Below are positions 1 through 64,000 of a stretch of DNA of 64,000 bases, piece by piece. The translations under genes and the position numbers were made by a program. The DNA is from Thelephora terrestris (Eukaryota > Basidiomycota > Agaricomycetes > Thelephorales > Thelephoraceae): contig WIUZ02000024.1 in assembly GCA_015956445.1 (NCBI GenBank), positions 62,001-126,000 on the forward strand, in the 5' to 3' direction. The notes beneath the pieces were generated by a model that saw nothing but the letters and a program-made list of their open reading frames with translations, was not told where the DNA came from and searched no databases. Positions within the stretch are counted from its first letter, which is position 1. Every line of letters starts with the position of its first letter.

Positions 1-131
1 TCACTCGCCCGTCCATCCGTATCAGACAGAGTCACCTCTCTCTCTTGATATCCCCCCTCCTCTCGTCTCTACACCCGGAACCCCCTTCAAAGTTAGACCC
101 GACACCCCTCACCCGTCCGCTAATCCTCTAG

Positions 132-1873
132 CGCCCCACAAACAGTAAGCAGGCCCACAACCCTGACACCAACGGCATCTCCACCATCTCTCGCATTGAC
201 CGTCGTGCCGCCGCTCGCAAGACCTATGCCTGTGCGGTGGGGACTCCCTATACCACTGATGACCAGGTATGGGGGAGACCTAGAGCTTCGTGTGTTTGCA
301 CTAACGCCTTCCTCTAGGTAGAGGTTACGTTCTTTCGGTGTTAATGTCAAACTAGCGGCTTCTAGATCTTGGAGGTTGTCACGGAAGTGGATGCCGAACG
401 TCTCAGGGAGACGATCCCTCATTTGATGGGGTTGACTTGGGACGACGAGCTCTGGGTTCGTACCATAATTGCAGAGAAGGTGGCCTTCCAGATGAGGGGT
501 AGGTTCGGGGAGCTGGAGCATCCAATCAAGAAGGAGCTTTGGTACACCCTGCAGAGGGGAATCTACGATCAGGACCTGTTGGAGCATGGAGCGACTGTTC
601 CTCAGGCCGTCCGTCACACCACTGCTTCTACCAGTCTCCTGTGGTCGCTCATTCGAGAAGGGGAGAGCCGGGTAGGTTCTCTGTTTGAATATTCAAGTAT
701 GACTCTCGACTAATCAAACTGCCTAGGTTGAACGATTGGAGCACGAGGTGAAGGAGGCGAAAGCAGACGTCCTTCATCTGTCAGCGGAGGGTCTTCAGAT
801 GAAGGAGACCTTGGCAGCCTTCCAACAGGGAACGAACGAGGTGTTGGAGGCAATGGTCGCCAACCATCAGGAGTTGATCGCCGGGTTGAAGGTTCGGGAC
901 AACAACATCAAGGGGGCGTTGGCCAGGAGGGATGAAAAGGTACTTTCAGCCTTTGCAGGTTTATGCAATGACTGAGAGACTTCCTCTTAGACCAAAAAAC
1001 TCGAAAACGTGGTGGCCGTGTTGACGGCGCAGGTCGAGTCCCTGCAGGACAAGACCTGCAACTGTAAGGAGGGTCCTGTGTTGGTTGGTCAGGGGACTGC
1101 CGAGGTTCCGTACGAGCTGGAGTACGCCGACGAGGTGGTACTTCCATCTCCTAACCCGTCGTCCTATGCGACACCCCCAATCGAGAACTCGGTTCCCATT
1201 CCGACTCCGGCTCCGGCTTCCACTTTGGCCGCTTCCGATAAGGAGAACTGTGGGCACTGCGCCTTGCAGCCGATCCATCAGTTGGTGAAGATCGAGGATG
1301 CGGTCATGGAGGTTGACCGAGCTGAAGATGCTCCAAGGGTCGCCGAGGTACGTCCGGTGACTAAGGGGCAACGTTGCAAACGCTCTCGACACCGTCCTGC
1401 CCATCGTATGACCGCGTCGGCTAATCCTTACCCTCGACCAGTTGAGTCGGATGGTGACCAGTCTGGTCGAGGTGAGGAGCGAGGATTCCAATATCGGGTC
1501 CACCGTCCTTACCAACAGGTCGAGTCAGAGATCCAACTCCGACACCAGCTTCGTCTCGCAAGACAGGATCCCACCCAGGGGTCCAACGAGGGAGACAGAG
1601 GGTCGCTTGCCGACTACATCGATAGTGCTACCGAGCACTCACCCGGTGATGGAGATGTGGGACCAGGTGTTCCGCAGTTCGGTGACATCTGGGAGGCTGA
1701 TCGGTCCGCTCAAAGGCATCTCTTCTTATCGGCTTGAACTAGTCGTACAGCTGAGTGCCGAAGACAGTGACGCCATGTTCGGGGAGGTCCTTGTGAGGAG
1801 GGGCCAGCACTACGATCTCCGGGATGGACAGTTGATGACCTTTAAGCCTGCCGTAGATAGAGTCGACTTCTGA
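132..1873 (+). CDS. Lineage-specific coiled-coil protein, copy A (5' incomplete)
   Basis: I do not recognise this family. Exon model: 132-266, 366-671, 727-939, 991-1347, 1442-1873. All junctions are GT/AG and keep one frame, giving at least 480 residues. Position 131 looks like an acceptor (CTAATCCTCTAG), so an upstream exon with the start codon is probably outside the window or in the first 100 bases. Exon 2 is mixed helical (LTWDDELWVRTII, KKELWYTLQRGIYD). Exon 3 is charged and heptad-like (HEVKEAKAD, LEAMVANHQEL), predicting a coiled coil. Exon 4 has a Cys pair (CNC) and a Pro-rich linker. Exon 5 ends with the conserved block HYDLRDGQLMTF. Choice of the 1348-1441 intron, rather than read-through, is supported because the exon-5 frame is the one conserved in copy B. 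Function unknown; a structural or scaffold role is only a guess. Confidence 0.6.
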
Positions 1874-2056
1874 TAGGACGATGATAGCACCGTATATAGC
1901 TCGTTGTGGATTCGCTGGGAATAGTACGCGCGTGTGTGTGTTTTGAATGATTGGTGTGAAGGATAAGGAGTGTGAAGCATTCAAACATAAGAAAGGGTAA
2001 GAAGAGTTCGAAGAAAGAGCGTGTTATAAAAAGTTTAAAAATACCATGTTCCTGAC

Positions 2057-3756
2057 ACATCCGATCAAGAAGGAGCTCTGGTACACCCTGCAGAGGGGGA
2101 TCTACGATCAGGACCTATTGGAGCACGGGGCAACCGTTCCTCGGGCCGTTCGCCATGCCACCGCTTCCACTACGCTGTTGTGGTCGCTCGTTCGGGAGGG
2201 GGAGAGCCGGGTAGGTTCTCCGTTTGAATATTCGAGTATGACTCTCGACTAATCAAACTGCCTAGGTTGAATGATTGGAGCGCGAGGTGAAAGAGGCGAA
2301 GGCAGACTTCCTTCGTCTGTCGGCGGAGGGTCTTCTGATGAAGGAGACTTTGGCTGCCTTCCAGCAGGGGACAAACGAGGCGTTGGAGGCGATGGTTGCC
2401 AACCATCAAGAGTTGGTCGCCGGGCTGAAAGTCAGGGACAACAACATCAAGGGGGCATTGGCTCGGAGGGATGAAAAGGTTCTTTCAGCCTTTGCAGGTT
2501 TATGCAATGACTGAGAGACTTCTTTTAGACTGAACAGCTCAAAGACGTGGTGGCCGTGTTGACTGCGCAGGTCGCGTCCTTGCAGGACAAGACCTGTAAC
2601 TGTAAGGAAGGTCCTGTGTTGATTGGGCAGGGGACTGCTGATGTTCCGTTCGAGCTGGAGTATGCCAACGAGGTGGTACTCCCATTGCCTAACCCGTTGT
2701 GACACATCCACATGGGTTATGGATGGAAAGGCATCTTCGAGTAGCACAGATCCCCCCCTTCACCTCGTCCCATATCACACATTCACATTAGACATGTATA
2801 TAATTCCTGTATTACACACGAGAATGCAGTTTCGGTTTTCCCCCCTTCGTCGAGTCGAGTCAAGTCAAGTCAAGTCAAGTCAGTTTAAGTCTCAAGTCCA
2901 GCAGTTTCCACACTCAGTTCTCACTCTCAATAGTCGCTTGTCCCTACGGCAAAGTCATCGACGCGCCCTCGGAACTCTCGCATTTTGAGCTGGTCCTCTG
3001 CCTACCCTTTTCCCCACTCCCCCGATACCGGCTCTTCACCGTCATCCTATGCGACGCCTCTGGTCGAGAACACGGTTCCTGTCCCGACTCCGGCTCCGGC
3101 TTCCACTTTGGCCAAGTCCGACAAGGAGAACTGTCGGCGCTGTCTGTTGCAGCCAATCAGTCAACTGATCAAGATCGAGGATGAGGTCATGGAGGTTTAC
3201 CAGGCTGAAGATGCTCCGAGGGCCATTGAGGTACGTCTGGTGACAACAGGGCAGCATTGCAAACACTCTCGACGCCGTGTTGCTCATCGCATGGCTCCGT
3301 CGGCTAACCCATACCCGCGTCCAGTTGAGTCGGATGGTGACCAGTCTGGTCGAGATGAGGGAGGAGGATTCTGATATCGGATCAACCGTCCCTACCAACA
3401 GGTCGAGTCGGAGGTCCAGCGAAGGCACTTCACCAGACTTGCAGTACAGGATCCCACCCAGGGGTGTGATGAAGGAGACGGAGGGTCACTCGTTGACTAC
3501 GTCGATAGCGCTGCCGAGCAGTCACCCGGTGATGGAGATGTGGGACCAGGTGTTCAGCAGTTCGGTGACATCTGGGAGGCTGATCGGTCCACTTGAAGGT
3601 ATCTCTTCCTATTGGCTTGAACTCGAGGTTCAGTTGAGCATGGAAGATGGTGACGCCATGTTCGGGGAGGTCCTTGCGAGGAGGGGCCAACACTACGATC
3701 TCCGGGATGGACAGTTGATGACCTTTAGACCTGCCGTAGATAGAGTTGACTTCTGA
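2057..3756 (+). pseudogene. Coiled-coil protein, copy B (5'-truncated, disrupted)
   Basis: Tandem copy of the preceding gene. It starts inside exon 2 (2057-2210), then exon 3 (2266-2478), exon 4 (2529-2697 and 3043-3230, split by a solo LTR), and exon 5 (3325-3756). Intron positions, phases and exon lengths (exon 3 213 nt, exon 5 432 nt) match copy A. It has no exon 1 or start codon of its own. The third codon of exon 3 reads TGA where copy A has CGA, a CpG-type C-to-T change. Exon 5 stays open over 143 codons and differs from copy A at scattered sites, so the duplication is recent to moderate in age. I infer a pseudogene; transcription from copy A read-through is possible but unproven. Confidence 0.7.
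2698..3038. mobile_element. Solo LTR, 341 bp
   Basis: Fossil of an LTR retrotransposon. It begins TGTGACACATCC and ends GGCTCTTCA, i.e. TG...CA. It is flanked by the 4-bp duplication CCGT (2694-2697 and 3039-3042; possibly 5 bp with one mismatch). The uninterrupted site is seen in copy A (about 1158), which gives independent proof of the ends. It contains a TATA-like TATATAAT near 2796 and a short AGTCA direct-repeat run near 2860. No internal coding region remains. Family not certain; the TGTGACA start suits Ty3-type LTRs. It is younger than the tandem duplication. Confidence 0.8.
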
Positions 3757-4253
3757 TGGACTTGGATAGCACCATATATAGCCATGTTGTTACGATTCGC
3801 TGGGAATGGTACGCGCATTTGTGTGTTTTGAATGATTGGTGTGAAGGATAAGGAGTGTGAAGCATTCAAACATAAGAAGTGGTAAGAAGAGTTCGAAGAA
3901 AGAGCGTGTTATAAAAAGTTTAAAAATACCATGTTCCTGACAGGGGTCATGAAGTCATGCGGGAAAGGAATGACAAAGAACAATATCACATGTGAGGACT
4001 AACCAATAGGAAGACGACGCGTCAACTTGTTCGATCGGGATAACAAAAGACTGAGTGGGGCTTGAATGGTGTAACTGTTGTCAGGATGAATGTATGGGGA
4101 GTCTGGACCGGGGAAACGGTGAACCGATCCAATGGCGAATAGGATGCAAGTGCTGTTGGAGATCGGATAAAGCGTAATGCGAACCGGCCGTTGGATCCAT
4201 CAAACTCCTTCTTCCCAGACTAACATTACCACCAAACAACCACTCTACTCGCC
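3757..4253. other. Intergenic: duplicated 3' flank, then spacer
   Basis: 3757-3942 is the second copy of the gene family's 3' flank. 3943-4253 is unique spacer upstream of paralog C. It contains a CCAAT-like motif near 3998 (AACCAATAGG) but no coding signal that I can support. Confidence 0.5.
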
Positions 4254-5116
4254 ATGCCAATGATCTCTGACCGAGTTTTCCGTGCTGAGAACAGCACTGC
4301 TACCATTGAGTCCGCAGATCCACGAGCTGTGCAGAACAAGCAGTACTTCCTTCCTGCTGCCAGCGTGGCGTACCCTAGTTATTGAGAGGTGCGACAGCAC
4401 GTGTCGCCGTTTGTTGGCAACAACTGATGTCGCTTTCGCAGATCTTTGCAGCTGCCAACAAGGTGGATGCTCATCAATTGGAGGCAACGATTGTCAATCC
4501 TCCTCGGTACTTGACCATGGACGACGAACTGTGGTTTCATAACTTGATTGACCACAAGTTGCAAGAGTCGATGCACAGAGTGACGTTCGACACCGAGCTG
4601 CGCATGCCATGGGAAACTCCAGTGGCGTCTGCCTTGTGGGGGCTCCTTCAAATGGGGATCTACGACCTGGGGGATGGTGAAGGAAGATGGCCTGGGGCCA
4701 CTCGCTCTCAGCATTACACAGCGGCCATTGGTCACCGTCTCTGGCTCCTATCATGGACAGAACAGAAAGTGGTGAGTCGATCTGTGCATCCCACTTGAGG
4801 GATAACACTGATTGGCTTGTTAGAATGAACGCTTGAAGCGTGAGGTGAAGGAAGTGAAGGACAATTCTCGCAGGATGTACCAGGAGATGCTAGACACCAA
4901 GAAGACTCTCCTCCTGATGAACGACACGCTTTGTGTGACGTTCGAGAGCGAGATGCTGGCAATGCGGGAGGAACACAACTGGTTGGTCGAGTCGTTGACA
5001 GAGCGGGACGACTGTGTGCAGAAAGACCTGATCGAGGTTGACTGACGTCTTAACTGTCACAGAAGGACTTTGAACAAGTTGGACACCAAGGTTGGCGTGA
5101 TGTTCCCCCGTAGTGA
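4254..5116 (+). pseudogene. Diverged paralog C of the coiled-coil family, 3' end lost
   Basis: Exon 1 begins with ATG at 4254 (MPMISDRVF...) and aligns with exon 1 of copy A (STATIES against GISTISR). Exon 2 is 4442-4771 (110 codons, contains MDDELWFHNLI against WDDELWVRTII). Exon 3 is 4824-5036, exactly 71 codons as in copy A, and coiled-coil-like (REVKEVKDNS). An in-frame TGA lies just before the apparent exon-1 donor near 4388. The gap before possible exon 4 (5037-5062) is too short for a normal intron. No exon 4-5 homologue follows, because a foldback element begins at 5117. I infer a decayed paralog. It is more diverged than A is from B, so it predates that duplication. Confidence 0.6.
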
Positions 5117-6059
5117 CACTGGGGACAAGTCGCTACTTACTGACCAGGTACTTTTTGAATACATTGTAGTTCCCTGTCCAATGTATTAAGACTTTGCTGG
5201 GCAAGAAAATGTTGAGTTCTTTCGGAATGTACTTAACAATGTAACTACTACTTCCCAGCTCAGTACATTGTGGAAACATTCAAAAAGTACTAAATCATGT
5301 GACCACAATGTCCCTGATCGGTAATTGTTCAATATTTTTTGATTGTGCTAAAGAAAGTGATCAACAAGTACCTGCGCTGTACATTGTGGTTTCAATTAAA
5401 ATTTACTGGGTCATGTGACTACAAAGTACCAAATTGGTGAATGCTGAGTACTTCTAGAATGTCCTGAGCCCATGTGTCCAAATTTTACACAAGTGGCTCA
5501 AAGAAAATGTGATCACAAAGTACTGAGACTGAGTAAATCCCAAACACTTTTTGAAAGAAACCAAAATATACTGAATCGTTTAAAAAGTACTGTGCAACGA
5601 TTCAGTATATTTTGGTCTCTTTCAAAAAGTGTTTGGGATTTACTCAGTCTCAGTACTTTGTGATCACATTTTCTTTGAGCCACTTGTGTAAAATTTGGAC
5701 ACATGGGCTCAGGACATTCTAGAAGTACTCAGCATTCACCAATTTGGTACTTTGTAGTCACATGACCCAGTAAATTTTGATTGAAACCACAATGTGCAGC
5801 GCAGGTACTTGTTGATCACTTTCTTTGGGACAATCAAAAAGTACTGAACGATTACTGACCAGGGACATTGTGGTCGCATGATTCAGTACTTTTTGAATGT
5901 TTCCACAATGTACTGAGCTGGGAAGTAGTGGTTACATCGTTCAGTACATTCTGAAAGAACTCAACTTGTTCTTCCCCAGCAAAGTGTTCATACATTGGAC
6001 ATGGAACTACAATGTATTTAAAAAGTACCTGGTTAGTAAGTAGGGGCTTGTCCCCAGTG
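5117..6059. mobile_element. CACTA-like foldback (MITE-like) element, 943 bp
   Basis: Near-perfect inverted repeat centred on 5588; each arm is about 470 bp, so the whole element is a hairpin. The ends read CACTGGGGACAAG and CTTGTCCCCAGTG. The arms are built from repeated short motifs such as AAAAAGTACT, ACAATGTA and AAGTACTGA, resembling the subterminal repeats of CACTA elements. Flanking triplets are TGA and TTA, an imperfect match to a 3-bp target duplication. There is no coding capacity: the two mirror-image 63-codon frames are products of the palindrome. Its sister is at 63134-63973. Mobilisation by a CACTA-superfamily (for example Plavaka) transposase is inferred. Confidence 0.8.
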
Positions 6060-6693
6060 TTAGGGATGAGACTTTGATGGGGTGGGTTGTGGAGATGGTT
6101 ACTGCTGGGACGTCTGGGTAGGGAAGACAATGGCTATGGGTTGCCAGTGTTATCGCTCACTCTTCCTGGGCCACCATCTTGGCCGGATTGGATGAGAGCT
6201 GGGCACCACTAGGAGACAGCTGGGACAAGTTTTACAGTTTGATACATTCTACTTTGGCTAGGTTCCTCTGCTACCAATGCTCATTGTCACTTAGCCTGGG
6301 ACAAAGTTATTCACGTTCGTGTTTTCATTTAGAAGTAGTCGTAATCCCACGTCTCGTCGGTGGTATGAAAACTAATTGATCGAATCGTCGGTGCTTGGCG
6401 TGAAAGTTTTGTCATTTGTGAACGTGTGGGTGTAAAACCGCTTCAACGAAAGTACATTTGTGAGACCATTCCCTAGGTAGGGTCTCTCCAAATAGCAGGA
6501 AAGAACATGGAGAGAACTGTAGTTCTGCTGAAGCGCATACATCCCACTCAGGGGTCGTATGCAACAAAACAAAATTCAACTCAAGATGTGCTTGATGAAC
6601 AAGCAGATGGCTCCGGAAAATGAAATAAAGTTTTAGTACTACTATATACACAGAAAAACTCACGTTTACAGAACATGCATACATTACAGGACT
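6060..6693. other. 3' flank of the NLR gene; no gene seen
   Basis: No supported coding sequence. Part of 6140-6450 is similar to 13080-13290 (shared CACTCTTCCTGGGCCAC, CACGTCTCG and GATGCTTGG-like blocks), showing that the NLR relic at 13 kb was copied with its downstream flank. Confidence 0.5.
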
Positions 6694-9600
6694 CTATGGA
6701 AGGGCTATATGATCAAAATCAAGAATCAACACCTCCTCAGTGTTGGAAATAGCAAACAGGTATCGACCATTCCACTCTATTGCTCTAGGGCGTGCAAATG
6801 GCTCAGGCAGCCGAAAGACCTCTGTTCGAGAGGTGGTGTCTACAATCCTGCTATAACCGGTGTCTTCCACTGAAGCCCCAAGAAAAGCGAGGTGGAATTT
6901 GTATGGTACAGTGTTCAGTGAGTTGAGGAGAGGTGACCCTGGGTCCCTCAAGTCCCAACCCCAGGCTTGCAGCTCAGACAGAAAATGAATCCATAGTATT
7001 GGACCATCCAGGTTGACATAAAAGGGGGCTGATGTTTGGATGTGCTCATAAATGAGTAATGAGCCTATTATCTTCTCTGTTGAGATAGACCAGGTTTGAA
7101 TCTCATCCAGATACACTACAAAAAACATGGTCCCATCCTCTGAAATTCCAATGTCACTGGGAACGTCATTCAAACCCCCATATAGGGATTTTTCCTGGAG
7201 CATTTTTCCTGCCTTAATATCCCACATGGAGATATTCCAACAAGGAGGGCAGGAAGAAATGGGATGGACAATGGTCAATATGTTGTTCACCAGCTGAGCA
7301 GCACATGGATGATTAACTTTGGGAATTTGGAGGGTATTAGGGAGACCAGTTGAAAGATCCCAGCAAGCAATGGTTCCAGTTGCATCAACAGAGATAACAA
7401 CACCCTCCTGTAGAGTAGTGTATATGATCCTGGCCCAGGTTGCTTCTGTGGGTTTTGTGTTCTGGGTTGTTGAATGAGTGGAACCACCATCAATCCATAG
7501 GAATCTGATCTTTCCATCATCATGCATTGAAACAAGGGAGGAGGAGTATACAAAGGAGGAGATATTGCTGGTGTCAGGAGTCAAAGTCTCAATGAGGTGA
7601 GGGGAACCAGTGACATCCCAAACATAGATGGTTTTGCCAGCAACACCAGCCACAAATTTGTCACTGGGAGAAAAACAACAATGACTAAAACCCTGACCTG
7701 GAGAAGGAAGGGTGGTGATGATTGCTCCAGAACCTGTCTCACAGACTGTAGGGTGGGTCTTTCCACATGAAATGAAGTGTTTGCCATCTGAGGAAAGGGA
7801 AAAGTGTTGACTGAAAATTGTGGGTCCGGTGTGGCAACATTTGATGGTGTCCCACTGCTTGATAACACCATGACACATGTACATGAAGTGCCCAGGGGCT
7901 GTATGAAGGAAGCCAACCAGTGGAACTTCATCTGGCACTGGGGAGATGATCAGGCAGTGTTGGCACTCTCCTGTCCTGATACTCCACAAGCAAATAATCC
8001 CTGGGAGAGAGCATGAAGCAATGGTAACAGCATCCAGTGAAATAGACACAGAATGAGCCCTGTCATGAAATGTCTTCACAACACCACCAGTCTGGACATC
8101 CCAAACTTTGGTGGTGTTGTCTTCACTTCCAGATACAAGTATTGTTCCATCCAGTGAGAAGGCAAGGCATCCCACCCTCTTTACGTGTTCAGAAAGGACC
8201 AACCTGCTGGACCCTGTAAATCCATCAAGGATAATGATGTCACCAGTATCCAGCCCAACTGCAATGATATCTTTCTGGTGTGTGAGGGCTGTTGCATGGT
8301 GGGGAAAGGAAACAACACGAGTGCATGTTCCCCATTTGTCCAAGTGCCCCTTAACAACCCTGACCTCCTGTAGGGACTCTGGGGTATACCACTTGTGGAG
8401 CCAGGATGTGGCAGGGCAAAATGGAAGAATGTAGCGGTATAGCCTGGTGGGGGAGTCATGGATACTGTCAAAGTTTGACATGATGAGACGCTGGCTATCT
8501 TTTGTCCATTCACATAAGATTGTTGTCTGTGTATGTGTTAATGATTGTTTTGACAAATACAGCACACAACTTACCGACAGGTACCATTGATCTATATCAT
8601 GGAGGGCATAAACACCAAGGTCAAGATGACCCATGAGGCTGAGGACCTCAATCCAAAACAGCAGGTTTGTTGTGAAGAATTCATTGATTGCTGCCTGGAT
8701 TCGTGTGACGTGCAATCCATCACTGGGAATTGCCAAGAGATGCTTTGTCCAGAATCGGCAAGCATACTCCAGTCCACCCCCAATGCAAGCTTTCCTACGA
8801 TCAGGTAAGTCCTTGACATCACTGAGGAGGGGACAACCATCCAAGTTACAAATATTCTTTCTCAGCCTCTCCTTCATTAGGTCAAGACATGAAAATAGAA
8901 TATCAACATGGTGAACTGGGGGGTCAACAAAGAACCTTTTGTCTTTGCATCTTCCTGGATCAGTGAGGAAATCAGGGAATGATTTGTGAAAGGTGCAGAT
9001 AGGATCAAGCTTGCTGTTTGGAACAAGGAGAAGAGAATGGAGGGAGCGTAGAGTGTTGGAGATATGAGATGGGGTGCCACAATTTTTAAAGAGTTCTGAA
9101 AGTGTCTTCCTTGAAAGGGGGTAGAATACCAACAACACTGCACCAACTACCAGCTTGAAACGCAAGTAAAGCTCCTGTGCTTCTGGATCTGCATCATGGA
9201 AGACTTGTTCCAGGACCTGGGTGTAGAGAAGATCAATCCCTGACTTTCCTTCGTGGGTAGTGCTTTGGGGGAGTGAGATGATGAGAGTGAGCCTTTCAGT
9301 GGGGAGGTCATATGGAGATGAGACAAATTTGACAACAGTTGAGGCATAGATGAAAAGTCCAGCTGACTTCTTGCAGAGAACATCAATATCGTATGAGCTT
9401 GGCCAGCTTTCTGTGAAGTCGCAGTCGCTTCTGGTTTTGGCAATGTCAGTCAACCTAGTCTTGAAGAACAGCTTTATATCAGCATTGACAGAGGATCGTT
9501 CAACATCGTGGAGCCTGAGGACTTCTGTGATGGGTCGAAGCAGCTCCAGCCGGAACCCAGAGCGGATACGAGGTTCTGGACGGCCCGTAATGAAGAACTT

Positions 9601-11411
9601 GACATGTGGGATCTGATCGATGTATCTGGAGAGCACAGAAAGAATAGCTGATGCGGGTTCTTTGTCCTTACATTCATCAAGGGCGTCGATGATGATGAGG
9701 GTTGTGATGCAGGTAGCTTTGAACGGGCTGATGATGGCTTTCTCCAACTGGGAACGAAGAGATTCTTGTGCAATCTTTGGGTTGGCCCTCAGGACTGGAA
9801 GCAGCACCCTTCGGAACTCTGGGTATCGGTAGGCGAGTTGGATGGCCAGGGCAGGGAAGATGTTCTGGATATTTCTCCTGTCCTCGAAATCCCGTGAGCA
9901 GAAGAAACTTGCACCAAGTTTCCCGTGCGCGAAGCTGGTCTCAGCGAACGTTTGCGCGATGGTTGACTTTCCGGTCCCCGCGAGACCGTTCAGCCAGAAA
10001 ACGCGCTGGTCCGCTTCATCTGCTAACCAGCTTTCGATTTGCCCCAAAACATCCTTCCTTGTTCCTCTCAGGCACCCCTCCCTGTTCCCAGAAAGGTATC
10101 CGGCGCCAGCAGTGTGATCTGTCCCACTGAGGAGGTCGAGATCCGCCGATTCCTGTCCACCATTTACTCGACACGAACAAGAGGAGAAGGAACGAGACTC
10201 ACGATGAGCCGGCAACTATTGTCATAGATATCTTGTTGCAATGAAGTCTGGCTCGAACGTCAAACACTGCAACACAAGGGGGTTGAGTGACATGCGAACC
10301 TGATATTCCATCATCGCCTCGCGAATGTCCTCTAATATACCTCCAAGTTTAATGGCGTCCCGGGCGTTGTTTAGGAAGCCTTTGACCTTCCCTTGATCTG
10401 TCAGTGCGGCTAGATCCTGACAGACGGCTTGAAATTTCCTAGCCATTTTTACATGTCAGCCTAGGTTCTCAATATTAAGAATATTTGCTCACAGTTCCAA
10501 TTTCTTTCTCCTGAGTTTCTCCCCAGTGTCACTCTCAGAAACAGGCGCACAAAGAGTTTCGGCTAGCGACCTGGCCCGAGGCGCAAGCGATTCTATGGCC
10601 TGCTCGTTTTCCTGTGTCCGCTGGGAGTACTCTAAGTGTTGTGGTTCGAGTGATGTGTGGGGGGTGAGTCGTACCTCATAATTCTCCAGGATGAAGCAGA
10701 GCCCTCCAGCGATAGATTTTAGGGGAGGGAAGGCATCCGCAGACTCTCTCACAGTGTAGAGAAGAAGTTTGGCCGCGGAAGATGCAGTAGATTTCCAGTC
10801 CCTTCTGCCACCATCCATAATGTTCTGCTGATCCTTGTCACGAGTCGCTCCGCCATGATCAGGGTCGATCGAGTTAGCTACGTCGGTCAAAGTGATTGTT
10901 GTAGTGAGTAACAAGAAGCAGCGAGGTTTACATACTGTTAGATCCCCCGACATGTGGATCAGCACTCCCGCCTTCTCCCACGACCCTGATGTGGGGCGTT
11001 GGCTGTAGACTTGAGTTCAGTGGTCCAACTCTCCTGCCACCAATCCCACTTCTGACCGGTTCAGATACGGTAGGTTCCCGGTCCTCTCTGCTATCACTTG
11101 CGGTGTTCTGCTGGTGCTCTCCACGAGGCAATTCGCCATAATCAGTTTTGATAGGGTTATCTGCGTCGGCCGGAGTTATTGTCAGAGAGAGTAACGAAAG
11201 CCTGCGAGGCATACACACCGTCGGGTTCTCCAACGTGTGGATTGACATTCGCGCCGTCCTCGACGGCTCCGAGGTGGGGCATTGACTGTGGACCTAAGTT
11301 CGACAACCCGATTCTCCCGCTACCAGCACCACTTCTTTCTGGTTCGGGTCTGCCCCAAGATAGTCGCTTGACCTTCTTTTTCAATCCGGAGAAGGAGTCT
11401 CGAAGGCCCAT
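6694..11411 (-). CDS. NACHT-WD40 NOD-like receptor (NLR)
   Basis: Exons (minus): 11411-11219, 11160-10936, 10877-10493, 10438-10300, 10215-6694. Phases add up to 1487 aa. N-terminal: two copies of a short Ser/Arg/Gly-rich segment made by exon duplication. Next comes a helical domain typical of basidiomycete NLRs (LKSIAGGLCFILENYE, SLAPRARSLAETL). Then NACHT with Walker A GLAGTGKST, Walker B LIIIDALDE, and sensor-like FFITGRPEPRI. The C-terminal half of exon 5 holds WD40 repeats (AFSLDGTILVSGSEDNT.KVWD and more). Family knowledge: STAND ATPases that oligomerise on ligand sensing and act in heterokaryon incompatibility or innate responses. The WD40 part senses. No separate effector domain (HeLo, lipase etc.) is recognised. 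Related relics lie at 13.1-13.7, 24.0 and 33.8-34.6 kb, so the family turns over fast here. The gene appears intact. Confidence 0.85.
10771..11340 (-). repeat. Internal exon-intron duplication, 283-bp spacing
   Basis: The end of NLR exon 1, intron 1 and the start of exon 2 are homologous to the end of exon 2, intron 2 and the start of exon 3. Donors (11219/10936) and acceptors (11160/10877) are both exactly 283 bp apart. Protein similarity: PHLGAVEDGANVNPHVG against PHIRVVGEGGSADPHVG, and NPIKTDYGELPRGEHQQN against NSIDPDHGGATRDKDQQN. The introns are also alike (both end CCGACG.AG). Exon 2 is therefore a product of tandem duplication. Confidence 0.8.
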
Positions 11412-13079
11412 ATTGTCGTCAGGTGGATGTCGATGGTAAGTGCGAAAAGAGAACGATGGCCTCGTGTGAACGTTTGAACCCCCACACGTGCATCATGAGA
11501 GAAGCGCCGCAAGTGGGAACGAATCCTCACGAATTCCCGCCCCCGTCGGCAAAGCGAAACCTCTGGAAGTGTTCATAGATTAATAGACTTCCGGTCCCAC
11601 GCACATGCATCAGTTTCCAATGCAGAAACCCAACAATCGCGATGCCGGATCCCTAAACTCCTTTCCACCGGAAAGGAAGTCCTGATATCTTCCCTCTCAG
11701 AATCCCTGGCAGACGATCCGACAACGATCATGGGTCCCAATGTTCACTTGGGCCAACTCACTTCCGAAATGCAATGATTCCAGCCTATCTAGGTCGACAT
11801 GACAACCACGCTTCCTCCTTCAATCCAAAAACCGACTCTCAGACCGCCCGACTTCTTTCGATCAACCCCGAGAGAACTAGTACTTTCCGCTGCGCAGAGC
11901 AGCTCAGACATGCACCAGCCCGGATACGAAAAGTGACGGCCCAGAATGACGGCCTCCTCTTGGGAAATTCCTGGTTTCTTCAGCCTTCTTCTCTTCATAT
12001 TTTATGCTCACGCTTCCGCGAAACACGATAGGCAAAGCCACAAAGCACCTAGCCCAGTTCCTCTCCCACCTCGTTGGGTGCGTCTTATATGATGATCTAG
12101 AGCCAACTTAGGGGAGGGGTTATTTTACTGCACGCTTACTACGAAGAGTCCCTCTTCAGCAGAAAAGTGCTCATTGTGTCTTGGAAGAGTGTTTCTAGAT
12201 GTCTGACAAGCCCCTCGTCCACCATGGCTTGGCATCGGACTCGGAGACATCCTCCTCAAAATCTCTGATCTCTCCGATTGCTTTCGAAAGACTGCCATAT
12301 CGTCTACTCGCTCATCCCTCATATGATCGTCAAGTCTTACAGCCGATCGCGTCCACCAGTCTCCCGTTCTCTTCTCCAGTTTGCCGCCCTCCTATAGTGG
12401 GCGCGTTTCCCATTTGAACGTTGGCGCATGGTCGTCCAGCTGACGTTCGACATAATATGGTACCCAGGCAACGGACGGTTCTGATATCTTTGGTTGGGAC
12501 ATTCGCACTTGTGGGCCGTTTATCACAATGCGCTCCATCGAGGAGACCATTAGATTCCTTAACGTGGGTGTGCCAATGCGGTCGTTAGCTTCGCGGTCGC
12601 GCTGTGGGCGAAGTCACTTAGTAGGTATCACCTTCCCGTTGCTTCTTATCTCGTCGTTTCCAATCCATCGAACTGATAGCGGAAGCCAAAGATATGAGGT
12701 TCCCCACTCTCATGCCCGGTGACTTGCACTGGTCGGGAGTAACCAGGATTTCTAACGTGATTTCAATGGGTGATATATGAGCCTTTTTCAATCTTTCCAT
12801 CGCAAATATTATAGCTTTTGCCTTATCTGCCCAGGATACACAGCAGAATCGTCGGTTCCGGTATTCCGACTCCCAAGCGATACGAGATACCGGGCGCGCG
12901 CTGACATGCGAACTGGAGGACTACGGTAACGTGTCGAGTTCAGAACTCCTAATCCGATACGGTTTTCCGCGTCTGTGCAAGCTAGGCCGCGGTTCGACTA
13001 TGACTGTTTTGGGTTACGCCGCGGTGGCCTGGTTAGGGATGCAGCCGAGGGGTGGAAGAAGGCGACAGTTATCATTTAC
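11412..13079. other. Intergenic, no gene seen
   Basis: About 1.7 kb upstream of the NLR. Only short, unsupported reading frames on both strands, with no recognisable domain, splice-consistent model, tRNA or repeat. The promoter of the NLR should lie at its left end. Confidence 0.4.
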
Positions 13080-13720
13080 TAAGCGACTTTTTACTCTTCC
13101 TGGGCCACTGCCTTTGTCGGGCCTCCTGGCTACATTTCTCACCGCCAACTATACACGGACGAATATGCGAAGGTGTCATCCACGTTCATGTTTTCCCCCC
13201 GGAAACTCCTGTAACCCCACACGTCTCGCAGACACCAGCCTATTGATGCTTGGTGTCTGCGAATCCGTGGGCGTCGAACCACTGCAATGGAATTGTATTT
13301 TGAAAAATGCTCCACTGATGGAGCCGCCTCGAATCGCATGGAAGTGCGTCGAACGAAAGGCGGACTGGAGCGCGTATATGTTCAGCCTAGGTTGTGAGCA
13401 ATCGCATACAATCTAACTCTTGGCAGGGTTGCGACCCCTCCAAAGAATGAACCCAGGTTGTTGGACCGTCCCGGTGAACTGGGAATTTCCTGCGGATTCA
13501 CCACAAAAAATGTGGTCCCGTCCTTCGATGTTGAGAGGTCATGGTAGGGGGTGGGGTCGAGGATACCGAGGTCACCTGAGAGAGGATTCCTGTGGAGCCT
13601 TTCCCCCGCCTCAGCGTCACATGTGAAGACGTACCCATCAGCCAATCGTGGAAAGTCCCGCAAACAATTGTAGCGCGGTAAAAGGAATGCAAGGGTCCAT
13701 AAGGCTTCCAATTACCGGTC
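13080..13720 (-). pseudogene. NLR relic A: WD40 C-terminus plus 3' flank
   Basis: 13390-13720 resembles the WD40 part of the intact NLR and of relic C. On the minus strand it contains FTCDAEAGERLHR, GDLGILDP and STSKDGTTFFVVN, matching KDGT/EDGTMFFVV-type blades. 13080-13390 resembles the 3' flank of the intact gene. There is no N-terminal or NACHT part, and the reading frame does not hold together across the region. It is a decayed host gene fragment. Confidence 0.6.
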
Positions 13721-14272
13721 AGATAATTATAATGCATTATAATGGAAGAAATTGGTCTACCGCTTTCGAAATACTGTTGTTACCTCGTAATCTTATTACA
13801 TGTTTCCGTGTGTAAAAATCCTCCTATTGGATCGTCAGGGATGCAATCGCTCAGCGAAGGATTGTCACGCGTTGTAGCCAAGTATATTGGTCTACCACTT
13901 TCGCAACACTGGTAGCACCTCATAAACCACGAACAAGTTATTACTAGTACTCAGTGTAATGTAACGGCGTATATCATCTTGCAAATTTCACGAGCCTTAT
14001 AGGACCCTTGCTATGGTTATACAGGACGGTAAGCCTGGCAAAGCTTCGTAAATGCCACAACGGGCTCTACGTCCCCATAATTGTAGGAATACACACCGGA
14101 ATCCCTCGGTTCGCACATCGTATCGTCAGGATTTACAAAATCTGATAGTATTGATGTTGACCGAACGAACGTAGTGGCTAATTATCAAAGATCTAAGAGG
14201 GTGCGCGGGATACACGAGCTCGGCGCTGATCTCGTAGGAGCGCGAGCGATGAGTGCCGTGCTGAGATGGGTC
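13721..14272. other. Spacer with a short direct repeat
   Basis: No gene seen. A block of about 35 bp (ATTGGTCTACCGCTTTCG / ATTGGTCTACCACTTTCG) occurs twice, near 13751 and 13890, each followed by a CTG..ACCTC tail. AT-rich stretches surround it. Confidence 0.4.
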
Positions 14273-15775
14273 CTAAGGCTGCTCGAGTAGCAGCTGACCT
14301 TGGGAACACTTGTCTAGGAGGGCATCCGAGTCAATGGCGATGAACATTAGTGCGGAACCAGGGACGTACTTGTTCCACCAGTTGTAAAGCTCCTCCGAGG
14401 CTGCCTTCCCTTCCGGCGTTTCGTCTGATTCAAAAAAGTCAATTATGAACTCGTAAAACTCCTCATAATTAAACCCATTGTAATGATTCATCCAATGGGT
14501 CGCGTCACAAAGAGCGAAATGCATCTGAAAAAAGGTGAGCTGGGATGGACGGCGAAGAGAGTATTATACCTGCACAGCGGCATAAGCGATTGACCGCGCA
14601 GTCACTTGGCCGTCCATTCTCAGTTGTTCCGCAACAGGTGGACGTTTTGAAGGAGTTTTTTTCTGCCTATCCCGAGGACCAGGAACTCGCTCCGCGTCAA
14701 GATTTCCTCGTGCAGATGATGGTGCTGTAAAGATCATTTGGAACGTCTGCCCGACAGATGGTTAATAACTCACACCATAAGAGTGTGCGAAAGAGGTGCT
14801 CATACCTTTACGAGGAGAGCACTCTTGAGGAATCCCTTTTCAACGTCCTCCGGATCGCCCTTTTCGCCTTCGTAAAGGCACCGTAACCAATAGTTGTTGG
14901 ATGCGTTGTGTCCGTCGCTACAATCACGGACTTTCGCTCGAACACTAATGCAGGGGAATGGGGGTCTGGTGGTTGCTCCATGTGGTAAGATGGTGCTCAC
15001 GCTGGATCTTCCCAGTCATACATGATTGGACAAAGAAGACGTCCTGTAAAATCGTTCTGCAGCCCGCGTGCTTCTCTTGTGTCGAGGTCGAGAGGTGGGT
15101 TGGCAGGGTTATTTGCGCGGTTGTTTAAAAGGTTGGCGATAATCGGCTTGACCCTGGCGGTGTCGTCACTTCGGGCATTGTTTGCACAGTCAAGTAGCTT
15201 GAAAGAATGAGGATAAGTTATACGCCACAATGAGTCCTGGGATTCAACTCACACGAGCGTAATAAAGCATCCTTGCACCTCCGTGTGGATCGGTGATCCT
15301 GTCCTTCAGCGTAGGGATTAACTTCACCAACTCGAGGTATGATCGATAATCGCGGCTTCGGCGCCTGGCGTGCCAATCGTGAGATGTACAAATTAGGAAT
15401 ATGTTCGAAAAAACTAACCTTTGAACCTCTTCCCTCTTTTCGGGTGGCATGTCTTCATCGCCTTCATCGCCGTTGCCGTTGTTGTCACAGTCACCACCAT
15501 CGTCACTGTTGGGCTCAGACCTTAGAAGCCGGCGGTCGTACTCAGCTACAAGTTGAGTGACGGTTCCACACAAGGTGACTAGTCGGCGGATACCACGCCC
15601 ACATCTCCTGAGCTCTTTTGCATCAATGATTCTGTTGAGGTAAGGGTGGTGACTGCTTGTTATCATTGAAGACTAAAGCTCACTCTTTCTCGCCCTCTCC
15701 ACAGTCTTGACTAGAGCCAGGTGGACGGGGTCCATTATCATCATCACCTGGTCCTGGGCTGGCAGAGGGAGGCAT
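14273..15775 (-). CDS. DUF6698-like protein, seven exons
   Basis: Exons (minus): 15775-15684, 15631-15419, 15364-15253, 15197-15001, 14944-14806, 14746-14570, 14524-14273; phases close to 393 aa. Start ATG begins MPPSASPGPGDDD. Recognisable blocks, in order: KELRRCGRGIRRLV and EYDRR; an acidic linker (GDEGDEDMP); LVKLIPTLKDRI; NNARSDDTARVK; DFTGRLLCP with MYDWED; NNYWLRCLYEG; then FQMIFTAPSSAR, and VTARSIAYAAVQ followed by FNYEEFYEFIIDFFE and ELYNWWN. These match, from memory, the DUF6698 family widely expanded in Agaricomycetes; its function is unknown. It lies 260 bp from, and divergent to, the Plavaka transposase gene. All splice sites are consistent, so it appears functional. Confidence 0.75.
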
Positions 15776-16034
15776 GGGAATAGGAGTGGATTGGGATTCT
15801 CACGTCTGGTGCTCTCAGCAAGTATTTATAAGGCAGAGTGCACCCGACTCTTGACCTGCTGCCCATTGCGCCCAAGAAATTGGCGGGTCCTGCACAGCGT
15901 AAGCTGCCATGATATTTGCAATCGGGTCGCTGCAAAAGTACCACGGAACTGCCAAAAATGCACCCAGGGACTCCCGCTAAGGTACCCGCTAAGGCACCCG
16001 TCACCTTACCGCCCCTTGACAGAACACCACTACC
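15776..16034. promoter_or_regulatory. Divergent promoter between DUF6698-like and Plavaka genes
   Basis: 259 bp between two divergent start codons. A TATTTATAAG motif near 15824 could serve as a TATA element. A small tandem GCTAAGG(T/C)ACCCG repeat lies near 15976-15998. Placement is inferred from gene orientation only. Confidence 0.35.
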
Positions 16035-19000
16035 ATGGACGCTCGATTTTCGTGTGTTGCACCGTGCAAAGAAAAGTGGGCTACGTCTCGGCCATTCAGC
16101 CGACACCAGAAGACGTGCAAACACTGGAGGGCCCATGAGGAGAAGATGCAACAGCTACGATTGGAGGCGGCGGCACGGCAGCCCAGAAAACGAAGAAAGG
16201 TTCTAGCCGAGAAGGTACGGAACATTGGCTGTTTCATTTGTTGAGCACGTTTAAACCAAATAAATGACAGGGTGCAACACAAGTTCCCGTGGTGCATCCA
16301 ATCTTCGACGACTTGGACGTCCACATCCCTGGAGCATATTTAGAAGGTTCTACCTCGGCCTCACAACTGACTGATGCAGCGGGCACTACACTGGTGCCCA
16401 CGGAACCTACTACACAGTCACGTCGAATGCGACGAGCTCCAGCCCGGTTTCGAGACATCCTTCCTGAACCCCCGACCCCGGTCCCTGCGCCACAGGCCCG
16501 ACTTCCGACCGTCTACCTGATGGTCACAAACCCCCTGGAGACAGCCGCTAACTGTTTTGGGCTGTTTCGCCGCTATCTTTTCCACCCATCATACGATCCT
16601 GATGCGCTTGTCAATCCTGGTGATCTCTCAAATCTTACCACCCACCCACTCCCCCCTCCTCCTCCAAATTCAAAGGACACGAACCGTGATCCCCCATGGC
16701 CATTTCTCAACATGTCTGTCTGGCGAATCATGCGCTGGATGAACTCTGGAAGCAACTCAAAGTCCGAGGGCGAGGTTGATTGCTTGGTTGATGATGTCCT
16801 CAATGCACCCGATTTTCGTGTGGAGGACCTACGCAATTTTAGCTCGAATCGTGAAAACAGCCGCCTTGATGCTGTTGATCGTGCTAACCCTCTTGAAGAT
16901 GGATTCCAGGCCGCCTCCATTACCATTGAAATCCCTACTGGCGAACGGAGCGATCGTTTGGCACCCCGCACATACTCAGTCCCTGGACTCCGTTATCGGA
17001 AGCTCCTCAACGTCATCAAGGCCGCATTCCAGGAACCCCTCTCATCCCAGTTTCACTTTACGCCGTTTTCCTGTATGCACCGGTCACCAGTAACAAACAA
17101 GGAGCAACGGGTATATGGTGAACTCTATAACTCAGATCAATTTATTGAGGAACACAAGCGTGTTCAGAACTGCTCGCCTCCCCCACCTGATGACCCTGGA
17201 TGCAAACTCGAGAAGGTCATCGCCGCTCTCATGTTCTGGTCTGACGCGACCCATCTCACGAACTTTGGGACGGCAAAACTCTGGCCGATCTACTTATTTT
17301 TTGGGAATCTGTCAAAGTATATTCGCTCGCGGCCATCCTCTGGCGCTTGTAACCACCTTGCGTATATTCCTTCGGTATGTACTCTAAATTCACAGAGTGC
17401 GTGTTCTCACCCACACATCTTACAGCTCCCTGATTCGTTTGAAAGCTGGATTTCAGGCTGGCATCCACATTGGGATACCCAGCGGAGTCAGATTATGGCT
17501 CACTCCCGGCGCGAGCTTGTGCAAGCTGTGTGGAAATTTATTCTGGATGATGACTTTCTCCATGCCATGCGGTATGGGGTTGTCGTCACATGTCATGATG
17601 GGGTGAGGCGTCGAATCTATCCACGCATATTCACCTATTCCGCCGATTACCCGGAGAAGTGAGTTTAACCTCAACTGAAAAAAATTATTTCTGATGGCAT
17701 TTAGGGTCCTCTTGGCAACGATCCGTGACAACGGACTCTGCCCATGTCCGCGGTGCCTGACGCCGAAGACCCACCTTGATCGGACGGGACAGATTCCAGA
17801 CTCCAAGTTCAGAAAAGCCACAAATGGGATCCGTCAATACCTCCGTGAGAAAGTGCAAGCAGCACGGGATCTTGTCTATCAGGCTGGCCACGCTGTTGCA
17901 GGTGCTCGTGTTAATGGTTTACTCAAGGCCACTTCCTCCGTGCCAACCTTTGTGAGTCGAGTCAAACTCCCTTCCATGATTTCCCACGATTTGACCGCCA
18001 GGTGTGGGTAGAATTCATTCTGCGAGCGCCTTAAATTGCCAAGAAGCAAGTTCAATCTTTCACAGATGATGGTCATTGACCTCATGCACGAATTTGAACT
18101 TGGGGTGTGGAAGACATTGTTTACACACTTGATTCGAATTCTCCATGCAGCGTCCAGCCGCCCAGGAACCTTGACGGATATCTTGAATGCAAGGTGTGCC
18201 TGACTCACCAATGCGGATGGGGCCACACTAACACCGCAGAGGTAGGTTCCGCCAGATCCCGACTTTTGGCCGGTTCACAATACGGCGCTTCCACAACAAT
18301 GTTTCAGAAATGAAGAAACTTGCAGCACGTGATTTTGAAGACATCTTGCAGGTAGACTACGGGTTGTACTCGATGTGACTTCCGGACTGCTGACAAGATA
18401 ATACATTAGTGCTCAATCCCTGTTTTCGAAGGCCTTCTCCCCGAACCATTTAACGGGATGCTGCTTCGGCTGTTATATAAGGCCGCCGAGTGGCATGCAC
18501 TCGCAAAGCTTCGGTTACACACCGATTCAACGCTTGACCTTCTCGAAGCAGTGACAAGGGAGTTTGGCCGTCTCATGCGGCAATTTCGTGACAAAACATC
18601 GGACAAATTCAACACGGTTGAACTTCCTCGCGAATCTGGCACGCGCAACGGAGGCTCTCGTTCTTCCAAGAAAAAGACGCTGAACTTAAACACTTATAAG
18701 TTCCATGCACTTGGGGACTACGTCACTACGATACGCCTCTTTGGAACCACTGACTCTTATTCAACGCAACTAGTGAGTTCTATTGCCTGTTACATTACCA
18801 GGCAGGCTGGGACCTAACCTTCCACTGTAGGGGGAACTTGCGCACCGCCTTGTCAAGCGGCTCTATGGGCTGACGAACAAGAGAAACACGCCAGAACAAA
18901 TTGCTCGTCGGTACCGTCGGGCACAACACTTTGGCACATCAGAAACTTTGGAATCTTCTTCAGAAGGTGTTTCGTCCAATGGCGATCGCACGTCTAGGCA

Positions 19001-20131
19001 CAGTGCCGCAAACGATCCACCTGAGGTTCACCACACAATCACAGCTTCTCGTAACAACCCAGTGGAACTAGCTTCCTTTTCTGCAACAAAAGACCCTGCT
19101 GCGAAGGTAGCCCCACTCTCTCTTCATTGTTTGCGTTCTAACCTCTCCTACAGAATTTTATATCTAAACTTCGCATTCATCTCCTCAGCCGTCTTCTTGG
19201 GAAAGGCCTTGATGGCGATGACCCATGCTTGTTTACGGACGATGAACGCAACTCCATTCGGGTCGTCAATAACACCATCTTTTCAGCAAAGCAGTTCTCA
19301 GTCAATTATACAACATATGATGTCCGTCGTGACCGGGACACGATAAACACAGGCAGCCGTCGCTATGTTATGGTACGGTCCCCGGAAACAGAAGACGCCC
19401 ATCCATACTGGTATGCGCAAGTCCTTGGGATCTATCATGGACTTGTCACAACAACACATCCGGCGGCCTTGAAAAATTCTGCTCAACCCATGCAATTTCT
19501 ATGGGTCCGATGGCTTGGTATTGAACCTGGGCATCGTTCTGGATCCCGGGTAGCCCGTCTACCAAAGGTTGGTTTTGTTGAAGTCACTGATGATGATGCG
19601 TTCGGGTTCTTAGACCCTGACCTTGTGATCCGGGGCTCTCATCTCGTCCCTGCATTTCACTCCGGACGTACGGCTGATCTGATGCCATACAACGGACCCA
19701 CCGTGGCGCGCCTTGCAGACGAGAAGGATGATTGGGTGAACTTCTATGTGAACATGTAATTAAAATTCCTCTCAATCGGTTGATTCTGTTAATTTTGATT
19801 TATTTGCAGTTTTGTGGACCGTGACATGTTTGTACGGTATCTTGGCGGAGGCATCGGACACCTCGAACAATTTCCTCCGGCCAACAATGACAGCGAAATT
19901 ATCTACGAATATGAAGATGATGGTGGTGAGGAGGATGATGGTGAAAAGGATGGCGAAGAGGATGTTGAAGAGGATAGCGGAGGGGATGGTGAAGAGGATG
20001 GTGAAGAGGATGGCGAGGATGATGGTAAAGAGGATAGTGAGGATGATAGCGAAGAGGATAGTGAGGACAGCGAGGGGTCTGAGAGCGACGATGCTAATAG
20101 TGCCGATGAGGATATAGGAAACTCGTACTAA
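16035..20131 (+). CDS. Plavaka-type (CACTA superfamily) transposase, intact
   Basis: Ten exons: 16035-16214, 16271-17374, 17426-17658, 17705-17951, 18066-18193, 18240-18351, 18410-18772, 18831-19106, 19154-19755, 19810-20131; phases close to 1188 aa. N-terminal Cys/His finger (FSCVAPC...SRHQKTC). Core motifs: FWSDATHLTNFG with LWPIYLFFGNLSKYIR near residue 384; YSADYPEK near 501; CPCPRC near 518; DLMHEFELGVWK near 593. Then FRQIPTFGRFTIRRF, KKLAARDFEDIL, LGDYVTTIRLFGTTDSYSTQ, NYTTYDVRR, FLWVRWLG, and VDRDMFVRYLGGGIGH. These are the hallmark blocks of fungal Plavaka elements; the Asp residues are candidate DDE residues. It ends in an Asp/Glu-rich tail encoded by GATGGTGAAGAG-like repeats (19916-20090). 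No stop or frame break was found, so it may be active. Terminal inverted repeats were not located. Confidence 0.85.
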
Positions 20132-20521
20132 AGTGTTTATTGTAGAGCAGATTCTAACATACGATACCCCACAACGGAAGAGGATCAAACGCAAAGCAGG
20201 AGGTTAACCGCATTCGCGGGGGATTTGTGGTCATGCACACTGCGCAGGGCTATCTTCAAGCCCCTGTGTTTAGGACGATTGATGATGAATCCGTTTATTA
20301 CCCAGCCACAGTATGTTACACGAGCTTTTGATGTGAACCCTAGTGAGCAAGAGTTGGGGGGGTCGTTGATGTCTAGCCATCGTTCCGGTCCAAATTTGTA
20401 CGCATTTGGTCCCCCCCCCCCACTTGTTCATGCAGACAACAGGACCCATATAAGCTCTGCGGTTTTGGGTGCGGACGAGCGTTCTCCACAGCAAGGAAGT
20501 ACGGCATGGGATGGATGTCAT
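20132..20521. other. Spacer with poly-C run
   Basis: No gene supported. A 12-base C run lies near 20412. The 108-codon frame over it has no recognisable domain and I do not accept it. Confidence 0.4.
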
Positions 20522-21564
20522 TCACCGCAAAAGGTCACACGTGTCGGATAAAAAAACCTCGACCCGCAGCGGGTCGAGGTTTTTGCCGAGCGCTTCACAT
20601 GAGCATGCGCGAAAACTTCCTGATATCCAGCAGTGTCCGAATTTTCCGATCCCCCCTGCACCGATCAGGACGATGGGTTCCAGCTTTTCGGCAATTCCGA
20701 CGACCTTCTCAATCATCTCCTCACGTCCGAAAAAAGCCCTCTGCGCTAGGGGAGGGGTTTCTCCAGCAGTAACACTGCACAATCATCAGACCGTGGGCTC
20801 CTGGGGTTTGCGATCACTGACCTTGCTTGAGTCTAGGAGACGATCAGCATTCTCGTACATACGGATAGGGAGCTACCCTTACCGACTGACGTTGACCGTT
20901 AGCGGACTCCTGGCGTTCTAACGCGTGGCGATGAAGATCTGCAAGCATCGTGTGGTTCTTCACCGTCTAACGGACAAACAGTGAGTGATCGTCAGGCGGG
21001 GTCCACTGAACATACGTGAAAGATCTGTAGGATCCCGGCGAGATCCTGCTTCCAACCGGCAATCGCGTCCTCCCTGTCCTTGCAGTTGAACAGTCAAGAG
21101 CGGATGTTCCGTTTACCCTTCTTGACGGTCTCCTTCCAAATCGCGGCCAGAGTCCTGACATCAGGACCTTCGTAAGTGAAGTGCTACGCGTTTACGCTCC
21201 TGATACAACTCACGCAGTCAACTGTTTGATTGCCTCCAGGATCGACGGACTGACTTTGTCTGGCTGACCCTCTTCCAAGCCCCGTTCGAGAGCTTTACAT
21301 ACGTCAATACAGGACCGCCCAAAATCCACGTAATCCTCTTCGTCGGCCGTAGAATCCTGCGTGAAGATGAGTCCGAAGCTCGCCACTACGGAAGAGGAGG
21401 AATCGCACCCTAATCATGGTCAGGAAGGCGCTGGCAGAGTCATAACCCTCTCGAGCTGGCTGAAGGTGACAAACATCCATGGCATGATTCAACACTTGGA
21501 TGTCTGCATCCAACGTCGAGCGGCCATCATCGCGCCCTCTCTTTCCCTGGGATGTCGAAGCCAT
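20522..21564 (-). pseudogene. Remnant of an NLR / NB-ARC NTPase gene
   Basis: Minus strand. 21564-21300 begins MASTSQGKRGRDDGRSTL and continues, with a possible short intron, into DFGRSCIDVCKALERGL-like sequence, typical of the N-terminal helical region of Agaricomycete STAND proteins. About 21170-20990 encodes TLAAIWKETVKKGKRNIRS, then a stop, then AIAGWKQDLAGILQIF. 20782-20522 has PPLAQRAFFGREEMIEKV and a P-loop GAGGIGK. The usual Thr and the following helix after the Lys are missing, and sequence resumes at FGHCWISGS. Everything downstream (sensor, repeats) is absent. A decayed, internally deleted host gene, not closely related to the intact NACHT-WD40 gene. Confidence 0.6.
20552..20584. 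repeat. Perfect 33-nt palindrome (16-bp stem, 1-nt loop)
   Basis: Left arm 20552-20567 (AAAAACCTCGACCCGC), one A, then the exact reverse complement 20569-20584. It lies inside the NB-ARC remnant. It looks like a bacterial intrinsic terminator, but in a fungal pseudogene that role is not expected. Origin unknown. Confidence 0.85.
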
Positions 21565-22276
21565 GGTCGGGAATCATGGCGGTTGTGAGAAAGCGGTGCG
21601 GTACCCTCGCGGTGAGGTAACGCCCGAAACGTAATACCCTAAGAATGACCGTTCGTGGTGGATTCGTGTTGACCCGGAGCGGGCGACAGCTGGGGGGGGT
21701 GGATGTGGCGGAAAACGGCGGTACACGGGGGTTCAACCGAGCGGAGCGACAAAGGGGTCGCTCGACGCTCAAGATAGAACCTGCGAGTGGCGGAGATGCT
21801 TTGCATTAGGATTTGGTGATGGGAGGGGGCGCGGGGGATGCCAACTTTGACGTGTTGAGCAAGTAGCTTTGGGTGTGACGCAGAGGTGGACACGGTCAAA
21901 TGTCAGGCGGTTCTCAACGCCCGGGCGCTCCGCATTGGTTGCAGGATGGGATGGATCTTTGATGATGAGTTTTTTCAGCGCGCGTGGAAAGTGCTGTGGG
22001 TAGAGACTTCATTGCCATAGGCCAACGTTGCTGAAGGGATCGGGAATGATCCGGAGTGAGATGACGGCGCCCACGGGGAGGAAGGGCTGCTGGTGTGAGG
22101 GGAAGGGGTCAGATAACGTTGGTTAGAACAGGGCAGGACGCACATAATGGCAACACGACGACCGATGTGCTGACCCGCGAGACCGGCAATGGGGCCACCA
22201 CGGAATTGAATTCGGAGTAACGGTACGGAGCTGAAGGGAACAAAACGCGCGAAACCGGTCATCAAGGAAGGGGTAG
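21565..22276. other. Intergenic, no gene seen
   Basis: About 0.7 kb between the NB-ARC remnant and the dispersed repeat. Short frames only; no motif recognised. No H2A-like gene, the usual divergent partner of H2B in fungi, is present here. Confidence 0.4.
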
Positions 22277-22480
22277 GACGAAAGGCTCCCTTCGGCTACG
22301 CCGCCAGGAGGTTAGAAAGAAGTAAAAAAGGTCGCAAGAAAGACTCCCTTCGGCTGGGCCGCCAGGAGGTTAGAAGAAGGGGAAATGTGGAGGGGATGGT
22401 CGCTGGCGATTTTGGCGGTGGCGAGCGAGAGCAGGGGAGAGTGGACACATCCCGAGCGATTATTACAATTACATACAGTG
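22277..22480 (+). repeat. Dispersed repeat, copy 1 (two 58-bp units plus tail)
   Basis: Two tandem units of the type GGCTCCCTTCGGCTGGGCC + GCCAGGAGGTTAGAAG, followed by GGAGGGGATGGTCGCTGGCG and ATTTTGGCGGTGGCGAG. The same arrangement, also with two units, occurs at about 60814-61010. The unit can fold: CCTCCTGGCGGC pairs partly with GCCGAAGGGAG on the other strand. No coding role seen. Class unknown. Confidence 0.6.
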
Positions 22481-22637
22481 CTGGGAAATCCCGGACAAAG
22501 GTTCGCCGCAACGCCATACATCAACATGTTCCATCACACCTTCATCCTCTGGCCGCTCCCATCGACGTCCTCCAGTGCAAACTGTGTCTCCCGGACTGCC
22601 CACCTCAAGCACTTTCTACCTTCGACTACCACTTTCC

Positions 22638-23362
22638 ATCAAGCGCACCAGGCCAGCTTTCACTGCCGAAAGACTTCTCGCCTCGAAGACTCCTGCCAAG
22701 ACCACTTCGGACACCGAAGCCAAGAATGCCACCAAGACTTCCACTGATACTGACGGTCGTTCTAAGACGAAGATTGGGAAGGAGACCTATATCTACAAGG
22801 GTACGCACTGAAGCACCCAAACACTCCCATCGCCGCGATCATTGGTCTTCAACTAACACTCTCAGTCCCTGAGCAGATCCACCCAGACACTGGTATCTCG
22901 AACGTCGACTCGCTCTTATTGACTAACAAGGCCATGGTCATTTTGAACTCATTCGTCAACGACATCTTTGAGCGCATTACGACCGAAGCATCCAATACCG
23001 GTATCTCCAACAAGGCCGTGGTCACCCTGAACTCATTCGTCAACGACACCTTTGAGCGCATCGCGACCGAAGCACCTGACACCGGTATCTCCAACAAGGC
23101 CGTGGTCGCCTTGAACTCATCTGCCAATGGTATCCTCGAGCGCACCGCGAACGGCATCGCAACCGAAGCACCCGATACCGGTATCTCCAACAAGGCCGTG
23201 GTCACCCTGAACTCATTCGTCAACAACGTCTTCAAGCGCATCGCGACCGAAGCATCCGATACCGGTATCTCCAACAAGGCCGCGGTCATCTTGAACTCGT
23301 TTGTCAACGATATCTTCGAGCGCATTGCCACCAAAGCTCTCGTTCGAGAGCATATCCAGTAG
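22638..23362 (+). CDS. Histone H2B-derived gene with five-fold repeated alpha-2 segment
   Basis: Exon 1 about 22638-22800, intron 22801-22865, exon 2 22866-23362. The N-terminal tail is H2B-like: [26 protein letters not shown]. After the intron come [13 protein letters not shown] and then [18 protein letters not shown], matching canonical H2B ([32 protein letters not shown]). A 7-residue insert VDSLLLT sits between TGISN and NKAM. The alpha-2 segment is then repeated five times (22925-23362). The frame stops after REHIQ, without alpha-3, alpha-C or the usual C-terminal AVTKY. No ATG is found where H2B should start: ATC at 22638 aligns with the expected initiator, although the frame is open upstream. 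It cannot make a normal histone fold. Either a pseudogene or a neofunctionalised repeat protein. H2B origin is sure; expression is unknown. Confidence 0.75.
22925..23362 (+). repeat. Five in-frame 84-bp repeats of H2B alpha-2
   Basis: Units begin at 22925, 23009, 23093, 23189 and 23273 (spacing 84, 84, 96, 84). The consensus unit is 28 aa: [18 protein letters not shown] then [10 protein letters not shown]. Unit 3 carries four extra residues ([13 protein letters not shown]). Differences between units are mostly replacements (M/V, I/T, S/P, N/D), which suggests weak constraint, yet all five stay in frame. Confidence 0.9.
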
Positions 23363-23960
23363 CCACCACCTCCTTCCTTAGTAGCTATTCGTCCACTATG
23401 CCATCAGGACCCCTTCAATTTCGATTTTCACGGTTATAGACGCAAGATCCATGGCTCTCAGTCCAATCAGTGGGTGTAGGATACTGAGCAGCCATCTATG
23501 TATCGCAATCTTGTAATTACTGGCATATAATCGAGTATTCGAGAATTTTAAGAATGGCGAAACAAGCGTAGTGGTTTTCTTGGGTGGTTGACAGCGAAGA
23601 CTTCTGCCATCGGGTCTGTGTTACAATGATTAGAAGTGCACGTATATTATGGATACTCACCCACCGGAATATCATGCAATGCAACCAAACCCCCAGACGA
23701 TGGTAAGCAGTTGCACACAATGGTACCCCCAGTGGAAGCGATACAGTCTTTTATGACGAGTTGTAGGGTTCGGGCAACGAAATTGCAGGAACTTATAATC
23801 AATTATAATTGCAAAACAGGATCATTATGATCCGCTACGCGTGCCACCCCAGGATCTTGACAACGGTTTATAACGAATTATAAGCCACTATCTGGGAAGC
23901 GGACCCCTCACCAGCACCACAAGGCTATATCGGGTTTTCCCCGACCTGCTGATGCCAGCC
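23363..23960. other. Intergenic, AT-rich, no gene seen
   Basis: 3' flank of the H2B-derived gene. AT-rich near-palindromic bits such as TATAATCAATTATAAT near 23793 and ATCATTATGATCC near 23820. No gene supported. Confidence 0.4.
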
Positions 23961-24075
23961 AATGCGGATGGGTCGATCACGATAGACAAGTGAGCCGTTG
24001 ACCAAGAAGCCTGGAACTCCAGAGACGGAAGAAGGGGAAAGCTTGCCGTTCAATCCTTAACGTTTCAACCTGAGA
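23961..24075 (-). pseudogene. NLR relic B (short)
   Basis: About 115 bp matching relic C near 34350-34540 (shared GATAGACAAGTGAGCCGTTG, CCAGAGACGGA and GAAAGCTTGCCGTTCAA). Too short to carry a domain. It marks the left edge of the segment duplicated from the 34-35.7 kb locus. Confidence 0.55.
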
Positions 24076-24770
24076 GCTGCTGGCTGAACCGGAGATCCCA
24101 AAGGACGACGATGTTTTCTTCCACCATGATTCGCAAACGACCTCCTTAACCTCTTGTGGTTAGTTGTTTCCTTCTTGAACGCTGGCATGTTCTCAACTGC
24201 CCGCTCTTTTACAGGATGTGAGAGTGGACGTAGAATTACATTGACGATGTAATACTATCAAATTTATGCTACCTTTGGCTCCCCTTTTACCTCGCACGCG
24301 TTCAACAAGCAGGGTGGCGGAAGATCATCTATCGCATCCTCGGAAGCCGCGCTATCATGTGAAACCAGTGAAGAGGAGGACCCAGGGATCAAGTCATCGA
24401 GGAACAGATGAAGCCCATCGTCAGATGGAAAGTCTGGGTGAAGTAGAGCCTCCGAGGTAGCGCCGCCCTGCTTGACGAGATGGATCCACTCATATTGTCT
24501 GGATGGCCGAGGAGAACGCCCGCGGCGGGGATCTGGACGCTTGAGCGAGGTCGTGAGAACCTGGAGAACACGAAAGGTCGACTCGGGAGTGGAAGACGGC
24601 AGATCCAGACTGATTTCGGCGCTCATTCCCTCAGACATTGAGGGTATCTCTACGCTGTCGTCCATGCAGGGATCATACATTCGTCGCAATCTTGGATGTT
24701 GGAGTACATCGCAGCAGAGAACCTCACAAGGAGCAAAATTCGCACCGCCAGCGAGAAGCTCGGACACCAA
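24076..24770 (-). pseudogene. Rearranged partial copy of the hypothetical gene at 35153-35794
   Basis: 24291-24690 matches 35312-35690 in the same orientation (minus-strand MDDSVEIPSM, PDPRRGRSPRPSRQYEW, LHLFLDDLIPGS, DDLPPPCLLNA). 24076-24290 matches 34999-35222, but inverted. The region corresponding to 35223-35311 is missing. The inversion replaces the C-terminus after PPPCLLNA by unrelated residues, and the N-terminus is also foreign. It is a damaged duplicate; the parent is the 35-kb gene. Confidence 0.7.
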
Positions 24771-25377
24771 GGTGCTCTCTGAGCCCTACGGAAAATCAAC
24801 AAGGTGGTTAATCAGGTTTGTGAAGGACGGCACACCCCTCACCTACGAAGCTGGTCTTGCAGCATACCCGCATGCCTATCGACACGCTTTGGCGGCTCAG
24901 CGGGACTCTCTTTCGATTGGTTCGTCGGTCGACGGAACCGAATGGTTTGCATGTCGTCGCGGTATAGCTACCAGACGGTCGACCGTGTAAAGAGTTTCCG
25001 GGGGTGGGGGAGTCAGTGAGTGACAAAGGGATGAGAGCTGGCTACGGCGCGTATCAGAGGTAAACAGACGTTCGTCCACTTAGTTGGTGGCAAGGGTGTA
25101 GGTCTCGTGGGAGTGAGGTACGATCGAGGAAAGAGAACATTGTCTTCGCGAGAGCGGCTGGAGATGGCACGTGTCGCTCCTTCGACAGCGCACCCATCTC
25201 CTCGCGGTCCTCTCCTCCCTCATTCTTTTGTTTCTCTACTACTCTATCCCCAACAACAATAATAATATCAATAATCACCATCGTTATCACTCGCTTTCCT
25301 AAACAACCACAAGGACCCGGTTTAGTTTCCCCCCTCAGCAACATCTACAAGACCACCCCACAGCCCCGGCGGGTGTT
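24771..25377. other. Left flank of the DIRS-type element
   Basis: No gene supported. 25190-25377 is pyrimidine-rich with an AACAACAATAATAAT-like simple repeat near 25250 and probably forms the element's untranslated leader. The left end of the element could not be fixed. Confidence 0.4.
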
Positions 25378-28300
25378 ATGCCTCCTCGCAACCCCACAAC
25401 AGACGTTGAGCCAGATTTTGGAGAAGAGCTCTGGGATGGAGCGAGGAATGCCATCATAGAGGGAGGGAAAACGGCCGAACAAGCAACGGAGATCTTGAGG
25501 CTGGCTTGGACGGCGAGGCACGAGAGAGATTTGGACCTTTGGAACGAGCATCTACAGCAGCTCCGAACAGAGGAAGGAGAGAACGAGCAGGTCCTCGAGA
25601 TCATCCCGGAGGACGCACAGCCAACGGAGACCGAAATGCCAGACTGGCTGGACCGGCCCACCCCGAGTTTTCTGGACATCAGGCCCGCACGGAACGTTCT
25701 GAAGAGGCTCGAGAAGAAGGAGTTCGTCGAACTCTGGCATTTTACGGTGGAAGGATGTCGCATCGCGGCCGCCGTCGATATAGCGACGCCAGCCAACACT
25801 ACGTTCGGGCTGGTCGGCACGGACAAAGGCTACCTTCTTCAGGATGTCGAAGCCTCTTCCACCAAAGCTATTAACGACGAGTACCTAACCTGGAACCAGC
25901 TAACAGAGGCGAAAACAAGGATGATAGGCTGCTTGAGGGATTGCAAGTGGAAAAGCTACGAAGTGGAACAGCTCATCATGTTCTACTTAAGTTTGGACGT
26001 TCACCCAATCCGTTCCCAACCCTATGGTATGGAGGCTATCATGAGATACCAGGACCGAGTCCGGCGGGATTGGACCGCGCGCCTCAGCTCGGGCGCCCCA
26101 TACCGTATCTCAGAAGTCAACGAGGATTTGATGAAAGAACTACGTGACGAGATTAAGAACGAGGAGCAAGCAACGATAAGCGTGAGTTTCCCCCCCCCTT
26201 TTTCCTTTATGCTGGCCGAAAAATCACATTACTGACATATGTATGTTTAAAACATATCATGCGCACATACCGCCCTTACGCGAAAACCACGCTCTCTGCT
26301 TCGCACTCATGTCGCTCTCTGCATCGCACTCACATCACTCCGCTCTTCAAATCTGCACTCACGCCCCGCGTCATCATGGCCCTGCATTCACGCCGCCATC
26401 AATCGCTCTCCCGCACTCACGCATTGTGCTCGCCGCCACACGCTCGTGCCCTCTGATTTCTACAGGCTAGGCAGATGGAGTTGCTTCGTAAGCAGGAGGA
26501 GGCGCTGGCCAGAGGCCCATCAAGCAGCTCTCGAAGTTCGCACAACTCAAGGGTAGCAAGGCCTAGAAACTCTCGTTCAAGGTCACCAGTTAGGCGCACC
26601 GGCTACAACCGCAGACGGTCGCGTTCCCCCGAGCCGAGAAGGCAATCCTTTCGAGCATCGGCAAACAGTGGTACCAAGGAGGGAAAGCTATCAGTATGCC
26701 CCATCTGTCTTGGGCGGGACCCTCACAAAGTGTCCTCCTGTCAAGCCGCCAAACTGTGGAGCGGCGAAAAGGCCCAGAGTACACGAGTGGCAGGGGGCAG
26801 GATCCTCAACAAGCAGGGTGTGGTCCTCTGCTCAGATTGGCAGAAACCCGTCAGATGCACTGACGTTTTGGGTACGCACCGCCACGAATGTTCGGGATGC
26901 GGAGCCAGGGACCATGGAGCCAACGGCTGTGACAAGGCTCAAACCTGAAATACGTACGCCATTAGTGGCTGGCGAGTGGTCGAGAGCTCTCGAAGCCGCC
27001 GGAATCACTCACCGATACCCGCTCATTCCCCTTTTTATTTCTCGCGGCGCCGACGCCGGTATTCCCCAAATACATTCAACCTTCGTTCCACCTAATCATC
27101 CCTCCATACTAGAGCATCAGGAAGTCTTCACGGAAATTGTAGATATAGAGTTTGTCAAAGGACGCTACTGGGGACCTTACTCGAGGGCAGAGCTCGAAGA
27201 TATCTTAGGACCATTTCAGACGTCCCCACTTTCCTTAATACCCAAGCCCGGCAAACCCGGCAAATTTCGACTTATTCAGAATTTATCTTATCCGCGCAAC
27301 TCAATAGGAGTTCAATCAATTAATTCAAGCATCGAATCAGATCTCTACCCATGTACTTGGGGTACCTTTTCCACAGTTGCTACGCTCGCCTGGTCCCTGC
27401 CACCTGGGTCGTTGGGCGCGTGTAGGGACGTTTCCGAGGCATACCGCATCATCCCACTTGCGGAAGACCAATGGCCGGGGGTGGTCGTTAGGCTCGAAAA
27501 CGACGAGCACCCCAAACCATTTGCATTAAACACGTGCACATGCTTCAGAAAGAAATCTTCTGGAGGCCTCTTTGGCGTCTTTGGAGACGCCCTATCGGAC
27601 ATCCTTCGAGCAGAAGGAATTGGCCTGTCGCTCAGATGGGTCGATGATTTTATTTTCTTCGCCATGAGGCGAGAGTTCATCAACGAGTACAACAAGCTAC
27701 GTAAAAAATGGAGGAAAAGTATAGAAGCCAATGGGGGGAGGCAGCAGAAAGGCGGAAGGTTTTGGTTCAAGGGCGATGTCCTTCCCAGCGGTCGCTTAGA
27801 GGAGTTCGCAGAGGACATGGCGATGCCCATTCACAGCATCGCGCAAGAGCACGAGGACATAGCCAACCCCGGGTACGCCTATTCGATCAAAGACGTCGAT
27901 AAGGTTAGTGCCAAGCTAGGGATTCCCTGGGAAAGGTCCAAGGATGTGCCGTTCGGCGAAGTTGTCCCATTCATCGGCTTCGATTGGGACTTGAGGAAGA
28001 AGTTGGTCAGCCTGCAGGAAAAGAAAAAGGAAAAATATGTCAGAGCGGTGACAGAGTGGACCCGAAGAGAGACTCACACGCTAGAGGACGTGAAGAAGTT
28101 GTATGGGAAACTTCTCCACACGTGCTTGATTGTTCCCGAGGGGCGCGCGTACTTGACAAAATTGGAAGGAATGATCGCTATCTTTCACGATTCCCCTCAC
28201 AAACCCCGACACCAACCACGTCAGCTCGACACCGACCTCCTCTGGTGGTTAAAAACACTAGGCCGTCCCACGTTGACACGAGAAATTCCGGGCGCCCAGG

Positions 28301-30127
28301 AAGTCGTTGATGTCCACGCCTACTCAGACGCAAGTTCAACTGTGGGCATTGGCATTGTCGTCTGCGATCGATGGAGGGCGTGGGCCCTTAAACCGGGATG
28401 GAACACGGACGGAAGGGACATCGGATGGGCGGAGGCAGTTGGGATGGAACTCCTCATTAGGAGCGTCACAAGAGAAGCCCCCCCAGGAACACGATTCAAG
28501 ATATATGGCGATAATCGAGGCGTCGTGGAGGGCTGGTGGACGGGACGAAGCCGAAACCGCCAAGTCAACGAAGTTTTCAAAAGGATCCACTCCTTCCTTA
28601 GCCAGCACACGTGTACAGTCTACACGCGATACGTCCGGAGCGCATCTAACCCAGCAGACGGTCCGTTGAGAGGTATTTTCCCGGATTCCAGCAAGCTTCT
28701 CCCTCCGATCGATTTACCCCAAGACCTCAAACCCTTCGTTTTTCCCCTCGACCACGCCAAACATGGAATCCGCCGGCAGGTTAGCGATCATGGAGGTGTG
28801 CAGATCCCGCACAATAACCGGACCGACAGGGCAACGGCCGACGAACGCCACCGAGTCATCTCAGACCTTGAATCCCAAGCCTGGGAAACCTTCGAAGCGA
28901 AAAACACTTGGGAGCGCCTTTCATGAGGAGAGTCGTACACCACCCCCACCGGCAAAGCGAACCAACGCTAAGCCGATGCCATACCCGGCCGGCATGTTTC
29001 TAGAGGCTTCACCTCTACGCCCACACTGTGTCGCTCAAGAAAGGATCCATGTATGGTGTCCGGTAACGTCGAGGGCAGTCCTGGTCTCCGAAGGCGGAGT
29101 CACCACCTTGAACTGGGACGATCTGGAGAGGATCAAGGAGGTTGCCTTGAACTCACTGCAATCATCCACGCGAGCGACGTACGGAGCCGGACTTCTCGCG
29201 TTTCACGTCTTCTGCACCGCGAAGGACATCGCAGAAGAATCCAGAGCCCCGGTCAGCTCCGTAATTCTCCAGAGTTTCGTTTCGAGGATGGCCGGCATCT
29301 ACAGTGCGTCCACGGTCACAAACTACATCGCCGGCATCAGAGCCTGGCACATGGTTCACGGGGTACCCTGGACGGTGGGGGGCCCTGAGCTCGACACAAT
29401 TATTAAAGGTGCAAAGAACATGGCGCCCAAGTCCTCCACCAAGAAAAAGAGGGCGGCGATTACGGTTGAATACATCCAGAACGTCTACCTACAGCTCTCG
29501 CCCACAGAACCATTGGACGTCGCCGCATTCGCGTGCCTGACTTCGGCCTTTTGGGCGACGGCAAGACTTGGGGAACTCACAGTCAAGAACCTCTCGGCCT
29601 TCGATCCCAAGATCCATGTCAAAAGGTCGGATGTCAGCACGGAGACGGACAGTCGGAACGGACTCGAGATGACCACGATCCACGTCCCGCAGACGAAGTC
29701 GAGCCAAAGGGAGGGGGAGAACCTATACTGGGCGAGGCAAGAAGGCACCAGCGACCCCGAGAAGGCGTTGAAGAGTCATTTTGACTTGAACAACCCTGCG
29801 GCGGGTTTTCACCTTTTCGGGTACCCCAACAAGGATAAGAAGATGATTCCCTTGACAAAGACCACCTTCATAAAACGCATATCGGACGCCGCTGAGGCCG
29901 CGGGGATGGAACGTATGCAAGGCCATTCGATCCGCATCGGGTCAACCGTCGAATACCTTCGACGCGGTCTTCCTTTCGACGTCATGAAGACCAAAGGAAG
30001 ATGGAACAGCGACGCCTTTCATGGATACCTAAGAGACCACTCGAAGATCCTTGCCCCATACATGCAATCCGTACCGCCGAACGTCCATGACGGTTTTATC
30101 CGCATCGCAGTACCGCCTGCCCGCTGA
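25378..30127 (+). mobile_element. DIRS-type tyrosine-recombinase retroelement, looks whole in its coding part
   Basis: Parts in order. Gag-like frames at 25378-26235 and 26475-26948; the second has Cys/His clusters (CPICLGRDPH, CSGCGARDHGANGC) and an Arg/Ser-rich stretch. RT-RNase H frame 26668-28926: RT core SLIPKPGKPGKFRLIQNLS, catalytic WVDDF, and RNase H blocks VHAYSDASS, YGDNRGVVEGW and NPADG. Tyrosine recombinase in a frame ending at 30127: TARLGEL, GHSIRIGSTVEYL, KTKGRWNSDAF, and a Tyr in FHGYLRDH. The RT and recombinase frames overlap by about 160 bp, as is known in this order. There is no DDE integrase, no LTR pair and no aspartic protease. Terminal repeats typical of DIRS or Ngaro were not found, so the outer ends and the choice between the two are open. 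The frames are long and open, so the copy is probably young. Confidence 0.8.
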
Positions 30128-30658
30128 AGATGACAAAATTGTGAGTAATACCGACGACTAGCTCCTGGGTATGAGGTGCACCTCATGCGTCGTCTGCCTC
30201 CTACCACTTTGGGAACGCAGCTGACCCCATCCCCAGGTCCTTATCACCCGGTCGGAGAGCCCTTCGGGCTTCTCACCCTGCGTCTCTCTTCCTACGTATT
30301 TCCATATTTCAGATATCCTCGTGTGTCCGTTGCATAAAATCCATCTCGTTTTTATTCCACCCTTTTAGGACCATCACCTTAGCGACTCGCAAAGACGGGA
30401 ATCGTCATGATGGGTCGGATCGGGATTCGGAGCGGAAGTAGACCCCCGTACCGTGTACCCGCCACGGCCAACGACGGTTAGCATGCACCCGAGTGGTCGA
30501 GAGCCAGGAGCCCTCTGTGTACATTACAACACGCTAGAGACCTTACTCTGCGCTCAATACCTCCAGACCCTGGATCGTTGAACGAATTTCTCTAACCAAT
30601 CATATAAAACCGAGGATCTTCGTCAAATCTTTCAATCTACGTCCCACCTTCCTCCACC
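30128..30658. other. 3' flank of the DIRS-type element and promoter of the next gene
   Basis: Contains small inverted repeats (TGAGGTGCACCTCA near 30173; GAGAGCCCTTCGGGCTTCTC near 30255) that may belong to the element's 3' region. ATATAAAA near 30602, with the start codon about 57 bp later, could be a TATA box for the gene at 30659. No gene. Confidence 0.4.
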
Positions 30659-30976
30659 ATGCCACCCCCGTCCAACCACGAAGCCTTCCATCTATCCTTA
30701 CTCCCCAACATCTACTTCGTGAAAGAACTCCCGGCCTTCACCGAGCGCAGACTCTCAGACACCACCCTATCGCTCCCCAACGGACAAGCATTCTTCTCGA
30801 TCACTCGAACGCCCGAAGAATGCTCCGTCGTCGGGGAAATGACAGACGACCCCCATTTCCAGTCTTTGAGCGAGGGATTCCGCCTTTGGAGGTGCACAAA
30901 GATCGCAGGTCCTTTGGAGTTCGGCAAACCCCCTCCCCCCGCCGCCGTTTGGGATATGCTGCCGTATTTTGAATGA
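30659..30976 (+). CDS. Small ACT/CASTOR-like protein, possibly truncated
   Basis: 105 aa from an ATG in good context (CACCATGCC). SLLPNIYFVKELPAF, then FFSITRTPEECSVVGEM, then a region ending KIAGPLEFG. This resembles the first half of ACT_7-type proteins (COG3603), which read LLPGxYxVxRL, FxSITRTxDExSVVC and GPLDF. Those proteins continue with a second half ending near STxDTDYVLV; here the frame runs into Pro-rich sequence and stops at YFE. Ligand-binding ACT domains sense amino acids in related proteins; a role here is not supported. Either a short functional form or a gene broken after GPLEFG. Confidence 0.5.
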   Translation: MPPPSNHEAFHLSLLPNIYFVKELPAFTERRLSDTTLSLPNGQAFFSITRTPEECSVVGEMTDDPHFQSLSEGFRLWRCTKIAGPLEFGKPPPPAAVWDMLPYFE

Positions 30977-31147
30977 TCTAAATTGACTCCAACAACGATT
31001 ACTGGCGTCCCCTGGACCCGAGTCAGTCTTGCTCCCAACAGTCGCTCGACAAAGGATTTTCGCCCGAGCACCAACGTGGAAGGCATCTTCTAGTTTTTTG
31101 CACAACAGGCGGCCCATGGGTCTCCACGACCGTGTAATCACACCACC

Positions 31148-32883
31148 TAAACTCTGTGACCGAGGAGGACCTGGCGCATTTCTCCAGCTTTCTCGCCCTT
31201 TCTTCCATCTTGTCTACCCTTTCCCCGTCGAATACCCCCGCTGACGAACTCACTCCGTTCGACGATGATTGATGGGAAAGTACAAGGGAAGGTCCACGAC
31301 GATCCTCAAATCCCGAACCACCGTGAGCAAAATCGTCAAGCACTGTAACGAGAAGAGGATTGGAATTGTCCCACAAGGTGGAAACACTGGGCTTGTTGAA
31401 GGGAGTGTACCTGTGAGAGACGAGCTCATCCTCATCCTCTCGAACTTAAACAAGGTCAGGTCGTTCGACCCGGTGTCTGGTAAAGTCACTTCCTCCATCG
31501 TTCTTACTCTGTCGGCTAACCCAGAAATTAGGAATACTGGTGGCGGATGCGGGCTGCATCCTGCAATCCTTGACTGATTATCTTGCCCCGCACAGCCACA
31601 TCATGCCGATTGATCTCGGTACAAAAGGAAGGTGCGTACCCTTCTCGATTCATTCTACGCACAGCAGTCCCAACTCCCCGTGCTTAGTCTCCACATAGGT
31701 GGTAACGCCTCCACTAACGCTGGCGGCTTACAACTTGTGAGATACGTTTCACTGCATGGGGCGGTTCTCGGACTCGAGGTCGTGATGCCGGACGGTACCA
31801 TCCTCAATCAACTATCGGGACTACGAAAGGACAACGCTGGTGAGTACTTCATTTGCCACAGCGCGGCGGTAATCTAACGGTTCTCAGGATACGACTTGAA
31901 ACAATTATTCATTGGGGTTGAAGGCACTCTCGGACTCGTAACCGGCGTCTCGATTCTGGCCCCCCGTAATGCCAGCAGCGACGAACGCCGTCGTTCTTGC
32001 CCTCCCAAACTTTGACCAGGTCATCCCTCTCTTCAAAATTGTCAAACGAGACATGGGCGAAATCCTCTCTGCGTTCGAATACATGGACCGGGAATCCTAC
32101 ACCCTCTCGGTCAAGCACGGACAAGGTAAAGGTCTCAGCAAGGAGGAGATTGAAGGTGTCCAGTGTTTTGTTCTCATTGAGACTGGCGGCAGAAATCAGG
32201 AGCACGATGAAGGGGTTAGTTCTGTTTCGGCGCCACGTCCGAGTCGTTCTTGAGCCACCCTCCCGCCAGAAACTAAAAAGTTGTGGATCCCGATGCTGGT
32301 CTGGTAACGTCTGGTGTGTTGGCCCAGTCTCCCGCCCAGTTCAAATCCTTGTGGGCAATTAGGGAAGGGACACCCGAGGCCATCGGAAAAGCGGGTAAAG
32401 CGTACAAGCACGACGTCTCGATTCCTGCCTCAAAGTTCAAGGAGTTTGTGGACAAAACGAAGGAACACCTTCGATCAAAGGGACTCCTCCACGAAAACGC
32501 GATCAAGAGAGTCGTAGGCCACGGGAATTTTGGAGATGGTACGTAGACATCGACTTCGCAGAATTTGTGTCTGATTTGCTCTTCAGGGAAAATCCACCCG
32601 AACATCATTGCCGCTGCATATACCCGGAGATCGCGGCTGCTCTTGAACCGTTCGTGTTTGAACTCGGTGGGTACCCTCGACCACATCGCATGGTTAACGA
32701 GTGTTGACTGTGAGCCTAGCGTCATACAACGGATCCGTCTCCGCCGAGCGTGACATCGGGTACGCGAAAACAAGTGCGATGTAATACAGCAAGGATCAGA
32801 CAGGCATCGAATTGATGAAGAAGATCAAGAAACTTTTCGACCCCAACGGGATCATGAACCCTTGGAAGGTGCTTCCACAATAG
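31148..32883 (+). pseudogene. D-2-hydroxyglutarate dehydrogenase-like gene (FAD-linked, D2HGDH/DLD2 family), decayed
   Basis: Strong family blocks in order: [187 protein letters not shown]. Plausible introns remain at 31482-31531, 31632-31689, 31842-31888 and others. Lesions: a frame change at DDD/MGKYKG near 31268 and another near 31965; a frame change near 32628; an in-frame TAA near 32782; and the family's EHGIG motif reads ERDIG. The wild-type enzyme oxidises D-2-hydroxyglutarate (or D-lactate) in mitochondria. This copy should not work; a functional paralog is expected elsewhere. Confidence 0.8.
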
Positions 32884-33769
32884 ATCTCACGTTTTACCCC
32901 CAATGTCGTAGTTTCATCTATCGCACACATTTACACAATCGTTGCCGCCGCGAGCAGGGTAGGATCTGGATATTGGACCGAGGTCAACACCCCTTTGCTA
33001 CCTTCGTTGTTATCGTGCCTTCAACGTACCAACCCATCGTGATTAAGACGGTGCGTCGAGCCGTCATAAAAAACCTGAATGGTGATGGTGCTCGCCTTCG
33101 ATCTGTGTTGGGCTCGAGATCGACTGTCACGGCCTCTCTCCAGCGAAGACTTCCTTTCGAGTGCGATTTCTGGACTGACCGGCGTGTTGCTCGCGTGTCC
33201 AGAGTGGTACGCCGAACGGGTAATATCGGGCAAGATCTCTTCCATGTAGACTCGACCTCGGCGCCGCTTCGCTCTGGTAGTCGGGGTCATATCTTGCCCT
33301 CTCAAGTCATCAATGAAGGAGGGTCGGATGTCGGCTCTGTCCGCAGGGATTCCGAAGTTATTGTTCTTTTGCTCCTCGGATTGAACGAGGGATGAGTTCT
33401 ATGAGGCAGTGGTATCTCGTTTGAAGTTTGTTACATTTCACGCGGGGCGTGTCTCTCGGCTACGATGCTAACCGTCAACTGGACTAGGAAAAATTGCGAA
33501 GTTTTCCTCTGAAACTCCTGCAATCCAAACCAACTCGTCAACAGCATGAAGACCGACCCACCGATGCTCAGGATGAATATGGAGAAACCCGAGCGCTTGC
33601 GAACCCGACTTCAGCGGAAATGTATCGACGAGAAAGTGCGCAAATGGAGTCGCTCCGAATCCAGCGAAAGTACCCGGAACGAACCACAGTTCCACAAAAG
33701 CACGTACGCCTGGTTTATACGCAATCGAATACAAGTGTAATTGAGAAAAGGAAGCGTTCAAAAATGGAT
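32884..33769. other. Intergenic, no gene seen
   Basis: Open frames of up to 177 codons overlap here but show no recognised motif and Arg/Ser-biased composition typical of chance frames. 33490-33760 shows weak similarity to the 3' flank of the NLR gene (GAAACTCCTGCAATCC-like block). Confidence 0.4.
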
Positions 33770-34560
33770 ATCTGTGTCACAGAAGATCCGTACGTTATTG
33801 GTCTCTACGAAGGGCCATATGAACAAAATCTAGAATCATCAACTTTCCAGTCCCGTACAAAGCAAGCATGTATCGACCATTCCACACGGCTCTACCAGGG
33901 TACGCGAATTGCCCAGGCAGCCGGAAGACTTCTTTTCCGGAAGCGGTATCTACGATCCTGCTTTGGACCGTGCCGTCCCCACAGGTGGCGTGCATACAAG
34001 CCAGACGCAGTCTGTTAGACATTCTGGCTGAGTCCAGGGGAGGTGAATTTGGATTCCCCCAAGTCCAAACCCCAGGCTTGCGACCCATCCAAATAATGAA
34101 GCCAGATAGTTGGGCCGTCCAAGTGAACTGAGAGCAAGTTTGGCGGGTGGGTGTAATTTGGTGAAATGTTTCCGTGCTCTCCCCTGTGGATATAGACGAG
34201 GCCCGAATCCACTGCGTATTCACCACAAAAAACGTGGACCCATCCTTCGATATCCCCAGGTCATGGTAGGGGGTGTGAGAATACCGAGGTCACCTGATGG
34301 AGGTTCTCCCTGGAGCCTTTTCCCCGCCTCAGCATCCCACGTGAAGTCGTACCAACCAATACGGAAGGGCCGATCGCGATAGACAAGTGAGCCGTTGACC
34401 AAGAAGCCTGTAACCCCAGAGACGGATGACGGTAAGAAGAGACGCCAGTTTTGAGGTGACTCTGACGCGCTGGTAACGAGGATCCAGGTTAGAGGGGGAG
34501 AAGGAGAAAGCTTGCCGTTCAATTCCTAAAGTTTCGACTGTGTCGGCCCTGGAAAGTTGA
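33770..34560 (-). pseudogene. NLR relic C: WD40 C-terminus
   Basis: The minus-strand frame 34226-33795 has TWGNPNSPPLDSAR, SRIVDTASGKEVFRLP and GRYMLALYGTGKLMILDF. It aligns with the very end of the intact NLR (SRIVDTTSRTEVFRLP, GRYLFAISNTEEVLILDF). Further upstream, YDFTWDAEAGKRLQ and PSGDLGIL match another blade, in a different frame. No NACHT domain is left. A decayed copy and the parent or sister of relic B. Confidence 0.75.
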
Positions 34561-35152
34561 CGTGGATAAAATGATATATGACATGACGTTTTAGCCGTAG
34601 TTTTCATGTCTGTCATCGAGTGGGCGCATGTGAGTCCAGCTGCAAAAGATGGATTGGTGGTTGGATAGTACCTGCTGTTTCTCTGGACGTGAAGCCTTCG
34701 TCCGTTTCAGTGACGAGTGTAGCGGCCCCTTCCGGGGCACAAAGGTAATCATGTCACGAATGGCTTCTTCAAGCAAAAGGGCGATCCCAGGCCATAGTAG
34801 CAGTGACGAGGGTCGAGCACTTAGCTGGGTAAGGATGAAAGCATGTTCGCAGGTCCTGGGTTTCCCACCGAGCAGACCACGAGTGGCTAGCAATCCATGT
34901 GTGGAGTAAAGAGATACGGAAATAGAGCAGCTGATTTTCCAGGTGACTGTTCGATCGCATCGGCGTTGAGCGTATCCTTCGCTTACAAAAGAGTTGCGAG
35001 GTAAAAGGTGAGCCAAAGGTAGCATAAAATTGATAGTATTACATCGTCAATGTACTTCTACGTCCACTCTCACATCCTATAAAAGAGCGGACAGTTGAGA
35101 AAATGCCAGTGCTCAGAAAGGAAACAACAAACCATTCACACGCTGTAAAGGT
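34561..35152. other. Spacer, partly duplicated at 24.1-24.3 kb
   Basis: 34999-35152 is the left part of a block repeated, inverted, at 24076-24290. A 144-codon minus frame at 34591-35025 has no domain and its start region lies inside the duplicated block; I do not call it. Confidence 0.4.
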
Positions 35153-35794
35153 CTAGGAGGTCGTTTGCGAGTCATGGCGGAAGAAAACGTCGTCGTCCTT
35201 TGGGGTCTCCGGTTCAGTCAGCGGCTCTCCGCCTCTTTCAGTCGGATTCCTCGAGTGAGAGCGCGAGCGGGGAGAGGAAGCTCTGTGCGTGTGTTTTGAC
35301 AACGAGCTAAACGCGTTCAACAAGCAGGGTGGCGGAAGATCATCTATCGCATCCTCGGAAGCCGCGCTATCATGTGAAACCAGTGAAGAGGTAGACCCAG
35401 GGATCAAGTCATCGAGGAACAGATGAAGCCCATCGTCAGATGGGAAGTCTGGGTGAAGTAGAGCCTCCGGGGTAGCGCCGCCCTGCTTCACGAGATGGAT
35501 CCACTCATATTGTCTGGATGACCGAGGAGAACGCCCGCGGCGGGGATCTGGACGCTTGAGCGAGGTCGTGAGAACCTGGAGAACACGAAAGGTCGATTCG
35601 GGAGTGGGAGATGGCAGATCCAGACTGGTTTCGGCGCTCGTTCCCTCGAACATGGAGGGTATCTCTACGCTGTCGTCCATATAGGGTTCAAAAGGCGGGA
35701 AGACGGGGCAAGCAAGAGCTCTAAGATCGGGAGCACCAGGACACTTCAAGGGGGACGATTCGAAAGACGTGGAGGATGGTGAGCGTGGGGACAT
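35153..35794 (-). CDS. Hypothetical Ser/Pro-rich protein
   Basis: 213 aa if translation starts at the ATG at 35794 (MSPRSPSSTSFESS); the frame is open further upstream to 35959 but that would overlap the NF-YC start. Features: acidic and hydrophobic FRVLQVLTTSL, a basic patch PDPRRGRSPRSSRQ, LHLFLDDLIPGS, DDLPPPCLLNAFSS, and a Ser/Arg/His-rich region before the stop. No domain recognised. It is divergent from the NF-YC gene, 163 bp apart, and its central part is duplicated at 24.3-24.7 kb. Retention of the long frame and the duplication's identical frame favour a real gene. Confidence 0.5.
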   Translation of the reverse strand: MSPRSPSSTSFESSPLKCPGAPDLRALACPVFPPFEPYMDDSVEIPSMFEGTSAETSLDLPSPTPESTFRVLQVLTTSLKRPDPRRGRSPRSSRQYEWIHLVKQGGATPEALLHPDFPSDDGLHLFLDDLIPGSTSSLVSHDSAASEDAIDDLPPPCLLNAFSSLSKHTHRASSPRSRSHSRNPTERGGEPLTEPETPKDDDVFFRHDSQTTS

Positions 35795-35957
35795 CGTGAG
35801 TGGTAGTAAGAGCCGGTTGGCTGTGAGAGTGGGGATAGTAATGGGAGAATGAGGATGGTACAAATCGAAAGGCAAGAGCGGGCGAACGAAACTCCCACGG
35901 TGTCTGGTTCCACTTATAACCACCCCAAGGTCGATCGCACCCCGAGGGATTACGAAC
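35795..35957. promoter_or_regulatory. Short divergent promoter
   Basis: 163 bp separates the proposed start codons of the hypothetical gene and NF-YC. Shared control is inferred from the geometry. No clear TATA box. Confidence 0.35.
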
Positions 35958-36794
35958 ATGAGCCAACAACAGAAGCCATTCGTCCAACCGGGGGAACCTA
36001 TCCAAGAATTCCTCCCTTCTTTCTGGAGGCGACAGATCGATGCTGCAGAGCAAGAAACTCCAGATTACCGCCATCCTCCCCTCCCACTCGCCAGGATCAA
36101 GAAGGTCATGAAGAGCGACCCAGATGTCAAGGTACGCCCTTTGTCGTTTCACGCTATCCACTCTCGCGTTAACGGGTCTCGAAAGATGATCGCTGCGGAC
36201 GGTACGCGTCTTCCTCGTGCTCGTTATCACCAAAACTCACAGTTGAACATTTGAAGCACCCATCCTCTTCTGCAAAGCTTGCGAGAGTCAGTGTTTCAAC
36301 GCCTCAGGTGTTCGAGTCGGAGCATCATCGTCCTAACCATCAGCTTAATGAAGTCTTCATTGCTGAAATCACGGCCCGCGCTTTCATCATCGCGGATTCG
36401 AACAAGAGACGTACACTTTCACGCTCCGACATCGCGAAGGCGTTGGGCAAGTCCGATCAATTCGACTTCCTAATCGATGTTGTTCCAAGAGAGGATGCAA
36501 GTGGGGGGCAGGCAACCGCCGCAGCTGCTAATAAGGGCAAGAAGAAGCCAGAAGAGGTTTGCCTCCCTCCAGTCGCAATCCCCGCGGCGTTCTAATCCTC
36601 GTTCGCGCAGCCCGCAAGTCCAGAGGAAACCACAGGTGACCAGTTGGAAGAAGACGGTCAGGTCGCGCAAGCCCTCTCGTTGGGACATGTCAGTACTTCT
36701 CCCTCAACCCTGAAGCACTCGACATTTACACATTCTCTTCGTTTAGATCAACCCTATGCTAGGCTCAGGATCCGGATCGGGCGGTGGTTCTTAG
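35958..36794 (+). CDS. HAP5: CCAAT-binding factor subunit C (NF-YC / HAP5)
   Basis: Exons: 35958-36131, 36186-36201, 36257-36286, 36354-36556, 36611-36688, 36747-36794; phases close to 182 aa. N-terminal [13 protein letters not shown], then the histone-fold: [75 protein letters not shown]. This is the canonical NF-YC/Hap5 core. Exons 2 and 3 are microexons of 16 and 30 nt, supported because together they restore the conserved [13 protein letters not shown] without a gap. The protein pairs with NF-YB (HAP3) and then NF-YA (HAP2) to bind CCAAT in the nucleus. The C-terminus is short and Gly/Ser-rich. It converges with MFAP1, with about 107 bp between stops. Confidence 0.9.
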
Positions 36795-36901
36795 TGCCCA
36801 GGTTATGTATTGTATTGACCGTGCGTGTGAGTAGCGTAGAGTTCGTGTTGTTAGATGCTCGGACGTCATAAAATACAAAATATGTCAGTCATGTACTCTA
36901 C

Positions 36902-38779
36902 TCAGTAATCTGTCCGTCTTCGCTTGTCAGCGTGGCCACCATCCCTCACTCGCTCCTCAGAACGCCTTCGTCCCCCATAGTCCCTGTCCCTGGATCGCGA
37001 CCTCCTTGGGGACCGGGACCTTGATTGACGGCTCCGTCGATATTCACTTCTGTCGTCTCTATCGTCCCTCCGTCTGTCACGATAACCAGAATCCCTGCCG
37101 TCATACCTCGGACGGTCGTCGCGTCTGCCAGGCCCACCACCCCCATCTCTATCGTCTTCGCGCCAATTCCGTTTAGGCCGACCTTGATCTCCATCTCTCC
37201 TCAAACCCATGGTCGTGTTGTTCGCACCAGAACCCACACCCTCCCGATTCTGCGGGCAGTCTAAAGTAGCCCATGAGTTGTGAATATCCGCTCCTATATT
37301 GTGGCTTACCCTTCTTCATATGCGGACCACCGCAATTGAAGCAGCCGGCCTTCGGATTCGAGGGCATACCGCCAGGGTTCTGTAACGTCTTGGCCCCTCC
37401 AAACCCACCGGTACTGATCGTTGTGTCTTGATCCACCAGATGAGTGTACTTAGTACGACTGCGCTTTCCGAAGTTTCTGACTTGCATGACTTGAGGAAGC
37501 ATCGAGACATCCATAGTAGATTCTGTGGCTTCCGTGAAATCGTGCTTCTTCAAGACCTCCGCATCCTAAGAAAGAGAAAGATTGCACACCCATAAGGGTC
37601 AAACTACCGCAGCATAAAGGGGAACAACATCTTACCTGATGGAATGCTCCCTTGTGCCAGTACTTCTGCAAGAACTTCTGTTGGCCTTTTGGTTTCTCGT
37701 CACGAGTGCGTTTAGCGTTTTCCATATCCTCTCTAAGTCGCTGTTCCTCAGGTAACGCGCGTCTTCTCTCAATCTCCTCTCGTTCAAGCTCCCTCCGAAC
37801 CTCCGCCTCCTTGTCACGCTTGATTCGTGCCAGCTCCCGTAGTCGCCATGCCTCAAACTCTGCTTCGGGTTCAAGACCATCGGTATCGTCAACGTCAGGA
37901 ATTTCAGCCTCCTTTTCCTCTACGGTCAAAGTTAGTGCGTTGAGCAAGAGACATATTGAGGAGAGATCGATTAGACGTACTTTCCAGAAGCTCACGCTTG
38001 ATCGTGTCTGCGACCATATTGTGGCTTTGTTGCCGCCGCTCTTCAGCCTCTTCTTCCTTCCTTCTAATCGCCTCTTCCGTATCCTGAGCCATCGCGTCCC
38101 GCTCTGCGATGGTGGCGCGTGCCCGCCTGCTGGACGGTTAGCATGAACGAACGGGTGGGGGTTCCGGCAAGACAGACGCACTGGGGGACGAATTTCGGCC
38201 GGAAGAGAAGCTTAGGCTTTTCCTCCTCTTCTTCCTCTGAGGATTCCTCCTCGCTAGACTTTGGGAATGCGGCCTGAGCGGAGAGATGAAGAATGTTTCA
38301 GCGATCACGTACCTCTTCTTCCCCCTCCCCCGCTTTCTCTTCATCCTCATCTTCAGAGCTCTCTCCAGAACCTAATCTCATATACCCATAAGCACACAAC
38401 CCAATGATACACGTCACATGTAACGTTTCACAAGAATGACCCGGAACTCACCTTCGAGCTCAGTCCTCCCAGATTCCTCTCTCCCAGCTACAATAACTTT
38501 CCCGTCCTTGGAAATATTGACATCCTTCAGCGAGACATTAATCGCTTTCGTTGTGGTCGGTTTCGTGACAGCGCGAATCGGAGGCCCCTCTTCATCCTCA
38601 CCCTCCCCGAAATCCTGATCGCCGATGAGGACGTCACCTTCCTCCTCTGGCTGCTGGACCTCTTCCTCTTCGTCGGAATCAGAAAGAACATCGTCGGCTC
38701 CTTTGGGCGCCTTCCCCTTCCAGTAACGAGCAGCCGGCCTGGCCAGCCGTGGCGCGGGCTTTCGGGGTGCTGAAGACAT
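36902..38779 (-). CDS. MFAP1: MFAP1 family spliceosomal protein with zinc knuckle and RS-like tail
   Basis: Exons (minus): 38779-38452, 38371-38313, 38273-38182, 38129-37981, 37919-37636, 37565-37310, 37260-36902; phases close to 508 aa. Acidic N-terminal half, then EFEAWRLRELARIKRDKEAE, EERRR/LPEEQRLRE-type helix, KFLQKYWHKGAF, MLPQVMQVRNFGKRSRTKYTHLVDQDTT: the diagnostic MFAP1 signature. Beyond the usual end comes a CCHC knuckle, CFNCGGPHMKKDC, completed across an intron, and a tail rich in RD, RS and GG (SRSRSPRRSRSRDRD). MFAP1 is a component of the spliceosome (B complex) and acts in the nucleus; the extra modules suggest RNA contact. The stop of MPH1 lies 156 bp upstream on the same strand. 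Animal MFAP1 lacks the knuckle; whether fungi generally have it I cannot check. Confidence 0.88.
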
Positions 38780-38935
38780 GTGAGACAGTGAGTCGAGTCC
38801 GAAAGTGGAAGGTCAATTTGATCGCGATCGGAGACGTTGGCCTGCAGCATCTGATGCAGATGTACCAAGTAGACGTGTGCAAAAACTGCACCGGAATATA
38901 TTCCATCCCATTACGGAAGCGAGCTGGTACGAGTA

Positions 38936-41900
38936 TCAAATTTCACTGGACGAACTATAAGCGATCTCTGCATCGTCCGGAACGACAAAACTGTCCATCT
39001 CATATTCGTCCGGCCCCTCATTTGGATCCCTCGTCGGCGAGCTCGACACGACATACTGTGGCGCTCTCCTTTCGATATCCCCAAAAGGCTTGCGACGCAT
39101 TGGCCCACCAGCAAACGCCGGTCCCCTTCCCCTCGGAGCCTGCGATAACAAACTCTCTCGATAGATCTGTGTTTGATTGTACGAAGGGGAGACCTGGGTG
39201 CTCGGAAAGTCGTTGACGAACTCCCGGTCGTACTCGTTCTCGGATTGGTCTTCCGCCCCAGAAATGGCACCGTCGCTGACCTCGCCTCCTGAATGCTCCG
39301 CCTCGTTTTCGACCCACTCGGGAGCTACCAGCACTCCGGCCCCGTCCCGTCTGGAATGCTTCTTCCCTTTTCGATCTACACCGGTTGGCCTGTTCTTCAG
39401 CGGGCTTCCCGGTGGTGGGGATATCGACCGTGAACGACGTTGGCGTAAACGACGAGGGGGTGAGGCAGCACGCGGGGAGGATCCGAAAACGTCAACATCG
39501 ACCTCGACCGTTGTTGATTTCCGTTTTGCTGGTCGCTTCGCCAACATCGGACGCACGGGAAAGGTCGATTCTGGGGCCACGTTCGTGTCAGTCCTACGCA
39601 AGGGTGCCGGAGGTGGTAACATAGCATGCTTCGCGCGAACGGGTTGCGGAGAGCTGAAGACCATAGCGGATTCAGATTTCGTATACTCCGCTCGTTCGCT
39701 AGCCATCTTCGAACTCTCCGCGACACTGACGTTATTGTCACGATCAGATATCCCTAGGGATAACGGTCGCTCCATACGAACCGGCGAACTCGTGATCTCT
39801 ATAATACTGTCGTTTGCAATAAACCCGTTATCCTGTTCATCCTCTTCAACGAGCCAAGACATATCCCCCTCCATGTCATGTTGACGGGCCGGGGATAGTG
39901 ATCGTTGCCCCTGGAGCGGTGTGGTAGGATTGGAAATAGACGGGAGGGCAGAAGGTCCAACATCGTTAGACCCAGCAGCGAGGGGAGATTTCCTGGTTGC
40001 TAGGTCTATAACCTGCGGTTGGGAAGATCCCGGGAGGAAGAGCGGGCCGGGGTCAAGAGACATGGCTCGAGAAGACGGGGAAGGAGAGACGGGGCTTGGA
40101 GTAATGGCGCGAGGTGGTGGAGAGGGAGACAAAGAGATGTGGAAGGGAGATTCATCACCAAGCAGAGGGGATCCAGCAGGAGACGGAAGCCCAGACACCC
40201 GGGGCGGAGATCCAGAACCATCAGGAGAGTGGAGGCTCCTTGAAGATAGCAAGCGAGCAAGTTGTTGCTGATTCGAAGGCGGAGGCGCATGAGCATATAG
40301 TCCCTTTTCAAGAGCCTCGTCGTCCTCGTCGTCCTCCATGACCTGGTCCAGTTGGCTAGTGGTGACCTTCTTCTTCCCCTTCGTCTTGGCTGGGGACTTC
40401 GCTTGTTTCTTCTTACCTTTCTTCGTAGGTTGTTCTTGACCAGCAGTCGTTTTACTCCTCTTCAACGGTTTCTTCTTTGCTCTCGAAGCAATAGTAGCCG
40501 GCCCTGCATCGGAAGTCGTTCTCTTGAGACCCCCCAAGTTATCCTCCAGATCCCGGTCGTCCTCGTCACTCTCCAGGTTCCCATCATTTGCCAACGTCAA
40601 CTCGTCCTTCTGGCGCTTCTGTGCTGCCATCTCGATGAGTTTCGACACCGGCACGAAAACTCTACTCGCCCCCTCGGGAATGTTCCTCCCGGGGTCCGCG
40701 TTCCGTTTCCTCTTCTTGCTCGTCGAAGCCCTTGTGGGGGAATCCGCAGCGCGGGAGCCTCGGGCCTTGGGTTTATCCCGTACGTACTCTTCGATCTCCA
40801 TGATCTTCTCCTCGCAAACGGGATCAATGTCGTCCGGAATGAGCCTACCCACGTCTCCGAATAACTCCAGCTCGTCGCCGTGGACAATGAGATGTTGGAC
40901 TTCCTGATATTTTGACTGCGCCTTGTCCCAGTTTGCTTCTTCCCTGCCCTGAGCGAGCAGAACGTGCACGTAGCCCTCGCGTTTACGACCTGTACGTCCG
41001 ATCCGTTGAAGCTGAATCCAATTAATGTCACGAAAATCGGCTTGTGACATTTGTACGTACCATGCGGATTGGGGTCTTCTGGGCGTCGTAGCACACAATT
41101 AAGTCGATTTCGCCAATATCCAGACCCTCTTCACCAATAGACGTTGACACCAACAAGTTGAATTCGCCCGCTTTGAACTTTTGGATCACCTTTAAATCCC
41201 CGGTCAATTTCCGGAGTAGAAACGAAAAAGGACATCGGGGAACCTACACCAAGCTGTTCTTTCTGTGCAAAACCTTTCCTACCTCCCTTATCCGTGCCCT
41301 GCCCAACAAACTTTGTCGCCTTGATGATAGGGGATTCGAGGTTGAGGTAGTCCACGACCTCCTCGACACAATCCCTGTATGTCACGAATACCATGACCCT
41401 CGTGTTGGGATTCGGTTCAGCGGGTTCGTGATCCTCGCCCATCGCGCCCTTCGTCAAGAGGTGCTCCAAAACCAGTGACTTCAGCTTCTCCATCTTTGGG
41501 TGAGGGGGAAACCGGTCGCGCCCCTCTAATCCCATGATCAGTTCCTTGTAATTTTTTTCCTTCGTGATGGCCGGAGGTTTTTTCTGAGGGTCGGCCTTCC
41601 CACCGGGGCTTTCGCTCATAGCTTTGAGAGTGTCGTAACACATTTTGACGGATTCCTCGCACTAGACCGCCAAGTGATGAGCGAACAGCGTGTCAGAAGT
41701 GAGAATCAGATAAAATACCAGATAACCCATGGCCCTCGCCAACGCTCCGAGAGTCGAGAGCACTCCCATTGCCCACTTTAACTCTTGCTTCCGATGACCT
41801 CCTGCACACGTCTGCATTTCCGCTCGGCACCGGAAATGATGCAACTTGACGGGATCCGGGTTACCCAAGAGAACGCCTTGACCCTGGAGCTTCCTAATTG

Positions 41901-43738
41901 AAGGCTAACGACGCACGAGTTAAATACGAATTTTAGTACAACAGGCGAACGCAACGGCACCTCCATCAACCCCGAGAGGAGCGAACGAATTTGCAGGATC
42001 TCTTCGTTCATTTCCACGATGTGCTGTTTGATTTCCTACATGGTAGCAAGCGTCAAACGTCAATCAAACGCTCGGGTGGGTACAAAACAGAAGCACAAAC
42101 CTTTTCGAAAATGTATTGTTTCAGATCGGGACTGAACTCGTCCCGAATCTCGATGTGGGATATGTGCAAAGCATCACAAAGTTGTTGAACGTCCTCAGGT
42201 TTACTTCCGGGCGTGGCGGTGAGCGCAAGCACTCGAAAATGAGGATTCTTGTGCATGAGTTCTCGGATAATCTGCGCGTAGGCGTAATCACCCTTTCCTT
42301 TATGCGCCTCGTCTGTTGTACCAATGTGGGTCAAGAGGGCCGCTACAAACAGACGAGAGACACTCACCGATGACAAGAAGAATGATCCGACTGGGGTCGC
42401 AATTTCCCCTGAGAAGGTCGTTCATCAAGGTTTGCGGGGTCATATAGAACACCCGCTTCTCCTTCCACTGCGCATGGAAATGTTGGAGCCCAGGCAAAAA
42501 TCAAGGGGCTCAGACTTACGGCCTCGATGCGCTTCTTGCTAGGCACTTCACCGGTCAATTCAACGGCGTCGCTCCCAGGTATCCCACAGGTCTGGTGGCA
42601 GGCCTCAATCTGCTGCGCGACAAGCGGTTTTGAAGGCGCGACGAAAACAACTTTTCCAGCAGGAAACCAACGGTAAACTGGGAGAAAAAGGTTGGTACCA
42701 TGTGATATGCGGGTTAAAGGGACACACAATTCAGCATAACGGAGCCAGCGATAAAGGTCTTCCCCAGACCAGTGGGGAGGGCAACGAGAGTGTTATCAAA
42801 TAAGCACTTCTCAACGATATTGAATTGATATTCTCGTTTTGGCCTATTCAGGGGGTACATCCAAATTTCTGCCGCGGTGCGGTCTGCGGTAAGTTTCATT
42901 GGTGGCGGCTGGAGGGACGAATGTAAGCCATCGGAACACGCGTGCGGTTTGAACTCCGTACCGGTCTGTGCGAGAAAAGGGGCGGGAAATCAACCACATG
43001 TTAGAATCGGAATCGGTTCGCCGCAAGGGAAAAATCATACCCAATCGCTGTAGAGAAGATGTTTAGTCAGTCCGTGGTCAATGTGAGATATGTGCGAGCC
43101 TCACTGAGATTAGTGGGCCGGGGAAATTGCTCAAACTCGACCGGCTCCTCTTCTTTCGGCTCCTCGTCATCCTGATTCTTCGACTTGTCCTTCCTCAAAG
43201 CCCTCCATCCACTCTTAGCATACTCCGTTCGGTCCCACGTCTTCGTCTTCTTTATAGTCTTCCCCTTCTGTCTTGGCGGTAGCTTGTACCTATTATCGGC
43301 CGGGGTAGGTAAACCCCAAAGCGTCTGTTGTTGGAGTTTCCCGCTCGAAGTCCGAGTGAACTGTCGAGCATTGGAAGGCCCCGAGACAGGAGCAGCCGTC
43401 TGCCGCGGTTGTTGGATTTGGACCTCGACCTGCTGATCGAATTCTTCCCAATTTGTGTTCGCTAGATCCAACGAATCGTCGAATTTATACTCCTCGTCAT
43501 CGGAAATGTTGATGACTTCTAGCGATGGAGATTTATGACGTGACGTGCTAGGTGCAGGAACGGGTGGACGTGATGGGGGTCGGAAGGCGGGGAGAGGTGG
43601 AATCGGGGCCGGTGCGGGGGCGGAATGTGTGGCTAGCTGTTGTTGTTGGAGATTGTGCACGGCTTCGAAAGCGTCAAGACCAGCTATGAATGCAGAGTTG
43701 TCGAAGTCGTCATCGCCGAAGAAATAGTCATCCGACAT
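38936..43738 (-). CDS. MPH1: FANCM/MPH1 family DNA helicase (SF2)
   Basis: Multi-exon minus-strand gene; first exon 43738-43105 ([17 protein letters not shown]...), last exon about 41046-38936. Helicase motifs in order: [16 protein letters not shown]; Walker [51 protein letters not shown], with an intron inside the box (42373-42320 region); [37 protein letters not shown] with [40 protein letters not shown]. This order and [11 protein letters not shown] are specific to FANCM/Mph1. The long C-terminal tail (over 600 residues) is acidic and Ser/Pro-rich, without a recognisable ERCC4 nuclease domain. Role: replication-fork remodelling and D-loop dissociation in DNA repair. All motifs are intact. 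Divergent from F-box copy 1, 343 bp apart. Confidence 0.88.
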
Positions 43739-44081
43739 AGGTGGTGAAGAAGACGGAGGTTGCGTCTTAGAACGGATGGTCTAATTGGAGTCAAGTGACC
43801 AGTGTCAACCGATCGCGACAGCTTCAGCGCGTGATTCACCCTGCCTCGACCTTGCGCGCTGGAAACATCCTGCCCTGCAAATGATACCAATCTCCCAGCT
43901 ACCGGGTTTCCCGGCCCTTGAAGAGGTGCAAGTGGAACTGGGAGTGAAGTTATTTTCTGGGGAAATGTATGCAGGTACGTTGAACGGATCTCGAATCCAT
44001 CCCAATTGAAAAACTTCACGCGTGGGCCGGCCCGCGATGGGACTTGAGATTAACTCGATGTCACTGTAGACAAAAACCACC
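43739..44081. promoter_or_regulatory. Divergent promoter between MPH1 and F-box copy 1
   Basis: 343 bp between start codons of opposite genes. Contains short frames only. Promoter role inferred from orientation. Confidence 0.35.
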
Positions 44082-45064
44082 ATGTCGAGTCGACTTCCAC
44101 TAGAAATCCTCGACTACATCGTCGACTTCCTGGATGATGAACCTCAGGCGCTCAAAGACTGCTGCCTTGTCGCCAAATCAAGGGTTCCACGCGCCAGAAA
44201 ACACCTTTTCAGCGAGATCAAAATCGTGTCCCTCACTGCTCTAAATGCATGGTGGAAGGTTTTCCCGGACTCGGGTATCTCGCCTGGATATCGTGCCCAC
44301 TCTCTGCACCTTTCTTCTATAGACGTCATCTCCTTAGTAGTTGTGGGAGGACCTGGTTGGATCCAACCATTCTTTAGCGTCGTACGATTGAAGATGCGGA
44401 GCGGTAAGTGTGTCGCGCACGTTTTTCCTTCCATAACTTCTCACCGATCCTCAATCCACGTAGTTTATGAAACCCCAGGCTCTTATACATCTTCACAATT
44501 CTTCAAACTTATCTGTTCCCTGCCGCTTCTCGATGACCTGGATATTGAAGTTTACTGGACTGGCAACGACGACGGTCCCGTATTCAAACTCCGAGCCTCG
44601 CCCCCGTTGACCGGGTCCCTTTCAGTCAGTCTGGTAGAGGGGATAGAATACTTCGCTCGCGGACTGCCGGCCTTACCAAACGGCTTCCACTTTCGGAAAG
44701 TTGTGTGTACCTGGGATTTCGAGGAAGACCTTCTTTGGATAATGGCATTGATGGAAGGGTGTTATAATACCCTTGAATACGTCGAAATGAAGCGCGATCG
44801 TCCGTTCCTTCTACCTCTGCGGTAGCGCCAGCGGCTTACTTGAGCTCGCACTAGGGCACTCGTCCAGTACTTTGGTCGACTTATCGAAAGCGACGAAATT
44901 CAAAGAAGTGGCGTTTGGTTCAACGAACTTGATATCCCCTGGATCACCAACGCGCTCCACACTATAACACCTGGACATAGAGATCTCCAGAAGATCTTAA
45001 TCTATGCCCCGTACCACACTGACAAACGCGTACAGCTAATCAGCAGCGAGATTCACAGACAGTG
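44082..45064 (+). pseudogene. F-box protein, tandem copy 1 (C-terminus decayed)
   Basis: Exon 1 44082-44403 starts MSSRLPLEILDYIVDFL with the F-box (LKDCCLVAKSRVPRARKHLF). Exon 2 44464-44799 continues VYETPGSYTSSQFFKLIC, LPLLDDLDIEVYW, RASPPLTGSL. Exon 3, from about 44855, should match HSSEALIDLSKATKLRQVAF of copies 2 and 3, but after VAFG the frame is shifted relative to the conserved LDIPWITNALHTI block, and a stop (HRQ*) falls at about 45064. A further homologous stretch to about 45255 is noncoding. F-box proteins recruit substrates to SCF ubiquitin ligases via Skp1; the C-terminal part would choose the target. Could be a truncated but expressed variant. Confidence 0.65.
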
Positions 45065-45578
45065 AAAGGACCTTGACTACCTTCTCCTCCAACTCTGGGA
45101 GTCGCATGTAGTCCGCACCAAGGTCGTGTACGTGGGAAGGAAGGAAGGGGAGGGACAGCAGAGGCTTGTAACAGTTCTATCGCCGGAAGTAACGCGAAAG
45201 AAGGCAATCGAACTAGTGGTTGAAGCGCAGCTTCAAAAACGCCGAAACCTGCCTTAAAGTCGATGTGTTCGAAATTTCCATTGTCGAAGAAATATCATTC
45301 AACATAGGTGTGTGTCGTGATGATGGCAGGTGATGGTCCCGGTCAACTTCAAGAGTTGCTTCTCATTGAGGCCAACCGATCGCGTCGACTTTGGTGAAGC
45401 CGCTTACAGCTGGCTCCAATCTCCCAAGTGTCAGGTTCGGCCTGGTCCAAATCGAGCCGAGGATGGTACACCACTCGAATGTGTCAGTCAGCGCCACCGA
45501 GCCGAGGCTAGACTGTACAGCTCTGTACAGCCGCCCGATACGTATCTCCGGTATCAATGTAGACCAAATTTGACCACA
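45065..45578. other. Decayed 3' part of copy 1 and duplicated upstream block
   Basis: 45065-45255 is homologous to the last exon of copies 2/3 without an open frame. 45390-45578 (GGTGAAGCCGCTTACAGCTG...) recurs at about 46950-47146, i.e. it is the promoter block duplicated with each gene. Confidence 0.55.
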
Positions 45579-46771
45579 ATGTCGGATCCACGACTTCCAC
45601 CAGAGCTCCTTGACCACATCGTCTCCTTCATACGCGAGGACGTCGAATCTCAAACGCTCAAAAATTGCTGCCTTGTTGCCAAATCGTGGGTTCCGCGCGC
45701 CAGAAAACGCCTTTTCGGCGCGATCTGGATCCCGTCCCGCGTTGGCTTTGAGGCATGGTGGAAGGTCTTCCCGGATCCAGATAGTTCGCCTGGACATTAC
45801 ACCCGCTCTCTGACCTTTCGAACCGTGGGCTTCCTCTTCTCCGGAGTCCCGGGAGGATGCAGTTTGATCCGCCCGTTTTCTAACGTCGTGCGATTGGAGA
45901 TGGTGAGCTGTAAGGATATCTCGCACGTTCGCTTCCTTCCATAACATCTCACCGGTTTCTCGAATTCTCCTAGGTTACGAAACCCCAACCGTTGCATCCC
46001 CCAAATTCTTCGAATTCATCTGTTCCTTCCCCCTTCTTGAGGACTTGGTGGTCGCAGTTTATGAGATTGGAAAAGACGACAATGACGGTCCCGTACTCCA
46101 ACCTCGAGCCTCGCCCCCGCTGACCGGAACCCTTGTACTTTGGCTTGAGCCAGGGATAGAGCATGTCGCTCGCGGATTGTTGGCCTTATCGAACGGCGTC
46201 CACTTTCGGAAATTCATGTTCACCTGGCATGTCGAGGAAGACTATCAATGGGTAATGGCTTTGGTGGAGAGGTGTTCTGATACCCTTGAATCCTTTAAAA
46301 TCAGTCGCAGCGGTCCGTTCCCTCCGCTTCCGTGACAACGCCAACGCCTGACTTGCATTCGCGCCAGGACATTCGTCAGAGGCTTTGATCGACTTGTCAA
46401 AAGCGACGAAGCTCAGACAGGTGGCGTTCGTTTTTGAAACCGATGCCAACTGGATCACAAACACGCTCAACACCATCCTGCCTGAACACAGAGATCTGCA
46501 AAAGATCTTGATATACGTCGGTTGGTATTACGACATTTCTGCTGAGGATCGGGCCGTAGATTCAAAGGAGGTTGTTGGAGAAGAGGTTTATAAGCAGTGG
46601 ATGGAGCTCGACGGACGTCTCGTCCAGCTCTGGGACGCACATGCAGCCCCCACAAAAGTCATAGCGGGAAGGGATGAATTCAAACTCGTTACAGGCCTAT
46701 TGCCAGAGCTAACGAAAAGGGGAGTACTTCAGCTAGTGACCTCCGCCGAGGAACATTTCTACGACAGCTAG
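45579..46771 (+). CDS. F-box protein, tandem copy 2
   Basis: Exons 45579-45909, 45974-46312, 46368-46771; phases close to 357 aa. ATG SDPRLPPELLDHIVSFI is the F-box start; LKNCCLVAKSWVPRARKRLF completes the F-box; then AWWKVFPDPDSSPGHYTRSL, YETPTVASPKFFEFIC, PLLEDLVVAVYEI, ASPPLTGTL and a final exon HSSEALIDLSKATKLRQVAF...VYKQWMELDGRL. The second intron uses a weak donor (GTCCGT), shared by all three copies. Such F-box genes are large, fast-evolving families in Agaricomycetes. Substrate unknown. Intact. Confidence 0.8.
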
Positions 46772-47146
46772 ACATGGTTCTCACGTCCCAAGTAGATACA
46801 AAACAAAAGCGGTTTATGAGAGCACGGAGGCAGTCATAGCATATGCGATAGAACAGTAAAAAAACAGCCAGTCGAAGGAGTTTACTGCGGGACGAGCCGG
46901 GAACAGGAGTTGGCGAATCCGCTGCGAAATCGCGAACACCCAGACTCACGGTAATGGTGAAGCCGCTTACAGGTGGCACCAATCTCCCAAGCGTCAGGTT
47001 CACCCTGGTCCAAATTGACCCGAGCGTTGTACAGTACGCCGCTCAAATGTGTCAGTCAGCGCCACAGAGCCGAGGTAGAATGTACAGCTCTATACAGCCG
47101 CTCGACACCATGATCTCCGGTGTCAGTGTGGACCAATTTGACCACG
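46772..47146. promoter_or_regulatory. Spacer with duplicated promoter block of copy 3
   Basis: 46950-47146 matches 45390-45578 upstream of copy 2. It carries the 5' untranslated region; no separate gene. Confidence 0.45.
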
Positions 47147-48351
47147 ATGTCGGATCCACGACTTCCACCAGAGCTCCTTGACTACATCTTCTCTTTCCTA
47201 CACAATGATATCGATTCTCAAACGCTCAAAAAGTGCTGCCTTGTTGCCAAATCGTGGATTCCACGCGCCAGAAAACGCCTTTTCGGCGTGGTCTGGATCC
47301 CGTCCCGCGTTGGCTTTGAGGCGTGGTGGAGGGTCTTCCCGGATCCAGACAGTTCGCCTGGACATTATACCCGCTCGCTGATCTTTCAAACCGCGAGCTT
47401 CCTCTTCTCCGGAGTCCCGGGATGGTGCAGTTTGGTACGCCCGTTTTCCAACGTCGTGCGATTGGAGATGCGGAGCTGTGAGGATATCTCGCACGTTCGC
47501 ATCCTTCCATAACTTCTAACCCATTTCTCGGATTCCCATAGATTACCATTACGGATTCGAAACCCCGACCGTTGCATCCTCCAAATTCTTCGAATTCATC
47601 TGTTCCTTCCCCCTTCTTGAGGACTTGCTTGTCGCAGTTTATGACATAGGAAAAGATTTCAATGACGGTCCCGTATTCCAACCTCGAGCCTCGCCCCCGT
47701 TGACCGGAACCCTTGGACTTCGGCTTGAGGGAGGGGTAGAGCACATCACTCGTGGATTATTGGCCTTATCGAACGGCATCCGCTTCAAGAAATTCGTGTT
47801 CACCTGGCGTTACGAGGAAGACCATCAGTGGGGAATGGCTTTGGTGGAGAGGTGTTCTGATACCCTTGAATCCTTCGGGATCAATCTCACCCGGGGTCCG
47901 TTCCCTCCGCTTCCGTGACAACGCCAACGCCTGACTTGTATTCGCGCTAGGACACTCGTCAGAGGCCGTGATCGACTTGTCAAAAGCGACGAAGCTCAGA
48001 CAGGTGGCGTTCGTTTTTGAAACCGATGCCAACTGGATCACAAACACGCTCAACACCATCTTGCCTGAACATAGAGATCTCCAGAAGATCTTGATATATT
48101 TCGTTCCGTATTTGGAAATTTCTCCTGATGACCCCATAGATTCAAAGGGGCTTGTCGGAGAAGAGGTTTATAAGCAGTGGATGGACCTCGATGGCCGTCT
48201 CGCCCAGCTCTGGGAAGCGCATGCAGTTCGCACCAAATTGATAGCGGCAAGGAAGGAATTCAGGATCGCAATGAGCCTATTGCCAGAGATAGCGAAAAGG
48301 GGGATACTTCAGCTAGTGACTTCCGCTGAGGAACAATTCTACAGCAACTAG
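47147..48351 (+). CDS. F-box protein, tandem copy 3
   Basis: Exons 47147-47477, 47542-47895, 47951-48351; phases close to 361 aa. Same design as copy 2: MSDPRLPPELLDYIFSFLH, LKKCCLVAKSWIPRARKRLF, YYHYGFETPTVASSKFFEF, PLLEDLLVAVYDIG, and an almost identical start of exon 3 (HSSEAVIDLSKATKLRQVAF). It differs from copy 2 in the loop after KILIY (FVPYLEISPDDPID against VGWYYDISAEDRAVD). Intact. Followed by a third, incomplete copy of the repeat spacer, into which the Copia element inserted. Confidence 0.8.
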
Positions 48352-48598
48352 ACAGGGTTCCCGTCGCCCAAGCAGATACGAAATAAAAGCGGTTTATTTA
48401 TGGGAGCACAGAGGCGGTGGTAGTGCACGCGATCGAACAGCCAAAGTGTCCAAAGACTCACAGCTAGTCGAAGGATTTCATAGTGGGACGTACACATGGG
48501 TCTGGAACAGGAGTTGGCGAATCCGCTGCGAAATCGAAAACGTCCAGACTTACGACGGAGGTAACGGGGGCCGGGTACCTAGCGAAGAAGGCGTTTTG

Positions 48599-48951
48599 TG
48601 TTGAGCAGGTAGAGTATATTCTATACTACTACATGGCGTACTCTAGTTCTTACCTGAGAGGGGAAGATATAGTAGTGCAAGTGGGGGAGAGAGAGAGAGA
48701 AGCGATTGATTGATCTATGGACACATGAGGGGTATATATACTATCTACTCTATTAACGTCACATCTATACAGTGTGACTGATGCATGGTCCGTGCGGCGG
48801 CTTAAGGCACGCGCGCGTTACACCGATCGATCGGGTCACTGATGTGACTCCGTCCCTTCGGGTCGCTTATTCAGCGCTCTCCGGCATCGGCTCTCGCTCG
48901 AAGCGGTAGAGCCGGTTGACCCGTTGCCGGGCACAGACCTTCGGTTCAACA
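48599..48951 (-). repeat. 3' LTR of the Copia element
   Basis: 353 bp; same sequence as 55303-55655 as far as I can compare by eye. Contains a GAGAGAGAGAGAG run and TATATATACTA. Bounded by TTTTG outside. Confidence 0.92.
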
Positions 48952-51900
48952 CTCCCCCTTACTAAGTACAGCTCCCTGTATAACTTCATTGGTGGGAACT
49001 GGACTGTAGTAAGTTGGAGGTATGTGCTCAGAGGAATTCAAGGCCTAAGGCATCTCTAAATTTTCTGAGTTTGACGACTCCAAGGTTCTTCGTCAGGAGA
49101 TCCGCGGGATTGTCATCTCCGGGAATGAAATACACTACCACGCGTCCATCATTGATGACTTCGCGAATATAATGATAGCGGATGTCGATGTGTTTCGACC
49201 TCTTTTCAGTGACCGGGTTTGAGGCGATAAAGATCGAGCCTTGGTTATCTCCGCAGATTGGGATGGCTTTAAGGTCATAGCCAAGCTCCCCCAGAAGGGT
49301 ATGCATCCAGACTACTTGGCGGCTACAATCGGAGAGCGCCATGTATTCAGCCTCAGTGGACGACAGTGCAATGGTTTTCTGCGCTCTTGAGGTCCATGAG
49401 ATGAGCCCTTTTGCCATTCGGACAAAGTATCCACTTTGGGATCGTCTCTGAGTGGGGTCTGAAGCCCAGTCTGAGTCGGTACAGGCTGAGATACCTTCCC
49501 GTGAATCTCCGTCGTAGGTTAATCGATATTTGGAAGTCCCGATTAAATAGCGGCAGATATACAGCGCTTTCTCGACGTGCTCTTTTGATGGGTTTGCAGC
49601 ATATTGCGCAAGTTTGGTAACCGCAAAGGCGATATCTGGTCGGGTACCCAGCATGAGGTATAGTAAGGAACCAATTATGGTTTGGAACCTGCTTCGTCTT
49701 TCCGGGCATGTTACCTCTGTTGACGGAGTCGGCACATACCCGGCCGGGAGAGGGGTTGCTGCGACTTTAGCATTTTGCATTCCACATCGCTCAAGGACCG
49801 TTTGAAGGTAGGCGCATTGATCTATGGAGATTTTGCTGCCATGTCGGGTGATCCTCATGCGGAGGAAATCGGTTAGGTCCCCTAAATCCCTGGTTTCCCA
49901 TATCTTCATAAACTCCCCCTTGAGCTGCTCCGTAAGCGCTGTGTGGGGTCCGGTAAAGATGGCATCGTCTACGTAGATTAACGCAATCACGAATCTCCCA
50001 TCTTTATCCTGGTAGATGAAGATCCCAGCATCTGAGCTCAAGGATTTAAATCCGAGCTTTTCCATGGACCGTTTCAGGGCTCGCCACCATGCGAGCCCGG
50101 CTTGTTTCAGTCCGTAGAGGGCACGCTTTAAGCGGAGAACATGAGTCTCTTTTCCTGGAGCTACGAATCCCTCTGGTTGTTCCATGTATATTTCCTCGTC
50201 GAGTTCGCCGTATAGGTACGCGTTTCGAACATCGAGTCCTTTGAGGACCCATCCTCCGAGGGCGGCCATTGCAAATATTAGGCGCACTGTCTCGAATCGG
50301 ACAACGGGGGAGAACACGGCATCATAGTCCATTCCCTCAACCTGTGAGAAGCCTTTTGCTACTAAGCGGGCTTTCTTGCGACCATCTGGTTTCTGGTCGA
50401 ATACCCAGCGGTTTTTGATAACTTTGCGGCCTCGGGGGCGCTCTACCAGGTCGTATACTTTGCGCCTGCGAAGAGCTTCCAACTCTTCGTTGCAGGCTGT
50501 CCTCCATTCCTCGAGCTCTGCCTGTGGTAGTGTGGCGATGTCTCGGTATTTCCATTCTTTTGGAGTTTTTTCGTTGGCGGTTGGTGAGACGGCTTTCGAA
50601 ATTAAGAGGTTTTGGAGTTCTACTCCCCCTTCCCGGCATAGCCTAGCTAGAAGGGCGTCAGTGTCTTCCTCAGGGGTGGTGAATCCGGTGACCCGCCGTC
50701 TATTCGCGCGACCTTCGAATCTAGTGCTAGTCCCCAGTCCCTGTCTCCCTACCCCGCTAGCTACTGACTACGCGAGCCGACGACCCCTCGATCGGTCACA
50801 GGGGTGTCACGCCCACTTGACGTCCCGATCATCAAACCGTTCTCGCGATCCCTTCGACGTGCGTCATCGCCTACTGCTTCCGCATCCGTGGCCGTCCTCC
50901 CCGAACGGCACATGACGTGTTGATCGGCCGATGCCTCCCGATCCCTTATCTCGTCGCGATGACGCGTCCCCTCCCCCGGTCCGGTTCCCTTCAGTCTAGA
51001 CACGTGTCGACTCGTTCCTTCTCGCTCGCCAATCATCTTCGACTGCTCCCGCTCTCCCGCCCGGTTACGATCTTTTGATCTCGAACCCGTAGACTTTCCC
51101 TTTTGGCTCTGTTTCTCACGATCGCTCCATCCTCTCGGTAAGACCTGTCCCAGCCTCGTTCCGGCCTCCCGATGAACCGTTCGTCTCCCTACCCTGCGTC
51201 GGACTCTCGTTTATCCCTTTCTATCTACCTGTTCTTATTCTCCCACCGTTTCTCCATTTGTTCGCTACTTTTCTCATCTCTTTCGCGTAGATCGCACTGT
51301 CCCTACCTATAAATACCCTGTACTAGCTAGTTGAACGAACAAGAAACCCCCGGGGCCTCTTCACACCTCTTCTCCCTTCTGCTTGAACGACCTGATCATC
51401 AAAAACCTCCAGCTCCTCGCTCTGACATCGATTCCACTAGCCCCATAGTTCCAATAGACCCCTAGCCTACTAGCCCATCGTCATCGTCTAGCAGGAGTTT
51501 GCTAGTACGGAGTTCTCCCTTCTCGTCCCGACGACGTCGCGACCTACCGCGGTTCCCTCTCCTCTGTCTAGCTTCTCTCCCCTTCCCGACCTCTGCACAA
51601 CCGGCGACCCCTCGCCCCCACTTCTGCTATTCTGGTCGTGTCCCGACTCCACCCGGATAGTAGCAGTTCACCGGATGGTTCAACGGACTTCTCAACCTCA
51701 TCTTCGGATTCTGACGCCGCTTCGGTCTCTTCCTCAGTGGAGGATTCTCTCTCAGGAAGTGGCTGCGTGCTAGGTCCGGGAATTGCTCCTGAACTTCGCC
51801 CGCGCCTAGGTGCTACGGAAAAATCTCCGACAACCTTCTTCCAATCCTTCATACGCCGGGTAGATTTAATTATCTCTACCGGATGCTCACTACCGTAAAC

Positions 51901-54900
51901 ATTGCCGGGCTTGGCCGGTACTTTTCGCTCACGCTGAGGCCTCCGAGTTTTAACAGGTGACGGAGGCATAATCGTTGGCGGGGCGGGTGGTGCATCCTCA
52001 GGGCCGGAATCAGAGCTAGAGCTGGGTGTGGGTGATCTCGGCGGCTCCGAACTGGGCGCTTTAGATTGTACCGGCGTCTGCGGCCGTGGTGCGGGCTCGA
52101 TAGCACGTTCCTTGCCTTTTGAGGAAGGCTTGGGGGTAGGTTTGGGACGCGCTGAGGGTGCTGCGTCATCCTCCTCTTGTCCTCCTGGAAGGGGACACTG
52201 GCAGTCACCGTCTTTATGACAGTGATGACTGGGTAGGGGTGGCGCAGTAGATTGCAGCCGTGTGTTTCGCCGTATACTGGCAGTTGGGCACTTTGGAAAG
52301 TGCAACTCATCGAAGGTGGCCTGAGCAGCGGAGAAAATGATGTTGTTAGGTCCGCGCATAAAGATCCATCCTTTTCCTCCCGGGTGAGTACCCAGGTAGG
52401 TCATCAATTCTGATCGGGGCGCGAGTTTATTTATCCGTACTTCTTCCGGGATGAAGACGTAGGCTCCGCAGCTGAAGACCCGAAGGTGATCAATTGAAGG
52501 CTTACTTCCATTTAATAGTTGGAATGGAGTCTGCCAATTTAGGCGACGGTTCGGCGTTCGATTGTAAACGTGAGTTGCGTGGTCAAGGGCGAATTCCCAC
52601 CAAGACTGAGGGAGGCAAGCCTGTAATCTCATGGATTCTGCCTTATCCATCAACGTTCGAATGATCCTCTCCGCGCGACCATTTTGTTGGTGTGCATGCG
52701 GAATAGATTGGAGGATCTCAATCCCCTTTTCCTTGAGCATCATCGTAAATGTTAGGGACGTGTACTCCCCCCCGGCATCAGACATCCATCGACGTACTTT
52801 CTTCTGGTATTTGGTTTCAACCATAGCCAGGAAGTGTCTGGTAGCCATAAGTGCAGCGTCCTTAGTGCGCAAATTCATGGTCCAGGCGTGTGAGGTATAG
52901 TCGTCATAGAAGACGATTGAGTACTTGTACTTGCGATAGGATTCAATGGGGAAGGTTTTTAGATCCGAATGGATCAGCTCGAAAGGGGCGCTTGCTCTGG
53001 TGTTGGATGGGGGAAAGGTTTTATTTGTCATCTTTCCTTGCGCACATCCAGTGCAGAGGTGCTCTTTTGGGATTTCGACATGAGGAAAATCCTTGACATG
53101 TTTCCCAGCCTTTTGGATCACTTCTTTTGAGGGGTGAGCCAGTCGGCGGTGCATGATTTCAAAATCAGCACTATAAATGGTCTCAATTTTAGCAGCAGTA
53201 AGTTGCGCTCCGAGGAGAGTTTTGATGACGTAAATACTGTCATCCTCGGTTCGAGGGTGGAAGGTAAGAAATTCTGTTTCTTCCTCATAGAGTGAGATTT
53301 CGCGAGCACTCCCCCTTGAGAGGAGTCCGCTTTTGAGGAACTGACCAAGGGACAGCAGCCTATGGGAGATGTCTGGGACATGATAGACAGGACTTAGTCG
53401 AACGGCCTTTTCGTTTATGTGGAGGACCACTGTTCCTTTACCAATAATCGTCGTGAAGCTGGTCGCTGTTCTTAAAGGAATGGACTCAATAGCCTCGTAC
53501 TCCACGAAGTCGTTTATGTTAAAAGTAAAGTGCCAGGATGCTCCAGAATCGAGCATCCACACAGCTTCAGTTTCACTCGGGGCAGACAAGGTAAAACAAA
53601 TATATTCGGAAGCTACTACTGAAGACCTAGACTTATCTTCAGGTGCTGTGGAGTCGTTAGTTTCGTTACTCAACACTAAATTTGTTTCATACCTTCCACC
53701 AAGGCCAGACGGACCGTCAACCGACACAGGGGAGACAACATCCATCTCTTCATCCGACCACCCCAGGCTTACTTCATCCTCGCCTGGCGGGGTACGCGCC
53801 TTTTTGCGGGGGCGAGGATCGATTGTCTGCTCATAAGAGCGTTCCAGCCTTTTTAGGGTCTCAATCGAAGGCTTCACGCTTATGCGTGCTGCAAGGTCCC
53901 TAGCCTCCTGTACGGAGGGGTAGAAGGAAGGGGCCCCTGTGCCTTGACGATGGACGGGGAGATGGCGTATGGGAAAAGCTGCCATGGAGGCAAAACCATA
54001 ATCCGAGACCAAGATGTTAGAGCCGGAGGGAACCGGAGGTTGTGGAGGGGGAGGTGGCATTTGAGACTCGTCAGTTTGCTGAGCCTGTTGCTGGAATCTT
54101 CCTCGACCTCCTCTTTGTCCTCGACGGTTTCGTCCTCGGCCTTGGCCTTGGGGCTGGCTCCCGTCGTGCTGCTGCTGCTGCTGCTGGAAATTTGGGTTCC
54201 CAGGGGCGCGCTGTACGTTGGACAACTTTTGTGCTTGTTGTCCGGAGCGACGGGAGCTGGACTTCTGCTCCCAGGCCAGTTTGACCATTTTCCTCAGCTC
54301 ACCGATCTGGACTTTACCGATATCGTCGGCCTGGCAGAGGATCTGGGCAAGGTAATCGTAGGCAGGGGGCATCCGGGAGAGTATCATCATGGCTTTGATG
54401 AAATCTGGGACTGCTGCATTGGCTTCAGCGAGTCGACCAAAGTGGGCCATGATTTTATCTATCGCCGGGATGGGGTCCGCATTTCCGGGGATCTGTACGT
54501 CCAGAGCGCTTTTGAACTCCGAATAGATCCCCATTACGCCGGGTTTCCCATATTCCGCATCGATCGCCTGATACAAGGCCCAAGCGTCCTCTTCGGTCTT
54601 GTGTTTTGCCTGGATGTCAGGGCTTAGCCTCAGGAATATGTTTCCGAGGGCTTTGGAGTTGTTTTCCTCCCATGCTTCGAGCGCGTCTTCGTCAATGTCT
54701 TCACCGCCCTCCTGTGCCGGAATTTCTTCAGCATCATCGGTGGCAGGGACAGCTGCTATGTATGGTCGTACCGTTTTGGTGGGCTTTCCCTTCTTCATCA
54801 GTCTCCACTGTCCTTGTGCCATCAAGAAACTTCTGACGGCAGGGGCCCATCGCTGATAGTTGGGGCCTTCGAGGACGGGGACGAGAGAGGTAAGCTGAGA

Positions 54901-55302
54901 CGACATTTTTTCTTTGGTTTTGGGGGGTGGAAGTGCCTACGCCCAAAATAAGAGTCATCAGTTAATGAACGCTTCTATGCCAAATGCAATGAAAGAGGGA
55001 AGAATTTAGCCTTTCCCTTTTTAAGGATTACTTTAGTGAGAGGTTTATTGCATGTTGCCTCAGTCCACACCGTCGGCAGATGTTAATCGACTACCCTCCC
55101 CTTATGGGGTCTACGAATGTGTGTTGTGCTCAGCTTAGCCAATCACTGTTTCATCCCCTTTTGGGGTTTTGACTTTTGTTCTAAGTCCCCTTCCTGCGCA
55201 GTGGCAGCCACAGAGGGCGCACTAAGGTAAGATTAGAGCCTGTTCACAGCGCAGCCATAGAGGCGCAGCTTGGAACACAGGGCGTAGCCCGGGCTCATAA
55301 CC

Positions 55303-55655
55303 TGTTGAGCAGGTAGAGTATATTCTATACTACTACATGGCGTACTCTAGTTCTTACCTGAGAGGGGAAGATATAGTAGTGCAAGTGGGGGAGAGAGAGA
55401 GAGAAGCGATTGATTGATCTATGGACACATGAGGGGTATATATACTATCTACTCTATTAACGTCACATCTATACAGTGTGACTGATGCATGGTCCGTGCG
55501 GCGGCTTAAGGCACGCGCGCGTTACACCGATCGATCGGGTCACTGATGTGACTCCGTCCCTTCGGGTCGCTTATTCAGCGCTCTCCGGCATCGGCTCTCG
55601 CTCGAAGCGGTAGAGCCGGTTGACCCGTTGCCGGGCACAGACCTTCGGTTCAACA
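55303..55655 (-). repeat. 5' LTR of the Copia element
   Basis: 353 bp; partner of 48599-48951. Followed outside by the TTTTG duplication, and inside by the primer-binding region whose plus-strand reading contains GGGCTCATAACC. Confidence 0.92.
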
Positions 55656-56043
55656 TTTTGGTCACCACCGATGTAGAGCCCAGTCCAGGTTTGGAGCGTC
55701 GGGATGGCTGTCACTGGGTCCAGGGTAGAATAGGTTTTTGGGGGATTATTCTAAACTAGAAAAATGCCGACTTGATGTCGGCAGAAACCTTGCTTGCCAA
55801 CAAAGTCAAGTCGTCGATCAGATTTTTCACACAGGTTGCTCGTATCCAGCCAGAACAGTTTGAGTGGGGACAAATTTAATTATGAGAGGAGTGTGGTGTA
55901 ATCAGTGAAACACAACTTTAAGAAAGGGTCATTTTGTAGTTCTACGTGACTAAGCACGGCTAGAAGAGGCTGCAGCGATCTAGCCGCACCTGAAACCCCA
56001 GTTAGCCTGTGTTCACAACTCGATAGCGCATCGCACAGTAATC
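55656..56043. other. Spacer between the Copia element and the next gene
   Basis: 388 bp, no gene. It holds a short inverted motif GCCGACTTGATGTCGGC near 55766. Presumably the 3' region of the gene at 56044-56627. Confidence 0.4.
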
Positions 56044-56627
56044 TTACCTCATAGATTTTGCCAACGGCTCATTCTCTTTGTCGTCATCGTCATCCCTACG
56101 GCGTTTGGTGGGGGTAAATGAGCCAAAGTAGGCGTCGTGCATCAACACCCTCTTCTTTCGGGGGGTGGCGGGAGACGCTCCCGGTGGTGGGAGGATAACA
56201 CGAAGTTGAACGATACGTGCACTGAAGGTATCCACTGCACGTTTTTCCTTTCCCTTACGGATCAGATAGTGAGTAAGTTCGAAGCGGGCAATGACAGTGG
56301 CGCCATCCAAGCGCTTTCCGTAGTACAGGGGCTCTAGAAGAACTCCGTTTTGATCATATGCTGGCAGGGGATTCACTTGATATCCCTCTGCTGCGACAGC
56401 AAGCGCTTCTGCCGCTTCAGGAGTAGAAGTAGGCCATGCTCGTGTGTATGCCACATCTGAGGTCACGCCATCAGCGAATGATCAGACTCAGAGAGAAAAT
56501 GACAAGTAACCCACCCGAAGGATCCGCCATCTCAGGATCCTCATATTCCTAACACAGCCGGCCATTAGTTTCAAGAAAGAAAATGACAGAGAGTGAGTGG
56601 ACCTACCGTGAAGAGCTGGTGGCGCAT
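56044..56627 (-). CDS. Small lineage-specific protein
   Basis: Exons (minus) 56627-56607, 56548-56515, 56456-56044; phases close to 155 aa. Starts MRHQLFTEYEDPEMADPSD. Core NPLPAYDQNGVLLEPLYYG, LDGATVIARFELTHYLI, DTFSARIVQLRVILPPP, then KKRVLMHDAYFG and an acidic D/E run with a basic KRRRDD patch near the end. This pattern (PAYD.nG.LI.P..Y, GA.V.v.F.LTHw.I, I.iRVL.PP) recurs, from memory, in small uncharacterised Agaricomycete proteins. Possible nuclear localisation from KRRR. Function unknown. The Copia element lies just beyond its 3' flank. Confidence 0.65.
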
Positions 56628-56884
56628 GCGAATGCTATTGGTTGATCCGTGAACGACTGTGTTTCGTTCGTTGCGCGAGTCACCACATCGGGAAAAGGGG
56701 AAAATACTTATGACGCGGAATAGGGTTTATAAACCCTCGTTGTATTAACAGCGCGTTGTTGATATATCGAGGGTTTCATAACAGCCGCATTTCTTTTGGA
56801 ACAGGTTTACACAAGTGATATAGATTCAACTAGGTTTTCGTTCATTTTGTACGGGGTACATATAGACTATGAGTTGTTTACGAT
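56628..56884. other. AT-rich spacer
   Basis: Upstream flank of the preceding gene; no gene or repeat supported. Confidence 0.35.
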
Positions 56885-57700
56885 ATCTTCGAAAACCAAA
56901 CATCTCCTTATGTAACCGACATTGGGTAGACGGTCCGTTCGTCTGCCTGATGAGGAGCTCGTGAGGGCTTGATTATATAAATGAGCATGCCAAAAAATCA
57001 ACCTAGGGTTTATGCAGGTATTATACACCATACAACTGGGGTATCTACCGTATAGCACAGTCATATGGTCAATGGTCAGCATATATTGTTCGGTATGTAT
57101 GTTAGACGTATTAACAATAGCCTCAAATGGTACACAACGCGTTATGTACTTGGTGATAGGTAGATGATCCGATTGTCAATCTGATACCGGCCTTGGGAGG
57201 TCCCGATTGTATAGTTGGGCGCATTATAAGATTTCTTTGGGTCTCACATAGACGTCGTATTGTCGACGGTCGCTATATACAGTTGATATTTAATCTCTAT
57301 TGCTTTCAAAAGGTAAACAGCGTGTTATATACTCGGCATCGCACAAATGACCCGGTCATCAACCTGACGCGGGCCTCAGGAGGACCCTGTTAGTTAATCG
57401 GGTGTAGCGTAAAATTTACTTGTGACATATGAAACAACGTATGCTATACAACTGAGGTGTTGGCTATATAGATGTATTCATGTTTCAAAAGACCGGTATA
57501 TAAAGTTCAGTATTTAGTTTACGTTACATTCAAAAGATGAACATCATGTTTTGTATTCGATGTTGAGTAGACGATCCGATCGTCGACTTGACATCGGTCT
57601 CGTGAAGACCCAAGTAGATAGTGCGGTGCACCAACAATATATCGTGACTTATGTAGATGTCATACCACTTACAGCGGGCCGTTTGGTCAAGAAACGGTGT
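56885..57700. repeat. Degenerate tandem array, about four units of 190-230 bp
   Basis: A diverged block (GTAGACGGTCCG / GTAGATGATCCG / AATGACCCGGTCATC / GTAGACGATCCGATCG) recurs near 56926, 57160, 57346 and 57567, each followed by a CTTGA/CCTGA..C(G)GG segment, and preceded by TCAAA.GGT.AACA..GCGTT/GTGTT. Between them lie TATATA-rich stretches. No coding potential. Old satellite-like repeat, heavily mutated. Confidence 0.5.
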
Positions 57701-59489
57701 GAACCGCCTTCGTGGGTACCATGGACAAACTGAATGATTCTTCGGATATCCTGAGGCGTACGGTGTGAATATTTACATGAAATTTACTCGCTGTTACTGC
57801 CAACAAGCAGCTTGTGTAGATAGATATGTAGCGTAACGAAGAAACATTCAGAGCGGTCCAACCAAGAGTTTGCGAACAGACGACGAAGAGGGGCAGGGTG
57901 CCACAAGGGGCCAAGTTGGAGTTCTACACAAAGACGTTCGTCAAGAGGTTGGAAGATATCCTGTGCGAGGCGACCGCGACCGGGAGCGGCCAGGGAAAAC
58001 TAACGACGGAAAGCAAAGGGTAGCAATCCGAACGACAACCAAAAACTATGAAACCGGAACACATAAAAGGCGTAACATCGATGTCATATGTAAGCGCGAG
58101 GAGGGAAAGGCGGGGATCAGCCATGGAGCGATGGAGGGAGTATACTTGAGGGCCGACACTAGCCGTGAGTCTTCAGGAATGGGGATGAGGAACAGCGGGT
58201 GCTGGGCGGTCAGAATACCTACTGCAGATCGGTGAATAGACCGCGGAGTCCCTCTGAGTTGTCGGAGGAGTCCTCCGTGTTGAATAACCACCGTCGGAAG
58301 GGGCGCAATGGTGTTTGCGGATGGTTGGGGAGGGAGTGCTCAGGCTGGAAGGAAGACTGGTGGTCATCGGAGACAACGGAGCGGCGCGGGGGCCATTATC
58401 GAAAAAGATAGATCGCTGCTGCCGGGTAGGGAGATTTGGGACACGGGTACTTGGACGGCTACCCTCGCCATTGATATCCGTCATATCGTCACAAATCGGG
58501 AAGGGGCCTTCCATATGAGTCTGGAGGATGGTAGATTTGACAATGCTGACGGGAGCGGAGCAAGAGACATTGGCCACGATAGGTGAGTGCCCCTTCTTCG
58601 ACCAAGGGACTGAGATGGCCTCGGTCGGGGTCTGCGTAGCATCGATTGACTGTTGATGACGGTTTGCGAGTTTACCTGAGGGCCATCCAAGCTTTGGAGG
58701 GGGCAGTGATTTGAAAGTTGACTTCGATTTAGTGTCCGTGAGGTCCAACACCGCGGGGATTGAAGAACAAGGTGTTCCAAAGTTCAACGAGGTCAGTAGC
58801 CACGACCGTTGTCGAGTTCACTTGGGTTGTAGTGAAGAGGTCTATAAGAACTCTTACTAGTCCTTCTTGGTTTACTTAGAAGCTAAGCGTTAACAACTAA
58901 GTAGGCTGGTTGAGAAGTCAGTTATCCCGACTATCAACTCCACAGGGTGGGCGGGGTTTCGTACTTTCCGGCTCCTTGTCCTGATGAGTTCGCTGAAGGA
59001 GGTTGTAGGTCCTTCAGATGTGTTCAGAGGGGTTCAGTAACCTTTATCACTACTGCACGTATATTCCCTGGTCCAAACACCTAGTAAGAATGTAAAGGGG
59101 GTTGCTGATCTTGATAAGAATGGAGTTCCTGATCTACGCTGATGATCGGGAATGGAGATAATGATGTGTGAAACTGATACGATCGAGGCTGTGTATGAGG
59201 CTGTGAAGAAGGCTGTGTAGAATGCTGTGCACTGTGGCTGTGTAAGTGGCTGTGCTGTGGCTGTGTTAAGGGGGTGGCTGTGCTAATACTTCTGAGGCTG
59301 TGCTGATATGTCTGAGTAGTTTTGATGATCTGTCAATATACTGCTGAGGTACGTCCAAATGCTGCTGAGATACGTCTGATAACTTGATACTGCTGAAACT
59401 TGAGAACCTGTCTTGATAAGATAAACTTCTTGATATGTTTGAGATACTGATACGTCGGATACCAATGTGGTACTATTACTAAATCTGTC
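57701..59489. other. Gene-poor region with a GGCTGTG minisatellite
   Basis: A 204-codon minus frame at 58173-58787 has a Ser/Pro/Thr-rich composition and no motif, and a competing plus frame overlaps; not called. 59185-59300 is a GGCTGTG/AAGGCTGTGTA irregular repeat. 58860-59480 may be decayed internal sequence of the LTR element next to it. Confidence 0.4.
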
Positions 59490-60018
59490 TGTCACCTAGT
59501 CAGTCACTAGTCTGAGGTAGAATACTCTCTGCCTGAAGGGTCTGCCTTCAGCACTAACAGAGATAAGGATATTGCTACGTCACAGAGTCAAGTGTACTAA
59601 GCTTATTCAGAAGTCCAAACTTAGAACTTATTCACACAGAGGTGGGGCTCAAAATGGTATGTGATTACTGAAAATCACTCAACCACTCAGGCCTAAGGAG
59701 GTGAGGCAAAGTAGGGGTCTTGGTGAAAAGGGGTAGAGTAAAAAGAGAGTGGGTTATAGAGAGAAGAGGGGATAGAGGGGGCAACTACTGGCCAGTGGCC
59801 AACAGCTGTTGGGGAGAGAGAGAGAGGGGTAAAAGGTTATGGGTGAGTTGCCTTTCCTTAGAACTGGGGGTGAGTTCTTTATATACTTTTTCATGTGAGA
59901 TTATTCTAGAACGTTCTATGGCCTTCTACTGTATTCTATGGTAATTAATGGAGTGACAGATGTCACAAGTGTGACAAAATGTCACAAAAGCGTGACCGGT
60001 GTCACATGGGGTGTGACA
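59490..60018 (-). mobile_element. Probable LTR (solo or truncated element)
   Basis: Fossil. On the plus strand it reads TGTCACCTAGTC...CATGGGGTGTGACA, ends that are mutual inverted repeats as in many LTRs. On the minus strand a TATA box (GTATATAAAGAAC) near 59885 sits in promoter position, followed by pyrimidine-rich leader sequence. No matching target duplication was found at these exact ends, so the boundaries are tentative. Family not assigned; old, no partner LTR in the window. Confidence 0.4.
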
Positions 60019-60180
60019 TTCCATCACCTTCTAGAACATTCCGGCAAGTTCCAGGATGTTCCGGCGCATTCTAGGATGTTCCTGAACTTTCTGTAACATT
60101 CTGTAACTTTCCATGAGTTTCTTGTCCTTATCTAATCTTATCTTATCTGATAAGACTGTTATCTAATCTAATCTAATCTT
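60019..60180. other. Low-complexity stretch (ATTCTAG / TCTAATC repeats)
   Basis: Repeated CATTC(C/T)..AGTTCC/GATGTTCC motifs at 60030-60115, then TCTAATCTAATC runs to 60180. It abuts the truncated gene at 60181 and may mark the junction of an insertion. Confidence 0.45.
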
Positions 60181-60700
60181 GCTGTGGTGAATTATCATAA
60201 ATAATGACATGGTTGTTCTCATGTCCGACACCGTACGCTTTGGTGGGCATCCATCCTGCTTGGCAGATTCAGGAATGGGAAGTCGACCGATCCGGGCATT
60301 GGTAAGGTCTTGCATGAACCGAATCCAATCCTCGTGATGGACGTCGTGGGTGGTGAGAACCGCTGGCAGCAGTGGCATACTCTTCTCCAACTCCGAATCG
60401 AAGTCTTGGATCTTGAGATTCTTGGAGGGTGTGTAGGATTGTGCAGCATTGGGAGGTCCGCTGAACCCTTCAGGAGGCGGGAGTGAGTGGGAGGTAGGTA
60501 GGGAGATGGGTGGCTATATGGTGAGGGTGAAGGTCCGCGATTGTACGGATCTCTTGAGCGGGGTTGTATTTGGGTGGTTGACCTTGGACAATGGTTGCGA
60601 CGCCGTAGTGGCCACCAGTAGTACCAAGGGGGTGGTGGAGCCTCAGCCTGGGTGGGAAGTGCGGGGGGAGAGGGCTGACGCGCCGGTCGACGAGTTTGCT
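60181..60700 (-). pseudogene. N-terminal fragment of a lineage-specific protein gene
   Basis: Minus-strand reading: GTTGGHYGVATIVQGQPPKY (about 60621-60560), then PPPEGFSGPPNAAQSYTPSK (about 60480-60425) and SMPLLPAVLTTHDVHHEDW, RFMQDLTNARIGRLPIPE, GCPPKRTVSDMRTTMSLF (to about 60190). The HDV..EDW.RFM.DL..A..G.LP.P pattern resembles, from memory, an uncharacterised Agaricomycete family that continues with WN..FF..RG.E. Here the continuation is lost at about 60190 in low-complexity DNA, and the N-terminal pieces lie in different frames (an intron is possible). A truncated gene of unknown function. Confidence 0.5.
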
Positions 60701-60813
60701 TAGCAGGCGTTGGAGGAGCGGAAGACTGGGGGAAAGAGGAGGGCTACAGTAACCAAAGGAAAAGAAAGGTGTCAACTTGAAAGAATCCCTGAAGTAAGAG
60801 GAAGCAGCTGGTC

Positions 60814-61010
60814 GAAAAGCTCCCTTCGGCTGGGCCGCCAGGAGGTTAGAAGTAAAAAGGGTCAAATGAAGGGCTCCCTTTGGCTAGGCCGCCAGGAGGT
60901 TAGAAGTAAAAAGGGAAACACGGAGGGGATGGCTGCTGGCGATTTTGGTGGTGGCGAGAAAAGGTGAGTGAGAGTTGATCGATCCTAAGCAGTCGTTATT
61001 AGAATTACAC
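60814..61010 (+). repeat. Dispersed repeat, copy 2
   Basis: Two units of GCTCCCTT(C/T)GGCTGGGCC + GCCAGGAGGTTAGAAG starting near 60818 and 60868, followed by GGAGGGGATGGCTGCTGGCG and ATTTTGGTGGTGGCGAG. Same layout and unit number as at 22277-22480, 38 kb away. Confidence 0.6.
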
Positions 61011-61190
61011 GGGTTTACGTAGGGCATCGTAAAATATATGACTGATATGTCAGCCATACGGGGCGGAAACATCGCCGAATGGTACGGATATGTGCGCAGT
61101 GTTCACTCACTGTCACTACAGAAAGATTCATGGATAACTTGTGAGCCGTAGACGCCTGACAATATACTATTTGGAAAGACAATCGCGAAG

Positions 61191-63122
61191 CTACAAGCCA
61201 GTGAACCCATACTCGCCATCTAGGGTGTCTTCGTTATCATCTCCATCTGTTTCGTGCAAAATATCGGGGTCCATGTCTGAGCTATAGTCTGCATCAGAGT
61301 CCGTAGTATGGTTCGACGAGGTATCTCCTTCGTTGGATGCCTCGTCCTGAGAGTCTCCTTCGCTGTTGTCTTCATGGCTGTCTCCTGAGTCCTTGCTTTC
61401 ATCGTGCTCACCGTCTTCTGAGCCACTACCTGAGTCCGACGAAGTGGACATTAGGGAGTCATCGGCACCCCACCCTGTCTCAGTAAGCCAGGCCTCAATT
61501 GCACGCATGTAGAGGTGCCCAACCCCACCGCCCCGATATCGCATGAACATGTCGCGATCAACGAAGCTGCCGTGAAGGGATCAGATTGTAGATAAATGGG
61601 GTAGTACGGAATAGTTACTTACATATTCACATGATAGTAATTCCAGTCATCCTCAAGGAACCTGACCACGTGAGACCCTTCAGGACAGGGCTGAGGATCT
61701 GCAAGGTCATATTCAAAAGCCGGGATTATGTGGGTAGCACGCAGGACATCAGATGGCGATATAAAGCCATGCCACTCGGTCGTGACGTCGCCCTGAGGGT
61801 CAACAAACTGTAAGCGTGGAATGCGAAGGTGGGAGAAGCCGTCTTTGTAAGTGGGATCCCGTTCGAACCAGCGGACCCAAAGGACTTGGAGTTCCTGTCT
61901 TCTGGAACCACTGATGAGCGTCTTTTTGCCTTTGTAGTGGATGGGGACTGTAAATATGTCGATGAGTCGGCCATATCGATATGGGTGAGAGTGATCGCCC
62001 TCGGGAGAGACGACCATGATGTCGGGGCGTGTGTGGACGTTGATGGTGTCAGAGTGCCTCTGGAGGTCATACGCTGTATAATTGATGCGAAGTGTCTTAT
62101 GAATGGATATTTTACCACCCTTGTCGATATCAGTATCGAGTATGTCTTCACTGGAGGGTACATCCTCTTGAACCAGCAGTCGTGACAGAGCGTGTCTTTT
62201 GAGGTTCCATGTGAAATCCTAGAAGTGCGATTGGTAAACGATGGGCGAGAGAGACATGTGGCCCACCTCAAACAAAGGATCTGACTCCTGATCAGTCATC
62301 CAGATACGAGCGTTCTTGCTCTTCTTCCAAGGCTTCGAAATGACGTAGCTTGAGGCAGATGAAACGCAAGGGATGGCTTCATCTGCAGGTCCAGAGGTGC
62401 CCCTCTTCACCTCCGTGAGTCTTCTAATCAGACGTCTACGGGCTTCTTGATTGCTGATTGATCTGGCGACCAGTCGATGGTTTGTACGAGCATAGAAGTG
62501 TTTCACACGCCGATGCTCGCATTCGCCCTGGTGAAATGATTAGTATATTATTAAGTGGATATGTAGCTAGAAAATAAAATTTACCATCTGTGTGCTATAT
62601 GAATCGGTCGTTCCTCGTTGGCGGATAGTGTTGGCGTAATCTCCCAGTGTGTGGAGTTTATAGGTGGAGAGGTTAAACCTCCTTGTGCCCGATGAGGCTT
62701 TCCTCTTTGACTTCCCAGTGGCCGCCCGTCGTTTCCGAGCCTCTGCCTCCTTCGGGAGCTCCTTGGTATCAAAGTTGTCACTAAACTTTGCACCAAAGTG
62801 GCGGAGGGTGGATCCAAGCGGTTTTGTCAGGACGTCAAAGGAGGTCAACGTATGATCGGTGTGAAGGCGTAGCTTAGCATACGCGTGCCAGGTGGAAAGG
62901 GTGAAAACAAGGTCAAGGATGACCTTCTCGTGCTTCCTGGGCAACAGCCCCCCAATCACTGGGATGATACACTGAAATACATGAGTTAATTGTACTATTG
63001 TTGGTTGTGAACGTACTTGTAAGATATCTTCAAAGTCTCGTGCGGCAAGTTTCTTCATCACAGAGACGTTGTTGGAAAATTTTCGGATCGTGTCGAGTCC
63101 AAACGTCGGAACCTGTCGGAAC
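61191..63122 (-). CDS. Plavaka-type transposase, C-terminal half of a second copy
   Basis: Exons (minus) 63122-63017, 62971-62585, 62527-62267, 62218-61623, 61566-61191; phases agree. Blocks: FRQVPTFGLDTIRKFSNNVS, KKLAARDFEDILQ, YAKLRLHTDHTLTSF, YKLHTLGDYANTIRQRGTTD, GECEHRRVKHFYARTN, LRINYTAYDLQRHSDTIN, LWVRWFERDP, ATHIIPAFEYDL, FVDRDMFMRYRGGGVGH and an acidic Ser/Asp tail. Exon design equals that of the 16-20 kb gene, but protein identity is moderate, so it is a different Plavaka lineage. The upstream catalytic half is missing here because a foldback element begins at 63134; it may continue beyond the window. No stops in the visible exons. Confidence 0.8.
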
Positions 63123-63133
63123 CTACCCACATA

Positions 63134-63973
63134 CACTGGGGGCAAGGGGTCACTTACCCAGCAATGACATTGTGATTACATTGTGATTTTTTAGGCAATG
63201 TGTGCAGCCTGTGGCCAAGAGGTACATGCTGAGTTCTTTTACAAAGTACCCATCAATGTGACCACAATGTGGCCAGTGGGTTCATCTTGATCACTTTTAC
63301 AAAGTACCCATCAATTCGATCACAATGTGCCCTGTGGGTCCATGCAGGATACATTGTAAAAGTATCCATCAAAGTGGCCACTGGGCACTTTGTGAAAGAA
63401 ACCCCTGGGTTCTTTCACAATCTTGCTTACAAAGTGTCCAGCATACACCTGAGCCACTCATTGAGAATTCTTTCAGAAAGTATCCAACAATGTTTCCACA
63501 AAGTATTCAACCAGATACTCAATGGTTTCTTTGAAAGTTTGTTGTAAAATCCAACCACATTGAGAGTTCATTGTGAAAACATTGAGAAGAACCTCCTGGG
63601 GACATTGTGGTCACATTGCTGGTTACTTTTTGAAAGAACTCTTAATGAGTGGCTCAGGCACCCAGTTGCATAAATTGTAAATAATATTGTGAAAGAAAAC
63701 CCTGGTTTCTTTCACAAAGTGCCCAGTGGCCACTTTGATGGATACTTTTACAATGTATCCTGCATGGACCCACAGGGCACATTGTGATCGAATTGATGGG
63801 TACTTTGTAAAAGTGATCAAGATGAACCCACTGGCCACATTGTGGTCACATTGATGGGTACTTTGTAAAAGAACTCAACATGTACCTCCTGGCCACAGGC
63901 TGCACACATTGCCTAAAAAATCACAATGTAATCACAATGTCATTGCTGGGTAAGTGACCCCTTGCCCCCAGTG
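63134..63973. mobile_element. CACTA-like foldback (MITE-like) element, 840 bp
   Basis: Inverted repeat centred on 63553, arms about 400 bp. Ends CACTGGGGGCAAGGGG and CCCCTTGCCCCCAGTG. Flanked by a 3-bp duplication ATA (63131-63133 and 63974-63976), as expected for CACTA-superfamily insertion. The arms are packed with TACAAAGTAC, CAATGTGA and ACAATGTGG motifs on both strands. It sits next to the first visible exon of the second Plavaka gene. No coding capacity. Same family type as 5117-6059 but a different subfamily (internal sequence differs). Confidence 0.88.
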
Positions 63974-64000
63974 ATAAGAAATCAGGAAAACGGACAAATC

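What the first reader, a model, noticed from the sequence alone, without database searches (positions are those of the whole stretch)
22638..23362. Histone H2B turned into a five-repeat alpha-2 helix protein
An H2B N-terminal tail and loop lead into five in-frame 28-residue copies of the H2B alpha-2 segment ([18 protein letters not shown]...TGIS). Alpha-3 and the C-terminal helix are absent. I know of no described protein built from tandem H2B alpha-2 helices. The frame survives five units, an 84-nt period and one 96-nt unit, although unit-to-unit differences are mostly replacements and the H2B start codon position reads ATC. It is either a pseudogene that amplified by slippage or unequal exchange, or an unusual helical-repeat protein.
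Basis: partly seen in the sequence, partly recalled or inferred. Interest (0 to 1): 0.8.

Follow-up and report, generated by a model that had tools for sequence, protein, structure and literature searches.

The report
Decayed histone H2B copy, repeated helix
A stray fungal copy of the DNA-packaging protein histone H2B has lost its usual start and its end while one of its helices was repeated five times in a row; it is most likely a dead gene that still happens to read open, with a small chance that it makes a new repeat protein.

Summary
A degenerate H2B tail (22638-22800), a 65-nt GT-AG intron that keeps the H2B frame (22801-22865) and the H2B loop lead into five in-frame copies of an 84-nt L1/alpha-2 segment (22925 to about 23338) and a TAG at 23360. 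Alpha-3 and alpha-C have no detectable remnant. No other histone is detectable in the window, and transposons lie nearby. No ATG precedes the tail in its own genomic frame; reaching one needs an extra, weak 5' intron. Every unit has lost residues shared by four reference H2Bs. The open frame says little: simulated neutral arrays stay stop-free in 63-96% of cases, or always if only transitions occur. The replacement test is borderline (P 0.013-0.14), so weak protein constraint is not excluded. Transversions are unexpectedly rare (34 transitions to 2, against 268 to 125 in 12 other repeat pairs). Best reading (0.75): a DNA-level H2B duplicate that became a pseudogene and was amplified internally. 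Expressed repeat protein in the H2B frame: 0.13; in another reading of the tail: 0.05.

The parts
22638..22800 (+). degenerate H2B N-terminal tail, reading ...[40 protein letters not shown]; no ATG before it in the same genomic frame
   Evidence: tblastn with yeast H2B 47.9% over 48 aligned columns; phmmer E 0.028 to yeast H2B; upstream in-frame scan
22801..22865 (+). 65-nt GT-AG intron that preserves the H2B frame (GTACGC...CTAAC at 22853...CAG)
   Evidence: joins YIYK to [12 protein letters not shown] in H2B order and frame; Basidiomycota have introns in histone genes (PMC3029354)
22866..22900 (+). end of H2B alpha-1 and loop L1 ([12 protein letters not shown])
   Evidence: tblastn alignment to yeast H2B
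22901..22924 (+). 24-nt in-frame insertion (boundary ambiguous by the flanking AAC), absent from the other units
   Evidence: gap in the tblastn alignment with yeast H2B; absent from units 2-5; letters checked
22925..23008 (+). unit 1 ([28 protein letters not shown]); holds the first ATG in array frame, at 22934
23009..23092 (+). unit 2
23093..23188 (+). unit 3, 96 nt; 12-nt in-frame insertion at 23144-23155
23189..23272 (+). unit 4
23273..23338 (+). unit 5, incomplete (no TGIS linker)
23339..23362 (+). C-terminus LVREHIQ without significant H2B similarity, and stop TAG (23360-23362)
   Evidence: no significant residual alpha-3/alpha-C
22726..22800 (+). rival model A: ATG at 22726, joined by an alternative acceptor ending at 22876 (or 22873), enters the array frame (186 or 187 aa)
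   Evidence: enumeration of 2 ATGs and 4 acceptors
22526..22583 (+). rival model B: ATG at 22526, joined by an extra 5' intron 22575-22656 or 22584-22656, enters the tail frame (229 or 232 aa)
   Evidence: no CTRAY branch-like site in either of these introns

Best explanation
A fungal H2B gene, intron included, was copied at the DNA level into a transposon-bearing region and became a pseudogene. Its start codon and the second half of the histone fold were lost, and an 84-nt segment (loop L1 plus most of alpha-2) was amplified in tandem to five copies by slippage or unequal exchange, probably including a step that copied two units together (the 180-nt period). Shown: H2B origin, an intron-like stretch that keeps the frame, five divergent units, no ATG in the genomic frame of the tail, no detectable alpha-3/alpha-C, no other detectable histone in 64 kb. 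Inferred: DNA-level duplication, the amplification mechanism, the order of losses, that the intron would splice, and lack of a product.
For: H2B identity. A retained intron-like stretch, which argues against a retrocopy; introns are present in Basidiomycota histone genes. No ATG before the tail in its genomic frame. No detectable alpha-3/alpha-C. Of 13 positions identical in 4 reference H2Bs, units 1-5 differ at 1, 3, 5, 4 and 2. No significant H2A, H3, H4 or second H2B in the window (next best E 0.27). Mobile or repeated DNA in the window: Plavaka transposase domain at 16.3-17.7 kb, copia-type genes at 49.0-54.9 kb between identical 300-nt repeats, duplicated pieces 23955-24675 / 34352-35690. 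Neutral simulations give 63-96% chance of no stop. 180-nt period, 1.9 copies at 88%.
Against: All five units stay in frame; both insertions (24 and 12 nt) are multiples of three, whereas 13 of 17 gaps in the comparison repeat pairs are not. Replacement changes are somewhat fewer than neutral expectation (18 against 23.7, P 0.025; 20 against 26.6, P 0.013 with an H2B-like ancestor; 18 against 21.4, P 0.14 with the array's own spectrum). Transversions are rarer than in the comparison pairs (34:2 against 268:125, P 4e-4), which plain neutral decay does not predict. ATG 22526 can be joined to the tail frame by either of two extra 5' introns, and ATG 22726 to the array by an alternative acceptor, all stop-free, so the missing start is not absolute.
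Confidence: 0.75

Rival explanations
1. An expressed helical-repeat protein in the H2B frame: translated from the Met in unit 1 (ATG 22934, 142 residues), from ATG 22526 through an extra 5' intron (229 or 232 residues, tail included), or from a non-ATG start; it would be a chain of linked alpha-2 helices.
For: Open frame through five units and two in-frame insertions; fewer replacements than neutral in some models (P 0.013-0.07); pooled pN/pS 0.35; two 5' introns (22575-22656, 22584-22656) join ATG 22526 to the tail frame without a stop; AlphaFold2 draws five helices of 24-27 residues.
Against: No ATG before the tail in its genomic frame; the two 5' introns have no CTRAY branch-like site, unlike 22801-22865; ATGs at 22526 and 22726 lie in other frames ahead of ATG 22934; unit 3 departs at 5 of 13 shared H2B positions; very low model confidence (mean pLDDT 42.1), while a H2B core from L001 folded the same way reached 56.7, itself low; P 0.14 with the array's own spectrum.
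Confidence: 0.13
2. A young gene made from H2B parts: translation starts at ATG 22726 in another frame of the old tail, splices 22800 to 22877 (or 22874) and enters the array frame, giving 186 (or 187) residues with an arginine-rich leader ([25 protein letters not shown]).
For: The combination exists with a GT-AG intron of 76 (or 73) nt and no stop; 2 of the 8 ATG/acceptor pairs tried reach the array, both from ATG 22726.
Against: With three frames some such pair is expected by chance; the acceptors lie 8 and 11 nt beyond the first AG after the CTAAC site; no expression data.
Confidence: 0.05
3. A noncoding repeat in which gene conversion or an unusual mutation process, not protein selection, shapes the units.
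For: Transitions 34 of 36, against 268:125 in 12 other repeat pairs of the window.
Against: Changes polarised by an assumed H2B-like unit go both ways (T>C 13, C>T 11, A>G 8, G>A 6, transversions 2), so this is not the C-to-T pattern of repeat-induced point mutation; comparison pairs vary from 0.90 to 4.83, so the excess may partly be heterogeneity.
Confidence: 0.05
4. Assembly artefact.
For: Tandem repeats are prone to misassembly (general knowledge).
Against: Units are 80-90% identical to each other, so each is distinct. No reads were available to check.
Confidence: 0.02

Closest known systems
Canonical fungal histone H2B gene
   Same: tail, end of alpha-1, loop L1, alpha-2 and an intron, as in Basidiomycota histone genes
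   Different: no ATG in the genomic frame of the tail, no detectable alpha-3/alpha-C, alpha-2 segment five times; intron position not compared, as the paper's supplement could not be opened
Duplicated histone pseudogenes (recalled kind)
   Same: disabled histone copy away from other detectable histones
   Different: internal tandem amplification of one helix; I saw no such case in the listings of seven paper searches
[quoted passage not shown]
   Same: several histone parts in one reading frame; [quoted passage not shown]
   Different: those join whole histone folds; here part of one fold is repeated
PDB 8grq chain D, named H2B, 188 aa
   Same: the only one of the 60 sequences shown with more than one matched stretch (3)
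   Different: H2B-like stretches at 19-62 and 113-154, spaced like two longer copies, not an alpha-2 array; origin of that chain not checked

Membership tests
Histone H2B | H2B tail, loop L1 and alpha-2 sequence | tested here: met
   (weak for the tail)
Histone H2B | complete histone fold (alpha-1, L1, alpha-2, L2, alpha-3) and alpha-C | tested here: not met
   no tblastn match past unit 5; residual test P 0.65; alpha-1 altered and shortened (KETYIYKVPEQI)
Histone H2B | start codon in the H2B frame | tested here: not met
   no ATG between stop 22371 and the tail in the genomic frame; only an extra 5' intron could supply ATG 22526
Histone H2B | assembly into nucleosomes | not testable with these tools
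   needs protein
Pseudogene of H2B | homology to a functional gene plus disabling changes | tested here: met
   the parent gene itself was not available
Pseudogene of H2B | neutral evolution (no protein constraint) | tested here: inconclusive
   P of so few replacements 0.14, 0.013-0.07
Pseudogene of H2B | no product | not testable with these tools
   no RNA or protein data held
Retrocopy (processed pseudogene) | introns absent | tested here: not met
   intron-like stretch 22801-22865 kept between tail and loop
Helical-repeat protein | repeat units fold into helices that pack | tested here: inconclusive
   five helices drawn, mean pLDDT 42.1, 143 of 145 residues under 50

The most novel reading that the evidence does not exclude
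The locus is a new gene born from a dead histone: the H2B tail is read in another frame as an arginine-rich leader (ATG 22726), an alternative acceptor (22873 or 22876) joins it to the array, and five tandem alpha-2 helices, freed from the histone fold, form a small repeat protein under weak selection.
Probability: 0.05. Interest if true: 0.75.

Novelty: new variant of a known kind. Interest (0 to 1): 0.33.

Why it matters
Histones are among the most constrained proteins (established knowledge), so a histone helix that is cut loose and repeated is a clear test case for how repeat proteins may start from slipped DNA. If expressed, it would be a rare example of a histone fragment remade as a helical array. 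As a pseudogene, it is a reminder that an open frame over a few repeats is weak evidence for coding.

Tried and rejected
Own-genome search for the intact H2B: no genome is held. Relatives of the array in viral contigs: none of 37 pattern matches confirmed. A 92-aa fungal-type H2B query: none of 25 pattern matches confirmed in viral contigs; 5 loci from 404 pattern matches in prokaryote genomes. L003 and L004 look like eukaryotic DNA in bacterial MAG records, judged from neighbouring ORFs; for L005 the ORFs were listed but not interpreted, and the surroundings of L001 and L002 were not examined. One search loaded all five loci and used L001-L004. Its conservation count used four sequences (L001, L002, L004, yeast); L003 dropped out because its loop reads HPDVGIS and the script's motif missed it.

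DNA test for a residual C-terminus: the rows for L001 (P 0.017) and L004 (P 0.16) used a wrong slice, because the motif EAS is absent there, and are discarded; the valid rows, L002 and L003, gave P 0.14 and 0.95. Repeated at protein level (P 0.65). The resemblance of VREHIQ to H2B SREIQT is therefore not evidence.

Repeat-induced point mutation: rejected, since 21 of 40 changes polarised by the assumed H2B-like unit are A>G or T>C. Stop-free frame as proof of coding: rejected. The 24-nt insertion as an intron remnant, and CAYCCA microhomology at unit junctions, were considered and not tested. The 12 comparison repeat pairs were picked by hand; several are pieces of the same duplicated genes and some may be coding, so they are not a clean neutral standard. 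Structure: array mean pLDDT 42.1, L001 H2B core 56.7, both without an alignment, so no fold search was run. Paper searches listed nothing on a histone helix array or a fungal histone pseudogene with repeats; I saw listings and starts of abstracts only, apart from PMC3029354 (part 1 of 3 and passages) and PMC9145170 (passages).

The novel case was set from 0.07 to 0.05 to agree with its rival entry.

Full report
What is there. Window positions 22638-23362 hold a copy of histone H2B with an unusual anatomy. A 65-nt intron-like stretch (22801-22865; GTACGC at its start, CTAAC at 22853 and CAG at its end) joins the tail to [12 protein letters not shown], the end of alpha-1 and loop L1, in the H2B frame. 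After a 24-nt in-frame insertion come five units starting at 22925, 23009, 23093, 23189 and 23273. Each of the first four is alpha-2 up to TEA(S/P) plus a copy of the loop end TGIS. Unit 3 carries 12 extra nt that look like a duplication of the RIAT codons. Unit 5 ends without the loop and runs into a TAG at 23360. Tandem Repeats Finder gives period 84 (4.8 copies, 78%) and also a period of 180 (1.9 copies, 88%), which suggests that a two-unit block was copied. Pfam PF00125 matches at E 1.8e-19 with four stretches; of the 16 families listed at E<=1 only this and the related CBFD_NFYB_HMF pass their curated cut-offs. In a PDB search 175 distinct sequences matched at E 0.01 or better, and the 60 shown are H2B or H2B chimeras by name. 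This is far from chance.

Surroundings. Of 10 long reading frames given to Pfam, 4 had a match: a NACHT/WD40 protein, a Plavaka transposase domain and the two halves of a copia-type element. Identical 300-nt direct repeats at 48599 and 55303 flank the copia genes. Downstream of the array, pieces of 23955-24675 recur at 34352-35690, part direct and part inverted. No significant match to H2A, H3, H4 or another H2B exists in the window.

Is it a working gene? The genomic frame of the tail has no ATG from the stop at 22371 on. The first ATG in array frame is the Met of unit 1 at 22934. The second half of the histone fold is missing and no trace is detectable (P 0.65). At 13 alpha-2 positions identical in four reference H2Bs, units 1-5 differ at 1, 3, 5, 4 and 2. 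By its missing fold it cannot serve as an ordinary H2B (inference). The kept intron argues for DNA-level copying, not a retrocopy; introns in Basidiomycota histone genes are documented (PMC3029354, part 1 of 3 and passages), but I could not compare positions, as supplements could not be opened.

Does the array evolve as a protein? From the majority consensus there are 36 substitutions: 18 codons changed by replacement and 14-15 silently (the two calls broke consensus ties differently). Pooled over the ten unit pairs pN/pS is 0.35, but this simple count ignores the transition excess. Neutral simulations gave: with the array's own spectrum P 0.14 for so few replacements and 0.96 for no stop; with transitions only P 0.068 (0.043 with an H2B-like ancestor) and no stops at all; with the transversion share of the other repeat pairs P 0.025, no stop 0.65; the same with an H2B-like ancestor P 0.013, no stop 0.63. 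Shared changes between units are counted more than once, so these P values are if anything too small. The stop-free frame is uninformative and the replacement test is borderline. Both insertions are multiples of three; in the comparison pairs 13 of 17 gaps are not, but two events prove little.

An unexplained pattern. The array shows 34 transitions to 2 transversions, against 268 to 125 in 12 other repeat pairs of the same window (Fisher P 4e-4). The pairs were picked by hand, are partly pieces of the same duplicates, and range from 0.90 to 4.83, so heterogeneity may soften this. Changes go both ways, so it is not repeat-induced point mutation. I leave it open.

Could a protein still be made? 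Two routes exist on paper. First, of two ATGs and four acceptors tried downstream of the one donor, 2 of 8 pairs reach the array: ATG 22726 with an acceptor ending at 22873 or 22876, giving 187 or 186 residues with an arginine-rich leader. Second, ATG 22526 reaches the tail frame through an extra 5' intron, 22575-22656 or 22584-22656, giving 229 or 232 residues that keep tail and array; neither intron has a CTRAY branch-like site. Such combinations are expected by chance often enough to prove nothing, yet they are the concrete forms in which a gene could exist. An AlphaFold2 model of the array shows five helices but with mean pLDDT 42.1; the H2B core of L001, folded the same way without an alignment, gave 56.7. 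No structural claim can rest on this.

Verdict. Most likely a DNA-level H2B duplicate turned pseudogene, with internal tandem amplification of the loop/alpha-2 segment (0.75). A translated repeat protein is possible (0.13 in the H2B frame, 0.05 for the other reading of the tail). It differs from viral histone doublets to quadruplets, which join whole folds; [quoted passage not shown] My paper searches listed no described tandem array of a histone alpha-2 helix, within an open-access library only.

Noticed in passing
22925-23338: Transitions outnumber transversions 34 to 2 among the units, against 268 to 125 in 12 other repeat pairs of the window; both directions occur.
   Followed up: partly
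22901-22924: 24-nt in-frame insertion that can be read with a GT start and CTAAC near its end, possibly a remnant of a second H2B intron (not tested).
   Followed up: no
48599-48898 and 55303-55602: Identical 300-nt direct repeats flanking copia-type genes (gag, integrase, RVT_2), so probably a recent insertion.
   Followed up: partly
5116-6060: Near-perfect palindrome: 465-nt arms, 94% complementary, 15 nt apart.
   Followed up: no
63134-63973: 299-nt inverted repeat (97%) whose arms contain a 58-nt tandem unit; distant copies (62-63%) of that unit were also listed near 5.2 and 5.8 kb.
   Followed up: no
23955-24675 and 34352-35690: Rearranged duplicate, part direct and part inverted; 24296-24675 matches 35311-35690 at 95.5% without gaps.
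   Followed up: partly
22265-22426 and 60799-60958: Dispersed repeat of about 160 nt holding two similar stretches about 58 nt apart, just upstream of the H2B copy.
   Followed up: no
L003, L004: MAG records named as bacteria that carry eukaryotic-looking DNA: L003 holds H3, H4, H2A and H2B ORFs, L004 (on a 603-kb contig) an H2B near ORFs that look like V-ATPase subunit A and an importin (my reading); likely contamination.
   Followed up: partly
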